Shown in pieces: positions 1-41,181 of a stretch of 41,181 bases of DNA. Position 1 is the first letter of the stretch. Every line of letters begins with the position of its first letter. The position numbers and the translations under genes were made by a program. This DNA is from an uncultured Candidatus Actinomarina sp. GTDB lineage: Bacteria > Actinomycetota > Acidimicrobiia > Actinomarinales > Actinomarinaceae. The stretch lies in contig CACODT010000009.1 in NCBI GenBank assembly GCA_902626065.1, forward strand, positions 1 to 41,181, given 5' to 3'. Below the pieces are notes generated by a model, which saw nothing but the letters and a program-made list of their open reading frames with translations, was not told the origin of the DNA and searched no databases.

Positions 1-1355
1 ATTGGACCGCTTACGACAGCTTTTAAAACTGAAAGAAAGAATAGGAAAAACGGTAAAAGTAAAATTAGAGATAAGAATAAAATCAATGTCAACGGAGTAC
101 TTATTAATGACCATAATAAACTAAAACCCTCCCCATAAATTGTAGGATTTCCTGCGTTAGCTCCAGCATTCCATGAATATCCGGAAATAATCCCTATTAA
201 AGCATTTGAAAATAAAGTACCAGAGACTACAAGTTTCAAAAGAAATGAAGTCATAGATTCAATTCTTGTGAATTTTATTTCTCTTCCAAAAATTTTCGGT
301 ATTAAATAATAAATAAATGAGACTGTTATCAAAATACAACTAAGTACATACCCATATCTAATTGCGATTTCAAAATTTGTGAGACTTAATATTGGAATAA
401 TGTTGGATAAAGATGAAACGATTTGAAAAATATTAGATACTACAAAAATACCGAAAGAAAAGCTTACAAGACCATAGATTATTTTATTTTCATCATTTCT
501 TGATGCCACAGTTCTAAAAAAGTTGACCGTAATAGCAAGTAATGGGAGAGAGAGACTTATTGATAGGTAAAGTGATATATTTTCTATCCAATTAGGCAAA
601 ACAGATCCAAAATAAAATTTGAAATTTGTCCATGGAAGAAGAAATAAAAAACCCCAAAAACCAATTGAGCCAAGTGTTTTACTATATAAAGTACCATTTA
701 TTCCCTTTGTGATCATGAAATGAAGTAGTGATAAAAACACAAAAGAATAACCCACATATATATGTGTAGAAATATACATTGCATTGATGAAAAAATTATC
801 ACTAAATACTACATAATCTCCTCGGTAGATAATTAATGAAATCAAATAAAAAATACTTGCTCCAAACAAATATTGACTACTGATAAATAGCGAGGGCTCT
901 TTTTTTGCAAGTATATTAAGTATTACTAAGCCAACAAATGCAAACAGCATTAGTATTTTAAAAAATAAAGTAAAACTTATATTTCCAAAAAAAAGGAAAT
1001 TTTCGGGAAATATGATTGCTAATAAAAGATCAAGAGATTCAAGCCCAATCACTCCTAAAGAAGTTAAAAAGAATATAGGAAATATTAATAATTTTCTTCC
1101 AAGTGTCTTTGGTAAGAGATAAACAGTCAAAAATACAATTAGAAACGAAAGAATTAAAGAATAAATTATATGATTATTTAATTTTTCTAAAAATCCACTA
1201 TTAAGGATATTATTTTGAGGAAGAATATTCGCAAAAACAAAATATGCCTCTTTTGTTAATGCAGTAATTCCAAATAATAAAAGTAATAATGGTGTTAAAA
1301 CGATAAAGAATTTTGAAAAGGCTTGTTCATTTTTCGGAAAAATTTTTATTCTCAT
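1..1355 (-). CDS. CcoN-like heme-copper oxidase subunit I paralogue, 3' end cut by window
   Basis: I translated this open minus-strand frame by hand from ATG at 1355; it runs off the left edge after about 451 codons. It is almost entirely membrane helices. Two stretches match cbb3 oxidase subunit I (CcoN) closely: residues about 221-265 (LYSKTLGSIGFWGF, then PNW, then AITVNFFRT) and about 325-352 (YYLIPKIFGRE). Known CcoN metal ligands are six His. Here H62 and H198 sit at the positions of the helix-2 heme ligand and first CuB ligand, but the adjacent CuB His-His pair aligns with K246-F247 and the helix-10 His-x-His with A331-I-R333. Spacing 198 to 246 to 331 resembles P. stutzeri CcoN (207, 257, 347). 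Family membership is seen in sequence; loss of oxidase chemistry is inference. It diverges from the bc operon. No clear Shine-Dalgarno precedes the ATG. Confidence 0.75.
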   Translation of the reverse strand, partial: MRIKIFPKNEQAFSKFFIVLTPLLLLLFGITALTKEAYFVFANILPQNNILNSGFLEKLNNHIIYSLILSFLIVFLTVYLLPKTLGRKLLIFPIFFLTSLGVIGLESLDLLLAIIFPENFLFFGNISFTLFFKILMLFAFVGLVILNILAKKEPSLFISSQYLFGASIFYLISLIIYRGDYVVFSDNFFINAMYISTHIYVGYSFVFLSLLHFMITKGINGTLYSKTLGSIGFWGFLFLLPWTNFKFYFGSVLPNWIENISLYLSISLSLPLLAITVNFFRTVASRNDENKIIYGLVSFSFGIFVVSNIFQIVSSLSNIIPILSLTNFEIAIRYGYVLSCILITVSFIYYLIPKIFGREIKFTRIESMTSFLLKLVVSGTLFSNALIGIISGYSWNAGANAGNPTIYGEGFSLLWSLISTPLTLILFLSLILLLPFFLFFLSVLKAVVSGP

Positions 1356-1430
1356 TAATTTAATTAGTAAGTACTCAATTTGATTGTACTTCTAATCCGT
1401 AGAAATTCCTCAAATAAAATTAGTAATTTT

Positions 1431-1461
1431 TTGAAAAAAGTTGGGACATAAAATTTATAAT
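1431..1461 (+). promoter_or_regulatory. Candidate promoter for the bc operon
   Basis: The 171-base divergent gap contains a perfect TATAAT at 1456-1461 preceded by TTGAAA at 1431-1436, with a rather long spacer of 19. A start about 7 bases downstream would leave a 5' leader of about 60 bases before the TTG at 1527. In such AT-rich DNA a TATAAT can occur by chance, so this is tentative. I see nothing else definite in 1356-1526. Confidence 0.3.
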
Positions 1462-1526
1462 ATCCCAGTAATCCTTGATAGAATAGATGTATAAGGTTTT
1501 TGAGTACATAGCGTGTTGAGGGAAAC

Positions 1527-2120
1527 TTGTTAAATTTTATATTTGTTAATCGATACAAAATCGGTGTGGCTTTAATATTTGCCGGTGTTGGCGGTATTAC
1601 TATAGGTGTAATAATTGCACACTTTGCTGGGTTCCCAGAAGGCGAAGTAATTGATTATTTTAACTGGATGCCAAGAGGATGGCTGATGCAAACAATCGGT
1701 CAATTAATTGCATTTGGTGCTGGTCAATTCTTATTAATCGGCATGGCTATGTTGGCCTGGCAAGAATCAGAACTTACTTGGGCTAGAGCAACCTATTTAG
1801 CATTTTTGAGTTGGGTACAGTTTGCTTTAATTTTTGGAGTTTTACCATCAGAGTGGCTTAACTTATCCCAAGGACCACTTGAGTGGAGCAACCAAAGAGA
1901 ATTTATAAATTTCCCTCCAATTCTATTTTTAGGAAATGAAATAGGTATGAGTCTTGGAGCTTTGAAAGATATTATCCAAGTTGGAATATCAATGGGTGCT
2001 CTGATAACTGCTTTTGTTGTTGGTTATTTGATTCAAGATATAAATGAAGCAAAGGAAAAAGGTAAAACAAGAATTTCAGATTATGGAAAAGAGGTTGTGA
2101 AGGTAGGTGCTGATGGCTAA
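1527..2120 (+). CDS. Unknown multi-pass membrane protein, first gene of bc operon
   Basis: A 197-residue protein with hydrophobic segments at about 11-33, 55-77, 86-107 and 144-167, and a charged C-terminal tail. I do not recognise the family. The segment between helices 3 and 4 is rich in W and P (LPSEWLNLSQGPLEW, then FPPILFLGNE), suggesting a conserved loop at the membrane surface. The TTG start at 1527 is chosen because GAGGG lies just upstream at 1518-1522; a GTG near codon 14 is an alternative. Its 3' end overlaps the ferredoxin gene by 8 bases, so translation is probably coupled and the protein is probably an accessory or structural subunit of the bc complex. That role is inferred only from position. 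Confidence 0.7.
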   Translation: MLNFIFVNRYKIGVALIFAGVGGITIGVIIAHFAGFPEGEVIDYFNWMPRGWLMQTIGQLIAFGAGQFLLIGMAMLAWQESELTWARATYLAFLSWVQFALIFGVLPSEWLNLSQGPLEWSNQREFINFPPILFLGNEIGMSLGALKDIIQVGISMGALITAFVVGYLIQDINEAKEKGKTRISDYGKEVVKVGADG

Positions 2121-2562
2121 ATCAGAAGTACTTATCGAAATGCCTGAGTTTGAAAAAAAATACAATTTAGCAATGGTTGAATCTGAAAAGGTTTCATCTA
2201 GAGTAAGACCAAAACAGTTTCTCCATATAGACGAAGCAGAGTGTATTTTATGTGAAGGATGCGTAGATATTTGTCCTTGGAAGTGTATTCATTATTTATC
2301 AACAGAAGCAATTGAAGACTCTATAAATGTAGAGGCTCCAAGTATGGAAGAAAATGAAACAGGGTTCTTTGTTGTTGATGAAGAAGCATGCACCAGATGT
2401 GCATTATGTGTAGATAGATGCCCAACAGGGGTTATTTCACTTGGAAAATTTGCAGGATCTTTAGCTGATGCTGCCATTAAAAATGGCGTTTATGAGTCTC
2501 CATGGGATGAAGACTCAGGTGCAAGAAGTGATCGTCATGGCTATATATATGGAAGACTTTAA
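2113..2562 (+). CDS. 2[4Fe-4S] ferredoxin-like protein of the bc operon
   Basis: A 149-residue soluble protein with two complete 4Fe-4S motifs: C44-C47-C50-C54 followed by P, and C93-C96-C99-C103 followed by P. The second cysteine of one cluster's set, with proline after the last cysteine, is the pattern of bacterial 2[4Fe-4S] ferredoxins. About 40 residues precede the first cluster, 38 residues separate the motifs, and an acidic/aromatic tail of about 45 residues follows; these are long for a simple ferredoxin. No helix or signal peptide is visible, so it should face the cytoplasm. I chose ATG 2113 (ATGGCTAA overlapping the upstream stop) over GTG 2107. Its stop overlaps the next ATG by one base. 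Placement inside a bc operon suggests electron exchange with the cytochrome b; this is inference. Confidence 0.9.
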   Translation: MAKSEVLIEMPEFEKKYNLAMVESEKVSSRVRPKQFLHIDEAECILCEGCVDICPWKCIHYLSTEAIEDSINVEAPSMEENETGFFVVDEEACTRCALCVDRCPTGVISLGKFAGSLADAAIKNGVYESPWDEDSGARSDRHGYIYGRL

Positions 2563-3341
2563 TGAAAAACGAAAAAATTAAATTTAGAGATCGTATAAAA
2601 GACATAAGCGCAGGCCTTGGTGATTCATTAAAAGAGAGTACGCTTTGGGGAAGTATTTTTAGGCCAGGTTCTCCATTCAGAAAAGGTTATTCAGACAGTC
2701 CAAGAAATAGATCATATGTTGTGATGAACAACGTTTTATATCACTTACACCCCGTAAAAGTTAAAAGACACGGTGTTAGACTTTCCTACACTCTTTGTCT
2801 TGGAGGTCTGAGCTTTTTTACTTTTATAGTTTTAACTATCACTGGTATTTGGTTGATGTTTTACTTTAGACCAACGGAAATGGCATATGTCGATATACAG
2901 ACTTTACAGACAAGCATAGCTTTTGGTTCTCTTGTTAGGAATATGCATAGATGGGCTGCCCATATTATGGTTTTAGTTGTTTTTCTTCACATGTCTAGAG
3001 TTTTTTATCACGGCGCCTATAAAGCACCAAGAGAATTTAACTGGGTGATTGGTGTAATTTTGTTGATCTTAACATTGCTTCTTTCATTTACCGGTTATTT
3101 GCTTCCTTGGGATCAGTTAGCAATATGGGCCGTTACAGTTGGTGGCAATATGGCAGGCTATACGCCAGTATTTGGACAACAAGTTAAATTTGCATTATTT
3201 GCAGGTTTAGAAGCAACAGAAGCAACTTTATTGAGATTTTATGTTTTACATGTTCTGTTTTTACCATTTATTATCGTAATTTTTATGGCTATACATTTCT
3301 GGAGAGTCAGAAAGGACGGCGGGATTTCTGGTCCCCTTTAG
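2562..3341 (+). CDS. Cytochrome b6-like subunit (N-terminal half of cytochrome b)
   Basis: This is the diheme, four-helix half of cytochrome b, encoded separately as in b6f and Firmicutes complexes. Heme ligands are H129 and H143 (spacing 14) in helix 2 and H230 and H245 (spacing 15, the b6 type) in helix 4. The protein ends in RKDGGISGPL, like cytochrome b6. C79 in CLGG, at the start of helix 1, matches the cysteine that in b6 and Bacillus QcrB binds the extra heme ci/cn covalently. The N-terminus carries about 60 extra polar residues. It oxidises or reduces menaquinol in the membrane as the core of the bc complex. The stop at 3339-3341 is followed by a good ribosome site for the next gene. 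Confidence 0.93.
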   Translation: MKNEKIKFRDRIKDISAGLGDSLKESTLWGSIFRPGSPFRKGYSDSPRNRSYVVMNNVLYHLHPVKVKRHGVRLSYTLCLGGLSFFTFIVLTITGIWLMFYFRPTEMAYVDIQTLQTSIAFGSLVRNMHRWAAHIMVLVVFLHMSRVFYHGAYKAPREFNWVIGVILLILTLLLSFTGYLLPWDQLAIWAVTVGGNMAGYTPVFGQQVKFALFAGLEATEATLLRFYVLHVLFLPFIIVIFMAIHFWRVRKDGGISGPL

Positions 3342-3353
3342 CAAGAGGTTTTT

Positions 3354-4220
3354 ATGGTTGATATTCCTGAACATTTATTATTGAGAACTGCTGAAGCAAG
3401 AGCTAAAGCTTTAGGTATTACAGTTGAACAAGCGTTGGCAGAACTGAAAGGTGAATCAGCTCCTACAAAAATTGAGAAAGAGCCTGAAGTGCTTGACGTT
3501 TCACCAGTAGAAAAAGAAGTAAAAGAGACACCTCCACCTCCAGCAGCGGAAGTAAAAGAGACACCTCCACCTCCAGCAGCAGCTGTTAAGGAAGCACCTG
3601 CTCCAGCAGCCGCTGTAAAGGAAGCTCCAGCACCCACAAAAACAAATGGCAAAACAAATGGACAAATTCCTGCTGAAGTAGATTTTTCACCTGAAACAAA
3701 AGTAACTCAAAGATTATTGACTGTTGTAAAAGCCAAACCTATTCAAAAACCCGCTTCAGAACCAGTTGATAAAGTTAATACGTGGCCGCATTTAATGCTT
3801 CCTGAATTTATTTCGTTGATGGCTATGACAGCTTTCTTAATTTTTATTAGTGCAATTTTGCAAGCACCTTTATTGGAAGAGGCAAATCCTAATATCACTC
3901 CAAACCCAGCAAAAGCACCTTGGTATTTCTTAGGTTTACAAGAGTTGCTTTCATATTGGGATCCACAAATTGCAGGAGTCATGATTCCACTTTTGATTGG
4001 CGTTCTTGCATTTATGGCAATCCCATATATTGATAGAAACAAAGATAATAAGCCATCTAAAAGAAAATATGCAATAATGCTATGGACCTTTTTTCTGGCT
4101 GGTGCAGGTACTTTAAGTATTATTGGTATCTTATTCAGAGGCCCAGGTTGGAACTGGACATATCCGTGGATTGACGGTGTTTGGTTTGATGATTTGCTTG
4201 ACTGGGTCCACTTCGAATGA
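3354..4220 (+). CDS. Cytochrome b subunit IV-like protein (C-terminal half) with Pro/Ala-rich extension
   Basis: Residues about 144-288 form the C-terminal half of cytochrome b: three helices at about 151-170, 205-224 and 239-261, with the Qo-site motif at 188-191 reading APWY inside KAPWYFLGLQEL. Canonical PEWY has Glu where this has Pro; a Glu occurs at position 197. The first 140 residues are an unusual soluble extension that starts with an IPEHLL helix and continues into Pro/Ala/Lys-rich repeats (about residues 55-95). Such a linker could tether or space partners. AAGAGG at 3343-3348 supports ATG 3354. The gene overlaps the Rieske start by 4 bases. Identification as subunit IV is firm; the extension's role is unknown. 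Confidence 0.9.
   Translation: MVDIPEHLLLRTAEARAKALGITVEQALAELKGESAPTKIEKEPEVLDVSPVEKEVKETPPPPAAEVKETPPPPAAAVKEAPAPAAAVKEAPAPTKTNGKTNGQIPAEVDFSPETKVTQRLLTVVKAKPIQKPASEPVDKVNTWPHLMLPEFISLMAMTAFLIFISAILQAPLLEEANPNITPNPAKAPWYFLGLQELLSYWDPQIAGVMIPLLIGVLAFMAIPYIDRNKDNKPSKRKYAIMLWTFFLAGAGTLSIIGILFRGPGWNWTYPWIDGVWFDDLLDWVHFE
3516..3581 (+). repeat. Two tandem 33-base repeats plus two decayed units
   Basis: Two near-identical 33-base units (3516-3548 and 3549-3581) encode EVKETPPPPAA twice. Two further, diverged units to about 3630 encode VKEAPAP(AAA). The repeat is in frame within the subunit IV extension, so copy-number change would alter linker length without a frameshift. Confidence 0.85.
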
Positions 4221-5098
4221 CTCTTGTTGAGCTTTCTTTTATTGCAATAGCATTTATTGGAGTATTTGGTGTTATTGGGATAGCAGCTGTAGTAACTGGT
4301 AGAACTCCAAGAGCTGTAACAAAGAGATTAAATTGGAAAAAAAACCTTGATAAAAAAGCATTAAAAGTTGATAAATCCGAAACAAATTTTTTAGCTCCAG
4401 ATGAGCCAGATCTAGAAGAAGAAAATGTATCTGAGGATACTGAAATAGATGATGAAGATACTAACACTGACGGTTCAATTGCAATAAAAGAAGAAGTTAT
4501 ATATGAAGAAATTTCAGAGGAAGAAGCTGGAATGACCCGTAGACAATTTTTAGGTAAAGCTCTTGGAATTACTTTTGGAGCGTTTGCTGGTATTCAACTT
4601 ATTTCATGGCTTGGTTTCTTTTATCCAAAAGTTTCTGGAGGATTTGGTTCTAAAATTGATGCAGGTAGGGTAGATGATTTGAAAGATCAAATTTTTCAAT
4701 CTGATGGTTCGGTTATTCCTGCATTCATACCTTCTGCTAGAGCATATGTATTGCCATTTAACGATGAAGGTCAATCTCAGTTTTCCGATAGTGGAACTAT
4801 TGCAGACGGACTAGTTGCTGTATATCAACGCTGTGTTCACCTAGGTTGCAGGGTTCCTTGGTGTAACACGTCTCAAGGTTTTGAATGTCCTTGTCATGGT
4901 TCAAAGTACAACATGCTAGGTGAATATTATGCGGGACCCGCCCCGAGAAATCTGGATAGATTTATTGTCAGCGTAAATTCAGCTGGAAAATTTATAATTG
5001 ATACAGGATCAATTATCGAATCACCAAGAGCTGCAGGAATGTCAATTAAATACCCTCAAGGGCTTTCTTGCATAACAATCGCAGAGACAGAAGAGTAA
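4217..5098 (+). CDS. Rieske [2Fe-2S] iron-sulfur protein of the bc complex
   Basis: Rieske boxes are complete: CVHLGC at 206-211 and CPCHGS at 224-229, giving cluster ligands C206, H208, C224, H227 and the usual disulfide pair C211/C226. A GPAPR loop follows, as in bc-complex Rieske proteins. There are two hydrophobic segments: an N-terminal helix at about 5-27 and a second at 115-136 preceded by RRQFLG, which resembles a Tat-type twin arginine. Between them lies a long acidic stretch (about 60-104, mostly D/E), not usual in this family. The protein takes one electron from quinol at the Qo site and passes it to cytochrome c. It overlaps subunit IV by 4 bases and is followed 2 bases later by the cytochrome gene. 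Confidence 0.95.
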   Translation: MTLVELSFIAIAFIGVFGVIGIAAVVTGRTPRAVTKRLNWKKNLDKKALKVDKSETNFLAPDEPDLEEENVSEDTEIDDEDTNTDGSIAIKEEVIYEEISEEEAGMTRRQFLGKALGITFGAFAGIQLISWLGFFYPKVSGGFGSKIDAGRVDDLKDQIFQSDGSVIPAFIPSARAYVLPFNDEGQSQFSDSGTIADGLVAVYQRCVHLGCRVPWCNTSQGFECPCHGSKYNMLGEYYAGPAPRNLDRFIVSVNSAGKFIIDTGSIIESPRAAGMSIKYPQGLSCITIAETEE

Positions 5099-5100
5099 AT

Positions 5101-6525
5101 ATGAATAGTTCATTTTTTATAACATTGATATCTTTGGCAATTATTGGTGCAATTGCTTATTTCTCAGCAGTAGGTTTTCGTGGTGCTGGAAAAATAAAAA
5201 AAGTTCCAAGAAATCTTTCAAATTATTTATCTGATGACGAATTAGAGACTACCCATCTTGATAAGACATTATCAGTAGCTGTTGTTCTTGCTTCACTATT
5301 GACCATCATGATTCCGTTATATTATCTTGGTGAACCAGCCAGACAAGAAAGCTTTGTCGAAGAGTTCGATGATGTATCTGTTGAAAGAGGAAAGCATTTA
5401 TATGAAGAGTTTGGGTGTGGAAATTGTCATGGAGCAGACGGTAGTGGAGGAGCTGCCTCATATGTCGAAAAAAGGAGTGGAGTAAGTGTAACTTGGGTAG
5501 CTCCAGCAATCAATAATGTTTTTTATAGATATGATGATGATGAAGTTTTGTATTGGCTTATTTATGGAAGAGCGAACTCACCTATGCCTGCTTGGGGATT
5601 AAAAGGTGGCGGTCCTATGAATGATGGTCAATTAGATGACTTAATTGATTATTTACACTATTTTCAGATTTCACAAAATGAAGAATTACAATCAATTGAG
5701 CAAAATATTAACTCTTCATTGCTAAGAATTGAAAGTTCTGACTTACAAGTTGAAAGTGAAATTGAAAAACAAAAAGAATTAATTGAAAATATTAAAGCTG
5801 CTCCTCAAAGGCTTCCTGTAGCTGTTGAGGCAGTTGAAATTGTATCGGCAATCTTGGCAAGACAAAATGGAATCGATACCGATGAAGATGGGTTGTTTGA
5901 TTCTGTTGAAACAGACATTTCTACATACAGTGAAACAATTTCAGAAGTATTAGGAACATCTATATTAAACCTAAATCCCGATGAACCCGAGTCAACACCT
6001 GGAAGAAAAGATGGATCAGTTGTAAGAGGATACTTATCAGATCTTGAAACAAGTGTTATTAACCTGGGTATTCTTAGTGAAGGTTACGATAAATTCATTA
6101 ATGAGGCTGAAAAAGGCTTAGCATTTCTAGAAAACGCTTACGATCAGAAATTATGGCTTATCGACTATCAGGATATCGCAGATTCAACATTTGATGGAGA
6201 TTATGACAAAGCTGTAAGAGCAGTTGGAATATTTAATGCTTACTGTGCAAGATGTCATACCGCTGGTTATTCCGCAGGAGCGGCATACACAAAAATAATT
6301 GGTTCTGGGGGATTAGGTCCAGCTTTAAGAGGAGGCAGGGTAAACATACAGTTTAAAGAAAGAGATGATTTCGTTGATTTTATTATCAATGGGTCTGTAA
6401 ATGGTAAAGGTTATGGAGTCAACGGTGTTGGTGGAGGAAAAATGCCTGGTTTTGGGGCAGTACTACCTCAGTCAGATATAGAATTAGTAATAGATTATTT
6501 GAGAGGAATGAAACCAGATGCGTGA
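5101..6525 (+). CDS. Membrane-anchored di-heme cytochrome c of the bc complex
   Basis: 474 residues from ATG 5101 (GAAGAG a few bases upstream; an upstream non-ATG extension to 5068 overlaps rieske and is unlikely). Two helices at about 5-26 and 57-76 precede two cytochrome c domains with heme sites CGNCH (106-110) and CARCH (382-386); M162 (PMPAW) and M448 (KMPGFG) are likely axial Met ligands. The domains are separated by about 190 residues containing a probable coiled coil (about 192-235) and an acidic calcium-type loop DTDEDGLFD at 259-267 like thrombospondin-3 repeats. It would carry electrons from the Rieske centre toward an oxidase on the outer face of the membrane. The long insert is unusual for this family. 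Confidence 0.93.
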   Translation: MNSSFFITLISLAIIGAIAYFSAVGFRGAGKIKKVPRNLSNYLSDDELETTHLDKTLSVAVVLASLLTIMIPLYYLGEPARQESFVEEFDDVSVERGKHLYEEFGCGNCHGADGSGGAASYVEKRSGVSVTWVAPAINNVFYRYDDDEVLYWLIYGRANSPMPAWGLKGGGPMNDGQLDDLIDYLHYFQISQNEELQSIEQNINSSLLRIESSDLQVESEIEKQKELIENIKAAPQRLPVAVEAVEIVSAILARQNGIDTDEDGLFDSVETDISTYSETISEVLGTSILNLNPDEPESTPGRKDGSVVRGYLSDLETSVINLGILSEGYDKFINEAEKGLAFLENAYDQKLWLIDYQDIADSTFDGDYDKAVRAVGIFNAYCARCHTAGYSAGAAYTKIIGSGGLGPALRGGRVNIQFKERDDFVDFIINGSVNGKGYGVNGVGGGKMPGFGAVLPQSDIELVIDYLRGMKPDA

Positions 6526-6886
6526 AATAATGAGAACTTTGCTTTCGTCTAATTTGACGTTTACAGGAATTTTTCTTTTTGTATTCTTTACACTGTCATT
6601 TTTTGGATCAACTTTTATATTGAATGCAACAAATCTTGGAAGAAGGCTTGGTTTTTTAATTGTTGGTGCAGCGACCTTTGGCTGGTTAGTGATTAACTCA
6701 TTTTTATTCATTCTTTATGCACCAAGAGGCCCGGCTCCATCATCTATTGACGGTTTAAATGCGCTTGAAATTAGGATAATTCCAATCACATATTTCGTAG
6801 GATCCCTTATTTTATTTATCATGTTTCTACTTGCATTGAATAGATATGAGCAAGAAGAAAAAGATACTGAAGAAACAAATAATTAA
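6518..6886 (+). CDS. Small unknown membrane protein, last gene of bc operon
   Basis: 122 residues with three hydrophobic segments (about 15-34, 43-66 and 87-107) and an acidic C-terminal tail. I do not recognise the family. The ATG overlaps the cytochrome c stop by 8 bases (ATGCGTGA), so it is translated with the bc genes and may be a small structural or assembly subunit. This is inferred from position. Confidence 0.7.
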   Translation: MREIMRTLLSSNLTFTGIFLFVFFTLSFFGSTFILNATNLGRRLGFLIVGAATFGWLVINSFLFILYAPRGPAPSSIDGLNALEIRIIPITYFVGSLILFIMFLLALNRYEQEEKDTEETNN

Positions 6887-6927
6887 TCTAAATTAGCGTA
6901 TATCCCTTTAATGAATAGAATCTAATT

Positions 6928-7887
6928 ATGGAATTTATAATCTCAATCGTAAGAAGTGTAATATTATTCGGTCTTTTAATATTTATTGCTTTCAGAATAT
7001 TTAGAATCTTAAGACCATTTGAAAAAGGTTTAGTTGAAAGATTTGGAAAGTACAATCGTGAAGCTACCGCGGGTCTAAATATCGTTATACCTGGAATTGA
7101 AAAATTGATAATTGTTGACATGAGAGAACAAGTCATTGACGTACCTCCACAAGAAGTAATTACAAAAGATAATGTAACAATTACTGTTGATGCAGTTATT
7201 TACTATGAACCAACAGATCCTAAGAAGCTTGTTTATAATGTTGGAGATTTTATTACAGCTGCAACTAAATTAGCACAGACAAACTTAAGAAATGTTGTTG
7301 GTGATCTAGAATTAGACGCTGCTCTTACATCAAGAGAAACAATAAATACTTCGTTGAAATTGATACTTGATGAGGCTACTGATAAATGGGGCACAAGAGT
7401 TGTTCGAGTTGAGATTCAAAGAATAGATCCTCCTCAAGATGTTCAAGATGCAATGAACAAGGTGATGAAAGCTGAAAGAGATAGAAGAGCAGCTGTTACT
7501 GAGGCTGAGGGTGAAAAAAGAGCTGCAATTTTGACAGCAGAAGGTGAAAGAGAGTCACAAATTCTAAGTGCTCAGGGTGAAGCTGAAGCACTTAAGCAAG
7601 TTGCTGATGCTGAAAAGTATGAAAGAGTTGTTACTGCAGAGGGTGAAGCGGAAGCAATAGAAAAAGTTTTTAAAGCAATCCACGAAGGAGATCCCTCCAA
7701 TGACTTAATTGCTATAAAATATTTAGAGTCACTTGAAAAAGTAGCAAATGGTAAAGCTACAAAAATATTTTTACCAGCTGATCTATCTGCAACATTAGGA
7801 AGTATCGGGGCAATTTCAGAATTGTTTAAAGATGATCAAGAAGTTTCAAAAGATAAAAAGAATCCTAAAGCTAAAGAACAAAAGTAA
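6928..7887 (+). CDS. SPFH/band 7 (stomatin/QmcA-like) membrane protein
   Basis: 319 residues: an N-terminal membrane segment (about 5-25), then a band 7 domain beginning with [14 protein letters not shown] and containing [19 protein letters not shown], followed by an Ala/Glu-rich coiled coil (about 185-260; repeated AEGE) that drives oligomer assembly in this family, and a basic tail. Members form large ring or cage assemblies in the membrane and often modulate proteases such as FtsH; no NfeD-type partner is seen here. It begins 41 bases after the bc operon, so it could be transcribed with it or separately. The stop directly abuts the stop of the convergent nucleoside hydrolase. Confidence 0.9.
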
Positions 7888-7905
7888 TTAAATTAAACTA
7901 CTTTT
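7880..7905. terminator. Weak hairpin across two abutting stop codons
   Basis: AAAAGTA (7880-7886) pairs with TACTTTT (7899-7905) around a 12-base loop, with an A-tract on one side and T-tract on the other, as in bidirectional terminators. It spans the ends of both convergent genes. The stem has almost no G/C, so termination strength is doubtful. Confidence 0.3.
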
Positions 7906-8874
7906 TAATAACTCAAAAAATTTATCTGGATGACATCTTTGGACAATCCTTGTTTTATGAGTGTCAGGTTCAATATTCATATAATCAATAATACAGCCAC
8001 CTCTTGTCATACCATCTCTAGTATCTACTCTTACATTTGCATCAGCTGACTGGCTTACAATTGATTCGTCTAAAAAAACCGACATAGCCAGAGGGTCTGG
8101 AAGATCATATGCATCTTGACCAAGTAATTCTTTCATCATCTCCCTTAAAGTTACTTGAATGTCATTTGTAAATTTTGAAAATTTTGTATCTATAGATGCT
8201 ATTTCATTAATTTTATCTATATCGATCATTGCATCGTATAATGACGGATCCCATCCAATCATTGTTGTTGGAATTCCTGCATTTAGTACTATATCTGCTG
8301 CTTCTGGATCTACCCAAAAATTATATTCAGCAAATTTTGTAACATTTCCCAATGCATTTGAACTCCCACCCATTATGAATATATTTTTTATTGAATCAAG
8401 ATTATCTTTATTATTTACAATCATTTTTGCAATATTTGTTAGAGGTCCAAGAGTAACTATGTCGAGGTTACTTTCTTTTTCTAAAATTTCACTGTAAAAA
8501 TCATCTGCAGTTTGCGTTTCTATTTTTTTATTTTTAGGTGATAATCCAATATCACCAAGACCATCGACACCATGAACATGTTGAGCTGAAGTAGATTCGT
8601 TACTGTAGCTTAATGCTATTTTTGTAGCTGTTTCTGAATCAAAAACTTCAATATAATTTCTACTTAAAGGTTTATCTGCACCTTTATAGATGGGAATATC
8701 AACTTCGCATAATTCATTTACATAAATTGTATTCAATACAGCTTGATCCAAAGGTACATTACCAGAAACAAGTGTGATACCTAATATATTCTCAACAGGA
8801 TATTTTCTATATGCCATCAATAATGCAACTGCATCATCAGATCCAGTATCAGCATCAATTATAAGTTTATTCAT
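7888..8874 (-). CDS. Inosine/uridine-preferring nucleoside hydrolase family protein
   Basis: 328 residues with the family's N-terminal calcium-binding signature DADTGSDDA at about 7-15, a LGPLTNIA motif near 142-149 and a C-terminal His in a basic segment. These enzymes cleave nucleosides to a free base and ribose in the cytoplasm, allowing salvage; the exact substrate cannot be read from the sequence. The start overlaps the stop of the upstream 93-residue gene by 4 bases, so the two are probably one operon. Its stop is immediately next to that of the SPFH gene. Length is normal for the family. Confidence 0.9.
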   Translation of the reverse strand: MNKLIIDADTGSDDAVALLMAYRKYPVENILGITLVSGNVPLDQAVLNTIYVNELCEVDIPIYKGADKPLSRNYIEVFDSETATKIALSYSNESTSAQHVHGVDGLGDIGLSPKNKKIETQTADDFYSEILEKESNLDIVTLGPLTNIAKMIVNNKDNLDSIKNIFIMGGSSNALGNVTKFAEYNFWVDPEAADIVLNAGIPTTMIGWDPSLYDAMIDIDKINEIASIDTKFSKFTNDIQVTLREMMKELLGQDAYDLPDPLAMSVFLDESIVSQSADANVRVDTRDGMTRGGCIIDYMNIEPDTHKTRIVQRCHPDKFFELLKSSLI

Positions 8875-9152
8875 TTTCCTTTTACTTTAGTTATTTCTGG
8901 AATGCCTTGCTTTAAAATTATTTCACAATCTGCATATTCATTTGCGATTTGGTCGCCAATAATTAATAACATTTCTAACACTTCTTCTTTTTTTCCTTTT
9001 TTTGACCCAAAACTATTTGGTGCCAACGAGAAATTTTGTTTTATAGTTTCAAAAACTTCAAGCGCCTCTTTTTTATTTAAATTCTTATCTGTTGACTCCC
9101 CAGATATTGACTCAAAGCTTTTTCTTTGTCTTCGTGGTAGTTTGAATTTCAT
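8871..9152 (-). CDS. Small unknown protein, co-transcribed with nucleoside hydrolase
   Basis: 93 residues, basic N-terminus (PRRQRKSF), lysine-rich middle and a C-terminal half with alternating hydrophobic and charged residues; no membrane segment or recognisable motif. The 4-base overlap with the nucleoside hydrolase start supports this strand over an 84-residue frame on the plus strand (8902-9156) that has no such context. Function unknown. Confidence 0.55.
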   Translation of the reverse strand: MKFKLPRRQRKSFESISGESTDKNLNKKEALEVFETIKQNFSLAPNSFGSKKGKKEEVLEMLLIIGDQIANEYADCEIILKQGIPEITKVKGK

Positions 9153-9168
9153 TTAAATATTCTACTAC

Positions 9169-9684
9169 CTAAAGAATTCTCTTCTGCAATGAAACCTCAT
9201 ATTCCTCACTATATTTTTTTGTATCAATTTCATTAAATTTAAATTTTTTATGAAACTTAAAAGAAGGATCATTTCTGGAAGGAAGAATATTTATTTCTGC
9301 TGTTAAATTATCAATATTATTCTGCAAAGAATACTCAATAAGATCATCATATAACATCGTTGCTATGCCGTTATTTCTAAACCTTGCATCTACTGCAACT
9401 CGATCAATATACATAAAATTTTTTATACGATTTCGAAACTCGTTAAAATTTTTATGTTCGATGTTGTACATAAATGATTTAGTTTTTGAAGAATCTCGAA
9501 AACAGATTATAAATCCAATTACTTCTTTGTTCAAGATTACACATTGATTGAAATCAGAATTTCTTACTAAATCATCAAACTCATCTAAAGTTCTAGTTCC
9601 AACTTCTGGAACGTTGCTTTCATTTAAGATATGACAATTTTGAATATTTGTTTTATCAATTGATATAAATTTGATGTTATCCAT
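9169..9684 (-). CDS. GNAT-family N-acetyltransferase
   Basis: 171 residues with the acetyl-CoA binding motif of the GNAT fold: a strand YIDRVAVD followed by ARFRNNGIATMLYDDL (about 93-117), in which R-x-x-N-G-I-A corresponds to the family Q/R-x-x-G-x-G/A loop. Upstream VIGFIICFRD is a typical core strand. It would transfer an acetyl group from acetyl-CoA to an amine; the acceptor is not evident. It is divergent from the amidinohydrolase gene across a 44-base gap holding two small palindromes. Confidence 0.85.
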   Translation of the reverse strand: MDNIKFISIDKTNIQNCHILNESNVPEVGTRTLDEFDDLVRNSDFNQCVILNKEVIGFIICFRDSSKTKSFMYNIEHKNFNEFRNRIKNFMYIDRVAVDARFRNNGIATMLYDDLIEYSLQNNIDNLTAEINILPSRNDPSFKFHKKFKFNEIDTKKYSEEYEVSLQKRIL

Positions 9685-9695
9685 CTATGAAAATA

Positions 9696-9718
9696 TACAT
9701 TTAATGTACAAAATTGTA
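9696..9718. promoter_or_regulatory. Overlapping palindromes in a divergent gap (possible operator)
   Basis: TACATT-T-AATGTA (9696-9708) and TACAA-AA-TTGTA (9707-9718) are perfect inverted repeats sharing two bases, in the 44-base region between two divergently transcribed genes. This is where a dimeric regulator could control both. No regulator is encoded alongside, and short AT-rich palindromes can arise by chance. Confidence 0.3.
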
Positions 9719-9728
9719 AACTAAATAC

Positions 9729-10529
9729 ATGCAAAATAGCATTGTTCTGATGAGCTCACCCGAGTATTTCCGGGTTGAGTATTCAATAAATCCCTGGATG
9801 ATAGAAGGTGTTGAAGTAAATTTAGAGCTCGCAAAAGATCAGTGGAGTGGACTTAAAGCAACTATTGAAAAATGTGGAGCTGAAGTGAAAGTTATACCTG
9901 GAAATACTGTTTACCCAGATTTAGTTTTTACAGCAAACTCAGGAATAATAAACGATAAACATGTTCTAATATCGAACTTTAAATTTCATGAAAGGCAAGG
10001 TGAAGAAGTAATTTATGAAAATTGGTTTAAAAAAAATGGATATGAGGTTGGACGAATTCCATCAGAACATAAGTTTGAAGGACGGGGAGATGCATTTGTT
10101 TACGGTGAGTTTTTAGTGGGCTCTTATGGAATTAGAAGTGATAAAGAAGCTCTTTTATTCATCGCAGATGAATTTGAATTAACTCCAAAAATTGCAAAGC
10201 TTGTTGACGAAAAATTTTATCATCTAGACACTTGTTTTCAAAAACTTCCTACAAAAACAAATGATGCTATTTTTTATCCAGATGCATTTGAAGATAATTC
10301 ATTAACAGAGTTTTCTGACTTATTTAACCTGATACCGGTAAGTAAAAATGATGCCAATAAACTTGCATGCAACAGTGTTGTTATTAACGATTCGGTCATT
10401 TTTCCATCCAATGAGATTGAAGTAATTGATAAAGTTGCAGAGCTAGGATGTAACATAGAAATTGCAAATGTTTCAGAGTTTTTAAAATCTGGTGGTGCAT
10501 GTCAGTGCCTCGTGATTACATTACAATAA
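9729..10529 (+). CDS. Amidinotransferase-fold hydrolase (DDAH / arginine dihydrolase-like)
   Basis: 266 residues with the guanidino-group-modifying fold: FTANSG (about 67-72), HERQGEE (about 87-93), FEGRGDAF (about 116-123) holding the acidic catalytic residues, HLDTCF (about 160-165) with the catalytic His, and KSGGACQCL near the C-terminus with the likely nucleophile C260. Family members hydrolyse arginine or methylarginines (to citrulline or ornithine, with loss of an amine or ammonia) or transfer amidino groups. The HLDTCF context resembles hydrolases, so arginine or dimethylarginine breakdown is likely; the exact substrate is not resolved. The next gene starts 4 bases later. Confidence 0.8.
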   Translation: MQNSIVLMSSPEYFRVEYSINPWMIEGVEVNLELAKDQWSGLKATIEKCGAEVKVIPGNTVYPDLVFTANSGIINDKHVLISNFKFHERQGEEVIYENWFKKNGYEVGRIPSEHKFEGRGDAFVYGEFLVGSYGIRSDKEALLFIADEFELTPKIAKLVDEKFYHLDTCFQKLPTKTNDAIFYPDAFEDNSLTEFSDLFNLIPVSKNDANKLACNSVVINDSVIFPSNEIEVIDKVAELGCNIEIANVSEFLKSGGACQCLVITLQ

Positions 10530-10533
10530 ATTT

Positions 10534-10971
10534 GTGAGGATAATCAAAGCAATACTTTGGCCAATAAGGAAAGTTATTTTCTTTCCAATAAAAATATTTC
10601 TATACACTTTAATTTTATTTATCTTTATTGTTTTATTTTTTCAATATAGAGCGGATTATGGAGTTGATGTAAGTCCTTTATCTGTGAATGAATACGAAAA
10701 TTGTATAAATGTAATCGAAGATTACGAAGTAACCGTGTCCTTATTGTCAGAATATATTGAAAAATTGGATAGTGAACAACAGTCATTTCTAGAGAGAAAT
10801 TTGCCAAATCCTTTAAATGTATTAACAACCCCAAAAGATATATCTAACGAAGATTTTAAAAATGTGCGAACGTTTCTGAAATATTATTTACAAGCTGGAA
10901 GATTTCCAGGATTAAATGGAAAAGCTTTTTCTCCCCAAGCGGCAAGCTTGTGTAGAGATGGCTTAAGTTAG
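10534..10971 (+). CDS. Unknown membrane-anchored protein
   Basis: 145 residues: a basic amphipathic N-terminus, one strong helix (about 18-40) and an extracytoplasmic-looking domain of about 100 residues with two Cys (about 57 and 140). No family recognised. A GTG at 10534 is the only reasonable start and no clear ribosome site precedes it; it follows the amidinohydrolase stop by 4 bases, so it is probably translated from the same mRNA. Its last 9 bases overlap the end of the convergent YbaK gene. Confidence 0.6.
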   Translation: MRIIKAILWPIRKVIFFPIKIFLYTLILFIFIVLFFQYRADYGVDVSPLSVNEYENCINVIEDYEVTVSLLSEYIEKLDSEQQSFLERNLPNPLNVLTTPKDISNEDFKNVRTFLKYYLQAGRFPGLNGKAFSPQAASLCRDGLS

Positions 10972-11439
10972 GTTTTCAACTCTTCCATTCGTTAATTTTT
11001 GAAGAGCTGACGGATCTAAAAAAAATTTTGAAACTCTATTTCCGCCACCAATAAAAACTTTCTCTCTTTCCATTACGTTACTGTCAATATATATTTGAAC
11101 TTCATCAGGTAATCCCAGAGGGCTAATGCCACCATAAGTTTGATTTGTTATTTCCTCCGCCTCTTCTTTAGATGCAAAACTTACTTTACGGGCATTTAGT
11201 AAAGATTTAGCTTTATGGTTAACATCTAATCTTTCTGATCCTAATATACAAAAAAGAGCAAAAAATTCAGTTGGTTTTTTTGATTTGAGTAATATTGCGT
11301 TGCAAGAATCTTCGATTTTAAAACCATAATGATCACAAAAGTTTTGTGTATCAGAAAATTTATCGTCACATGAAAAAACTTTAAGAATGTCTTTATTGTT
11401 TTCATATATATCTGTAATCGTTTTATGTATTTCGACCAT
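10963..11439 (-). CDS. YbaK/ProX-family aminoacyl-tRNA deacylase-like protein
   Basis: 158 residues with the YbaK/EbsC domain: LLKSKK near 50-55 (conserved Lys), then TYGGISPLGLP (about 100-110) and VFIGGGNR (about 128-135), both family hallmarks. Such trans-editing proteins remove wrongly attached amino acids from tRNA (for example Cys or Ala from tRNA-Pro); which substrate this one prefers cannot be told. It overlaps the convergent gene by 9 bases and diverges from tryptophanase with a 42-base gap. Confidence 0.88.
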   Translation of the reverse strand: MVEIHKTITDIYENNKDILKVFSCDDKFSDTQNFCDHYGFKIEDSCNAILLKSKKPTEFFALFCILGSERLDVNHKAKSLLNARKVSFASKEEAEEITNQTYGGISPLGLPDEVQIYIDSNVMEREKVFIGGGNRVSKFFLDPSALQKLTNGRVENLT

Positions 11440-11481
11440 ATTGATAATGATATCGTGATAAAAGTCAGTTACAATTTCTGT

Positions 11482-12864
11482 ATGGACTTTGAAACAATTA
11501 TTGAACCTTTTAAAATCAAATCTGTTGAGTCATTGCCAATTACAACAAGCGATCAAAGAAAAGAATATCTGGAGCGTGAATATTGGAATGTGTTTGGACT
11601 TAAATCGCAGGAAGTAACAATAGACCTTCTGACAGATTCAGGTACTGGGTCAATGTCCTCCGAGCAATGGGCTGCAATAATGAGAGGAGATGAGGCTTAT
11701 GCTGGTTCTCATTCTTGGCAACGATTTCATGAAGTTGTATCGGAACTTACTGGTTACAAACATATAATTCCTACACATCAAGGAAGAGCTAGCGAGAAAA
11801 TATTAGCAACAATAACCCTTAAAGAGGGGGACATTATTCCAAGCAATAGCCATTTTGATACAACTAGAGCAAATTTTGAATTTGCAAATGCAATTCCAGT
11901 GGACCTTTTATGTGAAGAGGGACTTGATTTACTTTCACCTTCACCTTTTAAAGGAAATATTGATTTAGAAAAACTAGAGGAACTATTAAAAAGTGAAGAT
12001 AGTGATAAAGTTCCTTTTGTATTAATGACTATTACAAATAATACTGGTGGTGGTCAACCAGTTTCAATGGAAAATCTTAAAAAAGTGAGAGAGCTTTGTA
12101 CAAAATACAACAAGATGTTTCTTCTTGACGCATGTCGATTTGCAGAAAACGCTTGGTTTGTTTCACAACGTGAAGAAAAATATAAAAATGTAGAAATTAG
12201 AGAAATTACAAAAGAAGCATTTAGACTAGCTGACGGCTGTACGATCAGTCTTAAAAAAGATGGATTTGGTAATATTGGTGGAATCTTAGCTTTTAATGAT
12301 GATGAACTAGCAGAAGCAGCAAGAAACTTACTAATTCTTACTGAAGGATTTCCTACATATGGTGGTTTGGCTGGAAGAGATTTAGATGCCCTAGCTCAGG
12401 GTTTAAAAGAAATAACTGATAGAAACTATCTCGAGTACAGAGCAAGATCAATATCTTATCTTGCTGAGAAGGCAAAGAATGCTGGAATACCAATTGTCCA
12501 ACCTGCGGGAGGACATGCACTTTATATTGATGCCAAAAATTTCGTACCAGATATACCATCACATCAATATCCTGGTCATTCGGTTGCATGTGAAATTTAT
12601 TTAATTGGAGGTGTAAGAGCTGTTGAATTGGGAACATTGGCTTTTGGTGTAGCTGGAAAAAATGGTCAACCTGATACACCAGCAACTCACGAGTTAGTAA
12701 GACTTGCAGCTCCAAGAAGAACTTATACCCAAAGTCATTTTGATTATGTTGGGGAGGTACTTGAAAAACTTTCTGATACAAAAGATAAACTTAAAGGATA
12801 TGAGATCTTAGAGCAACCTAAACAATTAAGACACTTTACAGCAAAGTTGAAACCGATTTCATAA
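11482..12864 (+). CDS. tnaA: Tryptophanase (tryptophan indole-lyase)
   Basis: 460 residues, a PLP enzyme of the beta-eliminating lyase family that splits L-tryptophan to indole, pyruvate and ammonia. The PLP lysine is K259 in SLKKDG. Tyrosine phenol-lyase is the close alternative; three residues favour tryptophanase: D126 in FDTT (Asp in TnaA, Thr in TPL), L383 in AVELG (hydrophobic in TnaA, Arg381 in TPL) and H451 in LRHFTAKL (His463 in E. coli TnaA, Phe in TPL). ATG 11482 is chosen since it gives the family length and leaves 42 bases to the divergent gene; a longer frame from 11425 would overlap it. No TnaC-like leader or tryptophan permease is visible. Confidence 0.92.
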   Translation: MDFETIIEPFKIKSVESLPITTSDQRKEYLEREYWNVFGLKSQEVTIDLLTDSGTGSMSSEQWAAIMRGDEAYAGSHSWQRFHEVVSELTGYKHIIPTHQGRASEKILATITLKEGDIIPSNSHFDTTRANFEFANAIPVDLLCEEGLDLLSPSPFKGNIDLEKLEELLKSEDSDKVPFVLMTITNNTGGGQPVSMENLKKVRELCTKYNKMFLLDACRFAENAWFVSQREEKYKNVEIREITKEAFRLADGCTISLKKDGFGNIGGILAFNDDELAEAARNLLILTEGFPTYGGLAGRDLDALAQGLKEITDRNYLEYRARSISYLAEKAKNAGIPIVQPAGGHALYIDAKNFVPDIPSHQYPGHSVACEIYLIGGVRAVELGTLAFGVAGKNGQPDTPATHELVRLAAPRRTYTQSHFDYVGEVLEKLSDTKDKLKGYEILEQPKQLRHFTAKLKPIS

Positions 12865-12866
12865 AA

Positions 12867-12890
12867 ATATTTTGTAACAAATCAAAATAT
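12867..12890 (-). terminator. Candidate terminator of the glycerate kinase gene
   Basis: ATATTTTG (12867-12874) pairs perfectly with CAAAATAT (12883-12890) around an 8-base loop. Read on the minus strand it lies just after the kinase stop and is followed by TTTTAT, as expected for an intrinsic terminator. The stem is AT-rich, hence moderate confidence. Confidence 0.4.
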
Positions 12891-12896
12891 AAAATA

Positions 12897-13940
12897 TCAG
12901 TAGGTTTTGATAGTATTTGCGAGCTTATAACTGGCATTCCTTAACTCCTCTTTTGGATTTTTTAAACCTTTATTGCCTAATATAAAAATTTTTTTGAAAA
13001 TGTCTTTATCTTTATAGTCAAACTTACCACCTATAAAATATTTATCTCCATTGTGAAGTTTCAAAATTTCTCCTAACACTTTTCCATTTAGAGATGAAAA
13101 ATCAAACTTCCCCTCTGCTAGAACAGCATTTTCGAAATTAATGATTTTATTTTTAATTTTGGTTTTTTCTAAAAAATAATTAGATCCTGATATTATTTCA
13201 CAACCCAAGACTTCTGAAAGAGCAAAACTTAATCCACCAGATGCTCCTCCACTAGCTTTGTTGTAATCAAAAGCTATATTTAATTTATTTGCTAATAGCT
13301 CATAAATTCGTTCCACATTTTTTTCTAAAAATTTTATATCTTTTTTTTCAAGACCCTTTTGAGGTCCAAAAATCTTGAATGCATTATTGTCTCCAAGTAA
13401 GGAAACATTTGTATCAACTAAAACTTTTTTTTCTATTTTTTTAAAGCTGTCGGTTATATTGATATCAGAAATTGATAGAAAGTCTATAGGTTTTGGATTT
13501 TCAACAATTTCATTATTAATTAAAAAATCAATTCCTAATTTACTAAGAAGTCCTATTCCAGCATCATTCGTGCGTGAACCACCCATGGACAATACATCAA
13601 CATCATCAATTATTTTCGACAAACAGGATGTATTTAACGATAATGAATTTTGATTGGTACTATCAATACCTATAAGCTGAGAAGTCTCAAAGAAAATATC
13701 TTTTTCAATTTTTAACATTTCTACAGGAATCCAATTACCAATAAAATCTTTTTTCATAACTGCTTTTTCTATTTTGAATCCATATTGCTTAAAAATCTCA
13801 GTTGAACCTTCACCACCATCTGTAACTGGAAAAAAGGAAGCTTTAATGTTGTTGTATTTAAAAATTTTTTTAATTTCATCTAAAACTTCATTTGAAGACA
13901 AAGTTCCAGAAAATTTATCTGCAAAAATAGCGATACTCAT
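12897..13940 (-). CDS. Glycerate kinase
   Basis: 347 residues of the GarK/GlxK glycerate kinase family: N-terminal DKFSGTLSS (in place of the usual DSFKGSLSA), PVTDGGEGS near 38-46, MGGSRTNDAG near 118-127, GPQKG near 194-198 and SGGASGGL near 226-233. It phosphorylates glycerate, probably at position 2, feeding 2-phosphoglycerate to enolase, which is also in this window. Sequence is rather diverged and Lys/Ile-rich, as is the whole genome. It lies alone on the minus strand, convergent with tnaA and divergent (48 bases) from the transhydrogenase genes. Confidence 0.9.
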   Translation of the reverse strand: MSIAIFADKFSGTLSSNEVLDEIKKIFKYNNIKASFFPVTDGGEGSTEIFKQYGFKIEKAVMKKDFIGNWIPVEMLKIEKDIFFETSQLIGIDSTNQNSLSLNTSCLSKIIDDVDVLSMGGSRTNDAGIGLLSKLGIDFLINNEIVENPKPIDFLSISDINITDSFKKIEKKVLVDTNVSLLGDNNAFKIFGPQKGLEKKDIKFLEKNVERIYELLANKLNIAFDYNKASGGASGGLSFALSEVLGCEIISGSNYFLEKTKIKNKIINFENAVLAEGKFDFSSLNGKVLGEILKLHNGDKYFIGGKFDYKDKDIFKKIFILGNKGLKNPKEELRNASYKLANTIKTY

Positions 13941-13988
13941 CTTATAAGTTTATTTATATATATCTCTAAATAGGAATAAAATAAAATA

Positions 13989-15011
13989 ATGAATATCGGT
14001 TTTTTATCAGATAAAGATGGATACAGATCACCTCTTTTTCCTGAAACAATAGAAAAGTACGAAAACGTTAAACTCTTTGCTGAGGATAATATATTCGACA
14101 ATATCAATTTAAACATTAGAAAGCATACTAATGTTTTAAAACTTGATAAAAAGTCACTTTCAAAAATTGATCTCCTTTGTTTTGTTGAAAACATTGAATT
14201 AGAAACAGTAAAAAAATTAAAAGAAAATGCTGGTGTTCTTGGATTATTCAATGACGATGTAACAAAAACGATTAATGCTGTCAGACCTGATTTGAAGCTT
14301 TATGATTTTAATAAATTACCAAGAATCTCAAGAGCACAAAATCTTGATGCTTTGTCCTCTCAGGCAAATTTACTTGGATATGCATCAGTCTTAAGAGCAT
14401 CACTCGAAACCTCTAATGTAATTCCAATGATGACAACTGCTGCTGGAAATATTTCACCTGCAAAAGTTTTAATTTTAGGAATTGGAGTTGCAGGGCTACA
14501 AGCTATTGCCACGGCAAAAAGACTTGGTGCAAGAGTGTGGGGTTATGATATCCGCGCAGATGTAAAAGATCAGGTAGAAAGTTTAGGTGCAAAATTTGTG
14601 GAGACAAATGAGAGTAAACAAGATTCTGTTTATGCACAAGAGATAAGTAAAGAAGAACAAAAGCTTCTTAATCAAGCATTAGAAAAGCAAGTCATCGAGA
14701 GTGACATCGTCTTAACTTTTGCACAAATTCCTGGGAAGAAGGCACCTGTACTCATAAATAATGACACAGTATCAAAAATGAAAGAGAATTCTGTGATTAT
14801 TGATCTTGCAGCAGGTACTGGTGGAAATTGTGAAGCCACTACAGTTAATGAAACAAAAATAGTTAACGGTGTAAAAGTAATTGGAGATACAGAAATCTTA
14901 AGAATTGTAAATCAAGCAGCATCAAAACTTTACTCCGAAAATATAAAAAATTTTGTAGATTTATATTTTGAAAATAAAAGCGATGAGATTTTTGAGGAAA
15001 TGAGTAGATAA
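13989..15011 (+). CDS. pntAA: NAD(P) transhydrogenase subunit alpha 1 (NAD-binding domain I)
   Basis: 340 residues forming the soluble NAD(H)-binding dI domain: PRISRAQNLDALSSQANLLGY near 110-131 and a Rossmann motif LGIGVAGLQA near 162-171, then DLAAGTGGNCE near 272-282. Together with the two genes that follow, it forms the proton-translocating transhydrogenase that uses the membrane potential to drive NADH + NADP+ to NAD+ + NADPH. The alpha chain is split in two, as in Rhodospirillum and mycobacteria. Its stop overlaps the next ATG by one base (TAATG). NADPH made here could serve the fatty acid reductases nearby. Confidence 0.95.
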   Translation: MNIGFLSDKDGYRSPLFPETIEKYENVKLFAEDNIFDNINLNIRKHTNVLKLDKKSLSKIDLLCFVENIELETVKKLKENAGVLGLFNDDVTKTINAVRPDLKLYDFNKLPRISRAQNLDALSSQANLLGYASVLRASLETSNVIPMMTTAAGNISPAKVLILGIGVAGLQAIATAKRLGARVWGYDIRADVKDQVESLGAKFVETNESKQDSVYAQEISKEEQKLLNQALEKQVIESDIVLTFAQIPGKKAPVLINNDTVSKMKENSVIIDLAAGTGGNCEATTVNETKIVNGVKVIGDTEILRIVNQAASKLYSENIKNFVDLYFENKSDEIFEEMSR

Positions 15012-15298
15012 TGGACATTACCTTTTTACTAACTATTCTTGTTACATTTTTGGCTAGCTTTATTGGGTATGAACTCATATCTAAAATTCCACAGACATTA
15101 CACACTCCGTTGATGTCTGGTTCTAATGCTATTTCTGGAATTACACTGATTGCTGCAATTCTTATATACCCAGAAGTAGGGGAGTCTCAATTACTTAAAA
15201 TTATTGTTTTAATTGCCATAGCATTTGCAACTCTCAATATTGTTGGAGGGTTTTCAGTAACTGGTCGAATACTAGAAATGTTTAAGAGAAATGATTGA
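15011..15298 (+). CDS. pntAB: NAD(P) transhydrogenase subunit alpha 2 (membrane domain II part)
   Basis: 95 residues with three membrane helices (about 2-22, 34-56 and 62-84), the conserved MSGSNAISGI segment at 35-44 being typical of this subunit. It supplies part of the proton channel. It overlaps pntB by 8 bases (ATGATTGA), so the three chains are translationally coupled. Confidence 0.94.
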   Translation: MDITFLLTILVTFLASFIGYELISKIPQTLHTPLMSGSNAISGITLIAAILIYPEVGESQLLKIIVLIAIAFATLNIVGGFSVTGRILEMFKRND

Positions 15299-16625
15299 AA
15301 TAATATTACTTTTCTCATCTGTACTCTTTATATTTGCTTTGAAACTCTTTGGAAGACCGTCAACGGCACATAGGGCAAATTCATTTGCAATGTTAGCCAT
15401 GGCACTAGCTGTTTTTAGTGCTTTTAATTTTGATTTTTCAAAATATGACCCTGCTTTTTATATCACAATTGTTGTTTCAGGATTTTTTGGAGTTTTAATT
15501 TCAAAACGAGTTCAAATGACACAAATGCCAGAGTTGGTTGGTTTATTTAACGGTTTTGGTGGTGGAGCTTCTGGTGCAATTGCATACGTTGAGTTATCAA
15601 ACAATTCATTAGTTATGTCCGATTTTTTTGTAGCCATTTTCTCTATGGTTATTGGAGTGTTTACTTTCTCTGGAAGTATTGTTGCTGTATTAAAGCTACG
15701 TGGAAAGCTAAACAATGTAAATACAACTATCGCTAATATCTTTTCAGCTTTCTTACCACCACTAATTTTATTACCCACAATTTGGAAAGAAATGGAAATA
15801 TTAACACTTGAATACTTTATGCTACTTGCACTCATTGCTGGGATCATAAGAGTTGCGGTAATTGGTGGAGCAGATATGCCAGTTGTCATAGCATTTTTAA
15901 ATTCACTTTCTGGAATTGCAGCTATGTCAGCAGGGTTTATCGTAAATAGTATTATTTTGATCATAGCTGGTGCCCTAGTGGGTGCATCTGGAATAATTCT
16001 CACACTCCTCATGTGTGCTGCAATGAATCGAACACTTATAGATGTTCTAAAAGGTGGTTTTGGTGGTACAGCAATTAACAATGAATATGATAAAGATCCA
16101 ATAAGCACTTCCCCAGAAGATGTTGCAATTCAGTTAAGCTATGCAGAGTCTGTAGTTATTGTTCCAGGATATGGAATGGCAGTAGCTCAAGCACAAGCAG
16201 CTGTTAAAGAATTAACAAATACCTTAAAAGATAAAAACATTGAAGTGAAGTTTGCTATTCACCCAGTTGCTGGAAGAATGCCTGGACATATGAATGTACT
16301 CTTAGCTGAGGTAGATATTGACTATGAAGATATGTTTACCTTAGAAGATATAAATTCTGAGTTTTCCTCAACGGATGTTGTAATAGTTCTTGGAGCAAAT
16401 GATGTTGTAAATCCATTGGCTAGAACTGATGAAGACTCTCCAATTTATGGAATGCCAATACTTGATGTTGATTTAGCAAAACAAGTCATTGTTATAAAAA
16501 GATCTATGTCACCAGGCTATGCCGGTATCGCAAACCCACTATTTGTGAATGACAATGCAAAAATGCTTTTTGCAGATGCAAAAGAAGGCTTAGAAAATAT
16601 AATAAAATCTTTTGAACTAGTGTAA
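15291..16625 (+). CDS. pntB: NAD(P) transhydrogenase subunit beta (domains II and III)
   Basis: 444 residues: about eight to nine membrane helices in the first 260 residues, with FGRPSTAHRANS near 19-30 and GLFNGFGGGASG near 84-95, then the NADP(H)-binding domain III with VPGYGMAVAQAQ near 289-300, HPVAGRMPGHMNVLLAE near 324-340 and GANDVVNPLAR near 368-378. All typical PntB landmarks are present and length is close to the family norm. The stop codon directly abuts that of the convergent GAPDH-like gene. Confidence 0.96.
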   Translation: MIEIILLFSSVLFIFALKLFGRPSTAHRANSFAMLAMALAVFSAFNFDFSKYDPAFYITIVVSGFFGVLISKRVQMTQMPELVGLFNGFGGGASGAIAYVELSNNSLVMSDFFVAIFSMVIGVFTFSGSIVAVLKLRGKLNNVNTTIANIFSAFLPPLILLPTIWKEMEILTLEYFMLLALIAGIIRVAVIGGADMPVVIAFLNSLSGIAAMSAGFIVNSIILIIAGALVGASGIILTLLMCAAMNRTLIDVLKGGFGGTAINNEYDKDPISTSPEDVAIQLSYAESVVIVPGYGMAVAQAQAAVKELTNTLKDKNIEVKFAIHPVAGRMPGHMNVLLAEVDIDYEDMFTLEDINSEFSSTDVVIVLGANDVVNPLARTDEDSPIYGMPILDVDLAKQVIVIKRSMSPGYAGIANPLFVNDNAKMLFADAKEGLENIIKSFELV

Positions 16626-17669
16626 TTAAATATTTTTAAATATGTATTTATTGAAGACGCTCATTTTGTCTTTCCAGCTATCCGCATAAAAATAATTTAC
16701 TGATGCTGCAACAGAGGACAATAGCGCATTTCCATCTTGTGGAGTAAAACAATACCCTGTTAAATTGTTATTTTTAACATGTAATGATTCCTTTGCAATA
16801 ATTCCATGTGATAATAGTCTTCCGTGATAACCATGATCTCTTCCAAATGAAAAAACTTTATTTGTGGAGAGTTTCTCAGTGGACGTTAAAAAATCACTAT
16901 TCTCTAAGTCATCTGAAATATTTTCTAATTTAATATTCTCATCAAAAGATAAATTAAACCATAAAGTGTGCATATATTGAGTTGGTAATTTGATTGCTGA
17001 AGAAAATAGGTTTAAATCTTCTCCTTCTTGTTGAAATAGTTCAAAAACATCTCTTGCATGATGAGTTCCAAATTCCTGATTGTCATGTTTTGTAATCGTT
17101 GGGGAAGGTGAAAATGAATCATTTTGGGAAACATCGTTAGCTCTTCTTAAACAGACAAAACGTCCTTCATTTAGATTCCTGCTCTTATCTAAAGAAAATG
17201 TTTTTATTATTGATGCAATATTGTGTGTATTACAAGATGCTATTAAATATTTATTTTGCTCTTGATTCAAAGAATCATTATTTATGCCCCACGCAAAGAA
17301 AGGACCAAATCCATGTTCCGATCCCTGTGCCAAAAATCTTTTATCTTTGTCTAAATTTGAATAAATTTCATCCCAGTTTTTATTACCAGATGGGGTACAG
17401 TCAATAATTACTTGGTTTTCTTCATAACTCTTATCTAATTGTTCAACATTGAATCCCATTGATACAAAATCATTTTTTGCTTCGGAAGTGGCAACAAGTT
17501 TCGCGCCTTTTCTAATTAAAGCTTCTACTTTTCCTTTTTCATCTGATAGTGGAGTTCTTTTGAAAAATGAGACATTGTCGATTCCTAGTTCTTTCTTATG
17601 TTGCGCAAGAAGACCAATGAGTGGCTCACCAATTGTTCCTGTACCAACGATTAATATATTTTTCATCAC
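16626..17669 (-). CDS. Type II (archaeal-type) glyceraldehyde-3-phosphate dehydrogenase-like protein
   Basis: 347 residues. The layout matches archaeal type II GAPDH rather than the bacterial enzyme: N-terminal Rossmann loop VGTGTIGEPL (8-17), IDCTPSG near 89-95 where archaea have VDGAPKK, SCNT at 145-148 with the likely catalytic C146, then LRRANDV (174-180), SPSPTI (187-192), GTHHARDV (201-208) and MHTLW with H234. The archaeal enzyme oxidises glyceraldehyde 3-phosphate with NAD(P)+ and phosphate, or runs in reverse in gluconeogenesis. Its neighbour ppdK, 27 bases away and divergent, points to the same pathway. Homology is judged by eye; substrate is inferred. A more distant dehydrogenase of the same fold is possible. 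Confidence 0.68.
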   Translation of the reverse strand: MMKNILIVGTGTIGEPLIGLLAQHKKELGIDNVSFFKRTPLSDEKGKVEALIRKGAKLVATSEAKNDFVSMGFNVEQLDKSYEENQVIIDCTPSGNKNWDEIYSNLDKDKRFLAQGSEHGFGPFFAWGINNDSLNQEQNKYLIASCNTHNIASIIKTFSLDKSRNLNEGRFVCLRRANDVSQNDSFSPSPTITKHDNQEFGTHHARDVFELFQQEGEDLNLFSSAIKLPTQYMHTLWFNLSFDENIKLENISDDLENSDFLTSTEKLSTNKVFSFGRDHGYHGRLLSHGIIAKESLHVKNNNLTGYCFTPQDGNALLSSVAASVNYFYADSWKDKMSVFNKYIFKNI

Positions 17670-17696
17670 TATATTAAGATAAGAATATCAAACCTA

Positions 17697-20348
17697 ATGA
17701 ATAAAAAGCTCATTTACCAATTTTCCTCTACCAAAACTGAAGGTGACAAATCGATGTTGGATTTACTTGGAGGTAAAGGAGCAAATTTAGCAGAGATGTC
17801 AATCCTCGGAATTAATGTCCCCCCCGGGTTTACAGTAACAACAGAGGTCTGTAATTATTTTATAGAGAACAAATCTTTTCCAGATAAATTTGATAGTGAA
17901 TTAGAAAAAGCATTAGCTGACTTAGAAAAAATAACAAAAAAGAAATTTAATGATGACACAACACCTCTCTTACTTTCTGTTAGATCAGGAGGAAAAGTAT
18001 CAATGCCAGGAATGATGGATTCTATTTTAAATATTGGAATTAATGACAAAAATGTAGATGCTTTAGCATCTAATTTTAATGATGAAAGATTTGCGCTTGA
18101 TTCATATCGTCGCTTAATTCAAATGTATGGAAATGTTGTTCTCGAAATTGATATGGACAGGTTCGAAGCCATTATTGATAATAAAAAAAGGATTGATGGA
18201 GTTGAGAAAGAAAATGATTTTGATTCTGAACAATTGAGTTGGATTATTGATGCTTTTAAAACCACTGTTGAAAGATTTGCTGGAAACCCTTTTCCACAAG
18301 ATCCTGTTATTCAACTCAAAGGGGCAATTGAGGCAGTTTTTAAAAGCTGGCTAAACAAACGAGCTGTTACTTATCGAAAAATTAATAATATACCTGACAA
18401 TTGGGGTACTGGAACAACTATTCAATCTATGGTTTTTGGAAATTTAAATGAATCTTCTGGAACGGGTGTTGCTTTTACGAGGTTTCCGTCTACGGGAAAA
18501 AACAAATTGTATGGGGAGTATTTAATGAATGCTCAAGGAGAAGATGTTGTTGCGGGAATAAGAACACCATTTCCTATAGGAAAACATGAAAAGAACACTC
18601 AACCCTCTCTTGAGGAAGAAAACCCAGTTCTTTTTAATGAAATAAAATCTATTGGAGATAAATTAGAAACTCACTATAAAGATGTACAAGATATAGAGTT
18701 TACGATTGAAGATGGAGAATTATTTATTCTTCAAACTAGAAATGCAAAAAGAACAGCCCAAGCGAGTGTAAAAATTGCAGTTGATATGCATAATGAAAAA
18801 ATCTTAAGTAAACAAGAAGCAATCAATATGATTGATGCAGATCAGATTACTTCAGTTCTCCACCCTCAGTTTGTTGACTCAGATAGTAAAAAATTGTTTG
18901 AAAAAGGTTTAAATGCCTCACCTGGAGCTGCTGTAGGTGAAATAGTTTTTGACCCAGAAAAAGCGGAGATCGAAGCGGCAAGAGGAAAGAAAGTCATTTT
19001 AGTAAGAGATGAAACAAGCCCAGAGGACATAAGTGGAATGTTTGCATCAGTAGGAATATTGACAACAAAAGGTGGAATGACGAGCCATGCTGCAGTTGTC
19101 GCAAGAGGAATGGGCAAACCTTGCATAGTTGGAGCAGAAAATCTCAAAATTGATAAAAATGATAGAAAAATATCTAATGGTCATATAACTGTTGAAGAAG
19201 GTGATTTAATTTCATTAGACGGATCTACTGGTGAGATTTTTCTTGGGGAAGTTGAGCTAGAATCTGCAAAATTGACAGACGAATTTAATACTTTGATGAC
19301 ATGGTGTGATGATTTTAAAAAACTTTTAATTAGAGCAAATGCTGAAACAATAAATGACACGGCCAAGTCTTTAGAGTTTGGCGCTGATGGTATTGGTTTA
19401 TGCAGAACAGAACATATGTTTTTTGAAGGTGAAAGAATACTTCCTATGAGAGAGATGATTATGGCAAACAATAAGCAAGGTAGAAAAAGAGCATTAAATA
19501 AAATTATTGATTTTCAAATAAATGATTTTGTTGAAATATTTAAGCTTTTAAAAGACAAACCTATAACTGTTCGACTACTTGATCCACCAATGCATGAATT
19601 CTTACCAAAAAGTGATATTGAAATTTCTGAGTTAGCTAATTCTTTAAGAGTTTCATCAGCATATGTTTCAGAAGTTTTATCGAGGATTAGTGAAAGTAAC
19701 CCAATGTTAGGTCATCGAGGTGTACGTTTAGGTTTAAGTTATCCAGAAATTTATAAGATGCAAGTTGAGGCAATTTATAAAGCAAGTTATGAAATTTATC
19801 AAAAAGAAAAGATCATGATTAAACCTGAAATAATGATTCCTTTAATAATGAATGCAAGTGAATTCACAAAAATGAAAAAAATAATAACCAAAAAAATTGA
19901 AAGCTTGAAGAAAGAATCAGACTTCAATTTTCAATATTCCATAGGAACTATGATTGAGTTACCTAGTGCTGCCTTGAATTCATCAGAAATTGGAGAACAT
20001 GCAGATTTTTTTTCATATGGAACAAATGATTTGACTCAAACAACCCTCGGCTTATCAAGAGATGACGCATCTAAATTTTTAAACGAATATGTAGAAAAAA
20101 ATATTTTTGATGTTGATCCTTTTATTTCAATTGATGAAAATACTGTGGGAAATTTAGTTGCTTCATCTGTTGTAGCTGGAAAAAAAGTAAATAAAGATAT
20201 CAAGATAGGTGTTTGTGGTGAACATGCGGGTGATCCAAAATCAATCAAATTTCTAAATACATTGGATATTGACTATATTTCTTGTTCACCTTTTAGAATT
20301 CCAACTGCAAGATTAGCTGCTGCACAAGCAGAAATATCTAAAACTTAA
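17697..20348 (+). CDS. ppdK: Pyruvate, phosphate dikinase
   Basis: 883 residues, full length for PPDK. Domains in order: ATP-grasp nucleotide-binding domain starting with GGKGANLAEMS (about 26-36), the swivelling phosphohistidine domain with GGMTSHAAVVARG carrying H464, and the C-terminal PEP/pyruvate barrel with LCRTEHMF (about 565-572) and CGEHAGDP carrying the proton-donating C840. It interconverts pyruvate + ATP + Pi and PEP + AMP + PPi in the cytoplasm; with GAPDH-like and enolase genes nearby it can support gluconeogenesis or PPi-saving glycolysis. No PPDK regulatory protein is beside it. The promoter must lie within 27 bases of, or inside, the divergent gene. Confidence 0.97.
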   Translation: MNKKLIYQFSSTKTEGDKSMLDLLGGKGANLAEMSILGINVPPGFTVTTEVCNYFIENKSFPDKFDSELEKALADLEKITKKKFNDDTTPLLLSVRSGGKVSMPGMMDSILNIGINDKNVDALASNFNDERFALDSYRRLIQMYGNVVLEIDMDRFEAIIDNKKRIDGVEKENDFDSEQLSWIIDAFKTTVERFAGNPFPQDPVIQLKGAIEAVFKSWLNKRAVTYRKINNIPDNWGTGTTIQSMVFGNLNESSGTGVAFTRFPSTGKNKLYGEYLMNAQGEDVVAGIRTPFPIGKHEKNTQPSLEEENPVLFNEIKSIGDKLETHYKDVQDIEFTIEDGELFILQTRNAKRTAQASVKIAVDMHNEKILSKQEAINMIDADQITSVLHPQFVDSDSKKLFEKGLNASPGAAVGEIVFDPEKAEIEAARGKKVILVRDETSPEDISGMFASVGILTTKGGMTSHAAVVARGMGKPCIVGAENLKIDKNDRKISNGHITVEEGDLISLDGSTGEIFLGEVELESAKLTDEFNTLMTWCDDFKKLLIRANAETINDTAKSLEFGADGIGLCRTEHMFFEGERILPMREMIMANNKQGRKRALNKIIDFQINDFVEIFKLLKDKPITVRLLDPPMHEFLPKSDIEISELANSLRVSSAYVSEVLSRISESNPMLGHRGVRLGLSYPEIYKMQVEAIYKASYEIYQKEKIMIKPEIMIPLIMNASEFTKMKKIITKKIESLKKESDFNFQYSIGTMIELPSAALNSSEIGEHADFFSYGTNDLTQTTLGLSRDDASKFLNEYVEKNIFDVDPFISIDENTVGNLVASSVVAGKKVNKDIKIGVCGEHAGDPKSIKFLNTLDIDYISCSPFRIPTARLAAAQAEISKT

Positions 20349-20355
20349 TTGATTA

Positions 20356-20373
20356 CAAAGATGATTATCTTTG
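20356..20373 (+). other. Perfect intergenic hairpin just before a start codon
   Basis: CAAAGAT (20356-20362) and ATCTTTG (20367-20373) pair perfectly around the tetraloop GATT, 8 bases after the ppdK stop and 15 bases before ATG 20389. There is no T-run after it, so it is not a standard terminator; it might stabilise the ppdK mRNA end or affect translation of the next gene. Confidence 0.45.
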
Positions 20374-20388
20374 GATATAATTGCATTT

Positions 20389-20784
20389 ATGAGTTATAAA
20401 ATTATAAATAGAGTTGATCCGACTCTTTATTTGATATTATCTGTTGTTGGATTTGTTATTCCCGAACAAATCTATAAGTTGTTTCTTTTGAATCCTGATG
20501 CAGTTTTATCATCTACTGAAGCAACCATTGTACGAGCCAATGGTGTCGGAGTTATATTTGCTGCACTAATAATTTTTTTGCTTGGAGGCGAAGAGGAAAA
20601 TGCAAGACAAATAAACATCGTTCGTTATGTGGGAGGGTTGCTTCTAATAGGATTTGCTGTCTTTACAAACTTTAATGGATTTCTAATTTTTGGTGTTACA
20701 GAAATTGCACTTGCTTTGTATACAGGAAGGCAATTAAGACCATCCTCTGGCAGTGAGAGTTACACCCCAAACGTCGAAGATTAA
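20389..20784 (+). CDS. Unknown four-helix membrane protein
   Basis: 131 residues with hydrophobic segments at about 12-30, 48-66, 79-95 and 97-112, and a polar Ser-rich tail. ATG 20389 is preferred to an upstream TTG (20371) that would fall inside a hairpin. The layout resembles small DUF4345-type membrane proteins, but I cannot assign it. It lies between ppdK and fabI on the same strand; no functional link is evident. Confidence 0.65.
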   Translation: MSYKIINRVDPTLYLILSVVGFVIPEQIYKLFLLNPDAVLSSTEATIVRANGVGVIFAALIIFLLGGEEENARQINIVRYVGGLLLIGFAVFTNFNGFLIFGVTEIALALYTGRQLRPSSGSESYTPNVED

Positions 20785-20826
20785 AAAAATTATTCTAAGT
20801 AATTTAGCAATTAGTAACATTAAATT

Positions 20827-21606
20827 ATGATTTTAAAAGATAAAACCTTTGTTATTACTGGCATATTGACTGATAAGAGTATCGCTTTTGCTACAGCAAA
20901 AATTGCAATTGATAATGGTGCAAAAATTATTGCCACAGGTTTTGGAGACGGACTTCGTATAACACAACGTGCTGTAAAAAGACTTGATGATGAAATTGAT
21001 GTATTAGAGATGGATATTGAAAATACTGTTCAAGTACAAGAAGTAGTAAATCAAATCAAAGATAAATACGCAAGCATAGATGGAGCTCTTCATTCAATTG
21101 CATTTTCCCCAACTGAGGCAATGGGTGGTAATTTTTTAAATACAAATGTTGAAGATGCAATTAAATCCTTTGAGGTTTCAGCTTTTTCACTAAAAACTTT
21201 AACTAATGAATTTTTACCAATATTGAAAGAAGGAGCATCGATAGTAGCAGTCGATTTTGATAACTCCCAGGCCTGGCCGGGTTATGACTGGCAGGGTGTT
21301 GCAAAATCATCATTGCAATCGATTGTTAGATATCTTGCATATTATGTTGGTAAAAACAAGGTTAGGGTAAATGCGGTTGCCTCTGGACCTCTTTCAACAA
21401 CAGCAGCAAAAAATATTCCTGGATTTTCAGCGATGAATGAGGAATGGAATGAAAGAGCACCTCTGGGTTGGGATACAAAAAATGCTGAACCGGTGGCTAA
21501 AGTCATTAATTTTTTACTATCAGATTACTCTGAAGCCATAACTGGTGAGATTATTCATGTTGATGGCGGAGCTCATGCTATTGGTGGCTCTATGTTGCCT
21601 GAATAA
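20827..21606 (+). CDS. fabI: Enoyl-[acyl-carrier-protein] reductase, InhA-type FabI
   Basis: 259 residues of the short-chain dehydrogenase fold with the FabI/InhA variations: TGILTDKSIAF (11-21) as the nucleotide loop, LHSIAFSP near 88-95, and catalytic Y153-x6-K160 in PGYDWQGVAKSS, which matches InhA (PAYNWMTVAKSA) rather than E. coli FabI. WNERAPLGWDTKNAEPVAK near 217-235 again follows InhA. It reduces the trans-2 double bond of enoyl-ACP with NADH, the last step of each elongation cycle. It is convergent with the fab operon, the stops being 3 bases apart. It is the only enoyl reductase seen and supports an actinobacterial origin. Confidence 0.93.
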   Translation: MILKDKTFVITGILTDKSIAFATAKIAIDNGAKIIATGFGDGLRITQRAVKRLDDEIDVLEMDIENTVQVQEVVNQIKDKYASIDGALHSIAFSPTEAMGGNFLNTNVEDAIKSFEVSAFSLKTLTNEFLPILKEGASIVAVDFDNSQAWPGYDWQGVAKSSLQSIVRYLAYYVGKNKVRVNAVASGPLSTTAAKNIPGFSAMNEEWNERAPLGWDTKNAEPVAKVINFLLSDYSEAITGEIIHVDGGAHAIGGSMLPE

Positions 21607-21609
21607 TTT

Positions 21610-22848
21610 TTATTGTTTACTGAATATCAAAACGGCATTATGACCACCAAAACCAAATGAATTAGACATTACGTGGTCTATATCTTTATCTACAGAATGA
21701 TTAGCTGTATAATTTAAATCACAATCCGCATCTGAGTCATTTAGATTTATCGTTGGTGGAATTTGATTATTTTTCATTGTTAATAATGATGCCATTGCTT
21801 CAAAAGCTCCGCCACCTCCAAGTAAATGTCCTGTCATTGATTTGGTAGAAGATATATTAACTTCATATGCGTAGTCATTCATAAGTGATTTAATCGCAAG
21901 TGTTTCATTTAAATCATTAGCTGGCGTTGATGTTCCGTGTGCGTTGATATAGTCAATCTTTTCGTTACTAATATCAGCGTTTGAGATTGCTTTTTCCATT
22001 GCTCTTAGAGCACCAACTCCACCCTCTGAAGGAGCAGTTATATGGTACGCATCTGTTGAGGATCCATATCCAGAAATATATCCGTATATTTTTGCATCCC
22101 TATCTTTTGCTGAACTTTCACTTTCGAGTATTAAAACTGTAGATCCTTCTGCCATTACAAATCCATCTCTGTTTTTATCAAACGGTTTACATGCCTTTTG
22201 AGGCTCATCATTCTGTTTTGAAAGTGCTTTTATTTGTGCAAAAGCTCCGATTGTCATTGAAGTTGTACCAGATTCTGTTCCTCCAACAATAACTTTGTCG
22301 ACAATGTTTTGTTCAATCATCCTCTTAGCTTCTCCAATTGCATTCGCAGAAGCTGCACAAGCAGTTGTAATCGTTAACGAAGGACCTTGAATTCCGTATT
22401 TAATTGCAACTTGACCTGTACTTGAATTGGGCATTAATTGTGTAATAGCAAGAGGACTTATTCTTGTTGAACCTCTTTCATCGTAAACTCTAACAGCATC
22501 CTCCGTTGCTCCTATTCCACCAATGCCAGTTCCAAATACAATGCCAAAATCTTCTCCAAGTGGTTTACTTAAATCAAATCCAGCATCTTGAATTGCTTCT
22601 TCTGCAGCAAAAATAGATAAATGGCCAGACCTATCAAGTTTTCTTGCATTTTGTTTTCCCATATATTCATTTGCATCGAAATTTTTAACTTCTCCTGCAA
22701 ATGTCACGGGTAAATCTGAAGCATCAAATAAAGTAATATAATCTATTCCAGAAACTCCACCAACTAATTTTTCCCATGTGTCAGATACATTATTTCCAAG
22801 TGGATTTATTGTTCCCAAACCTGTTACAACTACACGTTGTTTAGTCAT
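21610..22848 (-). CDS. fabF: 3-oxoacyl-[acyl-carrier-protein] synthase II (KasA/FabF)
   Basis: 412 residues, standard KAS II length. The Cys-His-His catalytic set is C164 (TTACAASANA), H304 (NAHGTSTP) and H341 (MTGHLLGG). It condenses malonyl-ACP with a growing acyl-ACP in the cytoplasm. It is the last gene of the minus-strand operon, starting 3 bases after acpP. No second KAS of this class is seen, unlike mycobacteria which have KasA and KasB in tandem. Confidence 0.97.
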   Translation of the reverse strand: MTKQRVVVTGLGTINPLGNNVSDTWEKLVGGVSGIDYITLFDASDLPVTFAGEVKNFDANEYMGKQNARKLDRSGHLSIFAAEEAIQDAGFDLSKPLGEDFGIVFGTGIGGIGATEDAVRVYDERGSTRISPLAITQLMPNSSTGQVAIKYGIQGPSLTITTACAASANAIGEAKRMIEQNIVDKVIVGGTESGTTSMTIGAFAQIKALSKQNDEPQKACKPFDKNRDGFVMAEGSTVLILESESSAKDRDAKIYGYISGYGSSTDAYHITAPSEGGVGALRAMEKAISNADISNEKIDYINAHGTSTPANDLNETLAIKSLMNDYAYEVNISSTKSMTGHLLGGGGAFEAMASLLTMKNNQIPPTINLNDSDADCDLNYTANHSVDKDIDHVMSNSFGFGGHNAVLIFSKQ

Positions 22849-22851
22849 GGT

Positions 22852-23091
22852 TTAGAGTTTTGAATGTAAAAGGTTTACTGCTTGACCGACTGTTCCAACA
22901 TCTGTAAGCTCATCATCGTCAATTTCAATCTCAAACTCATCTTCAAATGCCATTACAACTTCAACTATGCCTAGTGAGTCAATTTCTAGATCCTCTTCTA
23001 ATTTTGCATCCATTGTCACTTTTTCAGAATCAATTCCTAACTCTTCAACAAAAAGACCCTTAACTTTTTCAAAAACTTCATTAACTTCCAT
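22852..23091 (-). CDS. acpP: Acyl carrier protein
   Basis: 79 residues, very acidic, with the phosphopantetheine site S39 in EIDSLGIVEV. Start M at 23091 gives the usual ACP length; a longer reading into fabG to 23169 starts with unrelated residues. It carries the growing acyl chain and would be activated by the AcpS encoded upstream in the same operon. It sits 11 bases after fabG. Confidence 0.96.
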   Translation of the reverse strand: MEVNEVFEKVKGLFVEELGIDSEKVTMDAKLEEDLEIDSLGIVEVVMAFEDEFEIEIDDDELTDVGTVGQAVNLLHSKL

Positions 23092-23102
23092 AAATACTCC
23101 TA

Positions 23103-23831
23103 TTAAGTTGTAAGTCCACCATCTATAGGTATTACTTGCCCTGTTATATATTCTGACTCTTCTTCGCATAAAAAAGATACCATGTTTGCAATATCTTCTG
23201 GCGTACCTATGCGTTTTATCGAAAGTTGTTCTATAATATTTTCTTTATTTTCTACATCTATAAATGAAGTCATGTCAGTTTCTATATAACCCGGGGCTAT
23301 GACATTTGATGTAATATTTCTGCTACCTACTTCTTTACTTATTGATTTAGATAATCCAATTAAACCTGCCTTTGAGGCAGCATAATTTGCTTGTCCTTTA
23401 TTACCAGATATACCCACAACAGATGATATAAAAATTAACCTTCCCCATTTGTTTTTAATCATCTTTTTTATGGCTCTTTGAGATGTATAGAAATTTCCAG
23501 TTAGGTTTGTTTGAATAACATCATTCCAATCATCATCCTTCATTCTTGGTAAAATATTGTCTTTTGTAATTCCCGCATTGTTTACCAAAATATCAACATG
23601 ATTATATGTTTCTTCGATTAAGTTAAATGCCTCATCAACTGAATTTCTATCTGCAATGTTTAATTGAACAGCAAGACTTTCTCCACCTAATTTTTTTATT
23701 TCTTCTACGACTTCATCAGCCATATCTTTAGAACTTGTGAATCCTACAACAACTCGATAATCTTTTCCAAGCTTTAAAGCTATAGATTTTCCAATACCTC
23801 TTGAGGCACCTGTTACAAAAACTGTTTTCAT
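23103..23831 (-). CDS. fabG: 3-oxoacyl-[acyl-carrier-protein] reductase
   Basis: 242 residues of the classical SDR fold: VTGASRGIGKS (6-16) binds NADPH, NNAGIT near 87-92 and the catalytic Ser-Tyr-x3-Lys in FISSVVGISG and NYAASKAG near 135-157. It reduces 3-oxoacyl-ACP. Its start overlaps fabH's stop by 4 bases. Length and motifs are normal, and its position between fabH and acpP makes the FAS role secure. Confidence 0.95.
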   Translation of the reverse strand: MKTVFVTGASRGIGKSIALKLGKDYRVVVGFTSSKDMADEVVEEIKKLGGESLAVQLNIADRNSVDEAFNLIEETYNHVDILVNNAGITKDNILPRMKDDDWNDVIQTNLTGNFYTSQRAIKKMIKNKWGRLIFISSVVGISGNKGQANYAASKAGLIGLSKSISKEVGSRNITSNVIAPGYIETDMTSFIDVENKENIIEQLSIKRIGTPEDIANMVSFLCEEESEYITGQVIPIDGGLTT

Positions 23832-24922
23832 ATTTTGTCTAATTTGTCTGGAACCTGATATTCAATTGCTCTTTTAATTGTGTCGGTTGCAGTTCCATCA
23901 AAATCTGGAAGTTTTGCATCTGATTTATTAATTGGAGTTACACGATCTCCCAATCGAACAACACATGCTCCCCATGCGAGGCCAGCACCCACGGCTGTAA
24001 ACACAGCAGTCTCTCCACCTTTTATCTCTCCTTCTTCCAGTGCATCTACAAATGCTGTCGGGATAGATGCTGCGGAAGTGTTTCCATATCGATGAACTTT
24101 CTTGATAGTTGTTGCATTCGGAAGTCCAAGTTTTTTCTCAAGAGCTTCAACTATTCTAATATTTGCTTGATGTGGAATAAAAATATCGATATCTTCTTTT
24201 TTAAGTCCTGATTTTGTGATAGCTTCAGCAGATGCTTGCGCCATGGCTCTCACTCCTGATTTAAATATTTCTTGTCCATCAAAAGTCCACTCAACTCTTG
24301 CTGCTTCATCGGTTTTGAATCTGTCCATTGCTGAGCCGAAATTTGGAATTTCAAGAATCTCTAAATTTTCAGAACTTAAACCGTTAGAGAAAGAATAAAT
24401 TTCACCATCCGATTCATTTTTGCTTTCTTCAATAACTACTGCACCTGCTCCATCACCAAAAAGTACCGCAGTATTTCTATCAGACCAATCAAGCAACCAA
24501 GTTATATGTTCAGCACCAATTACTAAAGCACGTTTGTAAAGATTGCTTTCTACAAATGCTTTTCCTTGTTCGAGTGCGTATAAAAAGCCTGCACATGCAG
24601 CATTTACATCATAGACCGAAGCATTTATTGCACCCAGTTTTTTTTGTACGTGAGCTGCTGCTGATGGAACAATACTATCAGGTGTACATGTTGCTAGGAT
24701 TACAACATCGATATCCTCAGGACTCAATCCGGCGCACGCAATTGCATGTTTGCCAGCAACTTCAGCCATATCTGAAGTGTTTACATGACTAAATCTTCGC
24801 TCTTTGACACCTGTTCTTTGCTGAATCCACTCATCGGAGGTATCAACAAATTTTGATAGGTCTTCATTAGTCATAATGTTATCGGGCGTACATTTACCCC
24901 AACCCGTGATCGCTGATTTCAA
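23828..24922 (-). CDS. fabH: 3-oxoacyl-[acyl-carrier-protein] synthase III
   Basis: 364 residues. Active-site residues are C110 (AACAGFLYAL), the His in PHQANIRI (about 254) and the Asn in YGNTSAAS (about 284). It starts chains by joining an acyl-CoA primer to malonyl-ACP. The protein is about 30-40 residues longer than usual: after the normal KAS III end (CVVRLGDR) a tail of about 38 polar residues follows. Its role is unknown. It starts 9 bases after fabD and overlaps fabG by 4. Confidence 0.95.
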   Translation of the reverse strand: MKSAITGWGKCTPDNIMTNEDLSKFVDTSDEWIQQRTGVKERRFSHVNTSDMAEVAGKHAIACAGLSPEDIDVVILATCTPDSIVPSAAAHVQKKLGAINASVYDVNAACAGFLYALEQGKAFVESNLYKRALVIGAEHITWLLDWSDRNTAVLFGDGAGAVVIEESKNESDGEIYSFSNGLSSENLEILEIPNFGSAMDRFKTDEAARVEWTFDGQEIFKSGVRAMAQASAEAITKSGLKKEDIDIFIPHQANIRIVEALEKKLGLPNATTIKKVHRYGNTSAASIPTAFVDALEEGEIKGGETAVFTAVGAGLAWGACVVRLGDRVTPINKSDAKLPDFDGTATDTIKRAIEYQVPDKLDKI

Positions 24923-24931
24923 AACTTCCCC

Positions 24932-25837
24932 TTAATTAGACGATTCTAAAGAGTTTATTACTTTTAAATCCTTATATGATATAGACTTTCTCACCATTCC
25001 AGCAGTTACATTTCCTGGTCCAATATGACACCATAAATCTGGATCAATATCTTCATTTAGATTTTGAATTTGCTGACTAAATAAGACAGAATTATCTATT
25101 TGATTTACTAAGTTTTCCTTTATGGAGGATATATCAACTTTTTTTGCGTCAACATTCATATAAACAGGTATTTTTCCCTCATAAATATCAATTTCATTTA
25201 AAACATCATGAAGCGGTTTTTTTGCTGGGCTTACTATTTCAGTATGAAATGCTCCCGCTACTTCCAATGGAATAACTCTTTTTGCACCAATTGCTTTAGG
25301 ATTTGACTTTAGATAATTTATATCGTCAATATATGAGCTAATAACAATTTGTGAGGGATCGTTGTAATTTGATATCCATATTTGAATTCCTTGATTATTC
25401 AATTTATTAATCTCTTCAATTGTGGTGTTTAAATCATTTGTTAAAACGGCTGCCATTGTTGTATTTGAGTTTTCTACTGCTTTCTGCATTTCCTCACCCC
25501 TTACAGCAATTACTTTCAATGCATCTTTAAAATCTAAATATCCAGATAAGCATAAAGCTGTGTACTCACCAAGTGAATGCCCAATAAGAGCAGCAGGATT
25601 ACCTAAATTGTTTATTGTTTCTATACCGTAACAATATGAGATTGAGAAGATATAAGGTTGTGCAATATTTGTTTTTTTAATGAGCTCGGGATCATCCGAA
25701 TTAATAATACTTTCTAAGCTCCATCCCAAAGATTCCTCAAAGGTGTTTTTTAATAAATTGCTATACTTCTCAAGCAGTTCATCTCCCATTCCTATTTCCT
25801 GAGAGCCTTGACCTGGAAACATTCCGACCCATTGCAT
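24932..25837 (-). CDS. fabD: Malonyl-CoA:ACP S-malonyltransferase
   Basis: 301 residues with FPGQGSQ at 7-13, nucleophile S88 in GHSLGEYTAL and H198 in GAFHTEIVSP, the standard MAT features. It loads malonyl groups from malonyl-CoA onto ACP. It lies 2 bases after acpS and 9 before fabH in one operon. The usual Gln-x-x-Ile/Val region near position 60 (AQPYIF) is present. Nothing abnormal. Confidence 0.95.
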   Translation of the reverse strand: MQWVGMFPGQGSQEIGMGDELLEKYSNLLKNTFEESLGWSLESIINSDDPELIKKTNIAQPYIFSISYCYGIETINNLGNPAALIGHSLGEYTALCLSGYLDFKDALKVIAVRGEEMQKAVENSNTTMAAVLTNDLNTTIEEINKLNNQGIQIWISNYNDPSQIVISSYIDDINYLKSNPKAIGAKRVIPLEVAGAFHTEIVSPAKKPLHDVLNEIDIYEGKIPVYMNVDAKKVDISSIKENLVNQIDNSVLFSQQIQNLNEDIDPDLWCHIGPGNVTAGMVRKSISYKDLKVINSLESSN

Positions 25838-25839
25838 GA

Positions 25840-26217
25840 TCAGTTATTCTTCTCCGAGATAGCAAAAGCAATTGCCATGTCATTTTCATGTGAAAGTGAG
25901 ATATGAATATTTGAGATATTATTTTCTTCCACAGCGACCAAAGCTCTACCAAATGTATTTATTGTTGGTTTACCACCACCAGTAATTTCTATATCTCTCC
26001 AACTGATTTCTCTCCAGCCTTTTCCCAAAGATTTCATAACGGCCTCTTTAGCTGCAAATCTTGCACCTAACCTTTTTGAAGAATCAGAGAATCTTTTTGC
26101 ATACTTAATTTCCTGTTCGGTAAAACATCTTTTTAAAAATTTAGCTTCAGATTTTTTTAAAAGTTTTCTAATCCTTTTCAAATCAACCTGGTCAACTCCA
26201 ATTCCATGAATGCTCAT
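25840..26217 (-). CDS. acpS: Holo-[acyl-carrier-protein] synthase
   Basis: 125 residues. GIGVDQVDLKRI (6-17) supplies the metal-binding Asp and RFAAKEAVMKSLG near 53-65 the second conserved motif of AcpS-type phosphopantetheinyl transferases; SLSHENDMAIAFA near 107-119 is the usual C-terminal motif. It transfers 4'-phosphopantetheine from CoA to ACP S39. Gaps of 2 bases on each side place it in the fab operon. Confidence 0.95.
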   Translation of the reverse strand: MSIHGIGVDQVDLKRIRKLLKKSEAKFLKRCFTEQEIKYAKRFSDSSKRLGARFAAKEAVMKSLGKGWREISWRDIEITGGGKPTINTFGRALVAVEENNISNIHISLSHENDMAIAFAISEKNN

Positions 26218-26219
26218 AT

Positions 26220-27908
26220 CTATCCTATTTCAACCAATATATCACCCTTGTTTACAGGATGACCTTTTTTAATATTGAATTCTTTAATAACTCCCCCTAT
26301 AGGTGCAGTTACAACATTCTCCATTTTCATAGCCTCTAAAACGAATAGAGAATCTCCTTTTTTTACCTTTTTACCCTTCTTTGTCATCGTATCTACAATT
26401 GTTCCTTGCATATCTGCTTTAATAATTCCAGGATTTCTTATATTCCCTGTTAAATCCATACCAATTTTTTTAGGTCTCTTAGGTGCTAGAGATTGACCAT
26501 CATTATCCTCTAAAGAAATATTGACCTTACTTGGCCGATCGCTTATAACTTCCTCCTCAGAAGTATCACTGATTTCAAAATTTTCTTCCAAAAATTTAAC
26601 ATGTATTTGGCTTTCTTTAAATTCTTTTGTAGATAACACCTGAGAGAGCAATGAAATTGTTGTTGGTATTCCACCAATTATGTATTCGTCGAGACACCTT
26701 TTTCCTTTTGAGATAGCTTCTTCTCTAGAAACTCCCCACACAATTAATTTTGAAATTAAATTGTCGTAAAAGTGTGATATTGATGTTCCAGTTTTTACCC
26801 ATCCATCAACCCTTACCCCATTTCCCATTGGTTCTCTATATTCCGTAATTGTTCCAGGAGTTGGTAAGAAGTTGTTAGTAGGGTCTTCAGCATTTATTCT
26901 AAATTCTATGCTGTGTCCTCTAGCTTCAGAAACAAAATCTTCCAAAGAATGACCGAGTGCTATTTTTATTTGTTCTTTTACTAAGTCAATTCCATATCTC
27001 ATCTCTGTAACTGTATGCTCAACCTGTAATCTTGTATTCATTTCTAAAAAATAAAAATTTTCATCATTGTCAGCCAAAAATTCTACTGTTCCTGCATTTA
27101 CATAATTAGATGATTCGGCAATCTTAAGAGTCGCTTTTTTTAATTCTTCTTTGCCAAATTCAGATAACCAAACAGGAGGACTTTCTTCTATTAATTTTTG
27201 GTTTCTTCTTTGTAATGAACAATCTCTTTCACCGAGATAAACATGATTTCCATATTTATCACTTAATACTTGGGTTTCCACATGTCTTGCTGGTTTAATG
27301 AATTTTTCAACATAAATTTGATCTGATCCAAAGTATGCTTCACTTTCACGTTTTACAATCTCATAATTTTCATTTAATTCTTTTTCATTGTTAACAATTC
27401 TTAAACCTTTGCCCCCACCTCCATGAGCAGCTTTTAGTGCAACTGGGTAACCAAAGTTACTGGCATCTTTTAATGCTTCTCTTTTTGTTCGGGATGGCTT
27501 TAATTGGCCTGGAACTGGCATCAATCCAGCCTTAGAAATTAATTTTCTTGATTCTATTTTGTCTCCCATCGATTTTATAGTTTCTGGGTTTGGCCCTATC
27601 CAAATTACATCTTTTTTTTGAACCGCTTTGGCAAAATCAGCATTTTCTGCCAAAAATCCATATCCTGGATGGACCATGTCTGCCTTTGTTTCAATAACCG
27701 CTTTCATTAAATTTTTTAAATTTCTATAGCTATCCGCAGGAAGTGACCCACCTAGATAAAATGATTCATCAGCTCGTTTTACATGTAATGAGTCACTGTC
27801 TATATCTGAATAAACTGCGATTGCGTGCATGTCCATCTCTTTTACTGATCTGATTATTCTTAGTGCAATTTCACCACGGTTAGCAATTAGTACTCTTTTT
27901 TTCGTCAT
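26220..27908 (-). CDS. Acyl-CoA carboxylase alpha subunit (biotin carboxylase + BCCP)
   Basis: 562 residues. The N-terminal 450 form biotin carboxylase: ANRGEIALRIIR (8-19), HPGYGFLAENADF near 80-92, the ATP-grasp glycine loop AHGGGGKGLR and EMNTRLQVEHTVTEM near 286-300. A linker of about 50 residues leads to a C-terminal biotinyl domain with K528 in EAMKMEN. This is the actinobacterial AccA3-type fusion. It carboxylates its own biotin with bicarbonate and ATP; the beta subunit encoded upstream then transfers the carboxyl to acetyl- or propionyl-CoA. Substrate cannot be fixed from sequence, but the fab context favours acetyl-CoA. It starts 6 bases after bioY. Confidence 0.95.
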   Translation of the reverse strand: MTKKRVLIANRGEIALRIIRSVKEMDMHAIAVYSDIDSDSLHVKRADESFYLGGSLPADSYRNLKNLMKAVIETKADMVHPGYGFLAENADFAKAVQKKDVIWIGPNPETIKSMGDKIESRKLISKAGLMPVPGQLKPSRTKREALKDASNFGYPVALKAAHGGGGKGLRIVNNEKELNENYEIVKRESEAYFGSDQIYVEKFIKPARHVETQVLSDKYGNHVYLGERDCSLQRRNQKLIEESPPVWLSEFGKEELKKATLKIAESSNYVNAGTVEFLADNDENFYFLEMNTRLQVEHTVTEMRYGIDLVKEQIKIALGHSLEDFVSEARGHSIEFRINAEDPTNNFLPTPGTITEYREPMGNGVRVDGWVKTGTSISHFYDNLISKLIVWGVSREEAISKGKRCLDEYIIGGIPTTISLLSQVLSTKEFKESQIHVKFLEENFEISDTSEEEVISDRPSKVNISLEDNDGQSLAPKRPKKIGMDLTGNIRNPGIIKADMQGTIVDTMTKKGKKVKKGDSLFVLEAMKMENVVTAPIGGVIKEFNIKKGHPVNKGDILVEIG

Positions 27909-27914
27909 AAAAAT

Positions 27915-28454
27915 TTATTTTAATTTTTGAGCAATTCCTATTGCCAAACTTGCTTTTATAAGATCACCTAATATGAATGGAACAACACCAATTCCAATTG
28001 CCTCAAATATGGTGACATTTAATGTAATCATTAAACCTAATACTCCGCAAATATATATTGCTAATGTTCCAGAGGCTATACCAAGTGTTGGTTTTTGTGA
28101 CATAGATCCAATTATTTGGGCTGCAATAAAGAATCCAATGATATAACCAATAGTTGGGCTTTTTAAAATGGCTAAACCTGCAACACTGCCTGAGAAAAAA
28201 GGAAAACCTGCAAGACCTGTAAATAAGTAGAAAAGCATGCTTAATGATCCAAACTTACTTCCAAGAAGTAAACCTGACAAAATTACTACGAATGTTTGTG
28301 CCGTTATTGGTACAGGAGTAAATGGAAGCTCAAATCTTATCTGTGCACTTAAAGCAGTTAATATCGCAAATCCGAATGAGAGGGATAAGTTTCTATACAA
28401 AGATCCTTTTTCAATCCAATCAATAGAAATATTCTTAGAGGGGAATGTTTCCAT
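27915..28454 (-). CDS. bioY: Biotin transporter BioY
   Basis: 179 residues, about six hydrophobic segments, with the BioY pattern: IRFELPFTPVPITAQTF near 42-58, the Gly-rich LSGLLLG near 62-68 and LFTGLAGFPFFSG near 77-89. It is the substrate-binding S component of the biotin ECF transporter; no EcfA/T genes are nearby, so it works alone or with shared modules. Its start overlaps the accD stop by 20 bases. Its place between the two carboxylase subunit genes couples biotin uptake to the enzymes that need it. Confidence 0.93.
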   Translation of the reverse strand: METFPSKNISIDWIEKGSLYRNLSLSFGFAILTALSAQIRFELPFTPVPITAQTFVVILSGLLLGSKFGSLSMLFYLFTGLAGFPFFSGSVAGLAILKSPTIGYIIGFFIAAQIIGSMSQKPTLGIASGTLAIYICGVLGLMITLNVTIFEAIGIGVVPFILGDLIKASLAIGIAQKLK

Positions 28455-29922
28455 GTTTATCTCCTACGTTTGTTTTATTTATCAGTTCTTTAAATGCCTC
28501 AATAACAATTTTTCTTGTTTCACTTGGTTTAATTATTTTATCTACTAATCCAAGTTTTGCGGCTATGTCAGGGTTACTGAATTTATCATTATATTCATCT
28601 ACAAATTTCTGTTTGAGTTCCTCACGATTATCAGAATCTTGTAATTCTTTTCTATGAATTACATCAACAGCACCTTCTGCACCCATAACAGCAATTTCTG
28701 CAGAGGGCCATGCAAAAAGTTTATCTGCTCCTAGGCCCATCGAATCCATAACAATGTATGCTCCCCCATATGCTTTACGTATCACTACGCAGACTCTAGG
28801 AACAGTAGCTTCTGAATAGGCATATAAAAGTTTTGCTCCACTTCTAATAATCCCTCCATGCTCTTGCTCAATACCTGGTAAGAACCCTGGTACATCAACT
28901 AAGGTTAAAAGTGGAATATTAAAAGAATCACAAAATCTTACAAATCTCGATGCTTTAATAGATGAATTTATATCCAAGACCCCTGCAAGTTCCATTGGTT
29001 GATTTGCAATTATGCCAACAGTGTTACCATTTATTCTCACAAATGAAGTAATAATATTTAATGCATAATTTGCATGAATTGGATACTGTTCTCCATCATC
29101 AACAATATTATTTATTACCTCGTTCATGTCGTATGGCTGGTTTCTATTTTCTGGAATTAAAGTTTCTAAAGAATCAACACTTCGTAACGCGTCATCTTCT
29201 GTAATAAAATTTGGAGGTTTCTGATCCGATGATTGAGGGAAGAAACTTAGCAGATACCTTACCTCTTCAAAAGCTTGCTCTTCTGTTTCACAAACTTGAT
29301 GACTTACACCTGATTGAGTTCCATGTGCCTCCACACCTCCAAGTTCCTCATAAGAAACATCTTCACCTGTAACTGTTTTAACAACATTAGGACCAGTTAC
29401 ATATAGCTGACCTATATCTTTCACTTGAAAAATAAAATCAGTTAATGCTGGGCTATAAACAGCACCACCAGCTGATGGGCCAACAATTATTGATATCTGT
29501 GGAATTTTTCCAGAGGCCTCAACATTTTTTTTGAATATTTGTGCATAACCATACAAAGATGATATTCCTTCTTGGATCCTTGCTCCTCCCGAATCTTTTA
29601 TTCCAATTATTGGTGCTTTTGCTTCAAGAGCTAAATCCATAATTCTTAGAATTTTTTTGGCTACTATCTCTCCAAGACTTCCACCCATAACAGAAAAATC
29701 CTCAGAAAAAACAAAAACTGGCCTTCCGTGTATTGTTCCAGAACCTGTAACTACTGCTTCACCATCAGGATTTTCTTCAGAAACGACATTTTCGTCAATC
29801 TCAGAAAAGGAACCTTCATCCAAAAGAAGATTAATCCTTTCATATGCAGTTAATTTACCTTTAGGATGCTGAATCTTTTTTGCTTTTTCATTACGTAAGT
29901 CAGCTAAATTTTCTTCCGACAT
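28435..29922 (-). CDS. Acyl-CoA carboxylase beta (carboxyltransferase) subunit
   Basis: 495 residues from ATG 29922; a longer frame to 29985 begins with an odd hydrophobic leader and would leave no room for promoters, so I reject it. Carboxyltransferase motifs: LTAYERINLLLDEGSF near 26-41, the oxyanion-forming DSGGARIQEG near 104-113 and PSAGGAVYSP near 149-158, then the second half with VPGFLPGIEQEHGGIIR and AYGGAYIVMDS. It is of the PccB/AccD5 type, accepting acetyl- and/or propionyl-CoA. It is the first gene of the minus-strand fatty acid operon. Confidence 0.93.
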   Translation of the reverse strand: MSEENLADLRNEKAKKIQHPKGKLTAYERINLLLDEGSFSEIDENVVSEENPDGEAVVTGSGTIHGRPVFVFSEDFSVMGGSLGEIVAKKILRIMDLALEAKAPIIGIKDSGGARIQEGISSLYGYAQIFKKNVEASGKIPQISIIVGPSAGGAVYSPALTDFIFQVKDIGQLYVTGPNVVKTVTGEDVSYEELGGVEAHGTQSGVSHQVCETEEQAFEEVRYLLSFFPQSSDQKPPNFITEDDALRSVDSLETLIPENRNQPYDMNEVINNIVDDGEQYPIHANYALNIITSFVRINGNTVGIIANQPMELAGVLDINSSIKASRFVRFCDSFNIPLLTLVDVPGFLPGIEQEHGGIIRSGAKLLYAYSEATVPRVCVVIRKAYGGAYIVMDSMGLGADKLFAWPSAEIAVMGAEGAVDVIHRKELQDSDNREELKQKFVDEYNDKFSNPDIAAKLGLVDKIIKPSETRKIVIEAFKELINKTNVGDKHGNIPL

Positions 29923-29946
29923 GCCCAACTTTCTTATTATTATTAA

Positions 29947-29975
29947 TCTATATATTTGACCTAAACATATGTAAA
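29947..29975 (-). promoter_or_regulatory. Candidate promoter of the accD-fabF operon
   Basis: On the minus strand TTTACA (29970-29975) and TATAGA (29947-29952) are separated by 17 bases, giving a start about 18 bases before ATG 29922. The match to -35/-10 consensus is 5/6 and 4/6. It lies in the 64-base gap shared with the divergent birA, so biotin-related genes may be regulated together. Confidence 0.4.
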
Positions 29976-29986
29976 GAAGTAACACT

Positions 29987-30643
29987 ATGAAGTCTATTTT
30001 TTTTGATGAAATTCCTAATACTCAGGATTATGCATTAAATGAATTTCAAGAAGAACCATTATTAATAGTAAGTAAAGCTCAGACTGCTGGTCGTGGTACT
30101 GATAAAAGCAAGTGGCAAAATGCTGATCAGAGCTTGGCTGCTTCACTGGTATTTCATAAAAAAATTGTTAATTTTACGAAAACACTTATTCCATTGCTGG
30201 CTGGTTACTCATTTCTTTCCGTACATGAAAATGAGTCTCTCTTATTAAAATGGCCAAACGACTTGATTCTTAATGATGAGAAAGTAGGAGGGGTTTTGGT
30301 TGAAGAAAATAAAGATTTGATATGTATAGGTTTAGGAATAAATTATTTTTGGAATCATCCATCTTTACCTGGAGCAGGAGCAATATATCAGCACAAGCAA
30401 GATTCTCGACAAATTTTTAATGATGCAGAGCAATGGGGAAGAAAAGTGTTGGATTTTATTGAAAACCAAGATTTCAACCTTCATAACTATAAATTAAAAC
30501 TAACCACTCTTGGAAAGCTTGTTGAATACCCTGAAGGAAGAGGTTGGGCAAAAGATATAAATGCTGATGGATCATTAATAGTGGAAACACCATCAGGCAA
30601 GTTATTAAATTTAACCTCTCCCTTAATAAGTGAAATAATATAG
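29987..30643 (+). CDS. birA: Biotin-[acetyl-CoA-carboxylase] ligase, catalytic domain only
   Basis: 218 residues. There is no N-terminal DNA-binding domain, so it is a monofunctional ligase and not a repressor. KWPNDLIL (88-95) carries the catalytic Lys and KVGGVLVEE (99-107) the strand after it. The biotinyl-AMP loop reads AGRGTDKSKW (34-43) where most BirA have GRGRxGRxW; position T38 corresponds to E. coli R118. It attaches biotin to the BCCP lysine of the carboxylase encoded on the other strand. It diverges from accD with 64 bases between. Confidence 0.92.
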   Translation: MKSIFFDEIPNTQDYALNEFQEEPLLIVSKAQTAGRGTDKSKWQNADQSLAASLVFHKKIVNFTKTLIPLLAGYSFLSVHENESLLLKWPNDLILNDEKVGGVLVEENKDLICIGLGINYFWNHPSLPGAGAIYQHKQDSRQIFNDAEQWGRKVLDFIENQDFNLHNYKLKLTTLGKLVEYPEGRGWAKDINADGSLIVETPSGKLLNLTSPLISEII

Positions 30644-30668
30644 TTATCATTAAATCTTAAGAGGTTAA

Positions 30669-32762
30669 ATGAAACAATTAGTCGTTGAAAAAAATAATCC
30701 CGAACCAATCTTGTGGGAAACTCCGATCCCAAAGCCTGGACCTGGAGAGATATTAATTAAAAATCATTATTCCGTTGTTTCAACTGGAACTGAAACAGCA
30801 ACAATTGAATCTGTAAATAAATCTGTAACTGATAAATTACAAAACTCATCAAACATTGAAAAAGGTCTTGAACTTCTTGAAAAAGAGGGAGTAAGGGCTG
30901 TCTGGAATGCCGTATTTCCCAAAAACATATTACCAATACAACTTGGTTATAGCTCATGTGGAAAAGTTGTAGAAATTGGAGAAAACGTTAAAAATTTTCA
31001 TATCGGCGATATGGTTGTTTCAAATGGTAGTCATGCCGAGTATGTTGTTGTAAATCAAAACTTATGTTCAAGGATCCCTGACAATACAAACCATAAGGAA
31101 GCAGCCTATACAGTCCTAGGAAGTATAGCTTTACATGGTATACGTTTATCTGAAACTTCACTAGGTTCAAGAATCGTAGTCGTAGGTTTGGGTATTGTGG
31201 GCCAACTTGTATGCAGGCTTGGAGAAGCACAAGGCTCAGAAGTTTTTGGTATTGATCCTGATGAGAGTAGAAGAAGAAATAGTAAAAATTTCTATTCTTC
31301 AATTGATGATCTACCAGTAGACGAAGTAGATTCTATAATCATCACAGCTGCTTCTGATAGCAATGAACCAATTGAGGCTGCAACAAAGATTGCAAGGAAT
31401 AAAGCCAAAATTGTCGTTGTGGGAGATATTCCTCTAAATATTTCACGAAATGAGTTTTACTATAAGGAGCTAGAGTTGGTGGTCTCAAAATCTTATGGAC
31501 CTGGAAGATATGATAAACAATATGAGGTTCTTGGAAATGATTATCCCATTGAGTATGTGAGATGGACTGAAAATAGAAATTTTGAAGCATTCTTAAAACT
31601 TTTATCACAGGGTCAGATCACTGTTGAAGATTTGATTTCTGAAGAAGTTGATTTTTCAGAATCTTCAGAGATATACAATTCATTCAATTCTGATGAAAAA
31701 CCTTTATCTGTTTTGCTTAGATATGATCTTAAATCTGAGCCAAAAATTCAATTTGAAAAAAATGATATTATTCCTGAAAACAATCAAAAAATTAAAATTG
31801 GGATTGTTGGTGCAGGTAATTTTGCTTCAACGACAGTTATTCCAATATTAAAGGAACTTCGAAGGTCTTGTCAGGTTCTAGGAGTTTCGTCATCTGGTGG
31901 ATTAAGTTCTGAGACACTTGCTAAAAATTTTAAAATTAAGAATAAGTATTCAACAGAAGAGGAAATATTTGATTCAGAAGAAATAGATGCTGTATTTATT
32001 CTCACACAACATTTCAATCATGCTGATTTAGTGATTAAGGGAATAAATTCAAACAAGGCCGTTTATGTTGAAAAACCATTAGCAATTGAAGTAGATTCAA
32101 TAACAAAAATTGAGGAAGCGATGTATAACGCTGAGGATCCAAAAATTTTTCTAGGGTTTAATAGAAGATTTAGCGAGGCGTCTTATTTTATAAAAGAAAA
32201 ATTGAACGATACACCTGCAAATGCAATAAATTTTAGGTTTAGTGTTCCAAAATTAGAAAAAGATCATTGGACTAATATAAAGGAAATTGGTGGTGGAAGA
32301 ATAGTTGGCGAAGCTATTCATGCAATAGATTTGGGTACATATTTTTTTGACTCTTTGCCACAAAGCATTTCTTCCCACAGTCCAATAAATAAAGAATCCG
32401 ATGAAGTTTATGACAATCAAGTTTTTATAAACATTAATTATGCAAATGGTTCACATGCTGCAATCCAATATTTTTCAGATACAAATAATAATTTATCTAA
32501 AGAGAGAATGGAGATCCATGGAAGTAACAATTCATTTATTGTTGAAGACTTTCGACTTATGAGATATTTAATCGGCTCAGATGATAAGAGTAAGGTATTT
32601 ACAGATGGAAAAGGTCATAAACAAGCTATTGAAACTTTTTTGCGATATGTCAAAAATGAAATACCAAATCCTTTTACATGGCTAGAACTTAAGTCTGTAT
32701 CATTAGCTGGTATATATGCTCAAAATTATTTAAACTCCGGATCCCAAAAAAGTATTTTTTAA
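30669..32762 (+). CDS. Bi-domain oxidoreductase (zinc-free ADH-like + Gfo/Idh/MocA)
   Basis: 697 residues. Residues 1-355 resemble medium-chain alcohol dehydrogenases (PKPGPGEILIKN near 21-32, STGTE near 38-42, GYSSCGKVVEIGENV near 94-108 and Rossmann VVGLGIVGQL near 171-180) but I see no full structural or catalytic zinc set. Residues 375-697 are a Gfo/Idh/MocA domain: IGIVGAGNFAS near 377-387 and VEKPLAI with E468-K469-P470. This fusion is known from sugar and cell-surface polysaccharide clusters. Here no such genes flank it. Substrate unknown, probably a sugar derivative. AAGAGG lies before the ATG. Confidence 0.85.
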   Translation: MKQLVVEKNNPEPILWETPIPKPGPGEILIKNHYSVVSTGTETATIESVNKSVTDKLQNSSNIEKGLELLEKEGVRAVWNAVFPKNILPIQLGYSSCGKVVEIGENVKNFHIGDMVVSNGSHAEYVVVNQNLCSRIPDNTNHKEAAYTVLGSIALHGIRLSETSLGSRIVVVGLGIVGQLVCRLGEAQGSEVFGIDPDESRRRNSKNFYSSIDDLPVDEVDSIIITAASDSNEPIEAATKIARNKAKIVVVGDIPLNISRNEFYYKELELVVSKSYGPGRYDKQYEVLGNDYPIEYVRWTENRNFEAFLKLLSQGQITVEDLISEEVDFSESSEIYNSFNSDEKPLSVLLRYDLKSEPKIQFEKNDIIPENNQKIKIGIVGAGNFASTTVIPILKELRRSCQVLGVSSSGGLSSETLAKNFKIKNKYSTEEEIFDSEEIDAVFILTQHFNHADLVIKGINSNKAVYVEKPLAIEVDSITKIEEAMYNAEDPKIFLGFNRRFSEASYFIKEKLNDTPANAINFRFSVPKLEKDHWTNIKEIGGGRIVGEAIHAIDLGTYFFDSLPQSISSHSPINKESDEVYDNQVFININYANGSHAAIQYFSDTNNNLSKERMEIHGSNNSFIVEDFRLMRYLIGSDDKSKVFTDGKGHKQAIETFLRYVKNEIPNPFTWLELKSVSLAGIYAQNYLNSGSQKSIF

Positions 32763-32831
32763 AATTAACAAACTAAAAAAATAATCACGTTACTGTTACT
32801 TTGTCGTAAAGATATTACAAAAAGGAAATAC

Positions 32832-33029
32832 ATGCCAAAAGGTAAAGTTAAATGGTTCAACAAAACTAAAGGTTATGGTTTTATTGAACCTGAAGAAGGC
32901 GATAAAGACGTCTTTGTTCATATTTCTGCGGTTAAGAATTCAGGAATGGAAGATCTTGAAGAAGGTCAAGATCTTGAATTCGAAATTGTTGAAAATAATG
33001 GTAAAAGTTCAGCAGAAAATTTAAAGTAG
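32832..33029 (+). CDS. Cold-shock-like nucleic-acid-binding protein
   Basis: 65 residues, a single cold-shock domain: [20 protein letters not shown] (4-23) holding RNP1 (KGYGFI) and VFVHIS (27-32) as RNP2. It binds single-stranded RNA/DNA as a chaperone or antiterminator. An AAAGGAAA ribosome site lies 8-14 bases before ATG. The preceding gap is only 69 bases, so a long cold-box leader would have to extend into the upstream gene. It is convergent with the tRNA gene 8 bases on. Confidence 0.96.
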
Positions 33030-33037
33030 CATTCTAG

Positions 33038-33110
33038 CGGCCACGGCAGGATTCGAACCTGCGACACCAGGTTTAGGAAACCTGTGCTCTATCCCCTGAG
33101 CTACGCGGCC
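33038..33110 (-). tRNA. tRNA-Arg, anticodon CCT
   Basis: On the minus strand a complete cloverleaf of 73 bases: acceptor GGCCGCG/CGTGGCC with one G-T pair and discriminator G, D arm with GCTC...GAGC, anticodon stem CAGGT/ACCTG with loop TTCCTAA (anticodon CCT, reading AGG codons), variable loop GTGTC and T arm GCAGG-TTCGAAT-CCTGC. The 3' CCA is not encoded; after the discriminator comes CTAGAA, so CCA must be added enzymatically. Confidence 0.97.
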
Positions 33111-33163
33111 ATAAAAATTAGGTTAAACTAATTTCATATATAACTATCTATTAAAGGATTAAG

Positions 33164-34135
33164 TTGCTTGCAGTAGACGTTAAGAATATTAACAAAATTT
33201 TTGCGAACAAACAGGATACAGTTGAGGCTGTTAAGGATGTTAGTTTTCAAGTAAACCAAGGCGAGATCTTTGGCTTATTAGGCCCTAATGGAGCAGGCAA
33301 ATCGACAACTATTTTGATGCTCACAACGCTTCTAAGCATAACAAAAGGAAGTGCATCTATTTTAGGTTTAGATGTTGCAACTAACGATAAATTAGTGCGA
33401 GAGAAAATTGGTGTTGCTCTTCAAGACACAGGAATAGACAATTTGCTTACAGGTAGAGAATTATTTTTTACAACATGCAGGCTTTGGGGATATTCAAAAA
33501 AAGATTCTGAAAAAAGAACAGCAGAACTTTTAGAACTAGTTGGCTTAATGGAAGCTGCTGATAGAAGAGTAAAAACTTATTCCGGTGGTATGAAACGTAG
33601 ACTAGACCTTGGCTTAAGTTTAGTTCATTCTCCAGAAGTCCTTTTTTTGGATGAACCAACATCAGGCTTAGACCCAGGATCAAGACGCGTTTTATGGGAT
33701 GAAATTAAACGACTTCGTGATAACGGAGTAACAATTATTCTTACAACACAGTATCTTGAAGAAGCTGATGAGTTAGCTGATAGAATTGCAATTATTGACG
33801 AGGGTTTGGTTGTTGCCGAGGGAACATCAGATCAATTAAAAGCAGGTATAGGTGGTGATGTTATAACTTTTTCATTTGAAAATAATGATGATCTAGAAAA
33901 TGCAAAAAATATTTTAAAAAGCACAGTCCAAGAAAAAAATGAATTAAGAATTACAGTCAAGGATGGGGCATCAAAAATCCCTGGGTATTTAAAAGACCTG
34001 AGTAGTAATGGAGTAGAAGTAAGTTCAGTTTCAGCAAGCAAGCCAACATTAGATGATGTTTTTCTTCAAGTAACAGGATATAGATTAGAAGGTTCGGAAG
34101 ATATTAAAAAGGAAGAGGAAAAGAGTAAAAGATAA
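33164..34135 (+). CDS. ABC transporter ATP-binding protein (DrrA-like)
   Basis: 323 residues with Walker A GPNGAGKST (about 40-48), signature YSGGMKRRLDLG (about 139-150), Walker B LFLDEPTSGLDP (about 160-171) and a C-terminal domain of about 90 residues, as in DrrA-type drug/lipid exporters. A TTG start with AAAGGA 5-6 bases upstream is the only good choice. The permease starts at the stop codon (TAATGG), so they form one exporter. Substrate unknown. Confidence 0.93.
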   Translation: MLAVDVKNINKIFANKQDTVEAVKDVSFQVNQGEIFGLLGPNGAGKSTTILMLTTLLSITKGSASILGLDVATNDKLVREKIGVALQDTGIDNLLTGRELFFTTCRLWGYSKKDSEKRTAELLELVGLMEAADRRVKTYSGGMKRRLDLGLSLVHSPEVLFLDEPTSGLDPGSRRVLWDEIKRLRDNGVTIILTTQYLEEADELADRIAIIDEGLVVAEGTSDQLKAGIGGDVITFSFENNDDLENAKNILKSTVQEKNELRITVKDGASKIPGYLKDLSSNGVEVSSVSASKPTLDDVFLQVTGYRLEGSEDIKKEEEKSKR

Positions 34136-34932
34136 TGGAGTCAAATAGGTCCTTTCTACTACAGCTACAAATCTTGACAAAAAGAATGGTTTTGAGAGTT
34201 GTAAGACGACCACTTGCTGAACTACCAAATATATTTATTTCAGCATTTTTCCTCTTCGTATATGACGGAGCATTAGGTGATGTTTTTGGTGGATCTGTTA
34301 GTGGAACTCCTTTTGATTTTGCAAATGGAAATTTTGTTAATTTTATTCTTCCAGTTTCTATATTATCTGCTTCATTAAGTGGTGCTGCATCAGGGATATA
34401 TTTAGTTGAAGATATTGAATCAGGGGTATTTAAACGATATCAAAGTATGCCAATATCAAAATGGGCAATCATTCTAGCTCCAATGAATGTAGGAGCAGTT
34501 AAAGTATTGCTTCAAGCTAGTTTAATACTGCTAATAGGAAATATTATTGGTGCAGATCCCGTCGTTGGAGCAATAGGATATTTGGTTGTTTTATCCTTGG
34601 CATTCATCGGAGGTATGGGGATTGCAGGATACTCAGTTGCAGCTGGTGTTAAATCGGGCTCTTCACAAGGAGCACAAGCTGCGACATTTTTATTCTTCCC
34701 TGCTCTTTTTTTAGCACCCACATTTGTACCTAGAGAAGCATTAAAAGGATGGTTGCAAACAGCTGCTGCTTTTAACCCAACAACCTACTTAATCGAGTCA
34801 ATGAGATCTGTATTGGTTGAAGGATGGGTAATTGATGTATTACTTAAAGGATATTTAGTAGGTGGTATTTTTGCAGCTATCACTCTATTTCTTGCTGTAA
34901 CTTCAGCTAGAAAAGCTACAGAAAAAGCATAA
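34135..34932 (+). CDS. ABC-2 type transporter permease (DrrB-like)
   Basis: 265 residues with about six membrane helices. VYDGALGDVFG near 41-51 and the pattern FLFFPALFLAPTFVPREALKGWLQ near 182-205 resemble ABC-2 permeases of the DrrB type, where a helix follows FxPxxxLPxW. It pairs with the ATPase gene with 1-base overlap. Drug, lipid or glycolipid export is possible; the sequence does not say which. Confidence 0.9.
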   Translation: MESNRSFLLQLQILTKRMVLRVVRRPLAELPNIFISAFFLFVYDGALGDVFGGSVSGTPFDFANGNFVNFILPVSILSASLSGAASGIYLVEDIESGVFKRYQSMPISKWAIILAPMNVGAVKVLLQASLILLIGNIIGADPVVGAIGYLVVLSLAFIGGMGIAGYSVAAGVKSGSSQGAQAATFLFFPALFLAPTFVPREALKGWLQTAAAFNPTTYLIESMRSVLVEGWVIDVLLKGYLVGGIFAAITLFLAVTSARKATEKA

Positions 34933-34987
34933 ATACTTTTTTAATACTAAATAAAATACATTACTCTATATAATTCTTAAGGAAATC

Positions 34988-35677
34988 ATGGAATTTACAT
35001 TAGAAGCCACAAACAGAGAGAAAACAGGTTCTGGAGAATCCAGAAGATTACGTTCTACAGGATTCATTCCGGCTGTAATGTATGGTCTTGGATCTGAACC
35101 TCAATCATTGCTATTAGATGCTAGAGAATTTAATAATGCGTTAAAGACGGAGGCAGGTTCGAATGTAATTTTAAATGTCAACATTGGAAAAGATTCTCAG
35201 CCTGCACTTGCTAGGGAGATTCAAAGACATGCTTTCAAAGATGAAATTGTACATGTTGATCTAGTAAGAATTGATTTATCACAAACTGTTGAGGCGGATG
35301 TCCAAGTTAACTTTATTGGAACTCCACTTGGAGTCAAAGAAGAGGGTGGAGTTGTCCAAACAGTCAATAATACTATTTCAATTACAGCTCTTCCAACAAA
35401 TATTCCGTCTTCCATAGATATAGATATCGCACCATTAAATGTTGGAGACAATGTGACAGCAACAGATATTGAGTTACCTGAAGGGGTTGCATTAGCTTCA
35501 GAAGATGATGATTCAATTCTTGTAACAATAACCATTCCACGTGCTGCTATTGAAGAAGAAGAAGTTGTTGATGAAGAGCTTGAGGGTGAAGAAGGCGATG
35601 AAGAGGCTGGTGAGAGTGATGGAGAATCTGAAGAAAGTTCAGATGATGCAGAACCAGCAGAAGAAAGTGGAGAATAA
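34988..35677 (+). CDS. rplY: 50S ribosomal protein L25/general stress protein Ctc
   Basis: 229 residues: an N-terminal L25 domain (EATNREKTGSGESRRLR near 5-21, FIPAVMYG near 27-34) binding 5S rRNA, and the C-terminal TL5/CTC beta domain (about 95-190), followed by a strongly acidic tail of about 38 residues (mostly E, D, S, G), longer than in most relatives. AAGGA lies 4 bases before ATG, with a TATAAT-like box at 34969-34974. It overlaps pth by 11 bases. L25-pth is a common order. Confidence 0.95.
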   Translation: MEFTLEATNREKTGSGESRRLRSTGFIPAVMYGLGSEPQSLLLDAREFNNALKTEAGSNVILNVNIGKDSQPALAREIQRHAFKDEIVHVDLVRIDLSQTVEADVQVNFIGTPLGVKEEGGVVQTVNNTISITALPTNIPSSIDIDIAPLNVGDNVTATDIELPEGVALASEDDDSILVTITIPRAAIEEEEVVDEELEGEEGDEEAGESDGESEESSDDAEPAEESGE

Positions 35678-36263
35678 ATCTACATTTGTTTTAGTTGGAC
35701 TTTGGAATCCTCAACCAAAATACATTAATACTCGTCATAATATTGGTGCAGATGCCTTATTTTCTTACTCTCAAAAAAAGAATTTACAGTTTGAATTAGA
35801 TAACTCAGGAAGTTTTCAATCGACAAAATTTGAAATAGAAGATAAATTAGTGAATCTATTAATTCCCATGACTTCAATGAATAATTCAGGCCAAGGCTTA
35901 AAAGCTTTTTTAATGAATACTGGAATAAAGGATTATGAAATGATGGTTATACATGATGACATAGACCTAGCTTTCGGTAGATTCCGAATTAAAAAAGGGA
36001 GTTCTGATGGAGGTCACAATGGTATTAAATCAATTGATTCATCTTTAGGACACAGTAACTATTGGAGATTTAAAATTGGTCTTGGACGACCTCCGTCATC
36101 CTTAGATCCTGCAGACTATGTTTTATCGAGGTTTAATAATGACGAGAGAGAAGAAGTTGAGTTTATAATTGAAGACAGTATGGATATCATTGACATCTTT
36201 TTAGAAAATTCAGAAAATGGAATAAAAAATGCATCTGAACGAAGAATAATTGATGTGATTTAA
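35667..36263 (+). CDS. pth: Peptidyl-tRNA hydrolase
   Basis: 198 residues from GTG 35667 (11-base overlap with rplY; longer readings back to 35541 give a basic stretch that is just the other frame of the acidic tail). The catalytic and binding residues are all present: N14, H24 (TRHN), N72 (MN.SG), D97 (HDD) and N118 (GGHNG). The first motif reads GLWNPQ instead of GLGNPG, with W13 and Q16 replacing two glycines. It frees peptides from stalled peptidyl-tRNA. The stop overlaps the pgsA ATG by one base. Confidence 0.94.
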   Translation: MENKSTFVLVGLWNPQPKYINTRHNIGADALFSYSQKKNLQFELDNSGSFQSTKFEIEDKLVNLLIPMTSMNNSGQGLKAFLMNTGIKDYEMMVIHDDIDLAFGRFRIKKGSSDGGHNGIKSIDSSLGHSNYWRFKIGLGRPPSSLDPADYVLSRFNNDEREEVEFIIEDSMDIIDIFLENSENGIKNASERRIIDVI

Positions 36264-36811
36264 TGAAAAAATATATACCTGACTTATTAGCAATTTTTCG
36301 TATAGTTTCATCACCTATTATTTTGTATCTTATTTTGGCTGACGGATCAAGTGAGGGTTTAATGTTAGTACCTGCAATAATTGCTTTTATTGCAGCATGG
36401 ACAGATTTTTTTGATGGTCGTTTAGCAAGAAAATGGAATGTATCTTCAAAAATGGGCGCATTTTTAGATACAATTGCAGATAAAATCTTTATCACATTTA
36501 TATTTGTAGGTTTTACATATATTGACAGAGTTAGTATTTGGGTCACTGTACTTTTAATTGTTAGAGAGTTTGTCATTACAGGACTTAGAGGCCTTGCAGG
36601 AAATGATGGGATAATGATCCCACCAAGTAAATTTGGTAAGGCAAAAGCAAGTCTTCAGTTTTGGGCTATTGGTTTTGTAATGATAGATTTTCCTTTTTCA
36701 ATCTTAGACTTGACCATTGCAGAATTATTTGTAATGCATGCCCTAATATTTTCCTATATATCTGGCTATCAATATATTGTTGCTTACTTCAAATCGAAGA
36801 ATGAAATATAA
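36263..36811 (+). CDS. pgsA: CDP-diacylglycerol-glycerol-3-phosphate phosphatidyltransferase-like protein
   Basis: 182 residues with about four to five helices and the complete CDP-alcohol phosphotransferase signature: D48, D51-G52, A55-R56, G65, D69, D73. Such enzymes make phosphatidylglycerophosphate from CDP-diacylglycerol at the membrane; other CDP-alcohol transferases share the signature, so the acceptor is inferred from overall similarity to PgsA (RVSSPIILYL-like start). It overlaps pth by 1 base and the next gene by 11. Confidence 0.88.
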   Translation: MKKYIPDLLAIFRIVSSPIILYLILADGSSEGLMLVPAIIAFIAAWTDFFDGRLARKWNVSSKMGAFLDTIADKIFITFIFVGFTYIDRVSIWVTVLLIVREFVITGLRGLAGNDGIMIPPSKFGKAKASLQFWAIGFVMIDFPFSILDLTIAELFVMHALIFSYISGYQYIVAYFKSKNEI

Positions 36812-37796
36812 AAATATTTTCTTAACAGGATCAACAGGCATTTTAGGAAAGCCTTTACTAAAAAAACTTATAACTGAAGGTCATAATGTTTACGCACTAT
36901 CAAGAAACAAAACGAATGATGATTTCTTGATTTCAAACAACGCTCAAATTATTTATGGAGATTTATTTGATGAAGATATTTATAAACAACTTCAAAACAA
37001 ATCAATTAACGCAGTATTCCATGTAGCTGGGGAAAACAAAAAATGTCAGAAAGATCCCTCTGGTATGTTCAGAACAAATATCGAAGGAACAAAACAAATG
37101 TTAGAGCTTGGAAATAAACTAAATATTGAAAAATTTATATATACATCTTCAGCTGCAACTCTTGGAGAAAAAAAGGGAAGTATTGGAAATGAGGACTCTG
37201 TTCATAGAGGCACATTTCTCTCTGATTATGAAGAATCAAAATATTTAGCTGAAGAAGTCGCCTTTGCATTTAATAAGGATTTTGAATTTGTATGTATTAA
37301 CCCCTCTTCTGTTCAAGGACCAGGAAGAATATCTGGAACTGCAAAACTTCTCATATCAACACTGAATAAAAAATTTCCACCATTAATAAAAAGCTCCGTC
37401 TCTGTAGTTGATATTAACGATTGCACGAATGGTCACTATCTAGGACTGATAAATGGAAAAAATAACGAAAGGTACGTACTTAATAGTTTCAGATTAGATA
37501 TTGAAACATTAATAGAAAATTTACAATCCATTACTAATTGGGATGGCACTCCAATATATATTTCAAAAAAAGTTTTGACTGGTTTAGGTCCGCTGTTTGA
37601 AATTTTTGGTAAATTTTCATCATTAAGTGGTGTTATATGTGGTGAAACAATAAGAGTTCTCAATCACGGGCATTTATATGACGGTGAGAAAGCTAAAAAT
37701 CAACTTGGATTAAATTACACATCGATTCATGATTTTATATCAAAAACTATTTCCTGGCTAAACAGTGAAAAATTGACAAAACTAGATATTAAGTAA
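36801..37796 (+). CDS. NAD(P)-dependent epimerase/dehydratase-type SDR
   Basis: 331 residues from ATG 36801, inside the end of pgsA. GSTGILGKPLLKKL near 10-23 is the extended-SDR nucleotide loop, GDLFDED near 53-59, HVAGENK near 74-80 and catalytic YEESK near 145-149. It resembles dihydroflavonol-4-reductase/3-beta-hydroxysteroid dehydrogenase-like proteins, but the substrate cannot be read. The mazG ATG follows 2 bases after its stop. Confidence 0.87.
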   Translation: MKYKNIFLTGSTGILGKPLLKKLITEGHNVYALSRNKTNDDFLISNNAQIIYGDLFDEDIYKQLQNKSINAVFHVAGENKKCQKDPSGMFRTNIEGTKQMLELGNKLNIEKFIYTSSAATLGEKKGSIGNEDSVHRGTFLSDYEESKYLAEEVAFAFNKDFEFVCINPSSVQGPGRISGTAKLLISTLNKKFPPLIKSSVSVVDINDCTNGHYLGLINGKNNERYVLNSFRLDIETLIENLQSITNWDGTPIYISKKVLTGLGPLFEIFGKFSSLSGVICGETIRVLNHGHLYDGEKAKNQLGLNYTSIHDFISKTISWLNSEKLTKLDIK

Positions 37797-37797
37797 T

Positions 37798-38538
37798 ATG
37801 AATGAGTTCAATAACCTGCTTGACATAGTTTCACAATTGAGAAAGGAGTGTCCGTGGGACAAGGAGCAAACACATGAAAGTCTTGCCAAACATTTAATTG
37901 AGGAATCATACGAATTATTAGATGTTCTATCGAATTTAGATGACTCACAAAATAAATTTAATGAACTTAAAGAAGAATTAGGAGATTTATTATTACAAAT
38001 ACTATTGCACTCGGAAATTGCTTCCGAAAAAAATTACTTTTCGATAATTGAGGTTATAAATTCCCTAAAACAAAAATTAGTAAAACGGCATCCTCATGTC
38101 TTTGATAAAAAAAACCTGAACTCCTCAGAGGAAGTAGAGAAACAGTGGGAGGAGATTAAAAAAGAAGAGAATGAATCTATATTTGATGATATAAATACAA
38201 AACTCCCTCCAGTTAGTACTGCATTTAAAGTACAGAGAAAAGCAAAAACACTGAATTTAAGTTACAAAAACTACGATGAGGCATTAGATGATTTAATTTC
38301 TGAAATAAATGAACTTAAAGAAGCAAATTCATTAGAAGAAAGAAAATCTGAACTCGGTGATGTGTATTTTTCACTAATAAACGTTTCTAGATATTTAGAA
38401 GCTGATCCTGAAATACAATTAAAAAAATCAATTCAAACCTTTGTAAATCGAGCAAAATATGTAGAAAAGAACATAAATGAAGAGACAGACATCAGCATTC
38501 TTTGGGAAGAGGCCAAGAAAAATCAAATAGATTCGTAA
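37798..38538 (+). CDS. mazG: Nucleoside triphosphate pyrophosphohydrolase MazG
   Basis: 246 residues with two MazG repeats: CPWDKEQTHESL (18-29), the metal-binding EESYELLD near 37-44 and EELGDLL near 61-67, KRHPHVFD near 95-102 (first repeat), then DEALDDLISEINELKEA and KSELGDVYFSL (second). It hydrolyses NTPs to NMP and PPi, limiting non-standard nucleotides or (p)ppGpp effects. Full two-domain length. Upstream of eno as in many actinobacteria. Confidence 0.95.
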   Translation: MNEFNNLLDIVSQLRKECPWDKEQTHESLAKHLIEESYELLDVLSNLDDSQNKFNELKEELGDLLLQILLHSEIASEKNYFSIIEVINSLKQKLVKRHPHVFDKKNLNSSEEVEKQWEEIKKEENESIFDDINTKLPPVSTAFKVQRKAKTLNLSYKNYDEALDDLISEINELKEANSLEERKSELGDVYFSLINVSRYLEADPEIQLKKSIQTFVNRAKYVEKNINEETDISILWEEAKKNQIDS

Positions 38539-38550
38539 AGATTATTTTTT

Positions 38551-38571
38551 CTGTTAGATTTTAATTAACAG
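38551..38571 (+). other. Hairpin overlapping the enolase ribosome-binding site
   Basis: CTGTTA (38551-38556) can pair with TAACAG (38566-38571) around a 9-base loop. The right arm covers the start of the CAGGG Shine-Dalgarno (38570-38573) ahead of ATG 38576. A weak stem, possibly modulating enolase translation. Confidence 0.3.
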
Positions 38572-38575
38572 GGTT

Positions 38576-39847
38576 ATGAATAAAAAAATAAAAAGTATCA
38601 GCGCTCGTCATATATTAGATTCAAGGGCAAATCCAACTATTGAAGTTGAAATTATCACAGATGACAATACATTAGGTCGTGCGGCAGTACCTTCTGGAGC
38701 ATCTACAGGAGCGCTCGAGGCTCATGAACTTAGAGATAATGACAGCTCTTTCAATGGTAAGGGAGTGAATAAGGCTATTGAAAATGTTAAAACAACGATC
38801 TCGAAATCACTAGTTGGTATCGACGTTACTGATCAAAATGAAATCGATAAAACGCTAATTGAACTAGATGGAACAGACAATAAAAACAACCTTGGAGCTA
38901 ATGCTATTCTTGCTGTCTCTATGGCCTCAATGAGAGCAAGTGCAAATTTACAAAGTAAACAACTTTTTGAACTTTTCCCTAATATTTATGGACAACCTTC
39001 TTTACCTGTTCCTTTTATGAATATTCTTAATGGAGGAGCCCATGCTGACAATTCTGTAGATATCCAAGAGTTTATGATCGTACCTTTTGGATTTGAAACA
39101 TTTGATAATTCTTTAAAAGCTGGTGTTGAAATTTATCATACATTAAAAAAAAGACTTAAAACTAATAAGCTTTCAACTAACGTTGGTGACGAAGGTGGCT
39201 TTGCTCCAAACTTCAGCTCTTCAAAAGAAATTCTAGATGAAATCATGCAGTCCATCTCTGAAGCAGGATATGACCCCGGAGTGAATGTTTCTCTTGCTTT
39301 AGATGTTGCATCCTCAGAATTCTTTGAGGATAGTTTTTACAAAATAGAAGGTAATCAGCTCAACAGTATTGAAATGGCTGATTATCTGATTGACTTAACA
39401 ACGAAGTATCCGATTATTTCTATAGAAGATGGGTTAGCTGAAGATGATTGGGATGGTTGGAATTACTTGACAGATAAAATCGGTAAAAATATTCAACTTG
39501 TTGGCGATGACTTATTTGTCACTCAAGAAAAAATACTACAAAAAGGAATTGATGATAAATGTGCAAACTCGATATTAGTCAAAGTAAATCAAGTTGGAAG
39601 TGTTACAGAAACAATTAACACAATGATGCTCGCAAAAGAAAATAGATATACATCAGTCATATCACATAGATCTGGAGAAACGGAGGACACATTTATAAGT
39701 CATTTATGTGTAGGTACATCAAGTGGACAAATCAAAACAGGTGCTCCAGCTCGATCTGAGAGAACAGCTAAATATAATGAACTACTTAGAATCGGAGAGT
39801 TGGTAGGTTTTGAAAAGTTTAATTTACAAAACTGGGGACATGTTTAA
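38576..39847 (+). CDS. eno: Enolase
   Basis: 423 residues with all hallmarks: ARHILDSRANPT near 9-20, SGASTGALEAHELRD near 42-56, NVGDEGGFAP near 202-211, EDGLAEDDW near 283-291, GDDLFVT near 308-314, LVKVNQVGS with the catalytic Lys near 335-343 and SHRSGETED near 362-370. Converts 2-phosphoglycerate to PEP; it would connect the glycerate kinase and PPDK reactions of this window. It overlaps the ftsB-like gene by 1 base. Length is normal. Confidence 0.97.
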   Translation: MNKKIKSISARHILDSRANPTIEVEIITDDNTLGRAAVPSGASTGALEAHELRDNDSSFNGKGVNKAIENVKTTISKSLVGIDVTDQNEIDKTLIELDGTDNKNNLGANAILAVSMASMRASANLQSKQLFELFPNIYGQPSLPVPFMNILNGGAHADNSVDIQEFMIVPFGFETFDNSLKAGVEIYHTLKKRLKTNKLSTNVGDEGGFAPNFSSSKEILDEIMQSISEAGYDPGVNVSLALDVASSEFFEDSFYKIEGNQLNSIEMADYLIDLTTKYPIISIEDGLAEDDWDGWNYLTDKIGKNIQLVGDDLFVTQEKILQKGIDDKCANSILVKVNQVGSVTETINTMMLAKENRYTSVISHRSGETEDTFISHLCVGTSSGQIKTGAPARSERTAKYNELLRIGELVGFEKFNLQNWGHV

Positions 39848-40224
39848 TGTTAAGGCAAAACCTATTTTCAAAAATAATGTTTTTAGCAACATCCTTTATT
39901 TTTGTATTTTTTATATTTGATACATGGGAACTAAGTTTTAAAGATTATCAATCCTTACAGCTACAACTTGAAAAACGACAAGAAGTAGCAAAGGATTTAA
40001 GAGATGAAATTAGTTTTATACAACAAAAGATCGATGATCTAGAAGATCCTGAAAAATTAGATATCATTTTGCGTCAACATGGTTATGGTCTTCCAGGTGA
40101 AAATATATATAGATTCAAAGTTCCCGAACCAGTTACACCTCTTGATGAAACTCTAAAGAGCAAAAGAAGCAAAGGCCTTCTAGAATATGTAGTAGAGTTT
40201 ATTGTCGGAACAAATAGTGACTAA
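39847..40224 (+). CDS. ftsB: FtsB/DivIC-family septum formation initiator protein
   Basis: 125 residues: short cytoplasmic N-terminus, one membrane helix (about 9-28), a coiled coil (about 32-68) and the family motif DPEKLDIILRQHGYGLPGE near 67-85, then a Pro-rich stretch and a hydrophobic end. Such proteins join FtsL and FtsQ at the division site. Position straight after eno and before DUF501 is the usual actinobacterial order. Called by structure and context; sequence conservation is low. Confidence 0.87.
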   Translation: MLRQNLFSKIMFLATSFIFVFFIFDTWELSFKDYQSLQLQLEKRQEVAKDLRDEISFIQQKIDDLEDPEKLDIILRQHGYGLPGENIYRFKVPEPVTPLDETLKSKRSKGLLEYVVEFIVGTNSD

Positions 40225-40732
40225 CGAAAAAAAAACAGTTGAAGTTCAATTAAATAGAAATTTAAGAAGTGATGTCAATGTAGTGGCAAAATGCCATTTT
40301 GACCTTCCTGTTGTAGTTGATGTACCTAAAAATTTAGATGATGGGACACCATTTCCTACAATGTTTTGGTTGACATGTCCAATGTATGTTAAGAAAGTAA
40401 GCACACTTGAATCTAACGGGATGGTAAAAGAGTTAGATAAACAGCTCCAATCAAACAAAAAACTAAATGAGTTATGGAGCAAGAGACAGAAAAGCTATGA
40501 AGATGAAAGAAATAAAAAATATAAAAGTTCTATGAATTTGATTTCACCCGATGGAGGTGTAGGTGGGACACTGAAGTCGATAAAATGTCTTCATTCCCAT
40601 TTAGCTGATGAACTTGTAACAGGATTAAATACGATTGGACAAATTGTTTTAGAGAATGTAGGTGGTTGCAATTGTAATGAGCCATGTGTAGTTGATGGTA
40701 ATAAAAACATTAACTGGCGATCCGAGTGGTAA
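40202..40732 (+). CDS. DUF501 domain-containing protein
   Basis: 176 residues from TTG 40202; GTG 40217, giving an 8-base overlap (GTGACTAA) with ftsB, is an equally good start. Matches DUF501: DGTPFPTMFWLTCP near 48-61, then ESNGMVKELD near 70-79. C60, C121 and a Cys-rich CNCNEPC near 158-164 suggest metal binding. Function is unknown, but the gene between ftsB and ppx is conserved in actinobacteria. Cytoplasmic by sequence. Confidence 0.9.
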   Translation: MSEQIVTNEKKTVEVQLNRNLRSDVNVVAKCHFDLPVVVDVPKNLDDGTPFPTMFWLTCPMYVKKVSTLESNGMVKELDKQLQSNKKLNELWSKRQKSYEDERNKKYKSSMNLISPDGGVGGTLKSIKCLHSHLADELVTGLNTIGQIVLENVGGCNCNEPCVVDGNKNINWRSEW

Positions 40733-41181
40733 CAGTTGCAGCAATTGATTGTGGTTCAAATTCAACAAGATTATTAATTTCTGATGTACAAGATGGAAAA
40801 TTACAAAACCTATATAAACAACATGTTGTAACAAGGCTCAGTGACAATGTTGATACAACAAATGTCATTTCAGAGGATTCAAAAAAAAGATTTATTAAAG
40901 TACTTAGGAAATATATTAGAAAAATCGAAGAGTATGATATTCAAGAAGTATTTTGCATAGGAACTGCTGTTTTTAGAAATTCAAATAATTCAAACGAAGT
41001 AATTGAGGAAGTAAAAAAAAGATTAAATCTAGAAATTCGAATGATTTCAGGAGAGGAAGAAGGAATCCTCACAGGTCTAGGTGTCCAATCTTCCTTTGAA
41101 AAGTTAGAAAATTATCTGATAGTTGATATTGGTGGTCAAAGTACAGAATTAATTTTTGATATTGATACAAAGTTAAATATT
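40726..41181 (+). CDS. Ppx/GppA phosphatase family protein, 3' end cut by window
   Basis: Open frame from GTG 40726, overlapping the DUF501 stop, running 152 codons to the window edge without a stop. AAIDCGSNSTRLLI (5-18) is the first phosphate-binding loop of the ASKHA fold, GTAVFRNS near 86-93, ISGEEEGILTGLGV near 107-120 and IVDIGGQSTELIF near 133-145 the next. It hydrolyses polyphosphate or pppGpp. Fourth member of the eno-ftsB-DUF501-ppx run. Confidence 0.93.
   Translation, partial: MVTVAAIDCGSNSTRLLISDVQDGKLQNLYKQHVVTRLSDNVDTTNVISEDSKKRFIKVLRKYIRKIEEYDIQEVFCIGTAVFRNSNNSNEVIEEVKKRLNLEIRMISGEEEGILTGLGVQSSFEKLENYLIVDIGGQSTELIFDIDTKLNI

Follow-up and report, generated by a model that had tools for sequence, protein, structure and literature searches.

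Heme-copper oxidase subunit I is a textbook catalytic core, and six His ligands define the superfamily. Nitric oxide reductase NorB, which has these His ligands, shares the superfamily fold but has NorC as its partner rather than CcoO/CcoP-like proteins. The closest described relative of the protein reported here is CcoN, the catalytic subunit I of cbb3-type (C-type) heme-copper oxygen reductases (PDB 3mk7, 8smr and 9g6b), which it resembles in fold, length and profile. Structural Gly, Pro and Trp residues and the gene order CcoN-CcoO-CcoP are common to both; however, our protein (hereafter the CcoN-like protein) lacks all six His ligands and the cross-linked Tyr. In bc1-cbb3 supercomplexes, TMH8/9 of CcoN and the helix of CcoP form the contacts (PMC7876108). 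The supercomplexes of R. capsulatus and P. aeruginosa (PMC7876108, PDB 8smr) have a cbb3 module beside complex III, as is likely here, but their cbb3 is an active oxidase, which the CcoN-like protein cannot be (aa3 is terminal in our case), and the association described below is read from gene order only. The bcc-aa3 supercomplex of Corynebacterium and Mycobacterium has a diheme cytochrome c in its bc part and aa3 as the terminal oxidase, both as in Actinomarina, but contains no CcoN-like module. The Actinomarina bc operon also differs from it in having a b6/subunit IV-type cytochrome b, a ferredoxin-like protein and two membrane proteins of 197 and 122 aa.

The window, i.e., the whole stretch of DNA analyzed, is the complete contig CACODT010000009.1 (C9 of the genome, 41181 bases) of a streamlined marine actinobacterium of the class Acidimicrobiia, an uncultured Candidatus Actinomarina sp. 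(20 contigs totaling 1.02 Mb; completeness 89%). Two divergent operons lie at its beginning, with the following features:

3..1355, minus strand: ligand-free CcoN-like protein (homolog of cbb3 subunit I), 451 aa
1356..1526, no strand: intergenic region between the two divergent operons
1527..2120, plus strand: 197-aa membrane protein, conserved first gene of the bc operon
2107..2562, plus strand: ferredoxin-like protein (2x[4Fe-4S]) encoded in the bc operon
2562..3341, plus strand: cytochrome b6-type subunit (PetB-like)
3354..4220, plus strand: subunit IV-like protein (PetD), with an N-terminal domain shared by the CcoO-like and CcoP-like proteins
3354..3467, plus strand: this shared N-terminal domain on the PetD-like protein, of the P-E-x-L-x-x-R-[ST]-A-E-A-R-A type
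4217..5098, plus strand: Rieske [2Fe-2S] protein
5101..6525, plus strand: diheme cytochrome c with two CxxCH motifs, start set from a relative in locus L056
6518..6886, plus strand: 122-aa membrane protein without a family; its conserved gene closes the bc operon

The open frame of the CcoN-like gene starts with an ATG at 1355 and runs off the contig end, which removes the last ~16 aa of the C terminus; uncut orthologs in the genus are 462-467 aa long.

Homology to CcoN and the metal-binding sites

The Pfam COX1 model (PF00115) scored 34.1 bits against the cut protein of the window (curated cut-off 34.8) and 34.9 bits against the genome frame of the same gene, and relatives of the protein scored 76-139 bits. 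The best PDB sequence matches were CcoN chains of cbb3 oxidases (E 1e-8). A profile made from ligand-bearing CcoN alone recovered all 65 ligand-free members with E values of 2e-92 to 2e-16 (2.8e-20 for the window protein), and at the sequence level homology of the ligand-free protein to CcoN is not in doubt. The protein fell outside the NCBIfam ccoN equivalog (TIGR00780), with 39 bits against a cut-off of 583. An AF2 model built on 21 genus sequences had a mean pLDDT of 59.7 and a pTM of 0.67. Foldseek searches of the PDB placed CcoN first (9g6b, TM 0.73, E 5.8e-8), followed by NOR and, after it, the A and B type oxidases, which is consistent with the 12-helix fold of subunit I in a model of moderate confidence. 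The model was weakest at residues 237-258, too weak there for judging the former heme pocket. Two other identities were considered and rejected: NorB matched with TM values of 0.67-0.69, below CcoN, and the partners are CcoO/CcoP-like and not NorC; as for NnrS, COX1 was the sole Pfam match at E values up to 1.

We then aligned, using MAFFT, 72 sequences comprising the 65 ligand-free members and seven ligand-bearing CcoN, three of them proteobacterial and four from the same phylum (Actinomycetota). At the six ligand columns, His was present in 7/7 ligand-bearing CcoN and in 0, 0, 2, 0, 0 and 2% of the ligand-free sequences; the corresponding window residues in this alignment are N60, S196, K246, F247, I332 and Y334. 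The cross-linked active-site Tyr of helix 7 was found in all seven ligand-bearing CcoN but in none of the 65 other sequences, and the ligand-free members also lacked another conserved His, H338 in P. aeruginosa. Conserved columns of the ligand-free family were mainly Gly, Pro, Trp and Arg, and no family-wide conserved His, Met or Cys column was present in the 72-row alignment. Judged from these alignments, all six ligands of heme b, heme b3 and CuB are lost, and this loss is not due to chance because 65/65 relatives agree. An alignment artifact was also rejected, as phmmer, the 72-row MAFFT alignment and the profile from ligand-bearing CcoN concurred except for a two-column ambiguity around H198. 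We infer that the CcoN-like protein binds neither heme nor copper, and without the ligands O2 reduction and proton pumping are not expected of it.

An earlier note on this DNA, made from the letters alone, had described a conserved, non-catalytic CcoN-like protein lacking four of six ligands. The PF00115 search and the alignment to CcoN, together with the PDB and Foldseek matches, bear out the CcoN-like assignment. Conservation without catalysis also holds, with the ligand loss seen in 65/65 relatives and the family in 73/198 genomes of the class, but the count rises from four lost ligands to six. The note aligned the CuB His-His pair with K246-F247, exactly as obtained with phmmer and in the 72-row alignment. 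It was right that the His-x-His of helix 10 is lost but placed it at A331 and R333, one residue off from I332 and Y334. The two His residues that it regarded as retained ligands did not survive the comparison of ligand positions in orthologs. H62 was rejected as a low-spin heme ligand, since its column holds H in only eight of 27 genus orthologs, with Q in 15 and K in 4, and the ligand column is occupied by N60. H198 is, like K246, invariant in 28/28 genus orthologs, and the phmmer pairwise alignment sets it on a CuB His; yet in the 72-row alignment it lies two columns off the CuB His column (S196 in the window), and at its position His is missing from all relatives outside the genus.

Distribution, phylogeny and gene neighborhood

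We identified the CcoN-like family in 73 of 198 sampled Acidimicrobiia genomes, leaving out one marginal match. Within the genus, the gene was present in 28 of 34 relatives (genomes of ~1 Mb), and most of the others were fragmentary. One further contig, filed as part of an uncultured Bacteroidetes MAG (L033, CAJWHM010000051.1), carried the Actinomarina gene at 99% identity, probably as a result of binning contamination. Ligand-free CcoN-CcoO pairs also occurred outside the class but within the phylum (genomes G225, G239, G243, G253 and G352), and at some of these loci bc and cytochrome c maturation genes were located within a few kb of the pair. No description of a ligand-free CcoN family was found in the CC-licensed literature.

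Phylogenetic analysis of the 72 rows with IQ-TREE placed the ligand-free sequences on one side of a single branch (support 98/96). As the ligands are present in every other known heme-copper family, the most parsimonious reading is one loss. The stem branch leading to Actinomarina was long (2.83), and its placement within the ligand-free set was poorly supported. Compared with its nearer relatives, the window gene had dN/dS values of 0.04-0.07, with dS near saturation, so that only the qualitative point is safe, namely that the sequences indicate purifying selection. Structure and selection both support a working protein. A sequencing error or a pseudogene was rejected, as orthologs are open in dozens of independent genomes and dN/dS is low.

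The CcoN-like gene, which is linked to cytochrome b, Rieske and cytochrome c genes, was head to head with the cytochrome b gene in all 52 class loci, and a CcoP-like gene was present on the CcoN strand in 51 of them. The position opposite an unusual bc operon, which the earlier note had pointed out for this one stretch, is thus class-wide. The 2x[4Fe-4S] ferredoxin-like gene (2107-2562), immediately ahead of cytochrome b, is a fixed member of the bc operon throughout the class; complex III does not usually contain a ferredoxin subunit. The 197- and 122-aa membrane proteins that frame the operon had no match to a Pfam or NCBIfam family, and an AF2 model of the former, built on one sequence, had a pLDDT of 49, too low for use. 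A strong form of the 197-aa protein was found in 71 of the 73 genomes with the CcoN-like protein; in the two genomes with the strong form but no CcoN-like protein, the contig ends at the 197-aa gene. The CcoN-negative half of the class shares this bc operon and has a weaker relative of the 197-aa protein, with only a CcoP-like gene in the divergent slot (six loci read). CcoN-negative loci with a bc operon and a lone CcoP-like cytochrome c are L156, L157, L158, L159, L160 and L163. Because CcoN-negative relatives keep only the CcoP-like protein, it is the constant part and CcoN and CcoO are accessory. It seems that part of the class later dropped CcoN and CcoO while keeping the CcoP-like protein, although the tree alone is no proof of this direction.

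In uncut genus genomes, the CcoN-like gene is followed by a CcoO-like and then a CcoP-like gene (CxxCH), an operon with heme c subunits of which the contig end in the window removes both. The CcoO-like protein of the genus contains the motif CQSCHTQNVR and scored 28.5 bits with the FixO model (cut-off 29.6). In other families, CcoN and CcoO are fused into one protein. The axial Met of the CcoO-like protein is seemingly replaced by His in several families, as read by eye around the motif, and such a replacement would change the heme potential. A CcoO-like protein without CxxCH (CWFCAATT) was detected at positions 4054-4506 of locus L149, with the gene pair retained. The redox role of the partners may vary among families.

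The genome has one intact aa3 operon, encoding CoxA (His motifs present), CoxB (CxxCH domain at the C terminus) and CoxC. The earlier note had proposed a check for a second, intact subunit I, and this CoxA, located elsewhere in the genome, provides it. Cytochrome bd was not found in the source genome or in six related genomes. With aa3 intact and no bd found, there is no need for the CcoN-like protein to act as an oxidase. A ferredoxin-only complex I was rejected, as NuoF is present.

Possible roles of the CcoN-like protein

The loss of all ligands and the head-to-head arrangement with complex III genes suggest that the protein is probably a retired enzyme that now serves as a cytochrome scaffold. 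We consider it rather probable that an ancient cbb3 oxidase became a non-catalytic membrane scaffold for c-type cytochromes beside complex III, with electrons moving towards aa3. The sites for heme b, heme b3 and CuB would have disappeared from a cbb3-type subunit I a single time, at an early stage of the studied Actinomycetota lineage, and the protein would have persisted as a metal-free 12-helix membrane scaffold. Together with the CcoO-like and CcoP-like proteins, in which the c-heme motifs are usually kept, it would form a module on the menaquinol:cytochrome c (bc-type) complex. Electrons would pass from menaquinol via cytochrome b and the Rieske protein to the diheme cytochrome c, then to the CcoP/CcoO-like hemes held by the CcoN-like scaffold, and finally through the cytochrome c domain of CoxB to aa3 oxidase and O2. 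From gene order, we infer a physical association of the module with the bc complex, and the flow through it would presumably run from bc to aa3. The head-to-head genes and the shared N-terminal domain suggest a complex and do not prove one. If the CcoP helix and CcoN TMH8/9 serve as a contact to bc1, this would explain why these parts have outlived catalysis.

The roles named in the earlier note were an assembly factor, a structural scaffold and a proton or ion channel. The scaffold is the best supported of these because CcoO-like and CcoP-like cytochrome c genes follow the gene. A role in the assembly of the bc complex or aa3, without permanent membership in either, agrees with the ligand-free CcoN-CcoO genes that lie near cytochrome c maturation and bc genes outside the class (L147, L148 and L150). 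However, this role is unlikely, as the module keeps its own heme c subunits (CcoO-like and CcoP-like), which is expected of a complex and not of a chaperone, and half of the class does without the CcoN-like protein yet keeps the bc operon.

A channel with a retained proton pathway, which would adjust the proton motive force beside complex III, is quite improbable and stays without positive support. The CcoN fold appears to be retained in the model, and 36 of the 65 ligand-free members have the Glu that corresponds to P. aeruginosa E126 and is present in every ligand-bearing CcoN; but it is absent from the other 29, E123 is kept in only 13, and the conserved columns described above contain no polar path shared family-wide. 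We give an equally small chance to a protein that still binds a metal or heme through different residues (in Actinomarina, such as H198 and K246) and has a catalytic or electron-transfer role. Both residues are invariant in the genus and at or near former CuB sites, with one pairwise alignment in favor, but the family has no conserved His, Met or Cys column, and H198 is absent outside the genus though synteny and partners are unchanged there. A decaying gene without a present role, to which the high divergence, the long Actinomarina stem and the loss of CcoN and CcoO (with CcoP-like kept) in the other half of the class could point, is very hard to reconcile with its retention in streamlined ~1 Mb genomes (28/34 genus relatives), open frames of constant length and low dN/dS.

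If the scaffold reading is correct, a ligand-free clade that keeps the fold, the cytochrome partners and the site beside complex III would be a respiratory pseudoenzyme, showing a route for turning an oxidase into an electron-transfer scaffold. An annotation as "cytochrome c oxidase cbb3 subunit I", or a profile match of this kind, is no sign of a high-affinity oxidase in these Actinomycetota, which include abundant marine and other members.

The shared N-terminal domain

A domain of ~40 aa (P-E-x-L-x-x-R-S-A-E-A-R-A-x-x-x-G-x-x-V) is common to the N termini of PetD and the CcoO-like and CcoP-like proteins (L056, 8560-8700 and 7749-7889 for the latter two). The same genome has it on three other proteins, namely a NuoI-like protein encoded next to NuoH and NuoJ, the alpha chain of a 2-oxoacid:ferredoxin oxidoreductase and a membrane protein encoded next to the aa3 operon; these copies are at L176 762-1538, L175 near 4170-4275 and L174 1454-2584. 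No Pfam model for this domain was found in the searches made. Its distribution suggests a common docking partner, which we regard as a lead and not a result, and possibly a common docking tag of a respirasome. A broader proposal, which we offer tentatively and regard as doubtful, is that Actinomycetota have a novel type of complex III to which the metal-free pseudo-cbb3 permanently belongs and that, with the domain, this pseudo-cbb3 organizes one respirasome; the carriers would be the bc subunit IV, the CcoO-like, CcoP-like and NuoI-like proteins, the oxidoreductase and the aa3-locus membrane protein. In genome G006, the first ~47 residues of the CcoO-like (L056 7885-8700) and CcoP-like (6942-7889) proteins are identical, suggesting that the N-terminal domain was duplicated, or homogenized by gene conversion, in the recent past.
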